From Bacteroidota bacterium (GTDB taxonomy: Bacteria > Bacteroidota > Bacteroidia > Chitinophagales > Chitinophagaceae): DNA of 37,249 nt. The DNA is taken from contig JAKQJG010000055.1 of assembly GCA_029561305.1 (NCBI GenBank), positions 1-37,249 on the forward strand, read 5' to 3'. The number at the start of each line of letters is the position of its first letter. The stretch's first letter is position 1. This document shows positions 1 to 37,249 of this stretch, one piece after another. Made by a program: the position numbers and the translations under genes. The notes under the pieces were generated by a model, which saw only the letters and a program-made list of their open reading frames with translations, was not told the DNA's origin and ran no database searches.

Positions 1-945
1 TGTGCCAAAGGGTGCCTGGCGGTGACTGAATTCCCAGTACAACTGCGGCGCTACATAATCGATCCAGCCATTTTTTAACCATAATACAATGTCTGCATAC
101 AGGTCATCATAATTAGATAACGATCCGTTGGTTTTACTGCCATTCACTGCATCCTTGTCGGCATTGCGCCATACACCAAAGGGGCTGATGCCAAAAATAC
201 ATTCACTGTTTTCTTGTTTAATGGCCAGCCACAACTGCCGGATGATGGAATCTGTATTGCTCCTGCGCCAGTCATCTTTTTTCATTCCCTTGCCATACAA
301 TTGATAACTGGCATCATCAGGAAATTTTTTGCCTTCCAGCGGGTAAGGATAAAAATAATCGTCGAAATGGATGGCATCCACGTCATATCTTTTAACTACA
401 TCCCTTACCACATCTACTACATACTCCCGGGCAGCAGGATTCCCGGGATCAAAATATTTTTTTTCACCATAATTGATAAACCACTCCGGGTGCAGTTTGG
501 TAATATGCGTTGCCGATGTAAGGTCATCTTTGGGGTTAAACTCTGCCCTGTACGGATTGATCCATGCATGAAAAACCATATTGCGTTTATGTGTTTCCTC
601 CACCATAAACTGCAGGGGATCATAGTAAGGTGTTGGGGGCGATCCCTGCACACCTGTGAGCCAGGCACTCCAGGGCTCATATTGCGAAGGATAAAAAGCG
701 TCTGTGCAGGGCCGTATCTGTACGATCATGGCGTTCATGCCATTTTGCTTGTGCATATCAAGCAATCTGATGAACTCCACTTTTTGTGAGTCACTGTCAA
801 AGTTACCCCGGGAGGGCCAATCAATATTATCTACGGTGGCCACCCACACGCCACGAAATTCTGTTGCGGGACTTTGAGCGGTAACTGCTGCTGAAAAGAA
901 TAATAATACACAAACAGGTATAATGATGCCCTTTGTAGTTTTCAT
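1..945 (-). CDS. Secreted GHL10-type glycosyl hydrolase (partial, C-terminus off the window)
   Basis: The reading frame starts at ATG 945 and stays open for 315 codons to the window edge, so the C-terminus is missing. Residues 1-24 look like a Sec signal peptide ending in TAQ. The mature part opens with RGVWVATVDNIDWPS, the N-terminal signature of the glycosyl-hydrolase-like 10 family (GHL10, DUF187), a TIM barrel. Further family landmarks are a VQIRP strand, a FDPGNPAAREYV helix, the acidic HFDDYFYPYP segment and ISPFGVWRN. Members are exported or surface-attached and are thought to act on polysaccharide or peptidoglycan-linked sugar; the substrate cannot be read here. It is transcribed away from the MarR gene just upstream on the same strand, with a 12-base gap. 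The family call is firm, the substrate unknown. Confidence 0.9.
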   Translation of the reverse strand, partial: MKTTKGIIIPVCVLLFFSAAVTAQSPATEFRGVWVATVDNIDWPSRGNFDSDSQKVEFIRLLDMHKQNGMNAMIVQIRPCTDAFYPSQYEPWSAWLTGVQGSPPTPYYDPLQFMVEETHKRNMVFHAWINPYRAEFNPKDDLTSATHITKLHPEWFINYGEKKYFDPGNPAAREYVVDVVRDVVKRYDVDAIHFDDYFYPYPLEGKKFPDDASYQLYGKGMKKDDWRRSNTDSIIRQLWLAIKQENSECIFGISPFGVWRNADKDAVNGSKTNGSLSNYDDLYADIVLWLKNGWIDYVAPQLYWEFSHRQAPFGT

Positions 946-957
946 GAATACGGTTCC

Positions 958-1410
958 TTAATTTGACTGCCGGAGTTTGTCCAGCAGGTTATTTAATGTG
1001 GTGGCTTCTTCTTCTGTAAGTGCATTTACCAGCGCTTCCATATCGGGTTCAAATGCATCCAGTTTTTGAAGCAGGTGCTGTCCTTTTTCAGTAATGGTTA
1101 CATCCACCAGTCGTTTATCTGATGCACAGACTTCTTTTTTCACAAGGCCTTTAATAACGAGCCGGTCCACAATGCGGCTGGTATCACTCATTTTATCGAG
1201 CATCCGTTCTCTTATTTGCAGGGTTGATAGTGGCTTTTCACTTCCCCTTAAAATACGCAGGATATTGAACTGCTGCATTGTTACTTCTTCCTTATCAAAA
1301 ATGTTTTTGAGCCGTTCGGTGGTCCAGTTATAGGTATAAATTAAATTAACGATAGCCTTTTGATATTCGCTCCGGAATTTTCGCTGGTTGATATCGTTTT
1401 CTATTCCCAT
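958..1410 (-). CDS. MarR-family transcriptional regulator
   Basis: A 150-residue protein with the MarR fold: an N-terminal dimerisation helix, a winged helix-turn-helix in the middle (TMQQFNILRILRG, then LSTLQIRERMLDKMSDTSRIVDRL as recognition region), and a wing containing DKRLVDVTITEKG. The DxR motif and the TITEKG turn are typical of the family. The frame opens eight codons further upstream (1434), but ATG 1410 gives the usual family N-terminus, so I chose it. It lies 12 bases before the GHL10 gene on the same strand and may be co-transcribed. The ligand and regulon are unknown; MarR proteins usually repress nearby genes and respond to small phenolic or oxidising compounds. Confidence 0.9.
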   Translation of the reverse strand: MGIENDINQRKFRSEYQKAIVNLIYTYNWTTERLKNIFDKEEVTMQQFNILRILRGSEKPLSTLQIRERMLDKMSDTSRIVDRLVIKGLVKKEVCASDKRLVDVTITEKGQHLLQKLDAFEPDMEALVNALTEEEATTLNNLLDKLRQSN

Positions 1411-1505
1411 GATGATAAATGTGCAAACTTGCAAAAAAGCAAATATGCAGATTAGGGGTGAGTGTTAAAAATTATTGTTTTAATAATCCGTCATTTTGAT
1501 TTGGC

Positions 1506-1549
1506 CACTAATTTCACGAATGGACACGAACCATTCGTGCAGATTAGTG
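1506..1549. repeat. Imperfect hairpin in an intergenic gap, possible terminator or dispersed repeat
   Basis: CACTAAT TT CACGAATGG is followed by a 7-base loop (ACACGAA) and then CCATTCGTG CAG ATTAGTG. This gives 9 bp plus 7 bp of pairing around a small internal loop. It lies 18 bases beyond the stop codon of the minus-strand radical SAM gene and about 95 bases before the marR start. It could end the radical SAM transcript, but no T-tract follows on that strand. A related half-arm, AATTCGTGGC, continues on the right, so a dispersed palindromic element is as likely as a terminator. Confidence 0.55.
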
Positions 1550-1566
1550 TAATTCGTGGCTAGAAA

Positions 1567-2598
1567 TCATTCACTCCACACACTTACTCCTTCGCTGCAA
1601 TTGGCACAAATATCAATATTCTTGCGGCTTTTCATCAGTTCGCTGCGGAATTGTTTATAATTATCGTTGTGCCATATTTCTTTAAACGACTGGTTCTTCA
1701 GGTTCCCCAGCCGGTGCATGGCATCCTTATCAAAACAGCAGGGCACTACCAGTCCATCCCAGGTAATTACATTGGCATGCTGCATTTTCCAGCAACGGTT
1801 GGCCAATTTGTTTTTAGCAGTAAAAGTGCCGTCTTCGTTTTTTTTGTAGCGGCTGAACTTATCATTTGCAGGAATTAAATTATTGGGATCCGTTTCATAT
1901 TCATACACCTGCGCCGTTTTAAAACGTACTTCATCCACACCCACTTCCTTCGCCAGTTTTTTTATTTCTTCAATTTGATGTTCATTTGGTTTTACCACTA
2001 AAAACTGGAAAAAAACAAAGGGTGTTTTACTGTTCAGTTCTTTTTTCCACTTCACAATATTTTTGGCTCCTTCAATTACTTTGTCAATGTTGCCACCCAC
2101 ACGGTATTGTTTGTACACATCCTGCGTGGTGCCGTCTATTGAAATGATCAGCCTGTCTAATCCGCTTTCTACTGTACGCCGGGCATTTTCTTCTGTGAGA
2201 TAATGTGCATTGGTACTGGTGGCGGTATATATTTTTTTTGAGGCGGCATATTTTACCATCTCCAAAAAATCAGGGTTCAGATAAGGTTCGCCCTGGAAGT
2301 AAAAAATGAGGTAGAGCAGTTCTTTATGTATCTCGTCAATGGTTGTGCTAAAAAAATCTTTTTGAAGCATACCAGTTGGTCTTGTAAAAGCCCTCAAACC
2401 ACTGGGGCATTCGGGGCAACGCAGGTTGCAACTGGTGGTAGGTTCAAATGAAATAGAAACAGGATACCCCCATTGCACTGGTTTATTCAGCAAACGGCTT
2501 GCATAAAAACTGCTGAGTACTTTTACCCCGTTCCACACACGTTTTGGAGTGAGCTTGCTCAACAGGTTAAAACTATCATTCCAGTTTATTTGGGGCAT
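1567..2598 (-). CDS. Radical SAM protein with SPASM domain
   Basis: A 343-residue radical SAM enzyme. The cluster motif CNLRCPEC (C57, C61, C64; CxxxCxxC) holds the [4Fe-4S] centre that cleaves S-adenosylmethionine. The barrel continues with FQGEPYLNPDF and LIISIDGTTQDVYKQYR, typical of the class. The C-terminal part carries a SPASM-like cysteine set (RCWKM, then VPCCFDKD, then DICANCSEG) expected to bind auxiliary clusters. This architecture is shared with peptide-maturing and tungsten-cofactor/hopanoid-type enzymes. No precursor peptide or partner is visible nearby, so the substrate is unknown. It is divergent from the secreted protein at 2668. ATG 2598 is the only good start. Confidence 0.92.
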   Translation of the reverse strand: MPQINWNDSFNLLSKLTPKRVWNGVKVLSSFYASRLLNKPVQWGYPVSISFEPTTSCNLRCPECPSGLRAFTRPTGMLQKDFFSTTIDEIHKELLYLIFYFQGEPYLNPDFLEMVKYAASKKIYTATSTNAHYLTEENARRTVESGLDRLIISIDGTTQDVYKQYRVGGNIDKVIEGAKNIVKWKKELNSKTPFVFFQFLVVKPNEHQIEEIKKLAKEVGVDEVRFKTAQVYEYETDPNNLIPANDKFSRYKKNEDGTFTAKNKLANRCWKMQHANVITWDGLVVPCCFDKDAMHRLGNLKNQSFKEIWHNDNYKQFRSELMKSRKNIDICANCSEGVSVWSE

Positions 2599-2667
2599 AG
2601 GGCAAAGTTACTTGATAATGATACGTTGAGAAATTTGTTTTTAACTTGTTATCTCAAAATTTCCTTT

Positions 2668-3444
2668 ATGTATAAATGGTTGCAACCGGTTGTGTTTCTT
2701 TTAATAACAAATACCCTTTTAGCACAACCCAAAATATTGCCCGAAGAAGCAAAAGCATTTGTATTGCCCGGTTATGAAATGCTTGACTATGTTATTGGTG
2801 ATATTAACAACGATAAGAAGCCAGATGCCCTGCTGGTGCTAAAACAAACAGGTGAAGATAGTATTGATACAGATCCCTGCAGGCCATTGCTTGTTTTAAC
2901 AAGACAGGTTAATGGAACACTTGTAAAAGCGGCACAGAGCGACAGTGCCATTTTGTGCCGTCATTGTGGTGGTGTTTTCGGCGATCCCTACGAAGGTATC
3001 AGCATCCAGAAAAATGTTTTTACCATTAGTTTCTATGGTGGCAGCTCCTGGCGGTGGGCTTACCGCTATACATTTTCTTTTAACCCTTTAAAAAGTAACT
3101 GGTTCCTGATCCGCCAGTTTGAACTTAGCTATCACAATATAGATATTGATGCAACACAAGAGCAGGCAACTATTGAAAAAGAGGAGTTAGGAGATATTTC
3201 CATCGGATCGTTTAACGCCAATTTTAATTTTAATAAGTCAAATTGGAAAGTGACCGCAGCTAAAACTTATTTTTATAACAACCCCAAAATTGACAGTAAA
3301 CCAAGAAAAGGGTACTTGATAAAGGGAGATGAAGTGAGTTCTTACATACAATACAAAAACTTTGTAAAAGTATATTTCAGCAACAAAGAAAAAAGGCCTA
3401 CTACAGGGTTTATCCTGAAAAAAGACCTTGTAAAAATTGAATGA
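2668..3444 (+). CDS. Secreted protein of unknown function with SH3-like C-terminus
   Basis: A 258-residue protein. The frame is open back to 2473, overlapping the divergent gene, but ATG 2668 begins an ordinary signal peptide (MYKWLQPVVFLLITNTLLAQ), so I start there. Residues around VIGDINNDKKPDALLVL resemble the Asp/Asn-rich calcium-binding loops of FG-GAP/VCBS-type repeats. The last 45 residues (GYLIKGDEVSSYIQYKNFVK, then GFILKKDLVKIE) look like a bacterial SH3-like wall-associated domain. It ends two bases before the convergent lytic transglycosylase gene. It is likely periplasmic. I do not recognise a named family, and no catalytic motif is visible. Confidence 0.8.
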   Translation: MYKWLQPVVFLLITNTLLAQPKILPEEAKAFVLPGYEMLDYVIGDINNDKKPDALLVLKQTGEDSIDTDPCRPLLVLTRQVNGTLVKAAQSDSAILCRHCGGVFGDPYEGISIQKNVFTISFYGGSSWRWAYRYTFSFNPLKSNWFLIRQFELSYHNIDIDATQEQATIEKEELGDISIGSFNANFNFNKSNWKVTAAKTYFYNNPKIDSKPRKGYLIKGDEVSSYIQYKNFVKVYFSNKEKRPTTGFILKKDLVKIE

Positions 3445-3446
3445 AC

Positions 3447-4403
3447 TTATTTTAGCGATGCCGTATTGCTGTTTTCCGTTTCTTCAGCAATATTGTCTTC
3501 AAAATTATCGGCAGGAACCATTTGCTTTACAGGTTTAAAAACCAGGTTGTTCTTTAAAAATTTATCGTAGTTTTTATAAATTACATTGAGTGTAATAAAG
3601 TTCATTACATATGCTTTTGTTTCTTCAGGCAGGTATTTTTTTATATCCCAGAAAGTAGGATTTTCTTTTCCGCATCTTTCCATCGCATTCCACACATTGC
3701 CGATTCCCCAGTTATAACTTGCCACCACCAGCAGCCAGTTATCATCCAGGTTAAGCCTCCTGTCTCTCAAATACCTGGCGGCCGCCAAAGTAGATTTATT
3801 AAAATTTGTTCTTTCATCTACAGTCTTACCTTTTCTTTTGGTAATATCTTTCTTCACTTTTGTTTTCTTCTCAATTATAATTTTACGGCCTCTCTTTTTA
3901 ATCACTTTCTTTACCACAACCGTCTCCATTTTTTCTTCTTTGGAGATATACTTTAAACCATATTGTTTAGCTGCTGCATCCATAAACTGCCAGTAGCCAA
4001 CAGCGCCGCACCTTGATACAGCATTGGCATTGTATGCAGATTCCAGTATCATCAGCACTTTCAATTCTTCCGGCAGATTATGTTTTTTCAAAATACCTGC
4101 TGCTTTAGGCAACAGTTTCGATCCTTTTGTGTACATACGTATCAGGTAATCCCTTCTGCGCACACTAAATTTTTCTATATAATCAATGGTGGCGTCTTCA
4201 TTGCCTTTTAATATGTCTGGAAATTCCACATTGGCCGCTTCAAGCACGCATTCTTTTGGAGCGGTACTGTCTGAAGTAAAAGCAGCAGTGTCAATATTGA
4301 TATAAGCGTACTGGGAGTAAACAGGCGCAGCGCATGTTAAAAGGATGGCTATAAAACAAAAAAAGCCATGAAGGCGAAACCGGATGTTTTTCGTCTTTTT
4401 CAT
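3447..4403 (-). CDS. Lytic transglycosylase (SLT/MltD-like), secreted
   Basis: A 318-residue protein with a signal peptide (residues 1-30, ending VYSQ). The SLT fold is clear: ILESAYNANAVSRCGAVGYWQFM contains the catalytic Glu (E121) and the GxxGxWQFM loop, followed by STLAAARYLRD and VVASYNWGIGNV. Such enzymes cleave the MurNAc-GlcNAc bond of peptidoglycan, forming 1,6-anhydro ends, in the periplasm. Between the GLKY strand and DERTNFNKST lies an extra segment (about residues 157-195) that is very Lys/Arg rich (VVVKKVIKKRGRKIIIEKK and onward), which ordinary SLT domains lack. No LysM domain is present, unlike full-length MltD. It is divergent from the GH25 lysozyme gene, another cell-wall enzyme. 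Confidence 0.9.
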   Translation of the reverse strand: MKKTKNIRFRLHGFFCFIAILLTCAAPVYSQYAYINIDTAAFTSDSTAPKECVLEAANVEFPDILKGNEDATIDYIEKFSVRRRDYLIRMYTKGSKLLPKAAGILKKHNLPEELKVLMILESAYNANAVSRCGAVGYWQFMDAAAKQYGLKYISKEEKMETVVVKKVIKKRGRKIIIEKKTKVKKDITKRKGKTVDERTNFNKSTLAAARYLRDRRLNLDDNWLLVVASYNWGIGNVWNAMERCGKENPTFWDIKKYLPEETKAYVMNFITLNVIYKNYDKFLKNNLVFKPVKQMVPADNFEDNIAEETENSNTASLK

Positions 4404-4545
4404 GAATATTGAATTTTTTCCCTTCGTTCACAGGGGTGAAGATTTAACGGAAGGGGCGTAAAAATATTGTGCTTTTACCGGAAACGACGCCTTAAACAGT
4501 TAATTGTAACCTAAAATATATTCTGGTGCAGATTTTTATGGTGAT

Positions 4546-4561
4546 GTAAAACAGTTTACAC
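4546..4561. promoter_or_regulatory. Short dyad TGTAAA-N4-TTTACA upstream of the lysozyme gene
   Basis: A perfect 6-bp inverted repeat with a 4-base spacer lies 22 bases ahead of the GH25 start, in the 180-base gap between two divergent cell-wall genes. A further TTTACAC copy follows at once. It could be a regulator site, but a 6-bp dyad in AT-rich DNA can arise by chance. Confidence 0.25.
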
Positions 4562-4583
4562 ATTTTTACACAGTACTTTATAT

Positions 4584-5339
4584 ATGGCAAAAAAGAGGCA
4601 AAAGAAAAAGCTGCAGCTAATAGTATTTGTAACACTGATGCTGTCACTAACGGCAGGGCTTATCTGGTTTGCCAACAGGCCCCGGTTTGTTCATTACAAA
4701 GATTTCGGCATTGATATCCCGGTTAATTACGCTGTGCATGGCATCGATGTAAGCCGGTATCAGAATAGTATTAACTGGAAGGATGTAAAACGAATGCGGA
4801 TAAAAGATATAGGCATCAGCTTTAGTTTCATCAAAGCAACCGAGGGCAGTGATGATGTTGACAAAAAATTTAAACGCAATTGGAAAGCTGCTAAAGACGC
4901 CGGTGTGCCAATAGGTGCCTATCATTTTTTTAACCCTTACCGGGATGGAAAATCACAAGCAAAAAATTTTATCGACAGGGTTACACTGCAAAAAGGGGAC
5001 CTGCCACCTGTACTGGATATTGAACAACTGGGCAATTTAAATAAAGCCGTTTTGCAGCAACGGGTGAGCGACTGGCTTACACTGGTAGAACAGCGGTACA
5101 AAGTAAAACCCATCATCTATACCGGCGCTGTTTTTTACGAAAAATACCTGGCGGGAAAATTTGATGACTACCCACTTTGGGTGGCGCATTATTTAGTAAA
5201 AGACAAGCCAAGGGTGCGGCGCAGCTGGAGTTTTTGGCAGCACAGCGAATCAGGCCGGGTAAATGGTATTGATGCCTACGTTGATTTTAATGTTTTTAAT
5301 GGCGACAGTATCGCCTTCACAAAAATGCTGCTGAAATAG
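4584..5339 (+). CDS. Glycoside hydrolase family 25 lysozyme, membrane-anchored
   Basis: A 251-residue protein. Residues 1-10 are strongly basic and residues 11-30 form one hydrophobic segment, a signal anchor that should hold the enzyme outside the inner membrane. The rest is a GH25 (Chalaropsis-type muramidase) barrel: HGIDVSRYQNSINW (D55), FIKATEGSDDVD, GAYHFFNPYRDG, PPVLDIEQLG (D145 and E147, the DxE catalytic pair), PIIYTG, LWVAHY and a final WSFWQHSESGRVNGIDAYVDFNVF. It hydrolyses beta-1,4 MurNAc-GlcNAc bonds in peptidoglycan. The length matches single-domain GH25 enzymes. It is divergent from the lytic transglycosylase, suggesting shared wall-remodelling control. Confidence 0.93.
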   Translation: MAKKRQKKKLQLIVFVTLMLSLTAGLIWFANRPRFVHYKDFGIDIPVNYAVHGIDVSRYQNSINWKDVKRMRIKDIGISFSFIKATEGSDDVDKKFKRNWKAAKDAGVPIGAYHFFNPYRDGKSQAKNFIDRVTLQKGDLPPVLDIEQLGNLNKAVLQQRVSDWLTLVEQRYKVKPIIYTGAVFYEKYLAGKFDDYPLWVAHYLVKDKPRVRRSWSFWQHSESGRVNGIDAYVDFNVFNGDSIAFTKMLLK

Positions 5340-5399
5340 TTGCACAAAGTTTTTAAATGCCACGGCTATTGCCGATCTTTATTTTTATCAATCTCTGCA

Positions 5400-5630
5400 A
5401 TGGAACCCGACGTAAAAGCTTTTCTTGTGCTCATCATTCAATCGCTCTCGATGGTATTGCTTTGGATGATGGTGAATATGACTGCCGGCATTTATTTTGA
5501 CCTGGCTTTTTTTGAAGAAAAGCTTAGTTTCTGGAATATTCTTTACTATATTTTCTTGCTGGCCTCTTTTGTAATGCTGATGCTGTACCTAAGGAAGAAA
5601 TGGAAAGGGTTTAAGGAAATTGGAGAGTAG
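5400..5630 (+). CDS. Small membrane protein, unknown function
   Basis: A 76-residue protein with two predicted membrane helices (about residues 5-28 and 44-62) and a basic tail (RKKWKGFKEIGE), so the C-terminus is probably cytoplasmic. The frame is open from a TTG at 5340, directly after the lysozyme stop. ATG 5400 (MEPDVKAFLVLII) gives a normal start for small membrane proteins of this phylum, so I prefer it. It probably shares the lysozyme transcript. I do not recognise a named family. Confidence 0.65.
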   Translation: MEPDVKAFLVLIIQSLSMVLLWMMVNMTAGIYFDLAFFEEKLSFWNILYYIFLLASFVMLMLYLRKKWKGFKEIGE

Positions 5631-5686
5631 TTGGGTCAATGGTCAAAGAGAAACCCTCTGTTTGTAACGCAGTGTCAGTAATTCAA

Positions 5687-6115
5687 TCAGCTGCTGTGGT
5701 CTTTTATGATCAACCACCTGCCTTTTATTTTCCTGAACAGCAAAGTAAAACTCCCGCCAATATTGCCAACTGTTCTTGTTAAATGCCACCTGCCAGCTAC
5801 AAAATAATAGATGGAAGAGAGTTGCTGCATTTCAACAAATTCAAAAGCCAGTTTACCCATGGCAGTGGTGTCGGGATAACCTTTTTTATAATTATTCAGC
5901 GTTTGGTGCCAGCCATAGGTAATGCCACTTTTTCCAATAAACATCAGGGAGTCGCTTTGCCAGTATCCCTGCATATAACCTTCTAAATCGCCCTGGTTCC
6001 AGGCGGCTTGCTGGGTAGTGAGTACTTTTAATATGGCTGCTTTATCTTTTGATTGAGCAAAAGCATTGATTGAGGTTAGCAAAAAGCATATACAATAAAA
6101 AACGAAGTTTTTCAT
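5687..6115 (-). CDS. Secreted NTF2-like (DUF4440/SnoaL-type) protein
   Basis: A 142-residue protein with a signal peptide (residues 1-20, ending AFAQ). The rest is an NTF2-like alpha+beta cone fold: ILKVLTTQQAAWNQGDLEGYMQGYW, SLMFIGKSGITYGW, then beta strands LAFEFVEMQQLSSIYYFVAGRW, GNIGGSFTLLFRKIKGRWLIIKDHSS. The xWNxGDLEgYMxxYW helix and the closing GxWxIixDHSS strand are hallmarks of DUF4440 proteins. They are small periplasmic binding or enzyme-like proteins with no single known activity. It is 33 bases downstream of metF on the same strand and may be read through from it. Confidence 0.85.
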   Translation of the reverse strand: MKNFVFYCICFLLTSINAFAQSKDKAAILKVLTTQQAAWNQGDLEGYMQGYWQSDSLMFIGKSGITYGWHQTLNNYKKGYPDTTAMGKLAFEFVEMQQLSSIYYFVAGRWHLTRTVGNIGGSFTLLFRKIKGRWLIIKDHSS

Positions 6116-6148
6116 TTGTCCTTATTATTCCAGCGCTTTTAAATGTAA

Positions 6149-7102
6149 TTACCTGATCTCTTTCACTACATCATATATTACTCTTGGCTTGCCCAGTGTG
6201 TAGTAGTGCAAAACAGGAACACCGAATTTTTTTAATTCTTTGGATTGCTGTATCAGCCATTCCGTTCCAATTTGTTCCACCTCCTCATCTGTTTTGGCTT
6301 TCATCACAGCATTTGACAGATCGGTTGGTATGTCAACATGGAAAACTTTTGGCAGCACCGTCAGCTGCTTTTTGTTTGTCAATGGTTTTAATCCCGGGAT
6401 GATGGGTACATCAATGCCCATTTCACGGCAGGCTTTAACAAAGTCGAAAAATTTCTGGTTGTCAAAAAACATCTGCGTCATGATATAGTCAGCGCCGGCG
6501 TCCACTTTTGCTTTCAGGAAAAGAAGGTCAGTATTTAAGTTTGGCGCTTCAAAATGTTTTTCCGGGTAGCCGGCAGTACCAATACAGAAATCTGCCTTGC
6601 CACCATTTTTAATATCTTCTTCCAGGTAAATGCCATTTTTCATATTCACTACCTGTTTCAGCAGGTCAACAGCATAGGCATGGCCGTTAGGTTCAGGCTC
6701 AAAGTTGGCTTCGTTCTTGGCTGCATCACCTCTCAGCACCAGCACATTATCAATACCCAAAAAGCTCAGGTCTATTAAAGCGTCTTCAGTATCCCTTTTA
6801 GTAAAGCCTCCACAGATAAGATGCGGCACCGTATCTACATTGTAATGGTTTTTTATCGCAGCACAAATAGCAACGGTGCCCGGTCTTTTACGCACTTCCA
6901 CCTTATCAAAAGTGCCATCCGTTTTTTTCTTAAACATGGTTTCACTTCTGTGATACGTAACGTTTATGAAGGAAGGTTTAAACTCCATCAAAGGATCAAG
7001 ATGGTTGTAAATGGTATTAATGGTCTTGCCCTTGAGTGGTGGCAGTATTTCAAACGATACAAGCGTATCTTTTGCCTGTGCAATGTGATCGGTAACTTTC
7101 AT
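6149..7102 (-). CDS. metF: 5,10-methylenetetrahydrofolate reductase
   Basis: A 317-residue cytosolic FAD enzyme reducing 5,10-methylene-THF to 5-methyl-THF for methionine synthesis. Landmarks are [13 protein letters not shown] at the N-terminus, [38 protein letters not shown] (FAD/folate loop), [36 protein letters not shown] (conserved Gln) and [15 protein letters not shown]. The length matches bacterial MetF. A near-perfect Bacteroidota promoter lies 20 bases ahead of ATG 7102 and overlaps the region before lptB, so the two genes are divergent from one compact regulatory region. No riboswitch-like structure fits in the short leader. Confidence 0.96.
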
Positions 7103-7121
7103 TTCTGGTTTATATATTCTG

Positions 7122-7152
7122 CAAACATACCTACAAAACTATATTGTACAAA
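7122..7152 (-). promoter_or_regulatory. metF promoter (TTTG-N19-TATGTTTG)
   Basis: On the minus strand TTTG (7152-7149) is followed by exactly 19 bases and TATGTTTG (7129-7122). This matches the Bacteroidota sigma-ABfr consensus TTTG-N19-21-TAnnTTTG with no mismatch. Transcription would start near 7115, giving a leader of roughly a dozen bases before ATG 7102. Confidence 0.8.
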
Positions 7153-7198
7153 CCCCTGTTAAACATTATTACCTCAATTTGTTGTTGTTGCTTTGCCT

Positions 7199-7206
7199 TA
7201 TTTTTG
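7199..7206 (+). promoter_or_regulatory. Candidate lptB -7 element (TATTTTTG)
   Basis: TATTTTTG matches the TAnnTTTG consensus. A TTTG at 7178-7181 could serve as the -33 box, although the spacing (17) is shorter than the usual 19-21. Initiation would fall near 7213, which is downstream of the earlier TTG at 7144 and 12 bases before TTG 7225. This supports the later start for lptB. Confidence 0.5.
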
Positions 7207-7224
7207 TTGCAAACGTTGCCGGAT

Positions 7225-8295
7225 TTGGAATTAGTTATACATACAAAGAACCTCGTAAAAATATATGGCAGCCGTACGGTTGTAAACAATGTTTCCTTTG
7301 AAGTAAAACAAGGAGAGATCGTTGGTTTATTAGGACCAAACGGTGCCGGTAAAACCACCTCTTTTTACCAGGTGGTGGGCCTGATCAGGCCGGATGCAGG
7401 AGAAGTGTTTTTAAACGACGTCAATATTACCAAACTGCCCATGTACAAAAGGGCGCAAATGGGCATTGGTTATTTACCACAGGAAGCCAGTGTATTTCGC
7501 AAGCTGAGTGTGGAAGATAATATCAGTGCGGTTTTGGAAATGACAAAGCTTACAAAGCAGGAGCAAAAACTAAAACTGGAATCATTGCTGGAAGAATTCC
7601 GCCTGCAAAAAGTGAGAAAGAACAACGGTGATACCCTCAGCGGCGGTGAAAGAAGAAGAACTGAAATTGCCAGGGCGCTTGCGGTTGATCCTAAATTTAT
7701 TTTATTAGATGAACCCTTTGCCGGCGTTGACCCCATTGCCGTGGAAGATATACAGGCCATTGTGGCAAAAATGAAGTATAAGAACATTGGTATCCTTATT
7801 ACAGACCACAATGTGAACGAAACACTTTCTATCTGCGACAGGGCCTATTTGCTGATTGATGGAAAAATATTTGAACACGGAACAGCAGAGGAACTGGCCG
7901 CCAATGAACAGGTAAGAAGATTGTATTTGGGAAGAAATTTTGAATTGAAAAGAAAGGATTACCTCCATGAAGAAGCAAGGGAATCTGCCATTACTATTGA
8001 CAAGCTGCTCTACTCTATCAAAAGCGCATTGACTACCCTCGATAAAATTGAAGCCGAAAAAAATTCCGGTGAAACGCCCGTGTTAACAGATGAAAACACT
8101 GTGGCCACAGAGGCAGAAAAGGAATTTGAACAATTTTCCGGAGAGCTAAAACAATCGTTGCTTTTATTTGCAGGCAGTTCTGATAATGTATTTTTAAAAG
8201 AAAAGATAGAAAGCCTTGCTGCTGATGCTTATGATTTGTCTAAAGAGGATCTGATTAGTATTGAGAACGAACTGGATAAAGTAAAGGGAGAGTAA
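7225..8295 (+). CDS. lptB: LPS export ABC transporter ATP-binding protein with C-terminal extension
   Basis: LptB powers extraction of lipopolysaccharide from the inner membrane as the cytoplasmic ATPase of LptB2FGC. The ABC motifs are intact: Walker [12 protein letters not shown]-loop [13 protein letters not shown], signature [15 protein letters not shown], Walker [14 protein letters not shown], switch ITDHN. No ATG is available. The frame runs back to TTG 7144, but that codon lies inside the metF promoter and would add a Cys-rich stretch (four Cys in a row). TTG 7225 ([17 protein letters not shown]) fits the family N-terminus and the promoter at 7199, giving 356 residues. Ordinary LptB is about 240-250 residues. 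Here roughly 110 extra residues follow [13 protein letters not shown]; they are acidic and predicted helical ([25 protein letters not shown]). Function certain, start probable. Confidence 0.93.
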
Positions 8296-8423
8296 GCATA
8301 CACGACTGAAGCGTCAACTTACCTGCTCTAATCTTGCTTGATTATAAATGTTGGCCTTCTCGAGGAATGCTGCAATTTTATTGCCTGCTTTTTTTCTGAA
8401 TTATCAATGCACCAGCTATTGCA

Positions 8424-8813
8424 ATGACAAATAAACTGCAACACCAACTCCCTACTTATTTTATAGCGTCTGTATGGTTTATCAATGGACTTTTTTGTAA
8501 AGTGCTCAACCTCGTACCCCGCCACCAGGAAATAGTAGCCAGCATTTTGGGTGATCAATATGCAAGAGTATTGACTTTGCTGATCGGTTTTTCAGAAATA
8601 ATAATGGCGGCATGGGTCCTCAGCCGCAAGTGGACAAAGATCAATGCCATTACACAAATAGTTATTATTGCTATCATGAATACGCTGGAGTTTTTGCTGG
8701 TACCGGAGCTTCTATTGTGGGGTAAGGCCAATGCAGTTGTTGCTTTTATTTTTATTTGTGTTATCTGGTACAATGCATTTCACCTTAATAAACAGGTAGC
8801 TTTACAGTCATAG
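8424..8813 (+). CDS. DoxX-like membrane protein
   Basis: A 129-residue protein with four hydrophobic segments (about residues 10-28, 46-66, 75-93, 100-118), matching the four-helix DoxX-like family. The segment FIASVWFINGLFCKVLNLVPRHQEIVASILG is typical of the family's first helix and loop. Activity is unknown; family members are often found with redox or membrane-stress genes. It is the first gene of a tightly packed plus-strand run: the next gene starts one base after its stop. The 128 bases before it hold only a weak TAATCTTG element at 8329. Confidence 0.75.
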   Translation: MTNKLQHQLPTYFIASVWFINGLFCKVLNLVPRHQEIVASILGDQYARVLTLLIGFSEIIMAAWVLSRKWTKINAITQIVIIAIMNTLEFLLVPELLLWGKANAVVAFIFICVIWYNAFHLNKQVALQS

Positions 8814-8814
8814 C

Positions 8815-9552
8815 ATGTTATCTTTTTTAAAAAATCATCCCTTTGCGGTAGAGGCTTTTTTTGAAAGCTCCCTTGTATTCACTTTTGCAGTTCCCAAAGA
8901 ACAGCTGCAGCATCTTATTCCTCCTTGTTTGCAGCTGGATACTTTTGATAATAAATGGGCTTTTATTGCAGTGGCGATGGTGCAGACAAAAGACCTGAGA
9001 CCAAAGGGGTTTCCAGAATTTTTGGGGAATGACTTTTTTTTAATTGGATACAGGCTATTTGTAAGATATCAAAATACGAAAGGTAAAAGTTGGAGAGGTT
9101 TGTACATTCTGAAATCAGAAACAGACAAAAAGAAAATGGAGTTTCTCGGAAATATATTTACACACTATAATTATTCCACAACAGATATTAAGAAAGAACA
9201 GCAGGGACAAAACATACGGATCAGTTCAGAAAAATCCGGGTTTAATGTAACTGTTGCTGCTGGTATCGAGGATACCAGGCTGCCTCAAGGATCGCCATTT
9301 ACTGATTGGAAAGAAGCAAGAAGATTTGCCGGGCCGCTACCATTTACTTTCACCTACAATGCTGCCGCAAAGCAGGTGTTGATCATCGAAGGCGTAAGGG
9401 AAAGCTGGACACCCGAACCGGTAAATGTAATGGACTATCATTTTTCTTTTATTGACAATTTCAAATTTGAGGGCGCTCACCTGGCGAATGCTTTTATCAT
9501 CCGCAATATTCCTTATCATTGGAAAAAAGGAAAAATTGAACAATGGACATAA
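8815..9552 (+). CDS. DUF2071 (YqjF-like) protein
   Basis: A 245-residue protein. FLKNHPFAVEAFFESSLVFTFAVP, then LIPPCLQLDTFDNKWAFIAVAMVQTKDLRPKGFP and GYRLFVRYQNTKGKSWRGLYIL, match the DUF2071 family (acetoacetate decarboxylase-like beta barrel). The C-terminus with RESWTPEPVNVMDYHFSFID is also characteristic. No enzymatic role is established. It starts one base after the DoxX-like stop and its 3' end overlaps the methyltransferase start by ten bases, so the genes are translationally coupled. Confidence 0.85.
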   Translation: MLSFLKNHPFAVEAFFESSLVFTFAVPKEQLQHLIPPCLQLDTFDNKWAFIAVAMVQTKDLRPKGFPEFLGNDFFLIGYRLFVRYQNTKGKSWRGLYILKSETDKKKMEFLGNIFTHYNYSTTDIKKEQQGQNIRISSEKSGFNVTVAAGIEDTRLPQGSPFTDWKEARRFAGPLPFTFTYNAAAKQVLIIEGVRESWTPEPVNVMDYHFSFIDNFKFEGAHLANAFIIRNIPYHWKKGKIEQWT

Positions 9553-10295
9553 AAAGGAAAAAATTCCAGGGTGTTTTGAATATCCTGAGTTTTAACCGGC
9601 ATTTCTATATCATTGGTCTTGCCGTTTTGGCATTGATAGGTATCAGCCGTTGGTTTATCAACTGGCCTGAAGCATTTTTTTTGTTTGTCCTGATCGCTTT
9701 TTTGTATGGCTTTTTGGCGCCCTTGTTCGTATCCGCCTTTGTATATGATTTTTCCGGGTTTTACACTTTCAAATGGCTGGAAGAGATTGACATCGATTAT
9801 GCAAACACAAAACAAATAGTGAATATCAATGCCGGTTTTGATGAAACCAGCTTTATAATTAAAAGCAAATTTCCCGCAGCCGATATAAGGGTATTTGATT
9901 TTTATAATGCGGAACAGCATACCGAGCCCGCAATAAAGCGGGCCCGTAAAGTAAGCCTGGTATATCCCAATACTCAGCAGATTGCTTCGGGCTCCATACC
10001 AATGCAAGACGGCAGTGCAGACCTGGTTTTTTTGCTGTCTGCCATTCATGAGATAAGAACACATGAAGAACGGGTACAATTTTTAAAAGAATGTTACAGG
10101 ATCTGTACACCAGGTGGCAGGGTGATCATGGTAGAACACTTAAGAGACCTTCCTAATTTTCTTGCCTTTACCATCGGGTTCACTCATTTTTTTTCAAAAA
10201 CCACCTGGAAGAATGCTTTTGAAAGTGCCGGCTTTTCTCAATTCAATGAAACAAAATTTACGGCTTACATGTCTGTTTTTACCTGCAGGCGATAA
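9543..10295 (+). CDS. Membrane-anchored class I SAM-dependent methyltransferase
   Basis: A 250-residue protein. Two hydrophobic helices near the N-terminus (about residues 17-36 and 41-65) anchor it. The rest is a Rossmann-fold methyltransferase: QIVNINAGFDETSFIIKSKFP (the glycine-rich SAM loop, in degenerate form), IRVFDFYNAEQHTEPAIKRA, SIPMQDGSADLVFLLSAIHEI (motif IV-like), and RICTPGGRVIMVEHLRDLPNF. The SAM-binding glycines are fewer than usual, so cofactor use should be tested. HEIRTHEERVQFLKECYRICTPGG is typical of lipid/quinone-type methyltransferases. Coupled to the DUF2071 gene by a ten-base overlap. The substrate is probably hydrophobic, by inference from the anchor. Confidence 0.82.
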   Translation: MDIKRKKFQGVLNILSFNRHFYIIGLAVLALIGISRWFINWPEAFFLFVLIAFLYGFLAPLFVSAFVYDFSGFYTFKWLEEIDIDYANTKQIVNINAGFDETSFIIKSKFPAADIRVFDFYNAEQHTEPAIKRARKVSLVYPNTQQIASGSIPMQDGSADLVFLLSAIHEIRTHEERVQFLKECYRICTPGGRVIMVEHLRDLPNFLAFTIGFTHFFSKTTWKNAFESAGFSQFNETKFTAYMSVFTCRR

Positions 10296-10306
10296 AACCT
10301 TACCGG

Positions 10307-10702
10307 ATGGAGCTTCATATTAAAATCATCGGAATGATAACAATATTACTGGCATTGGCTCACGTAATATTTCCGGTATACTTTAACTGGAAACAGGAGT
10401 TGAGCTCACTGAGTTTAATCAACCGGCAAATGATGCTTGTACATACTTTTTTTATAGCCGTTGTGTTGTTATTATTGGGCATTTTATGTCTTTCCTCCTC
10501 ACAAGAGCTGGTAAACACGTCCTTTGGAAAAAAAATTTCCCTGGGTATTGGAATTTTCTGGTTGCTCCGCTTGTTGGTACAGTTTTTTTGGTATTCTTCA
10601 AAAACCTGGAAGGGGAAAAAATTTGAGACTTTTATTCATATCTTATTTTCGGTTTTGTGGACCTACTTGAGCATTATTTTTATTGGCGTGTATGCAGGCT
10701 GA
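10307..10702 (+). CDS. Four-helix membrane protein, unknown function
   Basis: A 131-residue protein with four membrane helices (about residues 5-26, 42-63, 77-95, 108-128) and a loop reading FNWKQELSSLSLINRQMMLVHTFF. The Asn-Arg-Gln segment before helix 2 resembles small membrane proteins that accompany DUF2071/methyltransferase genes, but I cannot name the family. It starts 11 bases after the methyltransferase stop and lies 90 bases before the GH3 gene, so it belongs to the same run. Confidence 0.7.
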   Translation: MELHIKIIGMITILLALAHVIFPVYFNWKQELSSLSLINRQMMLVHTFFIAVVLLLLGILCLSSSQELVNTSFGKKISLGIGIFWLLRLLVQFFWYSSKTWKGKKFETFIHILFSVLWTYLSIIFIGVYAG

Positions 10703-10792
10703 CTTTTCAGCGGACATTTGTAAATTGCAAAAACCCTTCTTCCGGTATTACATTTCCTCCTTTCCTTCCATTTCCGTATTTTGCCCAAACGA

Positions 10793-12307
10793 ATGAAGCT
10801 GTTATCATCTACCATTTCCAAATTAGCAAGGATGCGCTTATGGCGGATCCAGAACTGGAGCAACCACCCGGTAGCGGCACAGCGTGATGTATTGCAGCAC
10901 CTGGTTACTTCGGCGCAGTACACGGAGTTTGGAAAAAAATACAATTTTTCAAAGCTGTTTACTGTAAAGGCGTTTAAAAAAACAGTTCCCATTCATACCT
11001 ACGACGACCTGAAACCTTATATCGAAAAAATGATGCAGGGCGAGGAAAACGTGTTGTGGAATGAGCCTGTTAACTGGTTCGCCAAATCATCCGGAACCAC
11101 CTGTGATAAAAGTAAGTTTATCCCCGTAAGCGATGAGAGTTTGCAGGACAATCATTTCCAGGCAAGCAAGGATGTATTGTCCAATTACTACAAAAATTTT
11201 CCTTCCAGCGACCTGCTTACGGGCAAAGGCCTTGTAGTGGGCGGCAGTCACCAGATAAGCACCATCAATGATGATATTCACTATGGTGACCTGAGTGCGG
11301 TATTAATGCAGAATTCTCCTTTTTGGGGGCAATGGCTGCGTACACCGGAACTGAGTATTGCACTGCTGGATGAATGGGAAAACAAAATTGAAAAACTGGC
11401 AGCCATTACTGCCGAAGAAAATGTAACCTCTCTTGCGGGGGTGCCCACCTGGACCTTGTTGTTGCTTAAAAGAATATTGGATATCAAACAAAAAGCAACC
11501 ATTAAAGAAGTGTGGCCTAACCTGGAGTTGTACATACATGGCGGTGTATCCTTTATTCCTTACAAAGAACAGTTTGAAAAAGTAATCGGTGCTCCCATCA
11601 ACTATCTTGAAATTTATAATGCCAGCGAAGGATTTATTGCCGGGCAGGAACGTCCAGGTGATGACGGTATGCTGCTGTTTACCGAGCATGGTATTTTTTA
11701 TGAGTTTATGCCGGTGGAGGAATATGGAAATGACCATCCTAAAACCGTTGGCCTCAATGAAGTGGAAGTGGGTAAAAATTATGCACCCATCATAAGCACA
11801 ACAGGTGGATTGTGGCGCTATTTAATTGGCGACACTGTTCAGTTTACGTCGCTCAATCCCTACCGGGTAAAAGTAAGCGGCAGGCTAAAGCACTATATCA
11901 ATGCCTTTGGGGAAGAAGTGATTGTTGACAATACTGATAGAGCGGTTGCTATTGCCTGTGAAAAAACTAATGCCACTGTAAGTGATTATACCGCAGCTCC
12001 GTATTTTGCCACAGAAAAAAATGTGGGATCACACGAATGGCTGATAGAATTTGACAAAGAACCCGAGAGCCTTCCTGATTTTGTTTATGAACTGGATGCA
12101 GCATTAAAAGAAACGAATAGTGACTATGAAGCCAAGCGGCATAAAGACATTGCGTTGCAAATACCGATAGTACATGTATTGCCGCAAGGTACTTTTACGG
12201 AGTGGCTACGCAGCAAAGGTAAATTAGGGGGCCAGCATAAAGTGCCGCGGCTGAGCAATGAAAGAATATATCTTGAAGAGATTTTACTCCTGAGTAAAGA
12301 TGAATGA
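10793..12307 (+). CDS. GH3-family acyl-adenylating (auxin-responsive-promoter-type) enzyme
   Basis: A 504-residue protein of the GH3 family, the acyl-adenylate/thioester-forming superfamily members that in plants (JAR1) couple carboxylic acids to amino acids. Landmarks are YTEFGKKYNF, TVPIHTYDDLKPYIEKMMQGE, the P-loop-like WFAKSSGTTCDKSKFIPVS, GVPTWTLLLLKRIL, YIHGGVSFIPYKEQFEKVIG, YNASEGFIAGQ, YAPIISTTGGLWRYLIGDTVQF and the C-terminal VSGRLKHYINAFGEEV with HKVPRLSN. All ATP-binding motifs appear intact. The frame is open from TTG 10781, but ATG 10793 (MKLLSSTISKLARMRLWRIQNW) is the natural start. The bacterial substrate is unknown. Its end overlaps the DUF3667 start by eight bases. Confidence 0.9.
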   Translation: MKLLSSTISKLARMRLWRIQNWSNHPVAAQRDVLQHLVTSAQYTEFGKKYNFSKLFTVKAFKKTVPIHTYDDLKPYIEKMMQGEENVLWNEPVNWFAKSSGTTCDKSKFIPVSDESLQDNHFQASKDVLSNYYKNFPSSDLLTGKGLVVGGSHQISTINDDIHYGDLSAVLMQNSPFWGQWLRTPELSIALLDEWENKIEKLAAITAEENVTSLAGVPTWTLLLLKRILDIKQKATIKEVWPNLELYIHGGVSFIPYKEQFEKVIGAPINYLEIYNASEGFIAGQERPGDDGMLLFTEHGIFYEFMPVEEYGNDHPKTVGLNEVEVGKNYAPIISTTGGLWRYLIGDTVQFTSLNPYRVKVSGRLKHYINAFGEEVIVDNTDRAVAIACEKTNATVSDYTAAPYFATEKNVGSHEWLIEFDKEPESLPDFVYELDAALKETNSDYEAKRHKDIALQIPIVHVLPQGTFTEWLRSKGKLGGQHKVPRLSNERIYLEEILLLSKDE

Positions 12308-13154
12308 TATTTACCTGCAACGAACCTGTAAGAATTGTGGCAATCAATTCTCTGGCAAATACTGCAACCAATGTGGTGAGAAAGTGTATACCAGTCATGA
12401 CAAGTCTGTATTGCACTTTTTTGAAGAAGGGCTTCACTTTATAACCCACCTGGAAGGAACACTTTTTACAACCATTAAAACAATGTTCCGGTCTCCGGGC
12501 CGCTTGTCGTATGATTACTGTGAAGGAACGAGAAAAAGATACTTCAAACCACTTTCGTTTTTCCTGTTATTGATCGTACTATACCTGTTATTTCCTGTTT
12601 TTGAGGGGCTGAATATGAACATGAAATACTACCCTCAACAGAGTCTGTATGGAAACTATGCGGCGGCAAAAATACAAGCAACTATGGCGCATACGGGTTT
12701 GTCAGAAGCAGCTTTATCAGAAAAGTTTCATGTGAAGGCGGCAAAGATCTCAAAGTTTATGTTATTGATAATTGTACCCTTTACGGCTTTATATTTTATG
12801 GGCATTGCTTTTTTTAAAAGAAAATATTTTTTTGATCATATGGTATTTGCAGCTGAAATAAATTCTTTCTATTTGTTATGGGGGTTTTTGCTGTTGCCCG
12901 TTGTTATAGGAACAATCAACTTTTTTACAAAAATCATTACAGGTCATTATTTTTCTTTTTATGATCAGCTATTGGGGATACTGATATATGGGGTTGTTTG
13001 TATCTATGCAGCGATGGCTGCACATAAGTTCTACAGTTTGCATTGGTGGCAGTCTGTTCTTTTTGGAGGAGCATTTTTTATTGTACATTCTTTTATTGTG
13101 TATAGTTTATACAAATTTCTTTTATTTGCAGCTGTTATCAACCAAATACACTGA
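12300..13154 (+). CDS. DUF3667 zinc-ribbon membrane protein
   Basis: A 284-residue protein. The N-terminus holds a zinc ribbon, CKNCGNQFSGKYCNQCGEKV (C10, C13, C22, C25), followed by FHFI-type amphipathic sequence, TIKTMFRSPGRLSYDYCEGTRKRYFKPLSFFLLL (the DUF3667 signature) and five or so membrane helices. The family is common in Bacteroidota and has no known activity; a role in membrane assembly or sensing is only a guess. It overlaps the GH3 gene by eight bases and ends one base before fabG, which indicates one transcript. Confidence 0.85.
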   Translation: MNDIYLQRTCKNCGNQFSGKYCNQCGEKVYTSHDKSVLHFFEEGLHFITHLEGTLFTTIKTMFRSPGRLSYDYCEGTRKRYFKPLSFFLLLIVLYLLFPVFEGLNMNMKYYPQQSLYGNYAAAKIQATMAHTGLSEAALSEKFHVKAAKISKFMLLIIVPFTALYFMGIAFFKRKYFFDHMVFAAEINSFYLLWGFLLLPVVIGTINFFTKIITGHYFSFYDQLLGILIYGVVCIYAAMAAHKFYSLHWWQSVLFGGAFFIVHSFIVYSLYKFLLFAAVINQIH

Positions 13155-13155
13155 T

Positions 13156-13911
13156 ATGAAATTACTGGAAGGGAAAACAGCCATCGTTACCGGCGCAGCC
13201 CGTGGAATCGGTGAAGGCATAGCCATCAAATTTGCTGAGCATGGTTGCAATGTGGCATTCACCTACGTTAGCGATAACAGTGCAGAAAAAGCAAAAGCGC
13301 TGGAAGAAAAATTAACTGCCCTTGGCGTAAAGGCTAAAGCTTATCAAAGCAATGCAGGGGATTTTGCTGCCTGCGAAACATTAGTAAATGATGTTTTGAA
13401 GGAGTTTGGGCAAATAGATGTATGTGTGAACAATGCCGGCATATCAAAAGATAATTTATTGCTGCGTATGAGCCTTGAACAATGGAATGATGTGATACAA
13501 GTGAACCTGAATAGTGTGTTCAATATGACAAAGCAGGTGATACGCCCCATGATGAAGGCTAAAAGCGGCTGCATCATCAATATGAGCAGCGTGATTGGGG
13601 AAATGGGTAATGCCGGGCAAAGCAGTTATGCTGCCAGTAAAGCAGGTGTTATAGGCTTTACTAAATCTGTTGCGAAAGAACTGGGCAGCAGAAATATTCG
13701 TTGCAATGCTATTGCACCAGGCTTTGTAGAAACCGATATGACGAGTTATTTAAAAGATGGCGAAGGTGCTGAAAAATACAAAGCCGGCATTCCGCTTGGC
13801 AGGTTTGGAACCACTGAAGATATTGCCAACGTAAGTCTTTTTTTGGCAAGTGATATGGGTAATTATATTACGGGGCAAACTATCAGTGTATGTGGTGGGT
13901 TGAATATATAA
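13156..13911 (+). CDS. fabG: 3-oxoacyl-[ACP] reductase FabG
   Basis: A 251-residue short-chain dehydrogenase. It has the NADP-binding TGAARGIGEGIA, the NNAGISKDNLLLRMS stretch, the catalytic Ser in INMSSVIGEMGNAGQ, YAASKAG (Tyr and Lys of the triad), and RCNAIAPGFVETDMT. SKDNLLLRM and the ending ITGQTISVCGGLNI are the specific marks of FabG, which reduces 3-ketoacyl-ACP in fatty-acid elongation. An ATG at 13156 lies one base after the DUF3667 stop; an upstream extension in the same frame covers DUF3667 sequence and is not real. It is the last gene of the run before a bidirectional terminator. Because its neighbours look lipid-linked, a dedicated rather than housekeeping role is possible. Confidence 0.92.
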   Translation: MKLLEGKTAIVTGAARGIGEGIAIKFAEHGCNVAFTYVSDNSAEKAKALEEKLTALGVKAKAYQSNAGDFAACETLVNDVLKEFGQIDVCVNNAGISKDNLLLRMSLEQWNDVIQVNLNSVFNMTKQVIRPMMKAKSGCIINMSSVIGEMGNAGQSSYAASKAGVIGFTKSVAKELGSRNIRCNAIAPGFVETDMTSYLKDGEGAEKYKAGIPLGRFGTTEDIANVSLFLASDMGNYITGQTISVCGGLNI

Positions 13912-13927
13912 AGCTAAACAACGTATT

Positions 13928-13960
13928 AAAAAAGGATGACTGAGATGGTCATCCTTTTTT
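13928..13960. terminator. Bidirectional rho-independent terminator
   Basis: AAAAAAGGATGAC, loop TGAGATG, GTCATCCTTTTTT: a perfect 13-bp inverted repeat with GC core GGATGAC and A/T tails on both sides. It lies 17 bases after fabG and 5 bases before the stop of convergent dabB, so it can end both transcripts. Confidence 0.92.
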
Positions 13961-13964
13961 AATA

Positions 13965-15821
13965 TTAAGAACTTCTGAAAGCTACCGGGTGATCTAATTT
14001 TTTATGTGGCCCCATAAAAATACGCAGCAGTATCCTGAAGGCAGCCAGCTCTATAAAGAGGATACATAATCCCATTAGTACGATCAATATTTTTTGACTC
14101 TCCTCTACATAGGTAAAGAAAATATCAATACCAATAAATGCTGCCGTTACGGGGAAACCGAGCATGCCGATGCAGGAAAGTAAAAAGAGAAACCCTGTTG
14201 TATGCTGCTCGTACACATAACCATGAAATTTATTCAGGATAATATCATTATCAATGGATTTAATTTTTTGCAGGCAGTAATATCCTAAAGCGAAAGCAGG
14301 CAGGATGCCACTGATATAAAAAATGATTTCTATAGTTTTAATCTGCGGCGCATTGAATACAATAGCAGTGATGATAAATAAATGCCCAATGGCTAAATAG
14401 CTCCAGGCTTTTAAGGCAGACTGGCGGCAGGCAAAAGAAGTTAGTATGGATGCCAGTGCAACTCCCATTAAAATATGCGGAACAACAGGGCCAGCATCCG
14501 GCAGCTGGTGCAGGTTGACATACCCATAGATTAAAAGTGCGGCACCAGATACAGCCATACCAATAAGAGCAACACCCGATTGTAAGAACTGCAATTGCCT
14601 GCCTGCCCATTTAAAGGGGCTCCACAAAAATCTGAACATCGTTGCATCGAGGTTCCATTCTTTGAGGCAGAGAACATAGAAAGAGGCTTTAAACTTAGAC
14701 AGTGGCTTTTGCTCTGGTTTGCTGTAATGAAAATATTGATGATGCACGAGGTAGTTTAGTACAGAGGGAGATACCAGTAATTGATAAGTGCGTAAAAAAG
14801 CATTGCCAGCAAAGTGCACCAGCACCAGCCAGTGCCATCCAATGGCCACTTCAATAAACATCAGGCCAATTTGTGCGGCCGAGGCATAGGCTATTTGTGT
14901 TTTTACTGTTGGCTGCACCCTTGCGATCATAGTAGATACAATAGCCGTAATGGCACCAAAAGCAATGATGACAATTTTAGCCCACAGCATATCTTCCCAA
15001 AAAGGATGTGTACGCAGCAGTAAAAAAACACCAATATGAACACTTAATGAGCCATAAAAAATAGCGGAGGATGCTGTGGGGCCTTCCATGGCCCGGGGCA
15101 ACCAGGTAGTAAAAGGAAACTGGGCTGATTTAACCAGTGCCGGTATGATCATCATGCAGGTGATAAAAATTGCCATTGCCGCAGTGCCCGGCGCAGCTGC
15201 CATTATTTTTGCCTCACCCAGTTTTTCAAAGGTGATATTCTGGTGGGTCAGGTGATGCATCATCCACATGCAAAGCATCAGTGCCACATCGCTGGTGCGG
15301 TAATATGAAATAGCTTTGAAAGCATTTTTTACCGGTAAATAGCGGTCACGGTAAAACGCTATCAATATAAAAGAACAAACACCTTTGATTTCCCATCCAA
15401 TAAAAAGTGTTTCAAAATTGCCGGATAAGATGATGAAATTATACCCGGCAGCAAACAAAAGAATGGTGTTAAAAAAACGTTTGTAGCCATGGTCGCGGTG
15501 CATGTAATATTTACTGAACGTAGCTACTAAAAAGAACAGCAACGCACCCACAACGCTGAATACAGCCGTCACTTCGTCGTAGTATAACTCAAATGCAAAA
15601 ACAAAATGATCTGTTTGGTACAGCGTGGCAACATGGCTGGTCACAGGTGTTAAACCATTAAAAATCCACCAGCCGGCAAATACAACTGAAAGAATGATGT
15701 ACAGCACTTTGGTAAACCGCACGATCCTCCCGATAGACCTTTCGCTTTTATTCTTCCAGAAAAGACTTATGATAAACGCCAGAAGCGGTATGGCAATAAA
15801 TAATACAAGCAGTTGGTTCAT
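13965..15821 (-). CDS. dabB: Proton-conducting membrane subunit of the inorganic-carbon transporter (DabB)
   Basis: A 618-residue, multi-helix membrane protein of the NuoL/MrpA antiporter family. Marks are FVFAFELYYDEVTAVFSVVGALLFFLVATFSKYYMHRD, the GWEIKGVCSFILIAFYRDR helix, SAQFPFTTWLPRAMEGPTASSA (conserved Lys-linked channel segment) and AYASAAQIGLM. It sits directly after a DUF2309/DabA gene (36 bases) in an operon with a SulP transporter and carbonic anhydrase, and there are no other complex I genes nearby. That context identifies it as DabB, which is thought to pass protons or sodium to energise DabA-driven CO2 hydration. C-terminal length is close to other DabB proteins. Last gene of the operon, ended by the terminator at 13928. 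Confidence 0.92.
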   Translation of the reverse strand: MNQLLVLFIAIPLLAFIISLFWKNKSERSIGRIVRFTKVLYIILSVVFAGWWIFNGLTPVTSHVATLYQTDHFVFAFELYYDEVTAVFSVVGALLFFLVATFSKYYMHRDHGYKRFFNTILLFAAGYNFIILSGNFETLFIGWEIKGVCSFILIAFYRDRYLPVKNAFKAISYYRTSDVALMLCMWMMHHLTHQNITFEKLGEAKIMAAAPGTAAMAIFITCMMIIPALVKSAQFPFTTWLPRAMEGPTASSAIFYGSLSVHIGVFLLLRTHPFWEDMLWAKIVIIAFGAITAIVSTMIARVQPTVKTQIAYASAAQIGLMFIEVAIGWHWLVLVHFAGNAFLRTYQLLVSPSVLNYLVHHQYFHYSKPEQKPLSKFKASFYVLCLKEWNLDATMFRFLWSPFKWAGRQLQFLQSGVALIGMAVSGAALLIYGYVNLHQLPDAGPVVPHILMGVALASILTSFACRQSALKAWSYLAIGHLFIITAIVFNAPQIKTIEIIFYISGILPAFALGYYCLQKIKSIDNDIILNKFHGYVYEQHTTGFLFLLSCIGMLGFPVTAAFIGIDIFFTYVEESQKILIVLMGLCILFIELAAFRILLRIFMGPHKKLDHPVAFRSS

Positions 15822-15857
15822 GCAGGCTTTGGTTACAATGTTTTTAAACGCATCCTT

Positions 15858-18449
15858 TTAGTTCAACAGGTATACCGGCAGGTTTTCCTCCGTTGCATCC
15901 ACAATATGGTTTGTTTCCATTTCCCTTGCGCCCTCAATAAATTCTTCCATGTTGTGAATGGTTTTTATTGCTGAGGCATCGGTAAGCGGGTTGTATTTTT
16001 CAAACACACCATTGGTGAAATAGTAAAACTGTTTTTCCAGTGGGTGAAGGGCAATGATATGCACCCATTCATTTTTATACCATTCAAATACTTCGGGCGA
16101 TGATTGGATTGCTTTGAGAACTATATCCGGTGCATGTTCCACAATAACCAGCAGCCTTACCGGGTCATGTACCTCAATCATTTGCCAGGGAAGGCCCGGC
16201 CGGAGGTCGCCATCGCTGCTGTTGGCCACTCCAAACAAGCCCATCACATTGTGCGGCAATTTGGTACCGGCACCCATCTTTACATTATCTACCCTTGAAA
16301 AATAATACTCCAGGTTAATACCCCCGCATACCAAACCAATGGGCCGCATCACCGCTGTGAGGATGGTGCCATCAGGATCCGTCGTATAGTCGTAACTGTT
16401 AAGAAAAGCCCTGCGGTCAAGAAACAAACCTTTTGTTATCAGCCTGCGACCGATGATGGCAAGTGTATTAGTACCATGGCCCAGTTCAGGCCTTGGTTCA
16501 AACAAGGAAACGGAACGGCTATGAATCGCTTTACGAACCTGCTCCAGTTGCTGCCTGGTATTGATAGAAGCAAAGCGCCGGCTTCTCTCTTTGGCATTCA
16601 GGTTGAGGGCAGTTTCAAAATGCTGCATATTGATGCGGTGTACAGCAGCATTTTCTGTATTCAAAATTGTTTCATCATAGTAGCCCATCACATCAGCTGC
16701 TGTATCATGCATGCAACCAATAAACTGGGTGGAAGCAGGGATATGTATACCTTTTGAAGATAATATCTCCCGTACTTTTTCATGATTTAAAATATAAGCC
16801 TGTACCCTTGCATTGGTGGCGCCGGGTCTTCCGCTGCAGGCACCGCAATCGTGAGCGCCATGGTGCGGATTGTTGGCGCTGCTGCTGCCATGTGCTACCA
16901 GGTATACAACAGCAGCAAAATGCTTTACCAGGCCAATGCTTCTTAAAAACCCTTCGCCCCTGGTCACCATTTCATCAATGTTATAACCAATCTGCAGCCC
17001 ATTTTCTATATCAGCAGGGTCTTTGTTTTCAATCGTCAGTTTTGACACTTTATCCATATGTCCATAAGCATTGGATATTGCCGGGCTCATTTTAGGCCTG
17101 AAAAGCATTTGTATCTTTTTTACAAAGGCCCAAAAACCAAAACTCATGCTTAATAAAAATCCTGATAGGATACCATGCGTTAGTTTGGTATAAATCGGCT
17201 CTTCCTTTTTAACCGGGCTGGCATCAAATTCTTTTACCAGGTATTTAGGTGTTACGGGCGCAGGGCAAAGCTTATCATAAAACTTGCTGCCTTGTTGCAG
17301 GAAATAGAACTCTACTCCAAAAAATCCCGGCGCACCAAATGTTTCGGCGTTTTTATCTACTGCTTCAATGTGGCGCCTGATAGAATCTTCCCTTTCGTCA
17401 ATACAGAATACTGCCTGCAGGTTTTTTTGGGGTTGGGTACCGGGATTTAAATGATTGGTCAGTTCTGCAGCTGCTGATGCTTTTCCATTCCCATTAGCCG
17501 GGAGTTTTGGAGAGGCAAGCAGCATGCCTTTTAGTACGGAATCATAATAACTCCATTCAAAAGCTTCCTGCCATACTTGTATTGTTTCCGCCAATTCAGT
17601 TTTTGGTACTTCCGCCAGTAAATCAAGCGGCGGTTCTTCCATACGCTCTGCCAGTGGTTTCCAGTTTTCGCCTATTGTATCATACAGCGCATCCACTTCC
17701 ATCAGTAACTCCAGCTCTATCAATTCCTGTAAGGTGATCTGTTTCCGGTCTAACAATGTATGCGGATGATCTTCCACTGCACTTACAAAACCACTCCATC
17801 CATGATGAGCAAACTGCTGGTCAAAAAGGTATTGTTCAAAATAGGCCTCTTTACCCACAAGCGATGAAAGCAGTGTTGATATGCTGTAGTTGCCCGACAG
17901 GAACAACTCTTTTATTTTCCTGGTTTTAAAAAAACTAACCAGGCTTTTCCTTTCCAGTTCTCTGATACTCTCCATCACAGGCTTATTGACGACCGGGAAA
18001 TGATCAATAGCAATACCCTGGTCTAAAAAGGAACAAAGGATCCGGAATAATAAAGGATGAACTTCGTTGTCAAGATCAATATGGTATTTGTTTTTCCAGT
18101 GTTTTCTTAATTGACCTATCCGTGGATGATTGACCGTGTCATAGTCTTTTTCCAATAACTGGTGCTTCCATTCAGCTAAAGCAGCAGTTCCCTTTTTACT
18201 GGTAATTATTTTTTCAAGAATGTCTTTCCTGATCCTTCCGCTTTGATACAGCTGCCTGTATTCCTTCAATTGCAAATGAACCTGGAACCCAAAAATCCTG
18301 GAGGCTTTAAAGATGGCATCATAAAACTTCATATGCTGAAAAGCATGCAATGAGTTATGATGAATAAAATCTTTTAATGCCTGTTGTGCAGGCAAAAAAT
18401 GTTTTAGCTCATGCAGGGTATGAGCCAGGTCAAATTTTGTGTCAGCCAT
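15858..18449 (-). CDS. dabA: DUF2309 inorganic-carbon transporter subunit DabA
   Basis: An 863-residue DUF2309 protein, the beta-carbonic-anhydrase-like subunit of the DAB complex that traps CO2 as bicarbonate in the cytoplasm. The predicted zinc and active-site residues are present: C349 and D351 in AVFCIDEREDSIRRH, H520 in VAHGSSSANNPHHG, and C535 in AHDCGACSGRPG. Their order and spacing parallel those described for Halothiobacillus DabA. Other family segments are IHHNSLHAFQ, GHGTNTLAIIGRRLITKGLF (Arg-rich), SYDYTTDPDGTILTAVMRPIG and the closing NLPVYLLN. It lies between the SulP gene (19 bases) and dabB (36 bases). DabA and DabB work as a pair; the presence of all ligands argues for an active system. 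Confidence 0.95.
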   Translation of the reverse strand: MADTKFDLAHTLHELKHFLPAQQALKDFIHHNSLHAFQHMKFYDAIFKASRIFGFQVHLQLKEYRQLYQSGRIRKDILEKIITSKKGTAALAEWKHQLLEKDYDTVNHPRIGQLRKHWKNKYHIDLDNEVHPLLFRILCSFLDQGIAIDHFPVVNKPVMESIRELERKSLVSFFKTRKIKELFLSGNYSISTLLSSLVGKEAYFEQYLFDQQFAHHGWSGFVSAVEDHPHTLLDRKQITLQELIELELLMEVDALYDTIGENWKPLAERMEEPPLDLLAEVPKTELAETIQVWQEAFEWSYYDSVLKGMLLASPKLPANGNGKASAAAELTNHLNPGTQPQKNLQAVFCIDEREDSIRRHIEAVDKNAETFGAPGFFGVEFYFLQQGSKFYDKLCPAPVTPKYLVKEFDASPVKKEEPIYTKLTHGILSGFLLSMSFGFWAFVKKIQMLFRPKMSPAISNAYGHMDKVSKLTIENKDPADIENGLQIGYNIDEMVTRGEGFLRSIGLVKHFAAVVYLVAHGSSSANNPHHGAHDCGACSGRPGATNARVQAYILNHEKVREILSSKGIHIPASTQFIGCMHDTAADVMGYYDETILNTENAAVHRINMQHFETALNLNAKERSRRFASINTRQQLEQVRKAIHSRSVSLFEPRPELGHGTNTLAIIGRRLITKGLFLDRRAFLNSYDYTTDPDGTILTAVMRPIGLVCGGINLEYYFSRVDNVKMGAGTKLPHNVMGLFGVANSSDGDLRPGLPWQMIEVHDPVRLLVIVEHAPDIVLKAIQSSPEVFEWYKNEWVHIIALHPLEKQFYYFTNGVFEKYNPLTDASAIKTIHNMEEFIEGAREMETNHIVDATEENLPVYLLN

Positions 18450-18468
18450 GTAAGGTCTGCTTTCGCTT

Positions 18469-20076
18469 TTAGTGTACGGACTGCACGTTCAATTCGTTTT
18501 CTATCTGGTACTTTTCTTTAAAGCCTTTCAGCTGCAGGTCAATATTTTTAAGCGGCGCTTTTATATCCCTGAATTCTTTTATCAGTTCCAGTACATCAAA
18601 ATCTATATAAGATGATTTGCTGGCATCAATTACCACTTTGGTATTAGCAGGCATATTGTCGAGTGTTTGCCTGATAGCAGCTTTATTTAAAAAAGAAACC
18701 TCTTCTGAAAGATAGATATTGATAGTGTCGCCTTGATGGTGTTTGCTTTCGTGAAAAAAGTAAGAGTTCTTGAGGTTACCATGAAGGATTGCCCCAAAAG
18801 CTGCAATGATACCGGCACCCACGCCAATCACCAGGCCCTTTCCACCTACCGCAGGGAAAATACCAAAAAGATCAATGGCAAGTATAACCACCACTGTTAC
18901 TATGAATGGAATAAACTGGTACTTACCGTTGCTGAACATTTGTTTGAAAAAGGAAGGTTTCGCCAATTTGTATCCGGTAAGTAACAGTATTGCTGCAAGA
19001 GCAGATAAGGGAATTTTGTTTAGCAGGAATGGTATAGCCACAACACAGCCAAATAACAACACTCCATGTATCACCGCCGAGAGCCTGGTTTTTGCACCTG
19101 CATTTGCATTAGCGCTGCTTCGTACAATAACGCTGGTAATGGGAAGACCGCCTATTAAACCTGCCACCGCATTTCCAATACCCTGGGAGAATAGCTCCCG
19201 GTTGGTATTGGTAACCCTCCTTTGCGGATCAATATTGTCAATAGCTTCAATACTTAACAAGGTTTCCAGTGATGCAATAATGGCGATAAATACACCGTAC
19301 ATGATCACTTTGCCATCAAGAAAGCCATTAAAATCAGGTAATGTAAAAAAACCAAAAAACTCGCCAACGCTGTTTGCAATCGGTATTTTAACCAGGTGCT
19401 CATTTTCTGCAGCCAGCTTACTGCCCATCGATTCCCATACCACGTTGATGAGAACAGCAACGATAACAGCTACCAATGCACCAGGTACCAGGGGCAAGCG
19501 CTTTTTAATAAAGGGCTTTTCCCATAGCAGCATAATACCAATGGATACAGCGCAGATAATGGTGATGCCCACTTCAATATGCTGCAAAGGCTGCAGCAGT
19601 TCATGCATATTCTCATTACCATAAGGCAGCAGTTCTGTCATGTTGCCTTTTTCATCTTTATCATACCCAAAAGCATGCGGTATTTGCTTTGCAATGATCA
19701 AAATACCAATACTGGTAAGCATGCCTTTAATTACACTGCTCGGAATATAATTGGCGATACCTCCCAGTTTTGCCAGGCCCAGCAGTATCTGCAAAATACC
19801 TGCAACCAGCACGGCACACAGGAACAAAGGGAAATTACCAATAGAAGTTATTGCCCCAAATACGAGTGCCGCCAGACCGGCAGCAGGTCCGCTTACACTT
19901 AACTGCGAGTTGCTCAAAGAGCCAATGACCACACCGCCAACAATGCCGGATATGAGTCCGCTGAACAAAGGAGCACCTGATGCCAGCGCTATGCCCAGGC
20001 AAAGCGGTAATGCTACAAGAAACACCACAAGGCCGGATGGGAGGTCGTGTTTTAAAGTTTTTGTACTGAATTGCAT
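18469..20076 (-). CDS. SulP-family anion transporter with STAS domain (probable bicarbonate uptake)
   Basis: A 535-residue protein with the SulP/SLC26 fold. The N-terminus has LPSGLVVFLVALPLCLGIALASGAPLFSGLISGIVGG, SLSNSQLSVSGPAAGLAALVFG and about a dozen further helices. The segment SIEAIDNIDPQRRVTNTNRELFSQGIGNAVAGLIGGLPITSVIVRSSANANAGAKTRLS is the family core. A C-terminal STAS domain (about residues 440-535, KVVIDASKSSYIDFDVLELIKEF) follows the membrane part. SulP proteins carry sulfate or bicarbonate; the location 13 bases after a carbonic anhydrase and before dabA points to bicarbonate. Transport has not been shown here, so substrate is an inference. Confidence 0.88.
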   Translation of the reverse strand: MQFSTKTLKHDLPSGLVVFLVALPLCLGIALASGAPLFSGLISGIVGGVVIGSLSNSQLSVSGPAAGLAALVFGAITSIGNFPLFLCAVLVAGILQILLGLAKLGGIANYIPSSVIKGMLTSIGILIIAKQIPHAFGYDKDEKGNMTELLPYGNENMHELLQPLQHIEVGITIICAVSIGIMLLWEKPFIKKRLPLVPGALVAVIVAVLINVVWESMGSKLAAENEHLVKIPIANSVGEFFGFFTLPDFNGFLDGKVIMYGVFIAIIASLETLLSIEAIDNIDPQRRVTNTNRELFSQGIGNAVAGLIGGLPITSVIVRSSANANAGAKTRLSAVIHGVLLFGCVVAIPFLLNKIPLSALAAILLLTGYKLAKPSFFKQMFSNGKYQFIPFIVTVVVILAIDLFGIFPAVGGKGLVIGVGAGIIAAFGAILHGNLKNSYFFHESKHHQGDTINIYLSEEVSFLNKAAIRQTLDNMPANTKVVIDASKSSYIDFDVLELIKEFRDIKAPLKNIDLQLKGFKEKYQIENELNVQSVH

Positions 20077-20089
20077 TTGTATATTTCTT

Positions 20090-20743
20090 TTAAACTTTTG
20101 CTGCTATTTTTTCCTGCTTTTTTTCTTTGGTTAAGTTCTTAAAGAAATCGACCTCGCCGTTTTCAACATTGTAGACAGCGCCAAGAAGCCCGATCTCGCC
20201 AGCCTTAAACATGTTTCTTACGATCTCACTTTGGTTGAGTATTTCTTCCAGGCTGTTTTCCACGTTTGCATAGGCAACCTTATCGGAGTGTTTGTACTCT
20301 TCGTCCATCAACAGGGCTTTGCTGATTGAGGGATTAATGCGTTTAAGCAGTCCTGTTATATGTCCGTCGGCAACTCCCTGTTTGGCACTCTTAATAGCAC
20401 CACATTCAGTATGGCCCAGCACCACCAGTATTTTTGAACCAACGTATTTTACGGCATATTCCAGGCTGGCCAGTATATCATTGTTTACAATATTACCTGC
20501 CACCCTGATGCTGAAAAGGTCACCAAGACCCTGGTCAAATATGAGCTCCACTGATGTACGGGAATCCATGCAGCTTAATATTACTGCGAAAGGAAACTGA
20601 CCTTCTCTTGTCTGGTTGATAAGCTCAAGATGGTCGTGATCTGTATTAAGGTTATTGATAAATCTTTGGTTGCCTTCAACCAGTATTTCGTAAGCTTTGT
20701 GGGGTGTAAGATTTTGTAAGAATTCTTGTGAATGCTTTCTCAT
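20090..20743 (-). CDS. Beta-class carbonic anhydrase (first gene of the inorganic-carbon operon)
   Basis: A 217-residue cytoplasmic enzyme interconverting CO2 and bicarbonate. The zinc ligands C58, H111 and C114 occur in ILSCMDSRTSVE and VVLGHTECGAIKSA; D60 and R62 form the Asp-Arg dyad. Residues after RVAGNIVNND and SLEYAVKYVGSKILVVLGHTECGA follow the family standard. The basic tail (LTKEKKQEKIAAKV) is longer than usual. It starts the operon CA-sulP-dabA-dabB; the 13-base gap to sulP implies one mRNA. Upstream dyads (20764-20779 and repeats at 20790-20819) may control it. Confidence 0.94.
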   Translation of the reverse strand: MRKHSQEFLQNLTPHKAYEILVEGNQRFINNLNTDHDHLELINQTREGQFPFAVILSCMDSRTSVELIFDQGLGDLFSIRVAGNIVNNDILASLEYAVKYVGSKILVVLGHTECGAIKSAKQGVADGHITGLLKRINPSISKALLMDEEYKHSDKVAYANVENSLEEILNQSEIVRNMFKAGEIGLLGAVYNVENGEVDFFKNLTKEKKQEKIAAKV

Positions 20744-20763
20744 GTGTATAATGTTATAAGCTG

Positions 20764-20779
20764 TTACCGGGTACGGTAA
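20764..20779. promoter_or_regulatory. Dyad TTACCG-N4-CGGTAA upstream of the carbonic anhydrase operon
   Basis: Perfect 6-bp inverted repeat with a 4-base centre (GGTA), located 21 bases before the operon start at 20743. Its GC-rich centre stands out in an AT-rich leader, and its position suits a repressor site or an mRNA element. No regulator is assigned. Confidence 0.35.
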
Positions 20780-20789
20780 ACGGCCTTAA

Positions 20790-20819
20790 TGATTAAATAA
20801 TATTGATATGATTAAATAA
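20790..20819. repeat. Tandem direct repeat TGATTAAATAA at 19-base spacing
   Basis: TGATTAAATAA at 20790-20800 recurs at 20809-20819. The 19-base spacing is close to two helical turns, as seen for tandem regulator sites. It sits about 50-75 bases upstream of the inorganic-carbon operon. AT-rich sequence makes a chance match possible. Confidence 0.35.
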
Positions 20820-20855
20820 ATATGCTGTGTAACAGCAAAGGGAAGCCAGCACGAA

Positions 20856-21221
20856 TCAGGCGGCGTTGGGCGGAGGTACTAACAGTTCGCCATGAAAAGC
20901 GATGTAGCTGTCCGAATTTTCTAACTTATGGTATAAAGAAACTACCGAAATATAATGATGTTCGGCATGCGGATGATGCAAATATTCTTCAGCGAGATTG
21001 GTGCCGCCCGGCACCTTTTCTTCAACATTCCCGCCGGCATTGCTGTCATTTGCCTCATCTTCACAACCGGATGGGTCGCATACTACTTTTTGCTGCTTTG
21101 CAATTTCCTGCTGAGACATGGCAACAAAGGGTGCACTCACCGTTAACCAGCAAAGTGTCAGCATCAAAAAAATTGAAGCAAGTTTTTGAAAAATGGTATG
21201 TTTTTTCTTCCTTTCTTTCAT
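20856..21221 (-). CDS. Small secreted or membrane-anchored protein, unknown function
   Basis: A 121-residue protein. Residues 1-10 are very basic (MKERKKKHTI) and residues 12-36 hydrophobic, ending near SQQ, which looks like a signal peptide. The mature part begins with KVVCDPSGCEDEANDSNAGG (two Cys that may pair) and later carries a His-rich LHHPHAEHHY segment that could bind metal. I do not recognise the family. It lies upstream of the inorganic-carbon operon on the same strand, separated from it by 112 bases containing the dyad and repeats, so it may not share the promoter. Confidence 0.6.
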   Translation of the reverse strand: MKERKKKHTIFQKLASIFLMLTLCWLTVSAPFVAMSQQEIAKQQKVVCDPSGCEDEANDSNAGGNVEEKVPGGTNLAEEYLHHPHAEHHYISVVSLYHKLENSDSYIAFHGELLVPPPNAA

Positions 21222-21437
21222 TATCTGGCTGCAAAGTACTGTTTTAGCTTATGGTAACCAAACCATTCGTAAATGCATTGAAAACTATTCAAGGTCACTG
21301 TGCAATTAATCAACCGGGCATGGTGCTTCAGCGATTTGTTAAAGAATTTAAAAAATAATCATCACTGAAATATTCCACAACATGTACAATCCGCACGATA
21401 AATTGCAACAAATACTATTTTTGAAAAAAGTCTTAAT

Positions 21438-22073
21438 ATGAAACCGTACGAGTTATTGCTGGAGAACAATGAAAAATGGGCCGCTGGAAAAGTACAGTCT
21501 GATCCGGATTTTTTTAAGCGCCTGACCAATATACAAACTCCCGAGTTTTTGTGGATTGGATGCAGCGACAGCCGTGTACCTGCTAATGAAATTACAGGTA
21601 CCGAACCCGGAGAAATTTTTGTACACCGTAATATAGCCAACCTGGTAATACATACCGATGTAAACCTGTTGAGTGTACTGGAGTATGCCGTAGTGCACCT
21701 GAGAGTGGAGCACATCATCGTATGCGGACATTATGGATGCGGAGGGGTAAAGGCGGCCATGGGCAATGCAGACTACAACCAGGTGCTGAATATGTGGTTG
21801 CGAAACATCAAAGATGTTTACCGGCACAACAGGGAGGAGCTGGATACCATTTCAGATGAAAATGAAAGAACAGACAGGTTGGTTGAACTAAATGTGAAAG
21901 AACAAACACAGCGCCTGGCCAAAACATCCATCATTCAAAAAGCCTGGAAACACAGGAAGGGCCCCGACCTGCATGGCTGGGTGTACAGCCTCAAAGACGG
22001 CATCATCCATCCTGTATTTGAAATGAAAGCCGGGGCTGATATAGATCCTATATACAGGTTTGACAACATATAA
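21438..22073 (+). CDS. can: Second beta-class carbonic anhydrase
   Basis: A 211-residue enzyme resembling the E. coli Can type. The ligands C42 (FLWIGCSDSRVPANEI), H98 and C101 (VCGHYGCGGVKAAM) and the Asp-Arg dyad D44/R46 are in place. Further marks are GTEPGEIFVHRNIANLV and WVYSLKDGIIHPVFEM near the C-terminus. It converts CO2 and bicarbonate in the cytoplasm. A TATTTTTG element lies at 21416-21423, 14 bases ahead of the ATG, and could be its promoter. It differs clearly in sequence from the operon enzyme at 20090, so it is not a recent duplicate. Having both suggests a housekeeping copy plus one tied to uptake. Confidence 0.93.
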   Translation: MKPYELLLENNEKWAAGKVQSDPDFFKRLTNIQTPEFLWIGCSDSRVPANEITGTEPGEIFVHRNIANLVIHTDVNLLSVLEYAVVHLRVEHIIVCGHYGCGGVKAAMGNADYNQVLNMWLRNIKDVYRHNREELDTISDENERTDRLVELNVKEQTQRLAKTSIIQKAWKHRKGPDLHGWVYSLKDGIIHPVFEMKAGADIDPIYRFDNI

Positions 22074-22214
22074 AAGCTGGAAAATTGTCAGGTTGAAAAG
22101 TCCTGGGACAACTCAAAACTTACAACTTACAAGTCCTTTTTTTAACCTGTTCTCGGTATGGCTGCCGGCTGGCAAGTACACTTTAGATAAAACTTTTCTC
22201 AGCTATAGCTTTTT

Positions 22215-22448
22215 TTAAAGCCCCTGCAACTGTTTGTATAAATTATCTTTTAGCTGAACCCTTTTTATTCTCAATCCGTTCAGCACTTCATCGGTAGTAG
22301 CTTCAGCACCATGTTCGATGCGATGAATATCATGGTCAACTTCGTGGTATTCATCAAATAGCTTGCGGAAATGCTGGTTACTGGTTTTTAGCTCATGTAT
22401 CTTTTCCCTGTATTCGGGAAACTCATGCAGCAGATCGTGTTTTTCCAT
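22215..22448 (-). CDS. YdcH/DUF465-like small helical protein
   Basis: A 77-residue protein if started at ATG 22448 (MEKHDLLHEFPEYREKIHEL). The frame is open up to 22529, but the upstream part does not resemble the family. HDLLHEFPEYREKIHELKTSNQHFRKLFDEYHEVDHDIHRIE is the typical DUF465 two-helix pattern, followed by RIKRVQLKDNLYKQLQ. Its role is unknown. It is 96 bases downstream of the MerC-like gene on the same strand. Confidence 0.85.
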   Translation of the reverse strand: MEKHDLLHEFPEYREKIHELKTSNQHFRKLFDEYHEVDHDIHRIEHGAEATTDEVLNGLRIKRVQLKDNLYKQLQGL

Positions 22449-22544
22449 GTTGATCGTTTTTATCAAAACTATAGCAGGGGCTGTTGTTTCCGGTTGACAA
22501 AAAGCATTTATATAAATGATTGTTGTCATGAGCGCAGGATGCTG

Positions 22545-22934
22545 TTAGTGCTTATGATGCGGAGAGCTGCATTTGCTTTTGTGACAAAGGCGATAGTTAT
22601 AATAATGTGCACTGATAATGAGGATCACTGCAGGGATTAAAAACCAGTTTTCTGCGCTGTGAAAAAACTGCTTCAAAAAGAGAAATACAAAACCTACAGC
22701 AAAAATTGCAATGGGTAAAAACGATCTGTGGTGTTTGATATATCCATGAAAAAGAGCATAACTGCCTACAACAAACGCAATCCCGATCATTATCCATTCA
22801 AAAACCAGGTTGTGAATAATATTGATACCAAATAAAGGAAGACTTGTTAAGACAAGCGGGAGCAATGCACAGTGAATGGCGCAGGCTAAAGAAGTGACAA
22901 TCCCAATTACATCCCAATTAAATTTTGCTTCCAT
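22545..22934 (-). CDS. MerC-like membrane protein
   Basis: A 129-residue protein with four membrane helices. The first contains LACAIHCALLPLVL, the Cys-x3-His-Cys pattern of the MerC domain; the tail reads LCHKSKCSSPHHKH, a Cys/His-rich segment that should bind metal. MerC was first described in mercury uptake, but Bacteroidota homologues often travel with Fur-family regulators and probably move or sense zinc or similar ions. The promoter at 22948-22978 is overlain by a dyad, and a Fur-family gene lies nearby at 23781. The metal is not shown by sequence alone. Confidence 0.85.
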   Translation of the reverse strand: MEAKFNWDVIGIVTSLACAIHCALLPLVLTSLPLFGINIIHNLVFEWIMIGIAFVVGSYALFHGYIKHHRSFLPIAIFAVGFVFLFLKQFFHSAENWFLIPAVILIISAHYYNYRLCHKSKCSSPHHKH

Positions 22935-22947
22935 TTTTTAAGGACTG

Positions 22948-22978
22948 CAAAGATAGCATTTTTGCAATAGTGTTGCAA
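22948..22978 (-). promoter_or_regulatory. merC promoter (TTG-N20-TATCTTTG)
   Basis: On the minus strand TTG (22978-22976), 20 bases and TATCTTTG (22955-22948) match the Bacteroidota promoter consensus. Transcription would start about 22941, a few bases before the MerC ATG at 22934, giving a very short leader. Confidence 0.7.
22962..22978. promoter_or_regulatory. Candidate Fur/Zur-type operator TTGCAA-N5-TTGCAA
   Basis: TTGCAA-TAGTG-TTGCAA, a 17-bp dyad, lies over the -33 box and spacer of the merC promoter and about 50 bases upstream of the SCO -7 element. This is where a repressor would block merC. A Fur-family regulator is encoded 1 kb away (23781-24194) in the same gene group. The site is seen in sequence; assigning it to that regulator is inference. 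Confidence 0.55.
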
Positions 22979-23027
22979 GTTTTAAAATATCGGATAGTTA
23001 AAATAGCAAAGCTGGCGTTTCAGGCTG

Positions 23028-23035
23028 TAGCTTTG
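23028..23035 (+). promoter_or_regulatory. Candidate SCO-gene -7 element (TAGCTTTG)
   Basis: TAGCTTTG fits TAnnTTTG, 16 bases before ATG 23052. No clear TTTG box lies at the usual 19-21 bases upstream, so the promoter may be weak or activator-dependent. Confidence 0.5.
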
Positions 23036-23051
23036 CACCAAATTTTCAGGA

Positions 23052-23756
23052 ATGAAGCATAAATGGATATTGTATGTTGGTTTTTTTGCAGTGTTGTTTG
23101 CTGTTTATTTTATCATTGTTTATGGACAAACAGATATTGCCAAATCAAACCTTGCAGTTATAAGTGACGTAAAGCCGTTTTCTTTTACCAACCAGGATGG
23201 TAAGCCGGTTGGCAACAGGGAGATTGATGGTAAAGTATATGTAACAGAATTTTTCTTTACTACCTGTAAAAGTATTTGCCCGAGGATGAATGCCAATATG
23301 CGCCGGGTGTATGATAAATTTAAAGACAACCCGGATTTTATGATCATTTCCCACACTTGTATGCCTGAAACAGATTCGGTACCGGTATTGAAGAGTTATG
23401 AAGCAAAAATGCTTTCGGGTACACTTGTTCAAAAGCAGGACGGTTCTTACCGCCTGGAAGATGACAGTACTATAAAAAAAGCGGTACCAGTAAATACGAA
23501 CTGGCAGTTTGTTACGGGTGATAAAAGACAATTGTACAATATGGCCAGGCATAGTTATATCATTGATAACAATAAAAAAGATACCCTGGCAAATATTGCC
23601 GACGAGTTTATACATACACAGTTGTTTGCATTGGTAGATAAGCAGCAGCGGGTAAGAGGTGTGTATGATGGTTTAAAGGAAGATGAAATACAAAAGTTGT
23701 TAAAAGATATAAAAGGTTTGCTGAAAGAAACGGCACAGAACAGGAGCCTGAATTAA
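23052..23756 (+). CDS. SCO1/SenC-family copper chaperone-like protein
   Basis: A 234-residue protein with one N-terminal membrane anchor (about residues 5-24) and a thioredoxin-like domain outside. TTCKSICPRMNANM gives the CxxxC pair (C72, C76), and the conserved His is H188 in FIHTQLFALVDKQQR. These residues bind copper in SCO proteins, which help build the CuA site of cytochrome c oxidase or guard thiols. FSFTNQDGKPVGNREIDGKVYVTEFFFTTC is the usual core. It is divergent from the MerC-like gene and 24 bases before the Fur-family gene, which supports a metal-linked role. Confidence 0.93.
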   Translation: MKHKWILYVGFFAVLFAVYFIIVYGQTDIAKSNLAVISDVKPFSFTNQDGKPVGNREIDGKVYVTEFFFTTCKSICPRMNANMRRVYDKFKDNPDFMIISHTCMPETDSVPVLKSYEAKMLSGTLVQKQDGSYRLEDDSTIKKAVPVNTNWQFVTGDKRQLYNMARHSYIIDNNKKDTLANIADEFIHTQLFALVDKQQRVRGVYDGLKEDEIQKLLKDIKGLLKETAQNRSLN

Positions 23757-23780
23757 TTGTTGTATCCTAAACGAAAAACC

Positions 23781-24194
23781 ATGGTAGTAATAGAAGATAT
23801 TTTAAAAAAGAACCAGCTAAGTGTTACCGACGGAAGAAAGAAGATACTCGAGCTTTTTATCAGCAGCGAGGGCGCCCTGGCTCATGCCGACATTGAAGAA
23901 AAAACAGGTGAAAATTTTGACAGGGTAACGGTATACCGTACACTGAATACATTTGTTGAAAAAGGAATCATACACCATATACCCACTACGGATAATTCCA
24001 TTTTGTATGCTTTGTGCAAAGACAATTGCGAAGCCGGTCATCACCACGATAACCATGTGCATTTTATCTGCGATGTATGCAACAAAACCATTTGCCTGGA
24101 TGAAGTAACGGTACCCACAGTACAGCTGCCGGAAGGCTTCCGGCCATCGCATGCAGAGATGGTGGTGAATGGGGTTTGCGGGGATTGTAAGTAA
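23781..24194 (+). CDS. Fur-family metal-responsive regulator
   Basis: A 137-residue regulator. The N-terminal winged helix runs through TDGRKKILELFISSEGALAHADIEEKTGENFDRVTVYRTLNTFVEKGIIHHI (recognition helix with VTVYRTLN). The metal-binding half holds HHHDNHVHFICDVCNKTICLDE and ends VNGVCGDCK, so both CxxC pairs of the structural zinc site (CDVC, CGDC) are present. Whether it is Zur, Fur or PerR cannot be read directly; adjacency to MerC suggests zinc. The frame opens at TTG 23757 but ATG 23781 (MVVIEDILKKNQLSVT) fits. Its stop abuts the convergent M3 peptidase stop with no gap. Confidence 0.9.
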   Translation: MVVIEDILKKNQLSVTDGRKKILELFISSEGALAHADIEEKTGENFDRVTVYRTLNTFVEKGIIHHIPTTDNSILYALCKDNCEAGHHHDNHVHFICDVCNKTICLDEVTVPTVQLPEGFRPSHAEMVVNGVCGDCK

Positions 24195-25916
24195 TTAATG
24201 ACTCACCTTATCCAGCTCCACTTTCACAAAATCCATCAGCTCTTTTATCACTGCAGGAGAAAAATCAAATTTCAACCCTGCGGTTTCGTATAATTGAGGA
24301 AGCGTAGCGGTGCCCCCAAGAGCTAACACATTGCAGTAGTTATCCAGTGCCCGCTCTGGGTTTTGCTTATACTGCATCCACATACCAATAGCACCCAGCT
24401 GTGCAATACCATACTCAATATAATAGAAAGGCACTTCAAACAAATGCAACTGGCGCTGCCATGCATTGCTTCGGTATGTTTCAAGGCCGCTGTAATCAAC
24501 AGTGCCTTCGCTGTATTCATTTAAAATCGACATCCATTGTTCGGTACGCTGTTCATTGGTATGCCCGGGGTTTGCATACAGCCAATGCTGGAATTTATCG
24601 ATGATTGCTATCCAGGGAAACAGGGTGATCACTCTTTCCAACTGGTGTTCTTTTGCCCTTCTTAGTTCTTCTGCATTATCAAAAAACACATCCCAGTATT
24701 CCATGCTGAACAGTTCCATAGCCATGCTGGCCACTTCAGCAATTTCCATCGGGTATTCTTTAAAACCAGTAAGCTTTAATGGGTGTGCCAGAAAAGAATG
24801 TACTGCGTGGCCGCCTTCATGCACCATGGTGGTTACATCATGCATCTGCCCCGCAGCGTTCATAAAGATAAAGGGAGCACCGCTTTCTGCTAACGGGCAG
24901 TTGTATCCGCCGGGAGCCTTACCCATCCTGCTCTCCAGGTCGAGATGTTTTATCTCCTCCATTTTTTTGATGCAATCGCCAAAGAAGGGACGGAGTTTTG
25001 TAAAACAGGCAATGGTTTTTTCTGTAAGATCTTTACCTGTTGTAAAAGGCGTTAGTGGTTTTACGCCATCCTGTTCTGCTTCCACATCCCAGGGACGTAA
25101 TGTTTCCAAACCTAGTTTTTCTTTTTTCTTCTGGTAAATGATCTTTACTAACGGTGTTACATGCTGTTTTACCGCTTCATGAAAAGCAAAACATTCTTCT
25201 TTACCATAATCAAACCTGCCCAGTTCCTTAAAACGGTAATCGGTATAATTGCCGAACCCTGCATTGGCTGCCAGTTCGTTCCGCTTTGCCATGAGTGTAT
25301 TAAACAGTTCGTTCAACGGTGCTTTATCCTGTAACCTTCTTTCCTGAATTTTGCGGTAAGCTTCTTCTCTCAGATTCCTGTCGGGATTCTCTAAAAATTT
25401 CGCAGCCTGCTGAAGCGTATATTCCTGGCCGTTAATGGTAACCGTCATCTTACTGCTGATAACACCAAACTGTTGTTGCATCACCGCCAGTTCACTCTGC
25501 AGCGGAATATTTTCTTCCCGGAACAATTCAATATTTTTTTTGATGCTGCGCAGGTAGGTGAAGTACTCTTTTGACTGCAATGTTTCCACCAGCGGATGAT
25601 GTACTAGTTTTTTATTCAGCGTATCTGCATATTGCTGAATATGCGGTTGTATAGCAGTACAGAAAAAATTAAACGATTCTTCCAGCGATGGGTTCGTGGT
25701 ATCGCAGGTCATTTTAATCTGGCGCCAGCAGGCATCTTCACTCACAACAGCTTCCAGTTCGCTTAATTGCAGCAGCCACTGTTCCAGTTCGTCTTTAGTA
25801 TTGACCTCCTTTTCCTGTAATGATTTGAAATACGGTTCAATACTGTTCCAATCGGAGAGAACAAAATCAACCGGCACAAAATGACGGGGTAATTTTTGAA
25901 TGTCTGCTGTGTACAT
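24195..25916 (-). CDS. M3-family oligoendopeptidase
   Basis: A 573-residue cytosolic zinc metallopeptidase of the M3 (PepF-like) family. The HExxH motif is HEGGH (H366, E367, H370) in TTMVHEGGHAVHSFLAHP. The third ligand lies in the helix EIAEVASMAMELF about 25 residues later. GGYNCPLAESGAPFIFMNAAGQMHDV precedes it, as is usual. Such enzymes cut short peptides and aid peptide turnover. The last base of its reading frame touches the fur stop with no gap, so the two convergent transcripts must overlap. An inverted-repeat arm sits two bases before its ATG, where the ribosome-binding region should be. Confidence 0.93.
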   Translation of the reverse strand: MYTADIQKLPRHFVPVDFVLSDWNSIEPYFKSLQEKEVNTKDELEQWLLQLSELEAVVSEDACWRQIKMTCDTTNPSLEESFNFFCTAIQPHIQQYADTLNKKLVHHPLVETLQSKEYFTYLRSIKKNIELFREENIPLQSELAVMQQQFGVISSKMTVTINGQEYTLQQAAKFLENPDRNLREEAYRKIQERRLQDKAPLNELFNTLMAKRNELAANAGFGNYTDYRFKELGRFDYGKEECFAFHEAVKQHVTPLVKIIYQKKKEKLGLETLRPWDVEAEQDGVKPLTPFTTGKDLTEKTIACFTKLRPFFGDCIKKMEEIKHLDLESRMGKAPGGYNCPLAESGAPFIFMNAAGQMHDVTTMVHEGGHAVHSFLAHPLKLTGFKEYPMEIAEVASMAMELFSMEYWDVFFDNAEELRRAKEHQLERVITLFPWIAIIDKFQHWLYANPGHTNEQRTEQWMSILNEYSEGTVDYSGLETYRSNAWQRQLHLFEVPFYYIEYGIAQLGAIGMWMQYKQNPERALDNYCNVLALGGTATLPQLYETAGLKFDFSPAVIKELMDFVKVELDKVSH

Positions 25917-25917
25917 A

Positions 25918-26030
25918 CCCTAAATCCCTAAAGGGACTTTTATAGTTTAAAAATGTTTTGTCTCTTTTACTTCAGGTAAGAGACATGCTCAATCGAACGC
26001 TTGCCTTTAAGCCCCTTTAGGGGTTTGGGG
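25918..26030. repeat. Inverted pair of GC-rich palindromic repeat arms
   Basis: CCCTAAATCCCTAAAGGGACTT (22 bases, 25918-25939) and, in inverted orientation, the matching arm at 26009-26030 (AAGCCCCTTTAGGGGTTTG and three more G). They differ at only a few positions, and each contains its own short dyad (CCCTAAAGGG, CCCCTTTAGGGG). Two facing palindromic units 69 bases apart look like a REP/BIME pair. Similar elements recur in many Bacteroidota genomes. The left arm lies two bases upstream of the M3 peptidase start codon. Confidence 0.7.
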
Positions 26031-26037
26031 CATTGTC

Positions 26038-26541
26038 TTACGCCATCTTCCTCGGTGAATTGATCTTTTTAGCAGGCGCCTGTTTGGTGTTTACCTGCTT
26101 GGGTTCGGCAGATTTTGCTTTGGGCAATTCATGTGCCGGAGCATCTTCAGCAGGGGTGTCAGACAGTTTGATCTCAATATTATTCGCCTCCAGCAATGCC
26201 AGCCATTTTACCATTTTCTTCATATCACTGGTGTACACCCTTTCAAGGTCGATGGTGGGATATACTTTTTCAAAATATGCTTTCAGGGCTTTGGTGTCGT
26301 TTACATCCGGACGTTTCTCCTTGCTTTCCTTCATCGCAGTAAGAATATCCACCAGGTTTACATTGTCACTGGTTGTATAGATCTCAATGCTTTCCAAATG
26401 AGAAAAGCTATGCTGCCGGCTGCTTACAAACTTGGTTGTTTTATCTTCCAGCGAACGCACGATCCCACCATCAGCTTTAGAAGCCATCAATTCAAACAAT
26501 CCGCCTAAGCCGGTTATAGATACCAATTTATTGTACTCCAT
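26038..26541 (-). CDS. DUF5606 protein
   Basis: A 167-residue protein matching the DUF5606 family of Bacteroidota: MEYNKLVSITGLGGLFELMASKADGGIVRSLED, TKFVSSRQHSFSHLESIEIYT, NLVDILTAMKE and DLERVYTSDMKKMVKWLALLE. The C-terminal third, from about residue 128, is Pro/Ala/Lys rich (APAHELPKAKSAEPKQ and onward) and looks disordered; such tails can bind nucleic acid or protein. No function is known. It ends eight bases after a repeat arm and lies upstream of the M3 gene on the same strand. Confidence 0.85.
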   Translation of the reverse strand: MEYNKLVSITGLGGLFELMASKADGGIVRSLEDKTTKFVSSRQHSFSHLESIEIYTTSDNVNLVDILTAMKESKEKRPDVNDTKALKAYFEKVYPTIDLERVYTSDMKKMVKWLALLEANNIEIKLSDTPAEDAPAHELPKAKSAEPKQVNTKQAPAKKINSPRKMA

Positions 26542-26650
26542 ATAAAAAATTTTAGTGTTGCAAGATAAAGGGAAAAACGTAAATGTGGTGACCGCAAATT
26601 TCCGGCAGCTGTTTATACCAGGTTAAAATTGAATGGCAGTTTTATTAATA

Positions 26651-26677
26651 AAAAAAGGCAGGGAGTTCCTGCCTTTT
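26651..26677 (-). terminator. Rho-independent terminator after the small membrane protein
   Basis: GGCAGG, loop GAGTT, CCTGCC, with A/T runs on both sides. Read on the minus strand, the stem is followed by a long T-run (complement of 26641-26656). It lies 23 bases beyond the stop of the gene at 26700-27020. Confidence 0.85.
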
Positions 26678-26699
26678 GCTGTTTACCAAAATAAATACT

Positions 26700-27020
26700 T
26701 TAATTGCCGATCCTGCTTATCTCGTCGTCCATATCATCATACTCCAGTTGCAGTCCGCCATGGTACTTATAGGTGAAGTTGTACACCACTGCATACAAAA
26801 TACCGATAATAAAGCCTACAATACCATAGATAATCGGGAGCAGAATGATCATAAACAAGCTCCCACCCAGCATAGCCCCGCCAAAACTGGTTCCCATTCC
26901 TATCAAGGAAAACAGCAGCATGAAGGGAACAAAAATGATTAAGATGAGTGCAACGGAAACAATGGCGGTTACCTTACCCGATTGCATCGGATCGATTCTT
27001 TTGATTCTTTTTGTTGACAT
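26700..27020 (-). CDS. Small conserved membrane protein
   Basis: A 106-residue protein with a basic N-terminus (MSTKRIKRIDPMQSGK) and two long hydrophobic regions (about residues 17-42 and 50-80), the second Gly/Ile-rich (PIIYGIVGFIIGILYAVVYN). An acidic tail follows (EYDDMDDEISRIGN). The layout resembles DUF3566-like membrane proteins of Bacteroidota, a tentative match. Function unknown. It is monocistronic, with a terminator directly after it and a 99-base gap before it. Confidence 0.75.
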   Translation of the reverse strand: MSTKRIKRIDPMQSGKVTAIVSVALILIIFVPFMLLFSLIGMGTSFGGAMLGGSLFMIILLPIIYGIVGFIIGILYAVVYNFTYKYHGGLQLEYDDMDDEISRIGN

Positions 27021-27119
27021 GGTTTAAAAGTTTTTTCTAATATACAATTAAAACAAATATTAGCTAAAGCTTTTTGCGAATTTGTATAATAACATGCGGG
27101 AAATAGCGTCACATAATGA

Positions 27120-27623
27120 TCAATTTTCGTCGAGGAGTTTTTTAATGGTTGCCTCCTCTTTTTTCCAGTCGTAGCCTTCCAGTTTCGTTTTAATCACTTC
27201 GCCTTTTTTATTTAATAAAAATGTGGTGGGAAAAGAATGAATGCCCAGCTCACCCAAGGGTTTTTCTGTTTTAGCAAAAACTATTTTATCAGTATCAAAC
27301 CGTTTTCTGAAACCATTTACTTTTTCCTCCGGTTCATCGGAGATATAGAGTACAGTAAATTTGGGTGAATTAATACTTGCAGACAGATCATTCAGCCAAC
27401 CCGTTTCCCTTGCACAATCTACACACCAGGTTTGATAGCAGGATACAATGACCACGCTTCCTTTGTAAGCATCAATACTGGTGGTTTGTTTGTTATCAAG
27501 CAGGGTTAACTGCTCCGAATGAAAACTCATTGCAGGAACAAGTAAATATCTTTTTACTAACCGGTAGCCAACAAAAGCAAGCAATAACAGGGCAATTATT
27601 GTTGTGAATTTTATCTTTTTCAT
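27120..27623 (-). CDS. TlpA/ResA-like membrane-anchored thioredoxin-fold protein
   Basis: A 167-residue protein with an N-terminal membrane anchor (residues 5-20 hydrophobic, preceded by Lys). The thioredoxin domain has the active site WCVDC (C67, C70) in SCYQTWCVDCARETGWL, a third Cys just before (C62), and the cis-Pro loop HSFPTTFLLNKKGEV. It should reduce or exchange disulfides outside the membrane. The first four bases of its gene overlap the end of the acyltransferase gene (ATGA), so they are translated together. Such proteins often act in cytochrome c or envelope assembly. Confidence 0.88.
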   Translation of the reverse strand: MKKIKFTTIIALLLLAFVGYRLVKRYLLVPAMSFHSEQLTLLDNKQTTSIDAYKGSVVIVSCYQTWCVDCARETGWLNDLSASINSPKFTVLYISDEPEEKVNGFRKRFDTDKIVFAKTEKPLGELGIHSFPTTFLLNKKGEVIKTKLEGYDWKKEEATIKKLLDEN

Positions 27624-28735
27624 TTTAACGGATTTCGTTTGTTAAGGCCGCTGTTCTCGGCTTTATTAAAGCGGTTTAAAAAAAACCGGAGAGTAATATC
27701 AGCCAATGGATTTTTTACTTTGATGTAATTAAACACCTGTCTTGGTAAAGCGCCTGCGTTTGCTTTGGCATCCCTGGCAGTTCGGCCCAGTTCTAATTTA
27801 TCATATCCCTTTTCTATCATTTTTTCAATACCTGCAAACAGTATGTTGAAATACACTTTGTATTTTGTGTTGGCCTCATAATCCAGCCCGATAAAATGCG
27901 TTTCCATCTCTGTTGTGTAAAAAATAAAAGTGTAAAAACCAATCATTTTCCCTTCGGCATACAGGGCATAAAATTCAAAATTATCCTGCAGGTCTTTCTT
28001 GAGTTCATAGAAATAAGCCGTGTTAATGGTGCCGAGTTTTACCGTTTGTTTGTTTACCACATTCCAGTATAAGGGTTCAATGGAAGCAGCGTTTTGTTTA
28101 ATGTCTTCAGCATTCAATTGTTTTATTTCTACTCCATTTAACGAAGCCATTATTTTTTTTGCCCGTTGCCTGTAATTCTTGTGCAGGTCATTTATATAAT
28201 CATCCAGTTTGGTCCAGTGTTTTCTTCTTCCGATCTCCATCGTCACATCGCCGCTAAAAAAGCGATACCCCCAGAACCTGCAGCTTTGTTCAATAAATAC
28301 ATCATGGCAGTCTTTTACAATAATGCCGGCCGGTTTACCCTGTTGTTTGGTAAATAATTTAATGGCATCAAATACCAGCTCCCGGTGGGCAGGTTCTTTA
28401 AAATAAAATCCCTGGTAATTGATCCTGAATAAATGACCACAGGCAAGGATATAGAGTTTTTTAGGCAGGAAACATTTGATCAATTTGGCTGTAGTGGCAC
28501 TGCCGTTGCCGAAATTCAGATGCCTGTGCTGGAAACAAAATTGCTGCAGGTAGAGTACACCTATGAGTTTTTCTTTTGCAAAAACCTGTACATAGCTGGG
28601 TTCAATATCAGCCACGGCAGCTTTTTCAAAAGCGAGCAGGTGCCTGCTATGCAAATGATGGTCTGCAGGCAGCAGTGCATCCCATTCTTTCGCAATATCC
28701 AAAATATGTTTTGCTATTGTAATGTGTAGTTTCAA
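27620..28735 (-). CDS. FemAB-like GNAT-fold acyltransferase
   Basis: A 371-residue protein that most resembles FemAB/peptidoglycan-type or DUF482 acyltransferases. EWDALLPADHHLHSRHLLAFEKA near the N-terminus, YINDLHKNYRQRAKKIM in the middle, then KMIGFYTFIFYTTEMETHFIGLDYEANTKYKVYFNILFAGIEKMIEKGYDKLELGRTA form the GNAT-type core. The predicted start is TTG 28735, since no ATG lies near the N-terminus. Its substrate could be a cell-envelope or small-molecule amine. It shares an ATGA overlap with the thioredoxin-like gene downstream. Confidence 0.7.
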   Translation of the reverse strand: MKLHITIAKHILDIAKEWDALLPADHHLHSRHLLAFEKAAVADIEPSYVQVFAKEKLIGVLYLQQFCFQHRHLNFGNGSATTAKLIKCFLPKKLYILACGHLFRINYQGFYFKEPAHRELVFDAIKLFTKQQGKPAGIIVKDCHDVFIEQSCRFWGYRFFSGDVTMEIGRRKHWTKLDDYINDLHKNYRQRAKKIMASLNGVEIKQLNAEDIKQNAASIEPLYWNVVNKQTVKLGTINTAYFYELKKDLQDNFEFYALYAEGKMIGFYTFIFYTTEMETHFIGLDYEANTKYKVYFNILFAGIEKMIEKGYDKLELGRTARDAKANAGALPRQVFNYIKVKNPLADITLRFFLNRFNKAENSGLNKRNPLK

Positions 28736-28780
28736 CCGGCAGCTTTATACAAATATCTGCAAACGGCGGTCAATCCATGC

Positions 28781-28813
28781 AAATAAAAAATGCCGGGCTG
28801 CAGCAGCACCGGC
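28781..28813 (-). terminator. Rho-independent terminator of the sigma-factor gene
   Basis: GCCGG-GCTG-CAG-CAGC-A-CCGGC folds into a nine-pair stem with one bulged A. On the minus strand it is followed by ATTTTTTATTTG. It lies 28 bases beyond the stop of the gene at 28841-29416. Confidence 0.85.
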
Positions 28814-28840
28814 GTCAAAAAAAGCAGGATGAAAATATTT

Positions 28841-29416
28841 TTACCAGCTTAAAGCAATGCCTTCTTCTGTCATCAGTTGCCGCAGGTTGGTGAGTGCATG
28901 TTTCATGGTGTCTAATGCGGTAGTAACACTGCATTTCATTTTGGCGGCAATATCCCTAAAGCTGGTGCCGGCATAGTGGCTCAATATCATTACTTCTCTT
29001 TGTTCCTGCGGAAGCTTGTTTATCATGTTCCTGATCTTGGTATGACTGTCATAATATATTTTTCCAGGCAGGTTTTCGGGATGCGCTGCAACAACATCAT
29101 TATTGCAATGAACGGCAGGGGCAGCATTCATATTTAATTTAAAATTATACTCCATACATAATTGAGATGCTACTTCAGACGCCCATCGCAAGAACGTAGT
29201 GTCTTCCGGGTTCTTGCCCGCAATCACATTATTCATAATTCGCACAAATACATCCCTGAAAATTATCTCCGCAGCATATTTGTCTTTTACGGCTGCATAC
29301 ACTGTATTATAGATCCTGTCTTTATACAGGTCGGTTAGTGTTGCCAGCGCTACCGGGTTATTACTCAGGTAAAACTGTAACAGTTTCTCATCGGGCATTT
29401 CCATTGGGTTTTTCAT
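28841..29416 (-). CDS. ECF-type RNA polymerase sigma factor
   Basis: A 191-residue sigma-70 family protein. Region 2 runs from LLQFYLSNNPVALATLTDLYKDRIYNTVYAAVKDKYAAEIIFRDVFVRIMNN to FLRWASEVASQL. Region 4 is KLPQEQREVMILSHYAGTSFRDIAAKMKCSVTTALDTMKHALTNLR, a clear helix-turn-helix for the -35 element. No anti-sigma gene is visible beside it; the neighbours are the acyltransferase downstream and the BRO-N gene upstream on the same strand. It ends in its own terminator. The target regulon is unknown. It differs from the sigma-like protein at 33677. Confidence 0.88.
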   Translation of the reverse strand: MKNPMEMPDEKLLQFYLSNNPVALATLTDLYKDRIYNTVYAAVKDKYAAEIIFRDVFVRIMNNVIAGKNPEDTTFLRWASEVASQLCMEYNFKLNMNAAPAVHCNNDVVAAHPENLPGKIYYDSHTKIRNMINKLPQEQREVMILSHYAGTSFRDIAAKMKCSVTTALDTMKHALTNLRQLMTEEGIALSW

Positions 29417-29604
29417 CAGGGTAAATTTTGGCTTTATAGGTTACAATCACGGTGTAAAGGTTGGATATTAGGATTGCGTGGTTAATAGTCATGCACGGGC
29501 ATTTGCTGTAGTTATAATTCGAGGAGAAAGAAAAAAATGGAGGGGTGGGATTTTTATTGTGTGCGTGGAGGAGTTTTTTTGCACATGAGTTTACAACAAG
29601 GGGA

Positions 29605-30444
29605 TTATTTTTTTGGAGGGTTGAGCGATTTTTTATTTACTGTTTTTAACGCTTGTGCATTTTGTTGGCTTAGGATTTGTTTGCCGGTTTTGGCCTCGAT
29701 AGCTTTTCTGGTGTTGCCAGCAATATCACCGCCCTGCTTTGCAATTACTTTGTTTTCGTCAAAGTTTTTTGGTTTTTTCTCTTTGCTTATTTCTTTGGTG
29801 GATGCTTCAGCCAGCATATTCAGCACCAGTTCCAGGTTGGTCATATTGTCCCGGAGGTTTTCTTTCTTCAGGTTTTTATGCTGCTTGTATTCTTTTACTG
29901 TTTTGCCGCTCCATCCTTTTGTAATGATATCAGTTAACGTTGCAAACTCCTGGCCTTTCTTTACGCCACGTTCTTCCCACTCATCGGTCAGTTCCTTTCT
30001 TACTTCAATACTCTTTAGCCTTTGATTTATCCAGTTTTTGCTATAGCCGAGTTTCAGGTAATTTTCCATTGCCCTGTCAATGCTCAGCTCTGGGTTTTGC
30101 GATTCTTCTATTCTTTCGTAGCCGGTTTTAGCCAGCCATTGCTTAAAGGGCTCTGCTTTGGGCGAAGGGATGGATTGGATGAGGCGGAGCAAATCTTCTG
30201 TTTGTAAACAATCGGTGGCATACATTTTACCATCTGATGCCGTGAATTTCAGTTGTACGATTTTTTCGTACAACTGGCTTCCCTCTTTTATCAGTTTCTT
30301 TTTTAAATCTGTCCAGTAGCGTTTGGGTATGCTGCTTCCAGTCAAAATCTCTATCACATCAATTACTGAAAAATACCATTGCTCTTTTTCTGCATCCCAA
30401 TGACTGCGGATTTGTTTATGTTCAAAAAGTTTTATGTTGCTCAT
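29605..30444 (-). CDS. BRO-N/DinD-like phage-antirepressor-type protein
   Basis: A 279-residue protein. The N-terminal ~105 residues match the BRO-N domain: KIRSHWDAEKEQWYFSVIDVIEILTG-type sequence, IPKRYWTDLKKKL, MYATDCLQTEDLLRLIQSIPSPKAEPFKQWLAKTGYERIEE. The rest (residues ~110-279) resembles the DinD family: RLKSIEVRKELTDEWEERGVKKGQEFATLTDIITKGW, KKENLRDNMTNLELVLNMLAEASTKEIS, and a Lys-rich tail. DinD is SOS-induced in E. coli and interferes with RecA filaments; BRO proteins are often phage regulators. Either fits a defence or mobile-element role. It sits at the left edge of the AT-rich island and faces the dinD fragment at 30534 head to head. Confidence 0.85.
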   Translation of the reverse strand: MSNIKLFEHKQIRSHWDAEKEQWYFSVIDVIEILTGSSIPKRYWTDLKKKLIKEGSQLYEKIVQLKFTASDGKMYATDCLQTEDLLRLIQSIPSPKAEPFKQWLAKTGYERIEESQNPELSIDRAMENYLKLGYSKNWINQRLKSIEVRKELTDEWEERGVKKGQEFATLTDIITKGWSGKTVKEYKQHKNLKKENLRDNMTNLELVLNMLAEASTKEISKEKKPKNFDENKVIAKQGGDIAGNTRKAIEAKTGKQILSQQNAQALKTVNKKSLNPPKK

Positions 30445-30533
30445 GGTGGTTTGTTGTTACAGCAAAATAAAGAGTTTTTATTGAATGTCAAAATATTTAG
30501 TAAATTTGAGTCTAATAAAATTAGCTAGTTTTT

Positions 30534-30722
30534 ATGGAAGCGAAACAACTTTACATTGTATCTCCCAGAACAGAGATTGCAATAAAAGTTTTTTGTATAA
30601 CGCAAACAACGGAAAAATTGAAAAGGGAGAAGGTGAAAGGAAAAGAAAATGCTAGTAAAACGTATTTTGAAATGAGAGAAAAAGTCAGGCAGTTGATTGA
30701 AGAGTTGGGTGGGACAATGTAA
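30534..30722 (+). pseudogene. C-terminal fragment of a second dinD-like gene
   Basis: A 62-codon frame. Residues 12-62 resemble the C-terminal end of DinD proteins: TEIAIKVFCITQTTEKLKRE, then a spacer, then MREKVRQLIEELGGTM. In the family this last motif is normally followed by PE-x-L-P; here a stop codon comes directly after GGTM, and the next codons read E-H-L in the same frame, as if the Pro codon became a stop. The first ~200 residues of a dinD are missing. TAAATTTG at 30501-30508 resembles a -7 element, so it could be transcribed. The family match was made from memory of the DinD sequence. Confidence 0.65.
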
Positions 30723-30758
30723 GAGCATTTAATAAATACTATGGACAAATAAAGTACC

Positions 30759-31796
30759 TTATGAGTTAAGGTAATTTTTAATTCTTGCGACCGCAACATC
30801 AATAAATTTGGGATTGTTGAATAGTGTCTTTTTTCTGTCACTCCAATTTTCCAAATAGGCTGTAATTTCTTCGGTTGACTGCGCTTTGTTTTCAGTTATA
30901 ATAAAATCAATGGTAGATAGTAATTCTAAACCGAAAGAAGAGTAGAACCCAGAGAGAAAAGATTTTGTATTATTTGCAATGCTCTGATAAATTTTATTTT
31001 CAGGTTGTTGAAGATATTCTTTAACATCAGTTTCTCCGTCAGGTATAATTCCCAATTCTTCAAAAGGCTTTTTATCTTTTGAACTGTATCCGGAAATATA
31101 ACTGCCATTCAAATAGTAAAGCACATGCTTCACTTTGCCGGAGTAAGGTCCGTAAAAGTTTGGCTTATACTCTAGATTAAAAATCTCTTTTGCGCCAAAA
31201 CGCTGAAGAAAATAAGCGATTTTTTCTGCTGCAAATTCGGAAACAAACTCACCGTTTTTTACAAGGTCATAAAGGGTATCCAACAGCATTGCCCTGGCTG
31301 GTGTAAGTTTTGCCCTTTCTTTTTTTAAGACTTCCTGAATCTCGGGAGTTGGCTCGTAAATGTAGATTTCGCTGTTAACTTTAGAAAGGTGTTTTTCAAG
31401 TATTTGTTTTACCTGAATCCAGTTAAGCCCGCCGTTACCAGCGCCAAGGGGTGGAAGTGCTATGGATGTAATATTTTTTTCTTTAATAATTTCCATAAGA
31501 TTCTTTAATCCCTCTTCTATGTAACTATACTCAGATGGTTTACGCCAATCCGTTTTAGTTGGAAAATTGATTATTATTTTTTCACCTGTGTGTAAAGAGG
31601 AATCTTTTGTAACAAGGAGTTTTCCAATGCCGATTGTTCCTTCCTTGCAGGCTTTTATATACTGCCTAGTATTTTCAGGAAACTGTTGTTTAAACTGTAG
31701 AGCAACACCCTTACCCATTACACCAATAGTGTTTACGGTATTCACCAAAGCCATAGCCTTGCTGTCAAGTAAATTCCCTTTGATGTAATGAATCAT
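30759..31796 (-). CDS. darG: DarG antitoxin (macrodomain DNA ADP-ribosylglycohydrolase)
   Basis: A 345-residue protein. Residues 1-~155 are a macrodomain: GNLLDSKAMALVNTVNTIGVMGKGVALQFKQQFP and PPLGAGNGGLNW are the ADP-ribose-binding loops, with TKTDWRKPSEY between. Residues ~165-345 are the DarG C-terminal domain (TPARAMLLDTLYDLVKNGEFVSEFAAEKIAYFLQRFGAKEIFNLEYKPNFYGPYSG). It removes the ADP-ribose that DarT puts on thymidine in DNA and can also bind DarT. It starts three bases after the DarT stop (TGA then ATG), so the pair is one operon with toxin first. Length and both domains match full DarG. Confidence 0.95.
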   Translation of the reverse strand: MIHYIKGNLLDSKAMALVNTVNTIGVMGKGVALQFKQQFPENTRQYIKACKEGTIGIGKLLVTKDSSLHTGEKIIINFPTKTDWRKPSEYSYIEEGLKNLMEIIKEKNITSIALPPLGAGNGGLNWIQVKQILEKHLSKVNSEIYIYEPTPEIQEVLKKERAKLTPARAMLLDTLYDLVKNGEFVSEFAAEKIAYFLQRFGAKEIFNLEYKPNFYGPYSGKVKHVLYYLNGSYISGYSSKDKKPFEELGIIPDGETDVKEYLQQPENKIYQSIANNTKSFLSGFYSSFGLELLSTIDFIITENKAQSTEEITAYLENWSDRKKTLFNNPKFIDVAVARIKNYLNS

Positions 31797-31799
31797 GGG

Positions 31800-32426
31800 T
31801 CAAAAATAATATTCAGGTTTTATAATCAGTTTTTTATTTTGAAATCCCTGCATCTGTTGTATTTCCTGCTCTGCTACAGCATTATAAACAACAAATCCTA
31901 AGACAGCATCTGTTGGTATATCTCCAGACACAAGAAATTCAGCCTCCTTTCTTCGCTTTAAATCAAGGTCGTTTTCGTCATTCCAGTATTTTCGCTGTAT
32001 AGCTTTCCTGTCTATTAAATTTTCAATATTCAATCTATCAGCAGGAGTATAGAAATTTGTAAAAACGTCTATTGCATGTCCATCGCTAAATACATAATCC
32101 AGCCCTTGTTGTTCAATTGCTTCTACTGAAGAGACACAATAAACAATATCTTTTGCAGATGTTGCCAGTACTCCATTAAAGCCCTTTTGTATTACATAGA
32201 GCATTGGCATCCTTGCATCAAAATAAAAGGGAATATAACTGCCGAGCATTCTGTCATTGGGCAATAAGAATGTATCTCTTACGCTAATTAAACTGCTATC
32301 TCCAATGGAAACATAAGCTGGGTTTCGGTTGGGAGAACTAATATGAGTAATGCCATGTTGCAAAATATGTGGGATATTTTGCAGGTGCGTCATGCGGAAG
32401 AGTAGTATTTTATTGTTCTCTGGCAC
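31800..32426 (-). CDS. darT: DarT DNA ADP-ribosyltransferase toxin
   Basis: A 208-residue toxin of the DarT family (DUF4433), which attaches ADP-ribose to thymidine in single-stranded DNA and blocks phage replication. NAD-site residues are H14 in RMTHLQNIPHILQHGITH and R50 in SLISVRDTF; YFDARMPMLYVI follows. The catalytic Glu is most likely E163 in RRKEAEFLV. The start is GTG 32426 (MPENNKILLFRMTH); an internal ATG at codon 12 would lose residues near the NAD-binding site. It is 68 bases downstream of the ImmA/IrrE gene on the same strand and three bases upstream of darG. No truncation is visible, so it should be active. Confidence 0.94.
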   Translation of the reverse strand: MPENNKILLFRMTHLQNIPHILQHGITHISSPNRNPAYVSIGDSSLISVRDTFLLPNDRMLGSYIPFYFDARMPMLYVIQKGFNGVLATSAKDIVYCVSSVEAIEQQGLDYVFSDGHAIDVFTNFYTPADRLNIENLIDRKAIQRKYWNDENDLDLKRRKEAEFLVSGDIPTDAVLGFVVYNAVAEQEIQQMQGFQNKKLIIKPEYYF

Positions 32427-32494
32427 TATTATTTTCTATTTTCTCAATGACTGCGCCGACAGGAAAATTTGAATCTATCTTCTCCTTGTGATGT

Positions 32495-33301
32495 TTAATC
32501 TTCCCAAATAATACTCAAAATAGTTTTGTATCTCTTTGTGGGAATACAATACTCATAAAAGTCTGTATCCTCTGTATCATTTTCGTTCAGATTGAACCAA
32601 GTAGATTTATTTATTCCCTGTGCTTTTTCTTCCATTGTATAAACAAAAGCATAATCTTTTTGAATATACTCCATGGCAACTGAATCTGTTGGCGGTGCAA
32701 GTCGGGCATAGTCGCCAAGCCAAACATTTAATCTGTCTGATTTTTTCCAATACTTAACTCTGCCATTCTCAACAAACACAATACAAATCGGGTGAAGGTC
32801 TGATTGTAAATACTTTAAAACTGTTGCTGTTAAACTTGCCTTGAATCTTTCTGCAAGCTGCTTTATAAGAAGAGGAGAAAACTTTTTTCCCTTTGCCTCC
32901 TTCATAAACAATTTTTCAGGCATCAAAAGTTCGCTTGCAAATTCGTTCGCTTCTAATTCCTGTGTTCCATTCTTCAGTATCTTTTCCATCCCTGAAATGA
33001 TATTAAAGTTTGAAAAAATATCGTCCGGTAGTTTCATTCCTTTGTGCATTATCAAATGCCCGATTTCATGTGCTGCAACAAATCGTTTTCTTTCTAGAAA
33101 TTGAATTTGTGAGTTTACTTTAATAACCGCTTTGGTCTCACCAAAAATTATTTTACCATCGCAATGTTTTAGTTCTTCTTCAATAAGCATAGCATCAAGT
33201 CCGGCAACAAATAAATCCATCGGGAAATCTGTGATTTCGTCTAAACCACAATCTGCCAACAGTTTTTGTGCTTGTATATGAGCATTAGTGCTTCTTTTCA
33301 T
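32495..33301 (-). CDS. ImmA/IrrE-family metallopeptidase
   Basis: A 268-residue protein. Zinc site HEIGH (H78, E79, H82) in RFVAAHEIGHLIMHKG; the third ligand is probably E117 in QELEANEFASELLMP. These are the family hallmarks. ImmA, IrrE/PprI and CapP proteins cut repressors when DNA is damaged or phage DNA appears. The C-terminal half (about residues 130-268) holds FKASLTATVLKYLQ, then beta-rich sequence resembling a sensor domain. Its gene overlaps the small charged-protein gene upstream by 17 bases and precedes darT by 68 bases. A repressor target is missing from the immediate operon; the small protein or the sigma-like factor are the obvious candidates. Confidence 0.93.
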   Translation of the reverse strand: MKRSTNAHIQAQKLLADCGLDEITDFPMDLFVAGLDAMLIEEELKHCDGKIIFGETKAVIKVNSQIQFLERKRFVAAHEIGHLIMHKGMKLPDDIFSNFNIISGMEKILKNGTQELEANEFASELLMPEKLFMKEAKGKKFSPLLIKQLAERFKASLTATVLKYLQSDLHPICIVFVENGRVKYWKKSDRLNVWLGDYARLAPPTDSVAMEYIQKDYAFVYTMEEKAQGINKSTWFNLNENDTEDTDFYEYCIPTKRYKTILSIIWED

Positions 33302-33680
33302 TTTCGTCTAATTGCTCTAAAAGTTGAACAAGATTTTTGTCCTTAATGATTTCAATAATTTCCTCTTTAGAAAGTTTGTCAAGATTGCGATGCAAAGCAA
33401 GTGAAGTGTTTCCTTGAATGAGTTGTTTGAGAATCGCAATTGGCTTTTCAATACTTAATTGAAGTGCTTGCTCAAATTTTTCTGCAAGTGCAAGTAAATA
33501 TTCGTTGTGTTTTTTCTTTGCTGTTGCCTTCGCTAAAAAGATGATTTGCTTTTTCTTCTTTTCATATTCAGCCATATCTTGAATATCACTTTTCAGTGAA
33601 TCCTTTATTGTGTCTTTGTCGGCTTCCAAATAGAAGTTGAACAAAGCTTCGTCGATTTTGTCTTTGATTTCTTTGTTCAT
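33285..33680 (-). CDS. Small charged helical protein between sigma-like and ImmA/IrrE genes
   Basis: A 131-residue protein, unusually rich in Lys and Glu, predicted almost all helical (EALFNFYLEADKDTIKDSLK, YEKKKKQIIFLAKATAKKKH, LSKEEIIEIIKDKNLVQLLEQLD). Residues ~40-80 could form a coiled coil. I recognise no family. The gene overlaps both neighbours: ATGA with the sigma-like gene and 17 bases with the ImmA/IrrE gene. Such coupling suggests a ternary set. It could be an anti-sigma or protease-substrate protein; that is inference, with no motif to prove it. Confidence 0.8.
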   Translation of the reverse strand: MNKEIKDKIDEALFNFYLEADKDTIKDSLKSDIQDMAEYEKKKKQIIFLAKATAKKKHNEYLLALAEKFEQALQLSIEKPIAILKQLIQGNTSLALHRNLDKLSKEEIIEIIKDKNLVQLLEQLDENEKKH

Positions 33681-34201
33681 ATGATAGTGATTGCTTGAGT
33701 TTTAATCTTTTCTCTTTTGCGTTCAAGCCGCTTTATGATTACATAAACCTCTTTTACATCAATTCCTAAATCTTTTGCAATATCTGCTGGCTTGAAAATT
33801 CCATCCATCCAATATTCAAAAACCGTAAGCTCATCATCGTCTGAGCCTGCTTTTTTAAATAGTTCAGAAGCTTCTTTTCTTTTTTCCTCTATGTTGATTA
33901 AGGTTTCGTTTACTATAAGCTCGGGAAAATCGTTTGAATGATTATTTTTCATCGTTGTGAAAAAATTGGAGATATCGCTTTTTAGACATCCGAAAAGAAA
34001 CAACCGAAATGAACATGCTGAACTATCCCAATTTCTGGTTCCTTCCATTACCTTTAAAATGATGTCCCCTACAAAGTCAACAGGGGATTTGCCGTTGAAG
34101 GTTTTTTCTCCAACAGACTTTAAACGGGATATGGCATAGGCATTCATTCTGTCTATGACCTCATCCATATCCTCGGACCGTATTGTTTCGGCAAGATTCA
34201 T
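33677..34201 (-). CDS. Sigma-70-like factor of the CBASS-flanking module
   Basis: A 174-residue sigma-like protein. Residues ~15-95 resemble region 2 (ISRLKSVGEKTFNGKSPVDFVGDIILKVMEG, CSFRLFLFGCLKSDISNFFTTMKN). Residues ~125-165 resemble region 4 with a helix-turn-helix (FEYWMDGIFKPADIAKDLGIDVKEVYVIIKRLERKREKIK). The regions are joined by a charged linker (EEKRKEASELFKKAGSDDDEL). It is small and divergent, so it may be an ECF-like activator. It is the first gene of a minus-strand group that continues through the charged protein, ImmA/IrrE, darT and darG, and it diverges from CBASS across a 170-base gap containing a large dyad. Confidence 0.8.
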   Translation of the reverse strand: MNLAETIRSEDMDEVIDRMNAYAISRLKSVGEKTFNGKSPVDFVGDIILKVMEGTRNWDSSACSFRLFLFGCLKSDISNFFTTMKNNHSNDFPELIVNETLINIEEKRKEASELFKKAGSDDDELTVFEYWMDGIFKPADIAKDLGIDVKEVYVIIKRLERKREKIKTQAITII

Positions 34202-34218
34202 TTGTTTTTCTATAATAG

Positions 34219-34279
34219 TATGCTAAGGTCTGAAAAATATTTGCCACTCAATGGCAAATATAATTAGATTCTTAGCATA
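34219..34279. promoter_or_regulatory. 61-bp nested symmetric dyad between the sigma module and CBASS
   Basis: Outer arms TATGCTAAG (34219-34227) and CTTAGCATA (34271-34279) are perfect inverted repeats. Inner arms ATATTTGCCA (34237-34246) and TGGCAAATAT (34252-34261) form a second perfect repeat around CTCAA. The gap between outer and inner arms is 9 bases on each side, so the whole is exactly symmetric. On the minus strand the inner right arm also reads TATATTTG, a perfect -7 box for the sigma-like gene (leader about 45 bases). It could be a multi-site operator or an RNA hairpin. The symmetry makes chance unlikely. Confidence 0.75.
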
Positions 34280-34371
34280 ACATATTGAAGCCTACTTTCT
34301 GCCACATTGACCGCACAAATCTGTTGGTAACATTTTTGGTAGGATTGAGGTTGTTTAAAAATTAAATCTGA

Positions 34372-35004
34372 ATGAGTTTCAAATATTACAAAATCACACC
34401 GCTTATTATTTCAATCATTGTCCTCTCGGGCTTGATTGATTACTGTGTTGGCGAATGGATAAACCCTTTACTGGTTCAATATCTGTCTAAAGGAAGTCAT
34501 TTCAGAGTGCCGACTACTGTGAGCATTCTTGGAATGTTTTTTCTTCTCTACAATCAGGTGCTTTGGAAATTGCCTGTTTTCAATCTATTGATGGCTGTTC
34601 CCAATATGGCTGGTAGATATGAGGGAAACGTAAAGTTCAAATGGAACGGTGTGGACGGTGAAAAGCCCTGCTTCATTGAGGTTGTGCAAACTGCTTCCAA
34701 AATAAAGGTGCATACTTATTTCAGTGATGGAGCAAATGAGAAAACATCTTCAAAAAGTTTAATAGAGGATATTAAGCAAGATGAAGATGGGTTCTTTGAT
34801 ATTTATCTATTCTACCTGAACGGCGGCACAAAGCAAAACGGCGGTTTGGATTGCCACGAAGGGGCAAATAAACTTCGCTTTCACCCAGGTAAAGATGGGA
34901 GCAGTAACAGTTTAATGGGGCATTACTTTACGAATCGCCAAATGCAAACAAGGGGTGAAATTGAAGGCACTCTTATTTCAAATCACCTTCAAGGCAAATT
35001 TTAA
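34372..35004 (+). CDS. cap15: Cap15-type CBASS effector, two-helix membrane anchor plus beta-barrel
   Basis: A 210-residue protein. Two membrane helices (about residues 9-26 and 47-66) are followed by a soluble beta-rich domain from ~residue 80: GRYEGNVKFKWNG, CFIEVVQTASKIKVHTYFSD, GFFDIYLFYLNGGTKQNG, GHYFTNRQMQTRGEIEGTLI. This matches Cap15, whose minimal barrel binds a cyclic nucleotide and drives assembly in the inner membrane, disrupting it and killing the infected cell. It is ten bases upstream of the CD-NTase. The nucleotide specificity is unknown. Homology is judged from architecture and motifs rather than alignment. Confidence 0.88.
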   Translation: MSFKYYKITPLIISIIVLSGLIDYCVGEWINPLLVQYLSKGSHFRVPTTVSILGMFFLLYNQVLWKLPVFNLLMAVPNMAGRYEGNVKFKWNGVDGEKPCFIEVVQTASKIKVHTYFSDGANEKTSSKSLIEDIKQDEDGFFDIYLFYLNGGTKQNGGLDCHEGANKLRFHPGKDGSSNSLMGHYFTNRQMQTRGEIEGTLISNHLQGKF

Positions 35005-35014
35005 TTTAGTAATT

Positions 35015-36013
35015 ATGGCAAATTGCAACGAACATTTTGAAAAGTATAACGGTGAAATCAGATTGACTGATGCCCGTAGAAAAAAGTTGAAGGGTTCAAG
35101 AAAAGAACTCCGCAACAAAGTTAGAAAGTGGTTTAAAGAAAATAAGCCCAATGAAACTCAACCAAAGTTTAGTGGTCAGGGTTCAATGTCAATGGACACA
35201 ATCATAAATCCTATCCCACGAAAGGTGATGGAAGAAAAGGCGGAAGTAAGTAAACTTTATTATGATGTTGATGACGGAATTTATTTTGAAGGAGATAAAA
35301 GTGTTGCTGACAGACCAACACCTACAACATATCACAACTGGGTTTATGAAGCGGTGAAGGGTCATACTAATACGGACCCGATTGATAAAAACACTTGCGT
35401 AAGAACGCTGTTTGCAGATGGTCATAATATTGACCAGCCGATTTATTACAAGAAAGGAAACATTCCTGAACTGGCTCATAAAAAGAATGGCTACATTGAT
35501 AGCGACCCAAAAGCATTTACAGAATGGTTCAATGATAAAGCAGAAACGGAGCCACAGCTTAGGGACTTGACGAGATTTGGAAAAGGGTGGTGCGATAAAA
35601 GAGATTTTGAAAATGAAAGCAAGCCAATGCCTACCGGTTTAATCATTACCATTCTGATAGCTGAAAATGCTGTTTACAGAAAAGACAGGGATGATATTGC
35701 CCTAAAAGAAACGCTTGTTAATATTGAATCAGTCCTAAAAAATAATTTTGCTTGCTATCGACCTACAACTCCAAAAGGCGAAAACCTCTTAAAGGATTAT
35801 GCTCATAAAGATTATTTTATGAAATGTCTTTTTGATTTTATTGAAGATGCCAAAAAAGCACTGGAGGAAATAAATATTCGTAAGGCAACTGAATTGTGGC
35901 GTAAACATTTAAGCAATAGATTTCCTTTAGGTGAGGACAAAAATGAAGCTTCAAATTCTTCTGCTGGTTTGGCTGCAATGATACCACCAACTACAAAGCC
36001 ATACGCCCAATAA
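35015..36013 (+). CDS. DncV-like CD-NTase (cyclic-oligonucleotide synthase) of CBASS
   Basis: A 332-residue enzyme that makes a cyclic-nucleotide alarm on infection. The nucleotidyltransferase core has GQGSMSMDTIINP (GS motif at residues 56-57), the metal-binding YDVDDGIYF (D84, D86) and a third acidic residue D140 in HNIDQPIYY. These are the three carboxylates of the family. Its N-terminal helices (EKYNGEIRLTDARRKKLKGS) and C-terminal helices are normal. The clade and product cannot be told by eye. The C-terminus is PPTTKPYAQ, not Gly. The frame is open from 34955 within cap15, but ATG 35015 is correct. It overlaps the E2-like gene by one base (TAATG). Confidence 0.93.
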   Translation: MANCNEHFEKYNGEIRLTDARRKKLKGSRKELRNKVRKWFKENKPNETQPKFSGQGSMSMDTIINPIPRKVMEEKAEVSKLYYDVDDGIYFEGDKSVADRPTPTTYHNWVYEAVKGHTNTDPIDKNTCVRTLFADGHNIDQPIYYKKGNIPELAHKKNGYIDSDPKAFTEWFNDKAETEPQLRDLTRFGKGWCDKRDFENESKPMPTGLIITILIAENAVYRKDRDDIALKETLVNIESVLKNNFACYRPTTPKGENLLKDYAHKDYFMKCLFDFIEDAKKALEEINIRKATELWRKHLSNRFPLGEDKNEASNSSAGLAAMIPPTTKPYAQ

Positions 36014-36687
36014 TGAAGAATGAAAAATTTGAGGAAGATATTATATCCATTCCAGAAATATTCAATAAGCTAAGCATTGTGGAACTGGATGGAGAAAAAA
36101 TCCTTAAAGGCGAATTGGATATTATTGATACTACTGGCAAACCTTGGGATACTTATCAAATAGAAATTAAAGGCAGCGATGGCTATCCTTATTCTTTCCC
36201 AAAACTTTTTGAAACTGCAAATGCTTTTCCAAAAATTCTTGATTGGCATGTTTATGAGTTTAATGATAAATCTTGTTGTGTTGATGTAACTCCTAACGAA
36301 TTAATTATTTGTAAAAGCGGCTTGAATATAATTGATTATATAGAACGCTTCGTTATTCCATACTTTGCCAATCAATCTTTTAGAATTCGAGAGGGCTATT
36401 ATTTATATGGCGAATATGCCCATGGGATTTTTGGAAGAATTCAATTTTATCAAAGTAAACTAAGAGCTAAAAATCCGAATGAACTTCTTAGAATGTTTTA
36501 CTTAATAGTAAATGACTATAACCCTGAAAGAACTGCATTTTGCCCGTTTTGTTCAAAAACAAAATTTCGGAAATGCCATAAAGCTGCTTTTGCGGAACTT
36601 TCAATAATAAAGGATTTTCTTTATTGGGATGGCTCAAAACAGCTTATTCCATTTTTCACTGCTAATCCAGATTACAAATTGCCCTAA
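36013..36687 (+). CDS. E2-like protein of CBASS (stand-alone, with zinc knuckle)
   Basis: A 224-residue protein. The first ~120 residues resemble a ubiquitin-conjugating (E2/UBC) fold: GSDGYPYSFPKLFE mirrors the family's YPxxPP loop, and ILDWHVYEFNDKSCCVDV provides H79 and a catalytic-type Cys (C88 or C89). A C-terminal segment has CPFCSKTKFRKCH (C177, C180, C188, H189), a SEC-C-like zinc knuckle. There is no E1 or JAB gene nearby. Type II short CBASS carries only an E2, which processes or attaches the CD-NTase tail. It overlaps the CD-NTase by one base. E2 assignment is by motif and context. Confidence 0.82.
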   Translation: MKNEKFEEDIISIPEIFNKLSIVELDGEKILKGELDIIDTTGKPWDTYQIEIKGSDGYPYSFPKLFETANAFPKILDWHVYEFNDKSCCVDVTPNELIICKSGLNIIDYIERFVIPYFANQSFRIREGYYLYGEYAHGIFGRIQFYQSKLRAKNPNELLRMFYLIVNDYNPERTAFCPFCSKTKFRKCHKAAFAELSIIKDFLYWDGSKQLIPFFTANPDYKLP

Positions 36688-36718
36688 ACAATGAAACGAT
36701 TTTTTGCTTTAAATTTTT

Positions 36719-36746
36719 CCCCCCACCCCCAAACCTCCACCTCCCC
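36719..36746 (-). other. G-rich tract (possible G-quadruplex) upstream of uvrD/pcrA
   Basis: The plus strand carries CCCCCC-A-CCCCC-AAA-CC-T-CC-A-CC-T-CCCC. The minus strand thus has runs of 4, 2, 2, 2, 5 and 6 G in 28 bases. It lies 17 bases before the helicase start, at the right end of the AT-rich island. Enough runs exist for a two-tetrad quadruplex; a three-tetrad form lacks a fourth long run. Confidence 0.4.
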
Positions 36747-36763
36747 TTTCGTACCTTCGCCCC

Positions 36764-37249
36764 ATGCGCAATTATTTAGATGAACTGAACGAACCCCAGC
36801 GTGAAGCAGTAACCCATATCAACGGTCCATTAATGATCATCGCTGGTGCAGGCAGCGGCAAAACAAAAGTGCTCACCACCAGGATTGCCCACCTAATGGC
36901 AAGCGGTGTGGATGCGTTTAATATCCTGGCATTGACCTTTACCAACAAAGCCGCCAAGGAAATGAAGGAAAGGGTGGAGAAAACCCTGGGCAACAGCGAA
37001 GCAAGAAATTTATACATCGGTACCTTTCACAGTGTGTTTGCAAGGATACTAAGAGGTGAGGCCAATAAGATCGGTTATCCTACCAGTTTTACCATTTATG
37101 ATACCGACGATGCCAAGAGTGTACTGAAGACGGTGATCAATGAAATGGAACTGGATGATAAAATTTATAAACCCAATACGGTTTACAACCGGATCTCATC
37201 CGCCAAAAACAGCCTGGTAAGCCCCGAAGAATATAAGAATGACTGGGCA
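36764..37249 (+). CDS. UvrD/PcrA-family DNA helicase (partial, C-terminus off the window)
   Basis: The ATG at 36764 opens a frame that runs 162 codons to the window edge. N-terminal RNYLDELNEPQREAVTHINGP and the Walker A loop IIAGAGSGKTKVL are diagnostic of superfamily 1A helicases, followed by LALTFTNKAAKEMKERV (motif Ia) and YIGTFHSVFARILRGE (motif Ic). These unwind DNA in repair or replication. The gene is near-universal and its promoter-like TACCTTCG at 36752-36759 differs from TAnnTTTG at one position. It marks the end of the defence island and the return to ordinary chromosome. PcrA and UvrD cannot be told apart from this fragment. Confidence 0.95.
   Translation, partial: MRNYLDELNEPQREAVTHINGPLMIIAGAGSGKTKVLTTRIAHLMASGVDAFNILALTFTNKAAKEMKERVEKTLGNSEARNLYIGTFHSVFARILRGEANKIGYPTSFTIYDTDDAKSVLKTVINEMELDDKIYKPNTVYNRISSAKNSLVSPEEYKNDWA

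Follow-up and report, generated by a model that had tools for sequence, protein, structure and literature searches.

A remote ECF-type sigma factor, a small helical protein and a CapP-family protease as a candidate control cassette of divergent immune operons

What would a sigma-like gene do at the promoter of a CBASS operon, in one operon with a small protein and a protease of the kind that elsewhere removes a repressor? The question is raised by the window, which is the whole stretch of 37,249 nucleotides analysed here (contig JAKQJG010000055.1 of assembly GCA_029561305.1, from a Chitinophagaceae member of the Bacteroidota). The controllers of immune operons named in the available part of PMC13373217 (CapW/BrxR, CapH+CapP and CapK+CapS) are damage-responsive and act by loss of repression. 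A preliminary description of the window, made from its letters, proposed instead that the protease cuts the small protein, an anti-sigma, and frees the sigma to switch on CBASS. Features of the window are collected in Table 1.

Table 1. Positions of the triad, the promoter-like elements and the adjoining genes in the window.
Feature	Position	Strand	Details
Divergent ECF-type sigma factor, sigma2 + sigma4	33677..34201	-	174 aa
Small all-helical protein, proposed anti-sigma and CapP substrate	33285..33680	-	131 aa
CapP-family HExxH metallopeptidase	32495..33301	-	268 aa
Promoter-like element toward sigma operon	34219..34246	-	TGGCAA-N16-AGCATA, 17 nt before sigma ATG
Promoter-like element toward cap15	34252..34279	+	TGGCAA-N16-AGCATA, 92 nt before cap15 ATG
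Cap15, 2TM CBASS effector	34372..35004	+	Pfam PF18153 E 4.7e-12; PADLOC 2TM Effector E 1.1e-29
CD-NTase, CBASS cGAMP synthase family	35012..36013	+	NF041078 215.1 bits, cut-off 150
CBASS E2-like protein	36013..36687	+	PADLOC E2 E 9e-60
DarT toxin gene	31800..32426	-	NF048013 189.8 bits, cut-off 150
DarG antitoxin gene	30759..31796	-	NF048014 393.9 bits, cut-off 250

The gene layout was checked by open reading frames and database models and held throughout: on the minus strand the sigma and small-protein genes have the ATGA at 33677-33680 in common, the small-protein and protease genes overlap by 17 bases (33285-33301), and the triad is divergent from cap15, CD-NTase and E2 genes on the plus strand (Pfam, NCBIfam, PADLOC), so that a CD-NTase and a Cap effector are both present in the neighbouring operon. 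Absent from the preliminary description were the mirrored promoter-like elements in the intergenic region between sigma and cap15, and the DarT/DarG genes, which start 68 bp downstream of the protease gene on the same strand, so that a toxin-antitoxin pair may belong to the sigma operon as well; among the neighbours of triad loci DarTG was not seen to recur as a cluster. Beyond DarG, on the same strand, lies a gene for a Bro-N protein (29605-30444; PADLOC candidate PDC-S13, E 4.2e-132). The reported absence of an Xre repressor agreed with a search of the window's genome by the PADLOC capH model, which gave no match at E≤1e-7 (this scope being the capH model, with only part of the window's genes scanned for HTH domains). 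The same model matched neither the sigma nor the small protein at E≤0.1, and no CapH was thus found beside the CapP.

The protease carries the intact HEIGH motif ascribed to it and was assigned more precisely to the CapP family. It matches PADLOC capP model PDLC04141 (E 2.5e-62, residues 8-268), its family profile (A3) matches the solved CapP 7t5t (E 1.7e-29, profile positions 37-259), and both the HExxH metallopeptidase and the CapP C-terminal part are present; HExGH is kept in 30 of 30 triad CapPs examined. For the CapP of CapH+CapP, activation by single-stranded DNA is reported in the available part of PMC13373217. Viral contigs searched with the CapP query gave 60 loci, mostly weak ImmA matches, two of them with a distant sigma-like open reading frame, and were set aside.

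The sigma-like identity of the first gene was upheld in the form of a distant relationship. As a single sequence the window protein matches NCBIfam TIGR02937 with 30.8 bits (E 1.9e-7), under the model cut-off of 42.9, and its family profile (A5) aligns to SigH (PDB 5zx2) at E 1e-5 across both regions 2 and 4. The two domains expected of an ECF sigma, sigma2 and sigma4, are therefore present by the SigH alignment, the single-sequence TIGR02937 match being sub-cut-off. The ten best Foldseek matches of its AlphaFold model (pLDDT 88) were all sigma factors, mostly ECF, at E 0.018-0.13 with none below 0.001. Judged by these comparisons, the product of 33677-34201 is a remote ECF-type sigma factor. 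The best match of the sigma profile by score, 8vd6 'CAP REPEAT' (E 9e-13), repeats the HTH stretch only and was discarded. Viral contigs searched with the sigma query gave 8 pattern matches, none of which was confirmed, and among plasmids none carrying the sigma was found.

Conservation of the triad was surveyed by profile. With the small-protein profile alone, 18 of 395 phylum genomes (16 genera) were matched; the sigma adjoins the small protein in all 18 and CapP in 17, one of them frameshifted. The window sigma was matched in 10 of the 395 genomes, seven of which (window included) have an adjacent CapP, again with one frameshifted. Among the matches listed, sigma, small protein and CapP occur together mostly in Bacteroidota, and lower-scoring triads occur in Planctomycetota, Verrucomicrobiota, Burkholderiales, Deltaproteobacteria, Colwellia and others. 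From a search of named genomes with CapP came 80 loci among at least 145 confirmed. The working set comprised 50 non-redundant loci, 45 of them with 2 kb of upstream sequence, after removal of the duplicates L045 (of L013), L191 (of L032) and L047 (of L218) and of the spurious L065. By profile, 47 of the 50 carry the small protein or a fused half of it (weakly in L046 and L056; not in L042, L049 and L052), L226 is without CapP, and the CapP of L017 is frameshifted. A sigma lies at most 1.3 kb upstream of 46 of 50 full-length CapP-like proteins, a set biased by having been gathered with the CapPs of sigma-linked loci; the four exceptions are L224 (sigma farther away), L043 (small protein only), and L044 and L063 (contig edges). 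In a search independent of the triad profiles, the PADLOC capP model gave matches in 65 of 345 phylum genomes at E≤1e-15. Among the 30 capP loci listed, 13 are triads by profile, 11 belong by eye to a second sigma/small/CapP type (type 2), four are XRE+CapP, and two (L236, L253) show neither arrangement.

The shared intergenic region of the window contains TGGCAA-N16-AGCATA in both directions, 12 of 12 letters each, as a pair of two 6+6-base arms with 16-base spacers that measures 61 bp in all. A facing pair with at least 9 of 12 letters of the window pattern was found in 14 of 40 other loci (shuffled sets: mean 0.025, maximum 1). Across 41 loci, the centre being fixed by the inner arms alone, the outer arms scored a symmetry of 0.456 against 0.272 (s.d. 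0.022) in shuffles. A sequence-free mirror test at spacer 16 gave p≤0.05 in 22 of 50 loci and p≤0.01 in 11, and was not significant in 28, including the Bacteroidota loci L025, L028, L035 and L038; among the loci found later by the small-protein profile, p≤0.05 was reached in 2 of 10 (L217, L223). Four loci (L014, L016, L017, L040) show the same geometry in other letters, both arms being identical. In the 4.83-Mb genome there are three exact matches, two of which are the window pair, and with one mismatch allowed there are 58, compared with 27 for the reversed control pattern, so weaker sites elsewhere in the genome are possible. The -10-like box ends 5-12 nt before the called sigma ATG in some loci, which is short for a leader. 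Comparison of elements between loci was abandoned on account of register shifts. Type-2 modules gave 0 of 10 at p≤0.05, and the promoter argument is therefore restricted to type 1.

Such a mirrored element is what one sigma serving both its own and the divergent operon would need, and we rate this service of both promoters as likely, more so than the full chain of events proposed below. Alternatively, the nested inverted repeat may serve as an operator: the sigma-like protein, with or without the small protein, would then be a repressor, and cleavage of the complex by CapP would derepress both operons as with CapH. The element is indeed palindromic overall, compact palindromes were seen by eye in some type-2 modules (L227, L229), and the Cap controllers described in the available part of PMC13373217 are repressor systems. 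Arms of 6+6 bases with a 16-base spacer, over a length of 61 bp, look like a pair of divergent promoters, however, and the SigH-aligned sigma2 region, which a repressor would not need, is kept. With no second DNA-binding protein recognised in the triad either, we consider a repressor unlikely and favour a sigma that reads the element outwards on both sides.

What would hold that sigma in check? For the small protein no confident family match was obtained in Pfam, NCBIfam, PADLOC or profile searches; the family names offered for it were at chance level, and the PDB matches of its profile (designed helical proteins, a lysozyme entry) were rejected as effects of composition. The single-chain structure model is all-helical and of low confidence (pLDDT 69.8, pTM 0.37), and Foldseek of this model against the PDB gave no meaningful match. 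Distance matrices of 30 loci correlate at 0.82 for small protein and sigma, 0.76 for small protein and CapP, and 0.64 for sigma and CapP. In partial correlations of corrected distances over the same number of loci, small protein and sigma given CapP remain at 0.47-0.66 and small protein and CapP given sigma at 0.54-0.58, and the link of sigma and CapP vanishes once the small protein is controlled for (-0.10 to 0.004). In these correlations the small protein takes the middle position, with sigma and CapP on either side.

The two halves of the small protein could be considered separately. The N-half without the C-half heads an ImmA-type protease in L195 and an SNF2 helicase in L015; these were the only two fused proteins found and both stand directly behind a sigma of the window's family; the N-half is thus associated with the sigma. 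The L195 protein (L195:9818-11452) consists by eye of the N-half, the ImmA-type protease and a macro-like tail, and is divergent from multiubiquitin/E1 genes. The C-half profile was compared with CapH, 4 of 12 sequences scoring above the 99% shuffle level and 6 of 12 above the 95% level. In a second comparison 4.5 bits were reached by 4 of 8 CapP-linked open reading frames (4 of 6 once the type-2 small proteins L259 and L278 were removed) and by 3 of 15 unlinked ones, of which one scorer, L261, is a CapH ahead of a stop-broken CapP and some of the 15 are by eye not XRE; the two comparisons are not independent, since L257, L258 and L262 repeat L235, L256 and L255. Against type-2 small proteins the C-half profile gave no signal (0 of 10). 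The likeness to the CapH tail is weak and hints at a common substrate tail for CapP, nothing beyond that.

Gene order, element and distance correlations would fit equally well if the small protein were a co-factor of the sigma and CapP, by cutting the sigma or this co-factor, shut the immune operon off (attenuation). CapP is the inducer in CapH+CapP, however, and so is PprI in Deinococcus (available parts of PMC13373217 and PMC10904395, respectively), and the tail of the small protein weakly resembles that of CapH, a known substrate; attenuation is for these reasons judged quite improbable, and the small protein is treated below as a putative anti-sigma.

Whether the triad is tied to its neighbour was examined on the divergent side. 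The preliminary description would have counted as refuted if the triad were not kept beside defence operons, and the profile survey found it kept: with the window included, the divergent strand carries CBASS, Pycsar, Bil, ubiquitin-like E1/JAB or Qat genes in 25 of 50 loci, which places the triad at the promoter of an immune operon. CBASS is divergent from the triad in the window and in L024, L032, L042, L051, L196 and L220; Pycsar with E2 in L023 (named by PADLOC) and in L025, L031, L034 and L037 (by similarity); Bil in L020 (named) and L029 (similarity); E1/JAB with or without ubiquitin-like genes in L013, L014, L033, L219 and L221 (named) and L016, L039, L046, L049 and L195 (similarity); and Qat in L193. 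Immune seeds were found on the downstream side of 0 of 50 triad loci and, beside generic ImmA genes, in 2 of 40 and 1 of 40 on the two sides, a comparison that favours the claim because the seeds were drawn from the upstream side of triads.

Opposite the other 25 of the 50 triads no immune core gene was recognised (20 of the 45 evaluable ones, and five with too little upstream sequence); these triads face Tn7-like transposition genes, a family of 413-416 aa, DUF2188/DUF1508 genes or nothing recognised. Tn7-like genes stand directly divergent from the triad in L035 (TnsA) and L217 (TnsB and TniB). The 413-416 aa family is divergent from three triads (L012:7349-8599, L022:6625-7872, L026:6466-7707) and is a candidate immune gene; its L022 copy had no Pfam or PADLOC match and its L026 copy one sub-threshold Pfam match only. 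A family of 227-254 aa (MAEL/MAQL...GK...GDxxFRQRNGKN) was seen by eye divergent in L218, L222, L224, L225 and L226, and its L222 copy had no match in Pfam or PADLOC.

CapH+CapP occupy the corresponding place on seven plasmid records, at 111-341 bp from the next divergent gene, which belongs to multiubiquitin/ThiF operons in four records (one behind two other small genes), to nucleotidyltransferase operons in two and to DUF2188+patatin in one. As operon types and layout agree with those of the triads, the sigma and small protein look like an exchange part for CapH. The loci without a recognised core gene (the upstream sequence being too short in five), the general clustering of defence genes and the DarTG pair downstream in the window would suit a stress or toxin-antitoxin cassette that is complete in itself and resides in defence islands without control of its neighbour. 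That the seed-found immune core genes lie on the divergent side and strand, that a second copy of the element points toward the divergent gene and that CapH+CapP take the same place on plasmids all argue against it, and such a cassette is considered very improbable; control of the divergent operon is the reading retained.

The type-2 modules (L227-L230, L233, L234, L237, L246, L248, L249 and L252) carry another ECF-type sigma, which matches TIGR02937 in 10 of 10 tested cases (E 1e-3 to 3e-18, four above the cut-off), and a small protein that differs from that of type 1, is present in 10 of the 11 loci (none in L249) and often ends in a motif like MAARNGNDIPKHILDKMKR. The type-2 small protein at L228:1131-1487 matches PADLOC capH at E 2.2e-13 and has no HTH by eye, the capH model also matches at the type-2 small-protein positions of L227, L229, L230, L234 and L237, and that of L248 gave no PADLOC match; it thus looks as if the capH model lumps together two sorts of CapP partner. 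A Cap15-like gene is divergent in L227, and ubiquitin-like genes were seen by eye in L228, L229 and L233; short compact palindromes were noted upstream of L227 and L229. Taken more widely, CapP may be a general DNA-damage cutter with exchangeable outputs, which would cut CapH in one line and, in at least two others, unlike small inhibitors, freeing an ECF-type sigma for CBASS, Pycsar, Bil, ubiquitin-like or Qat operons with positive feedback; we give this generalisation a little better than an even chance.

For the window itself the following scheme is proposed, in which the triad would be the controller cassette of the divergent immune operon. While the cell rests, the sigma would be bound by the small protein and kept off RNA polymerase. 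DNA damage or infection would produce single-stranded DNA and so activate CapP, by analogy with CapH+CapP, and CapP would cut the small protein, the probable site being the 'FRNLxxLS' tail at its C-terminus. The freed sigma would recognise TGGCAA-N16-AGCATA, and as it would read the element in both directions, its own operon and cap15-CD-NTase-E2 would both be raised, with possible read-through into DarTG. CBASS would thus be turned on by release of an activator with positive feedback, as opposed to removal of a repressor in CapH+CapP. The full chain, from cleavage of a small anti-sigma by damage-triggered CapP to transcription of CBASS and of the sigma operon by the freed sigma, is derived from sequence comparisons and considered reasonably probable. 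The sigma-release interpretation of the preliminary description is in this sense partly supported: conservation, element and the bridging position of the small protein were upheld, and we infer binding, cleavage, use of the element by the sigma and the single-stranded DNA trigger.

On the wider reading, bacterial immune operons would possess local sigma factors dedicated to them. If the scheme for the window is true, release of a sigma by proteolysis would add an activator to the known controllers that work by loss of repression, and would hint at how abortive systems stay silent and then switch on steeply. TGGCAA-N16-AGCATA is a directly testable promoter candidate, and the triad together with the mirrored element could lead to immune operons missed by searches with known genes, given the 20 of 45 triads without a recognised core gene.

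In ECF sigma/anti-sigma pairs such as those of RseA and RsiW, regulated proteolysis of the inhibitor frees the sigma, which is autoregulated. The proposed scheme resembles these pairs in the cut inhibitor, the autoregulation and the sigma2-sigma4 layout; it differs in that the protease is of the CapP/ImmA type with no membrane protease cascade in the cassette, and in that the small protein matches no known family. In ImmA-ImmR, an HExxH protease of the same superfamily as CapP induces genes after DNA damage, and its substrate is a repressor. IrrE/PprI-DdrO is likewise a system in which an HExxH protease of the superfamily induces genes after DNA damage, the substrate there too being a repressor (available part of PMC10904395). 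CapK+CapS and CapW/BrxR, as described in the available part of PMC13373217, are like the triad controllers beside diverse immune operons and have YegP (DUF1508) among their neighbours too; they share a response to DNA damage that is predicted for the triad, and, unlike the triad, have neither sigma nor protease, CapK+CapS being a kinase with a STAS-wHTH repressor and CapW/BrxR a WYL repressor. No sigma partner of CapP is named in that part of PMC13373217, and no sigma/CapP module is described in the titles and abstract openings found, a search that left most subscription literature outside. Closest to the triad are CapH+CapP, which share with it a CapP-family protease, the same place, similar spacing and the same kinds of divergent operon; in the triad no HTH repressor was recognised, its place being taken by a helical small protein together with an ECF-type sigma, and activation in place of derepression is predicted.
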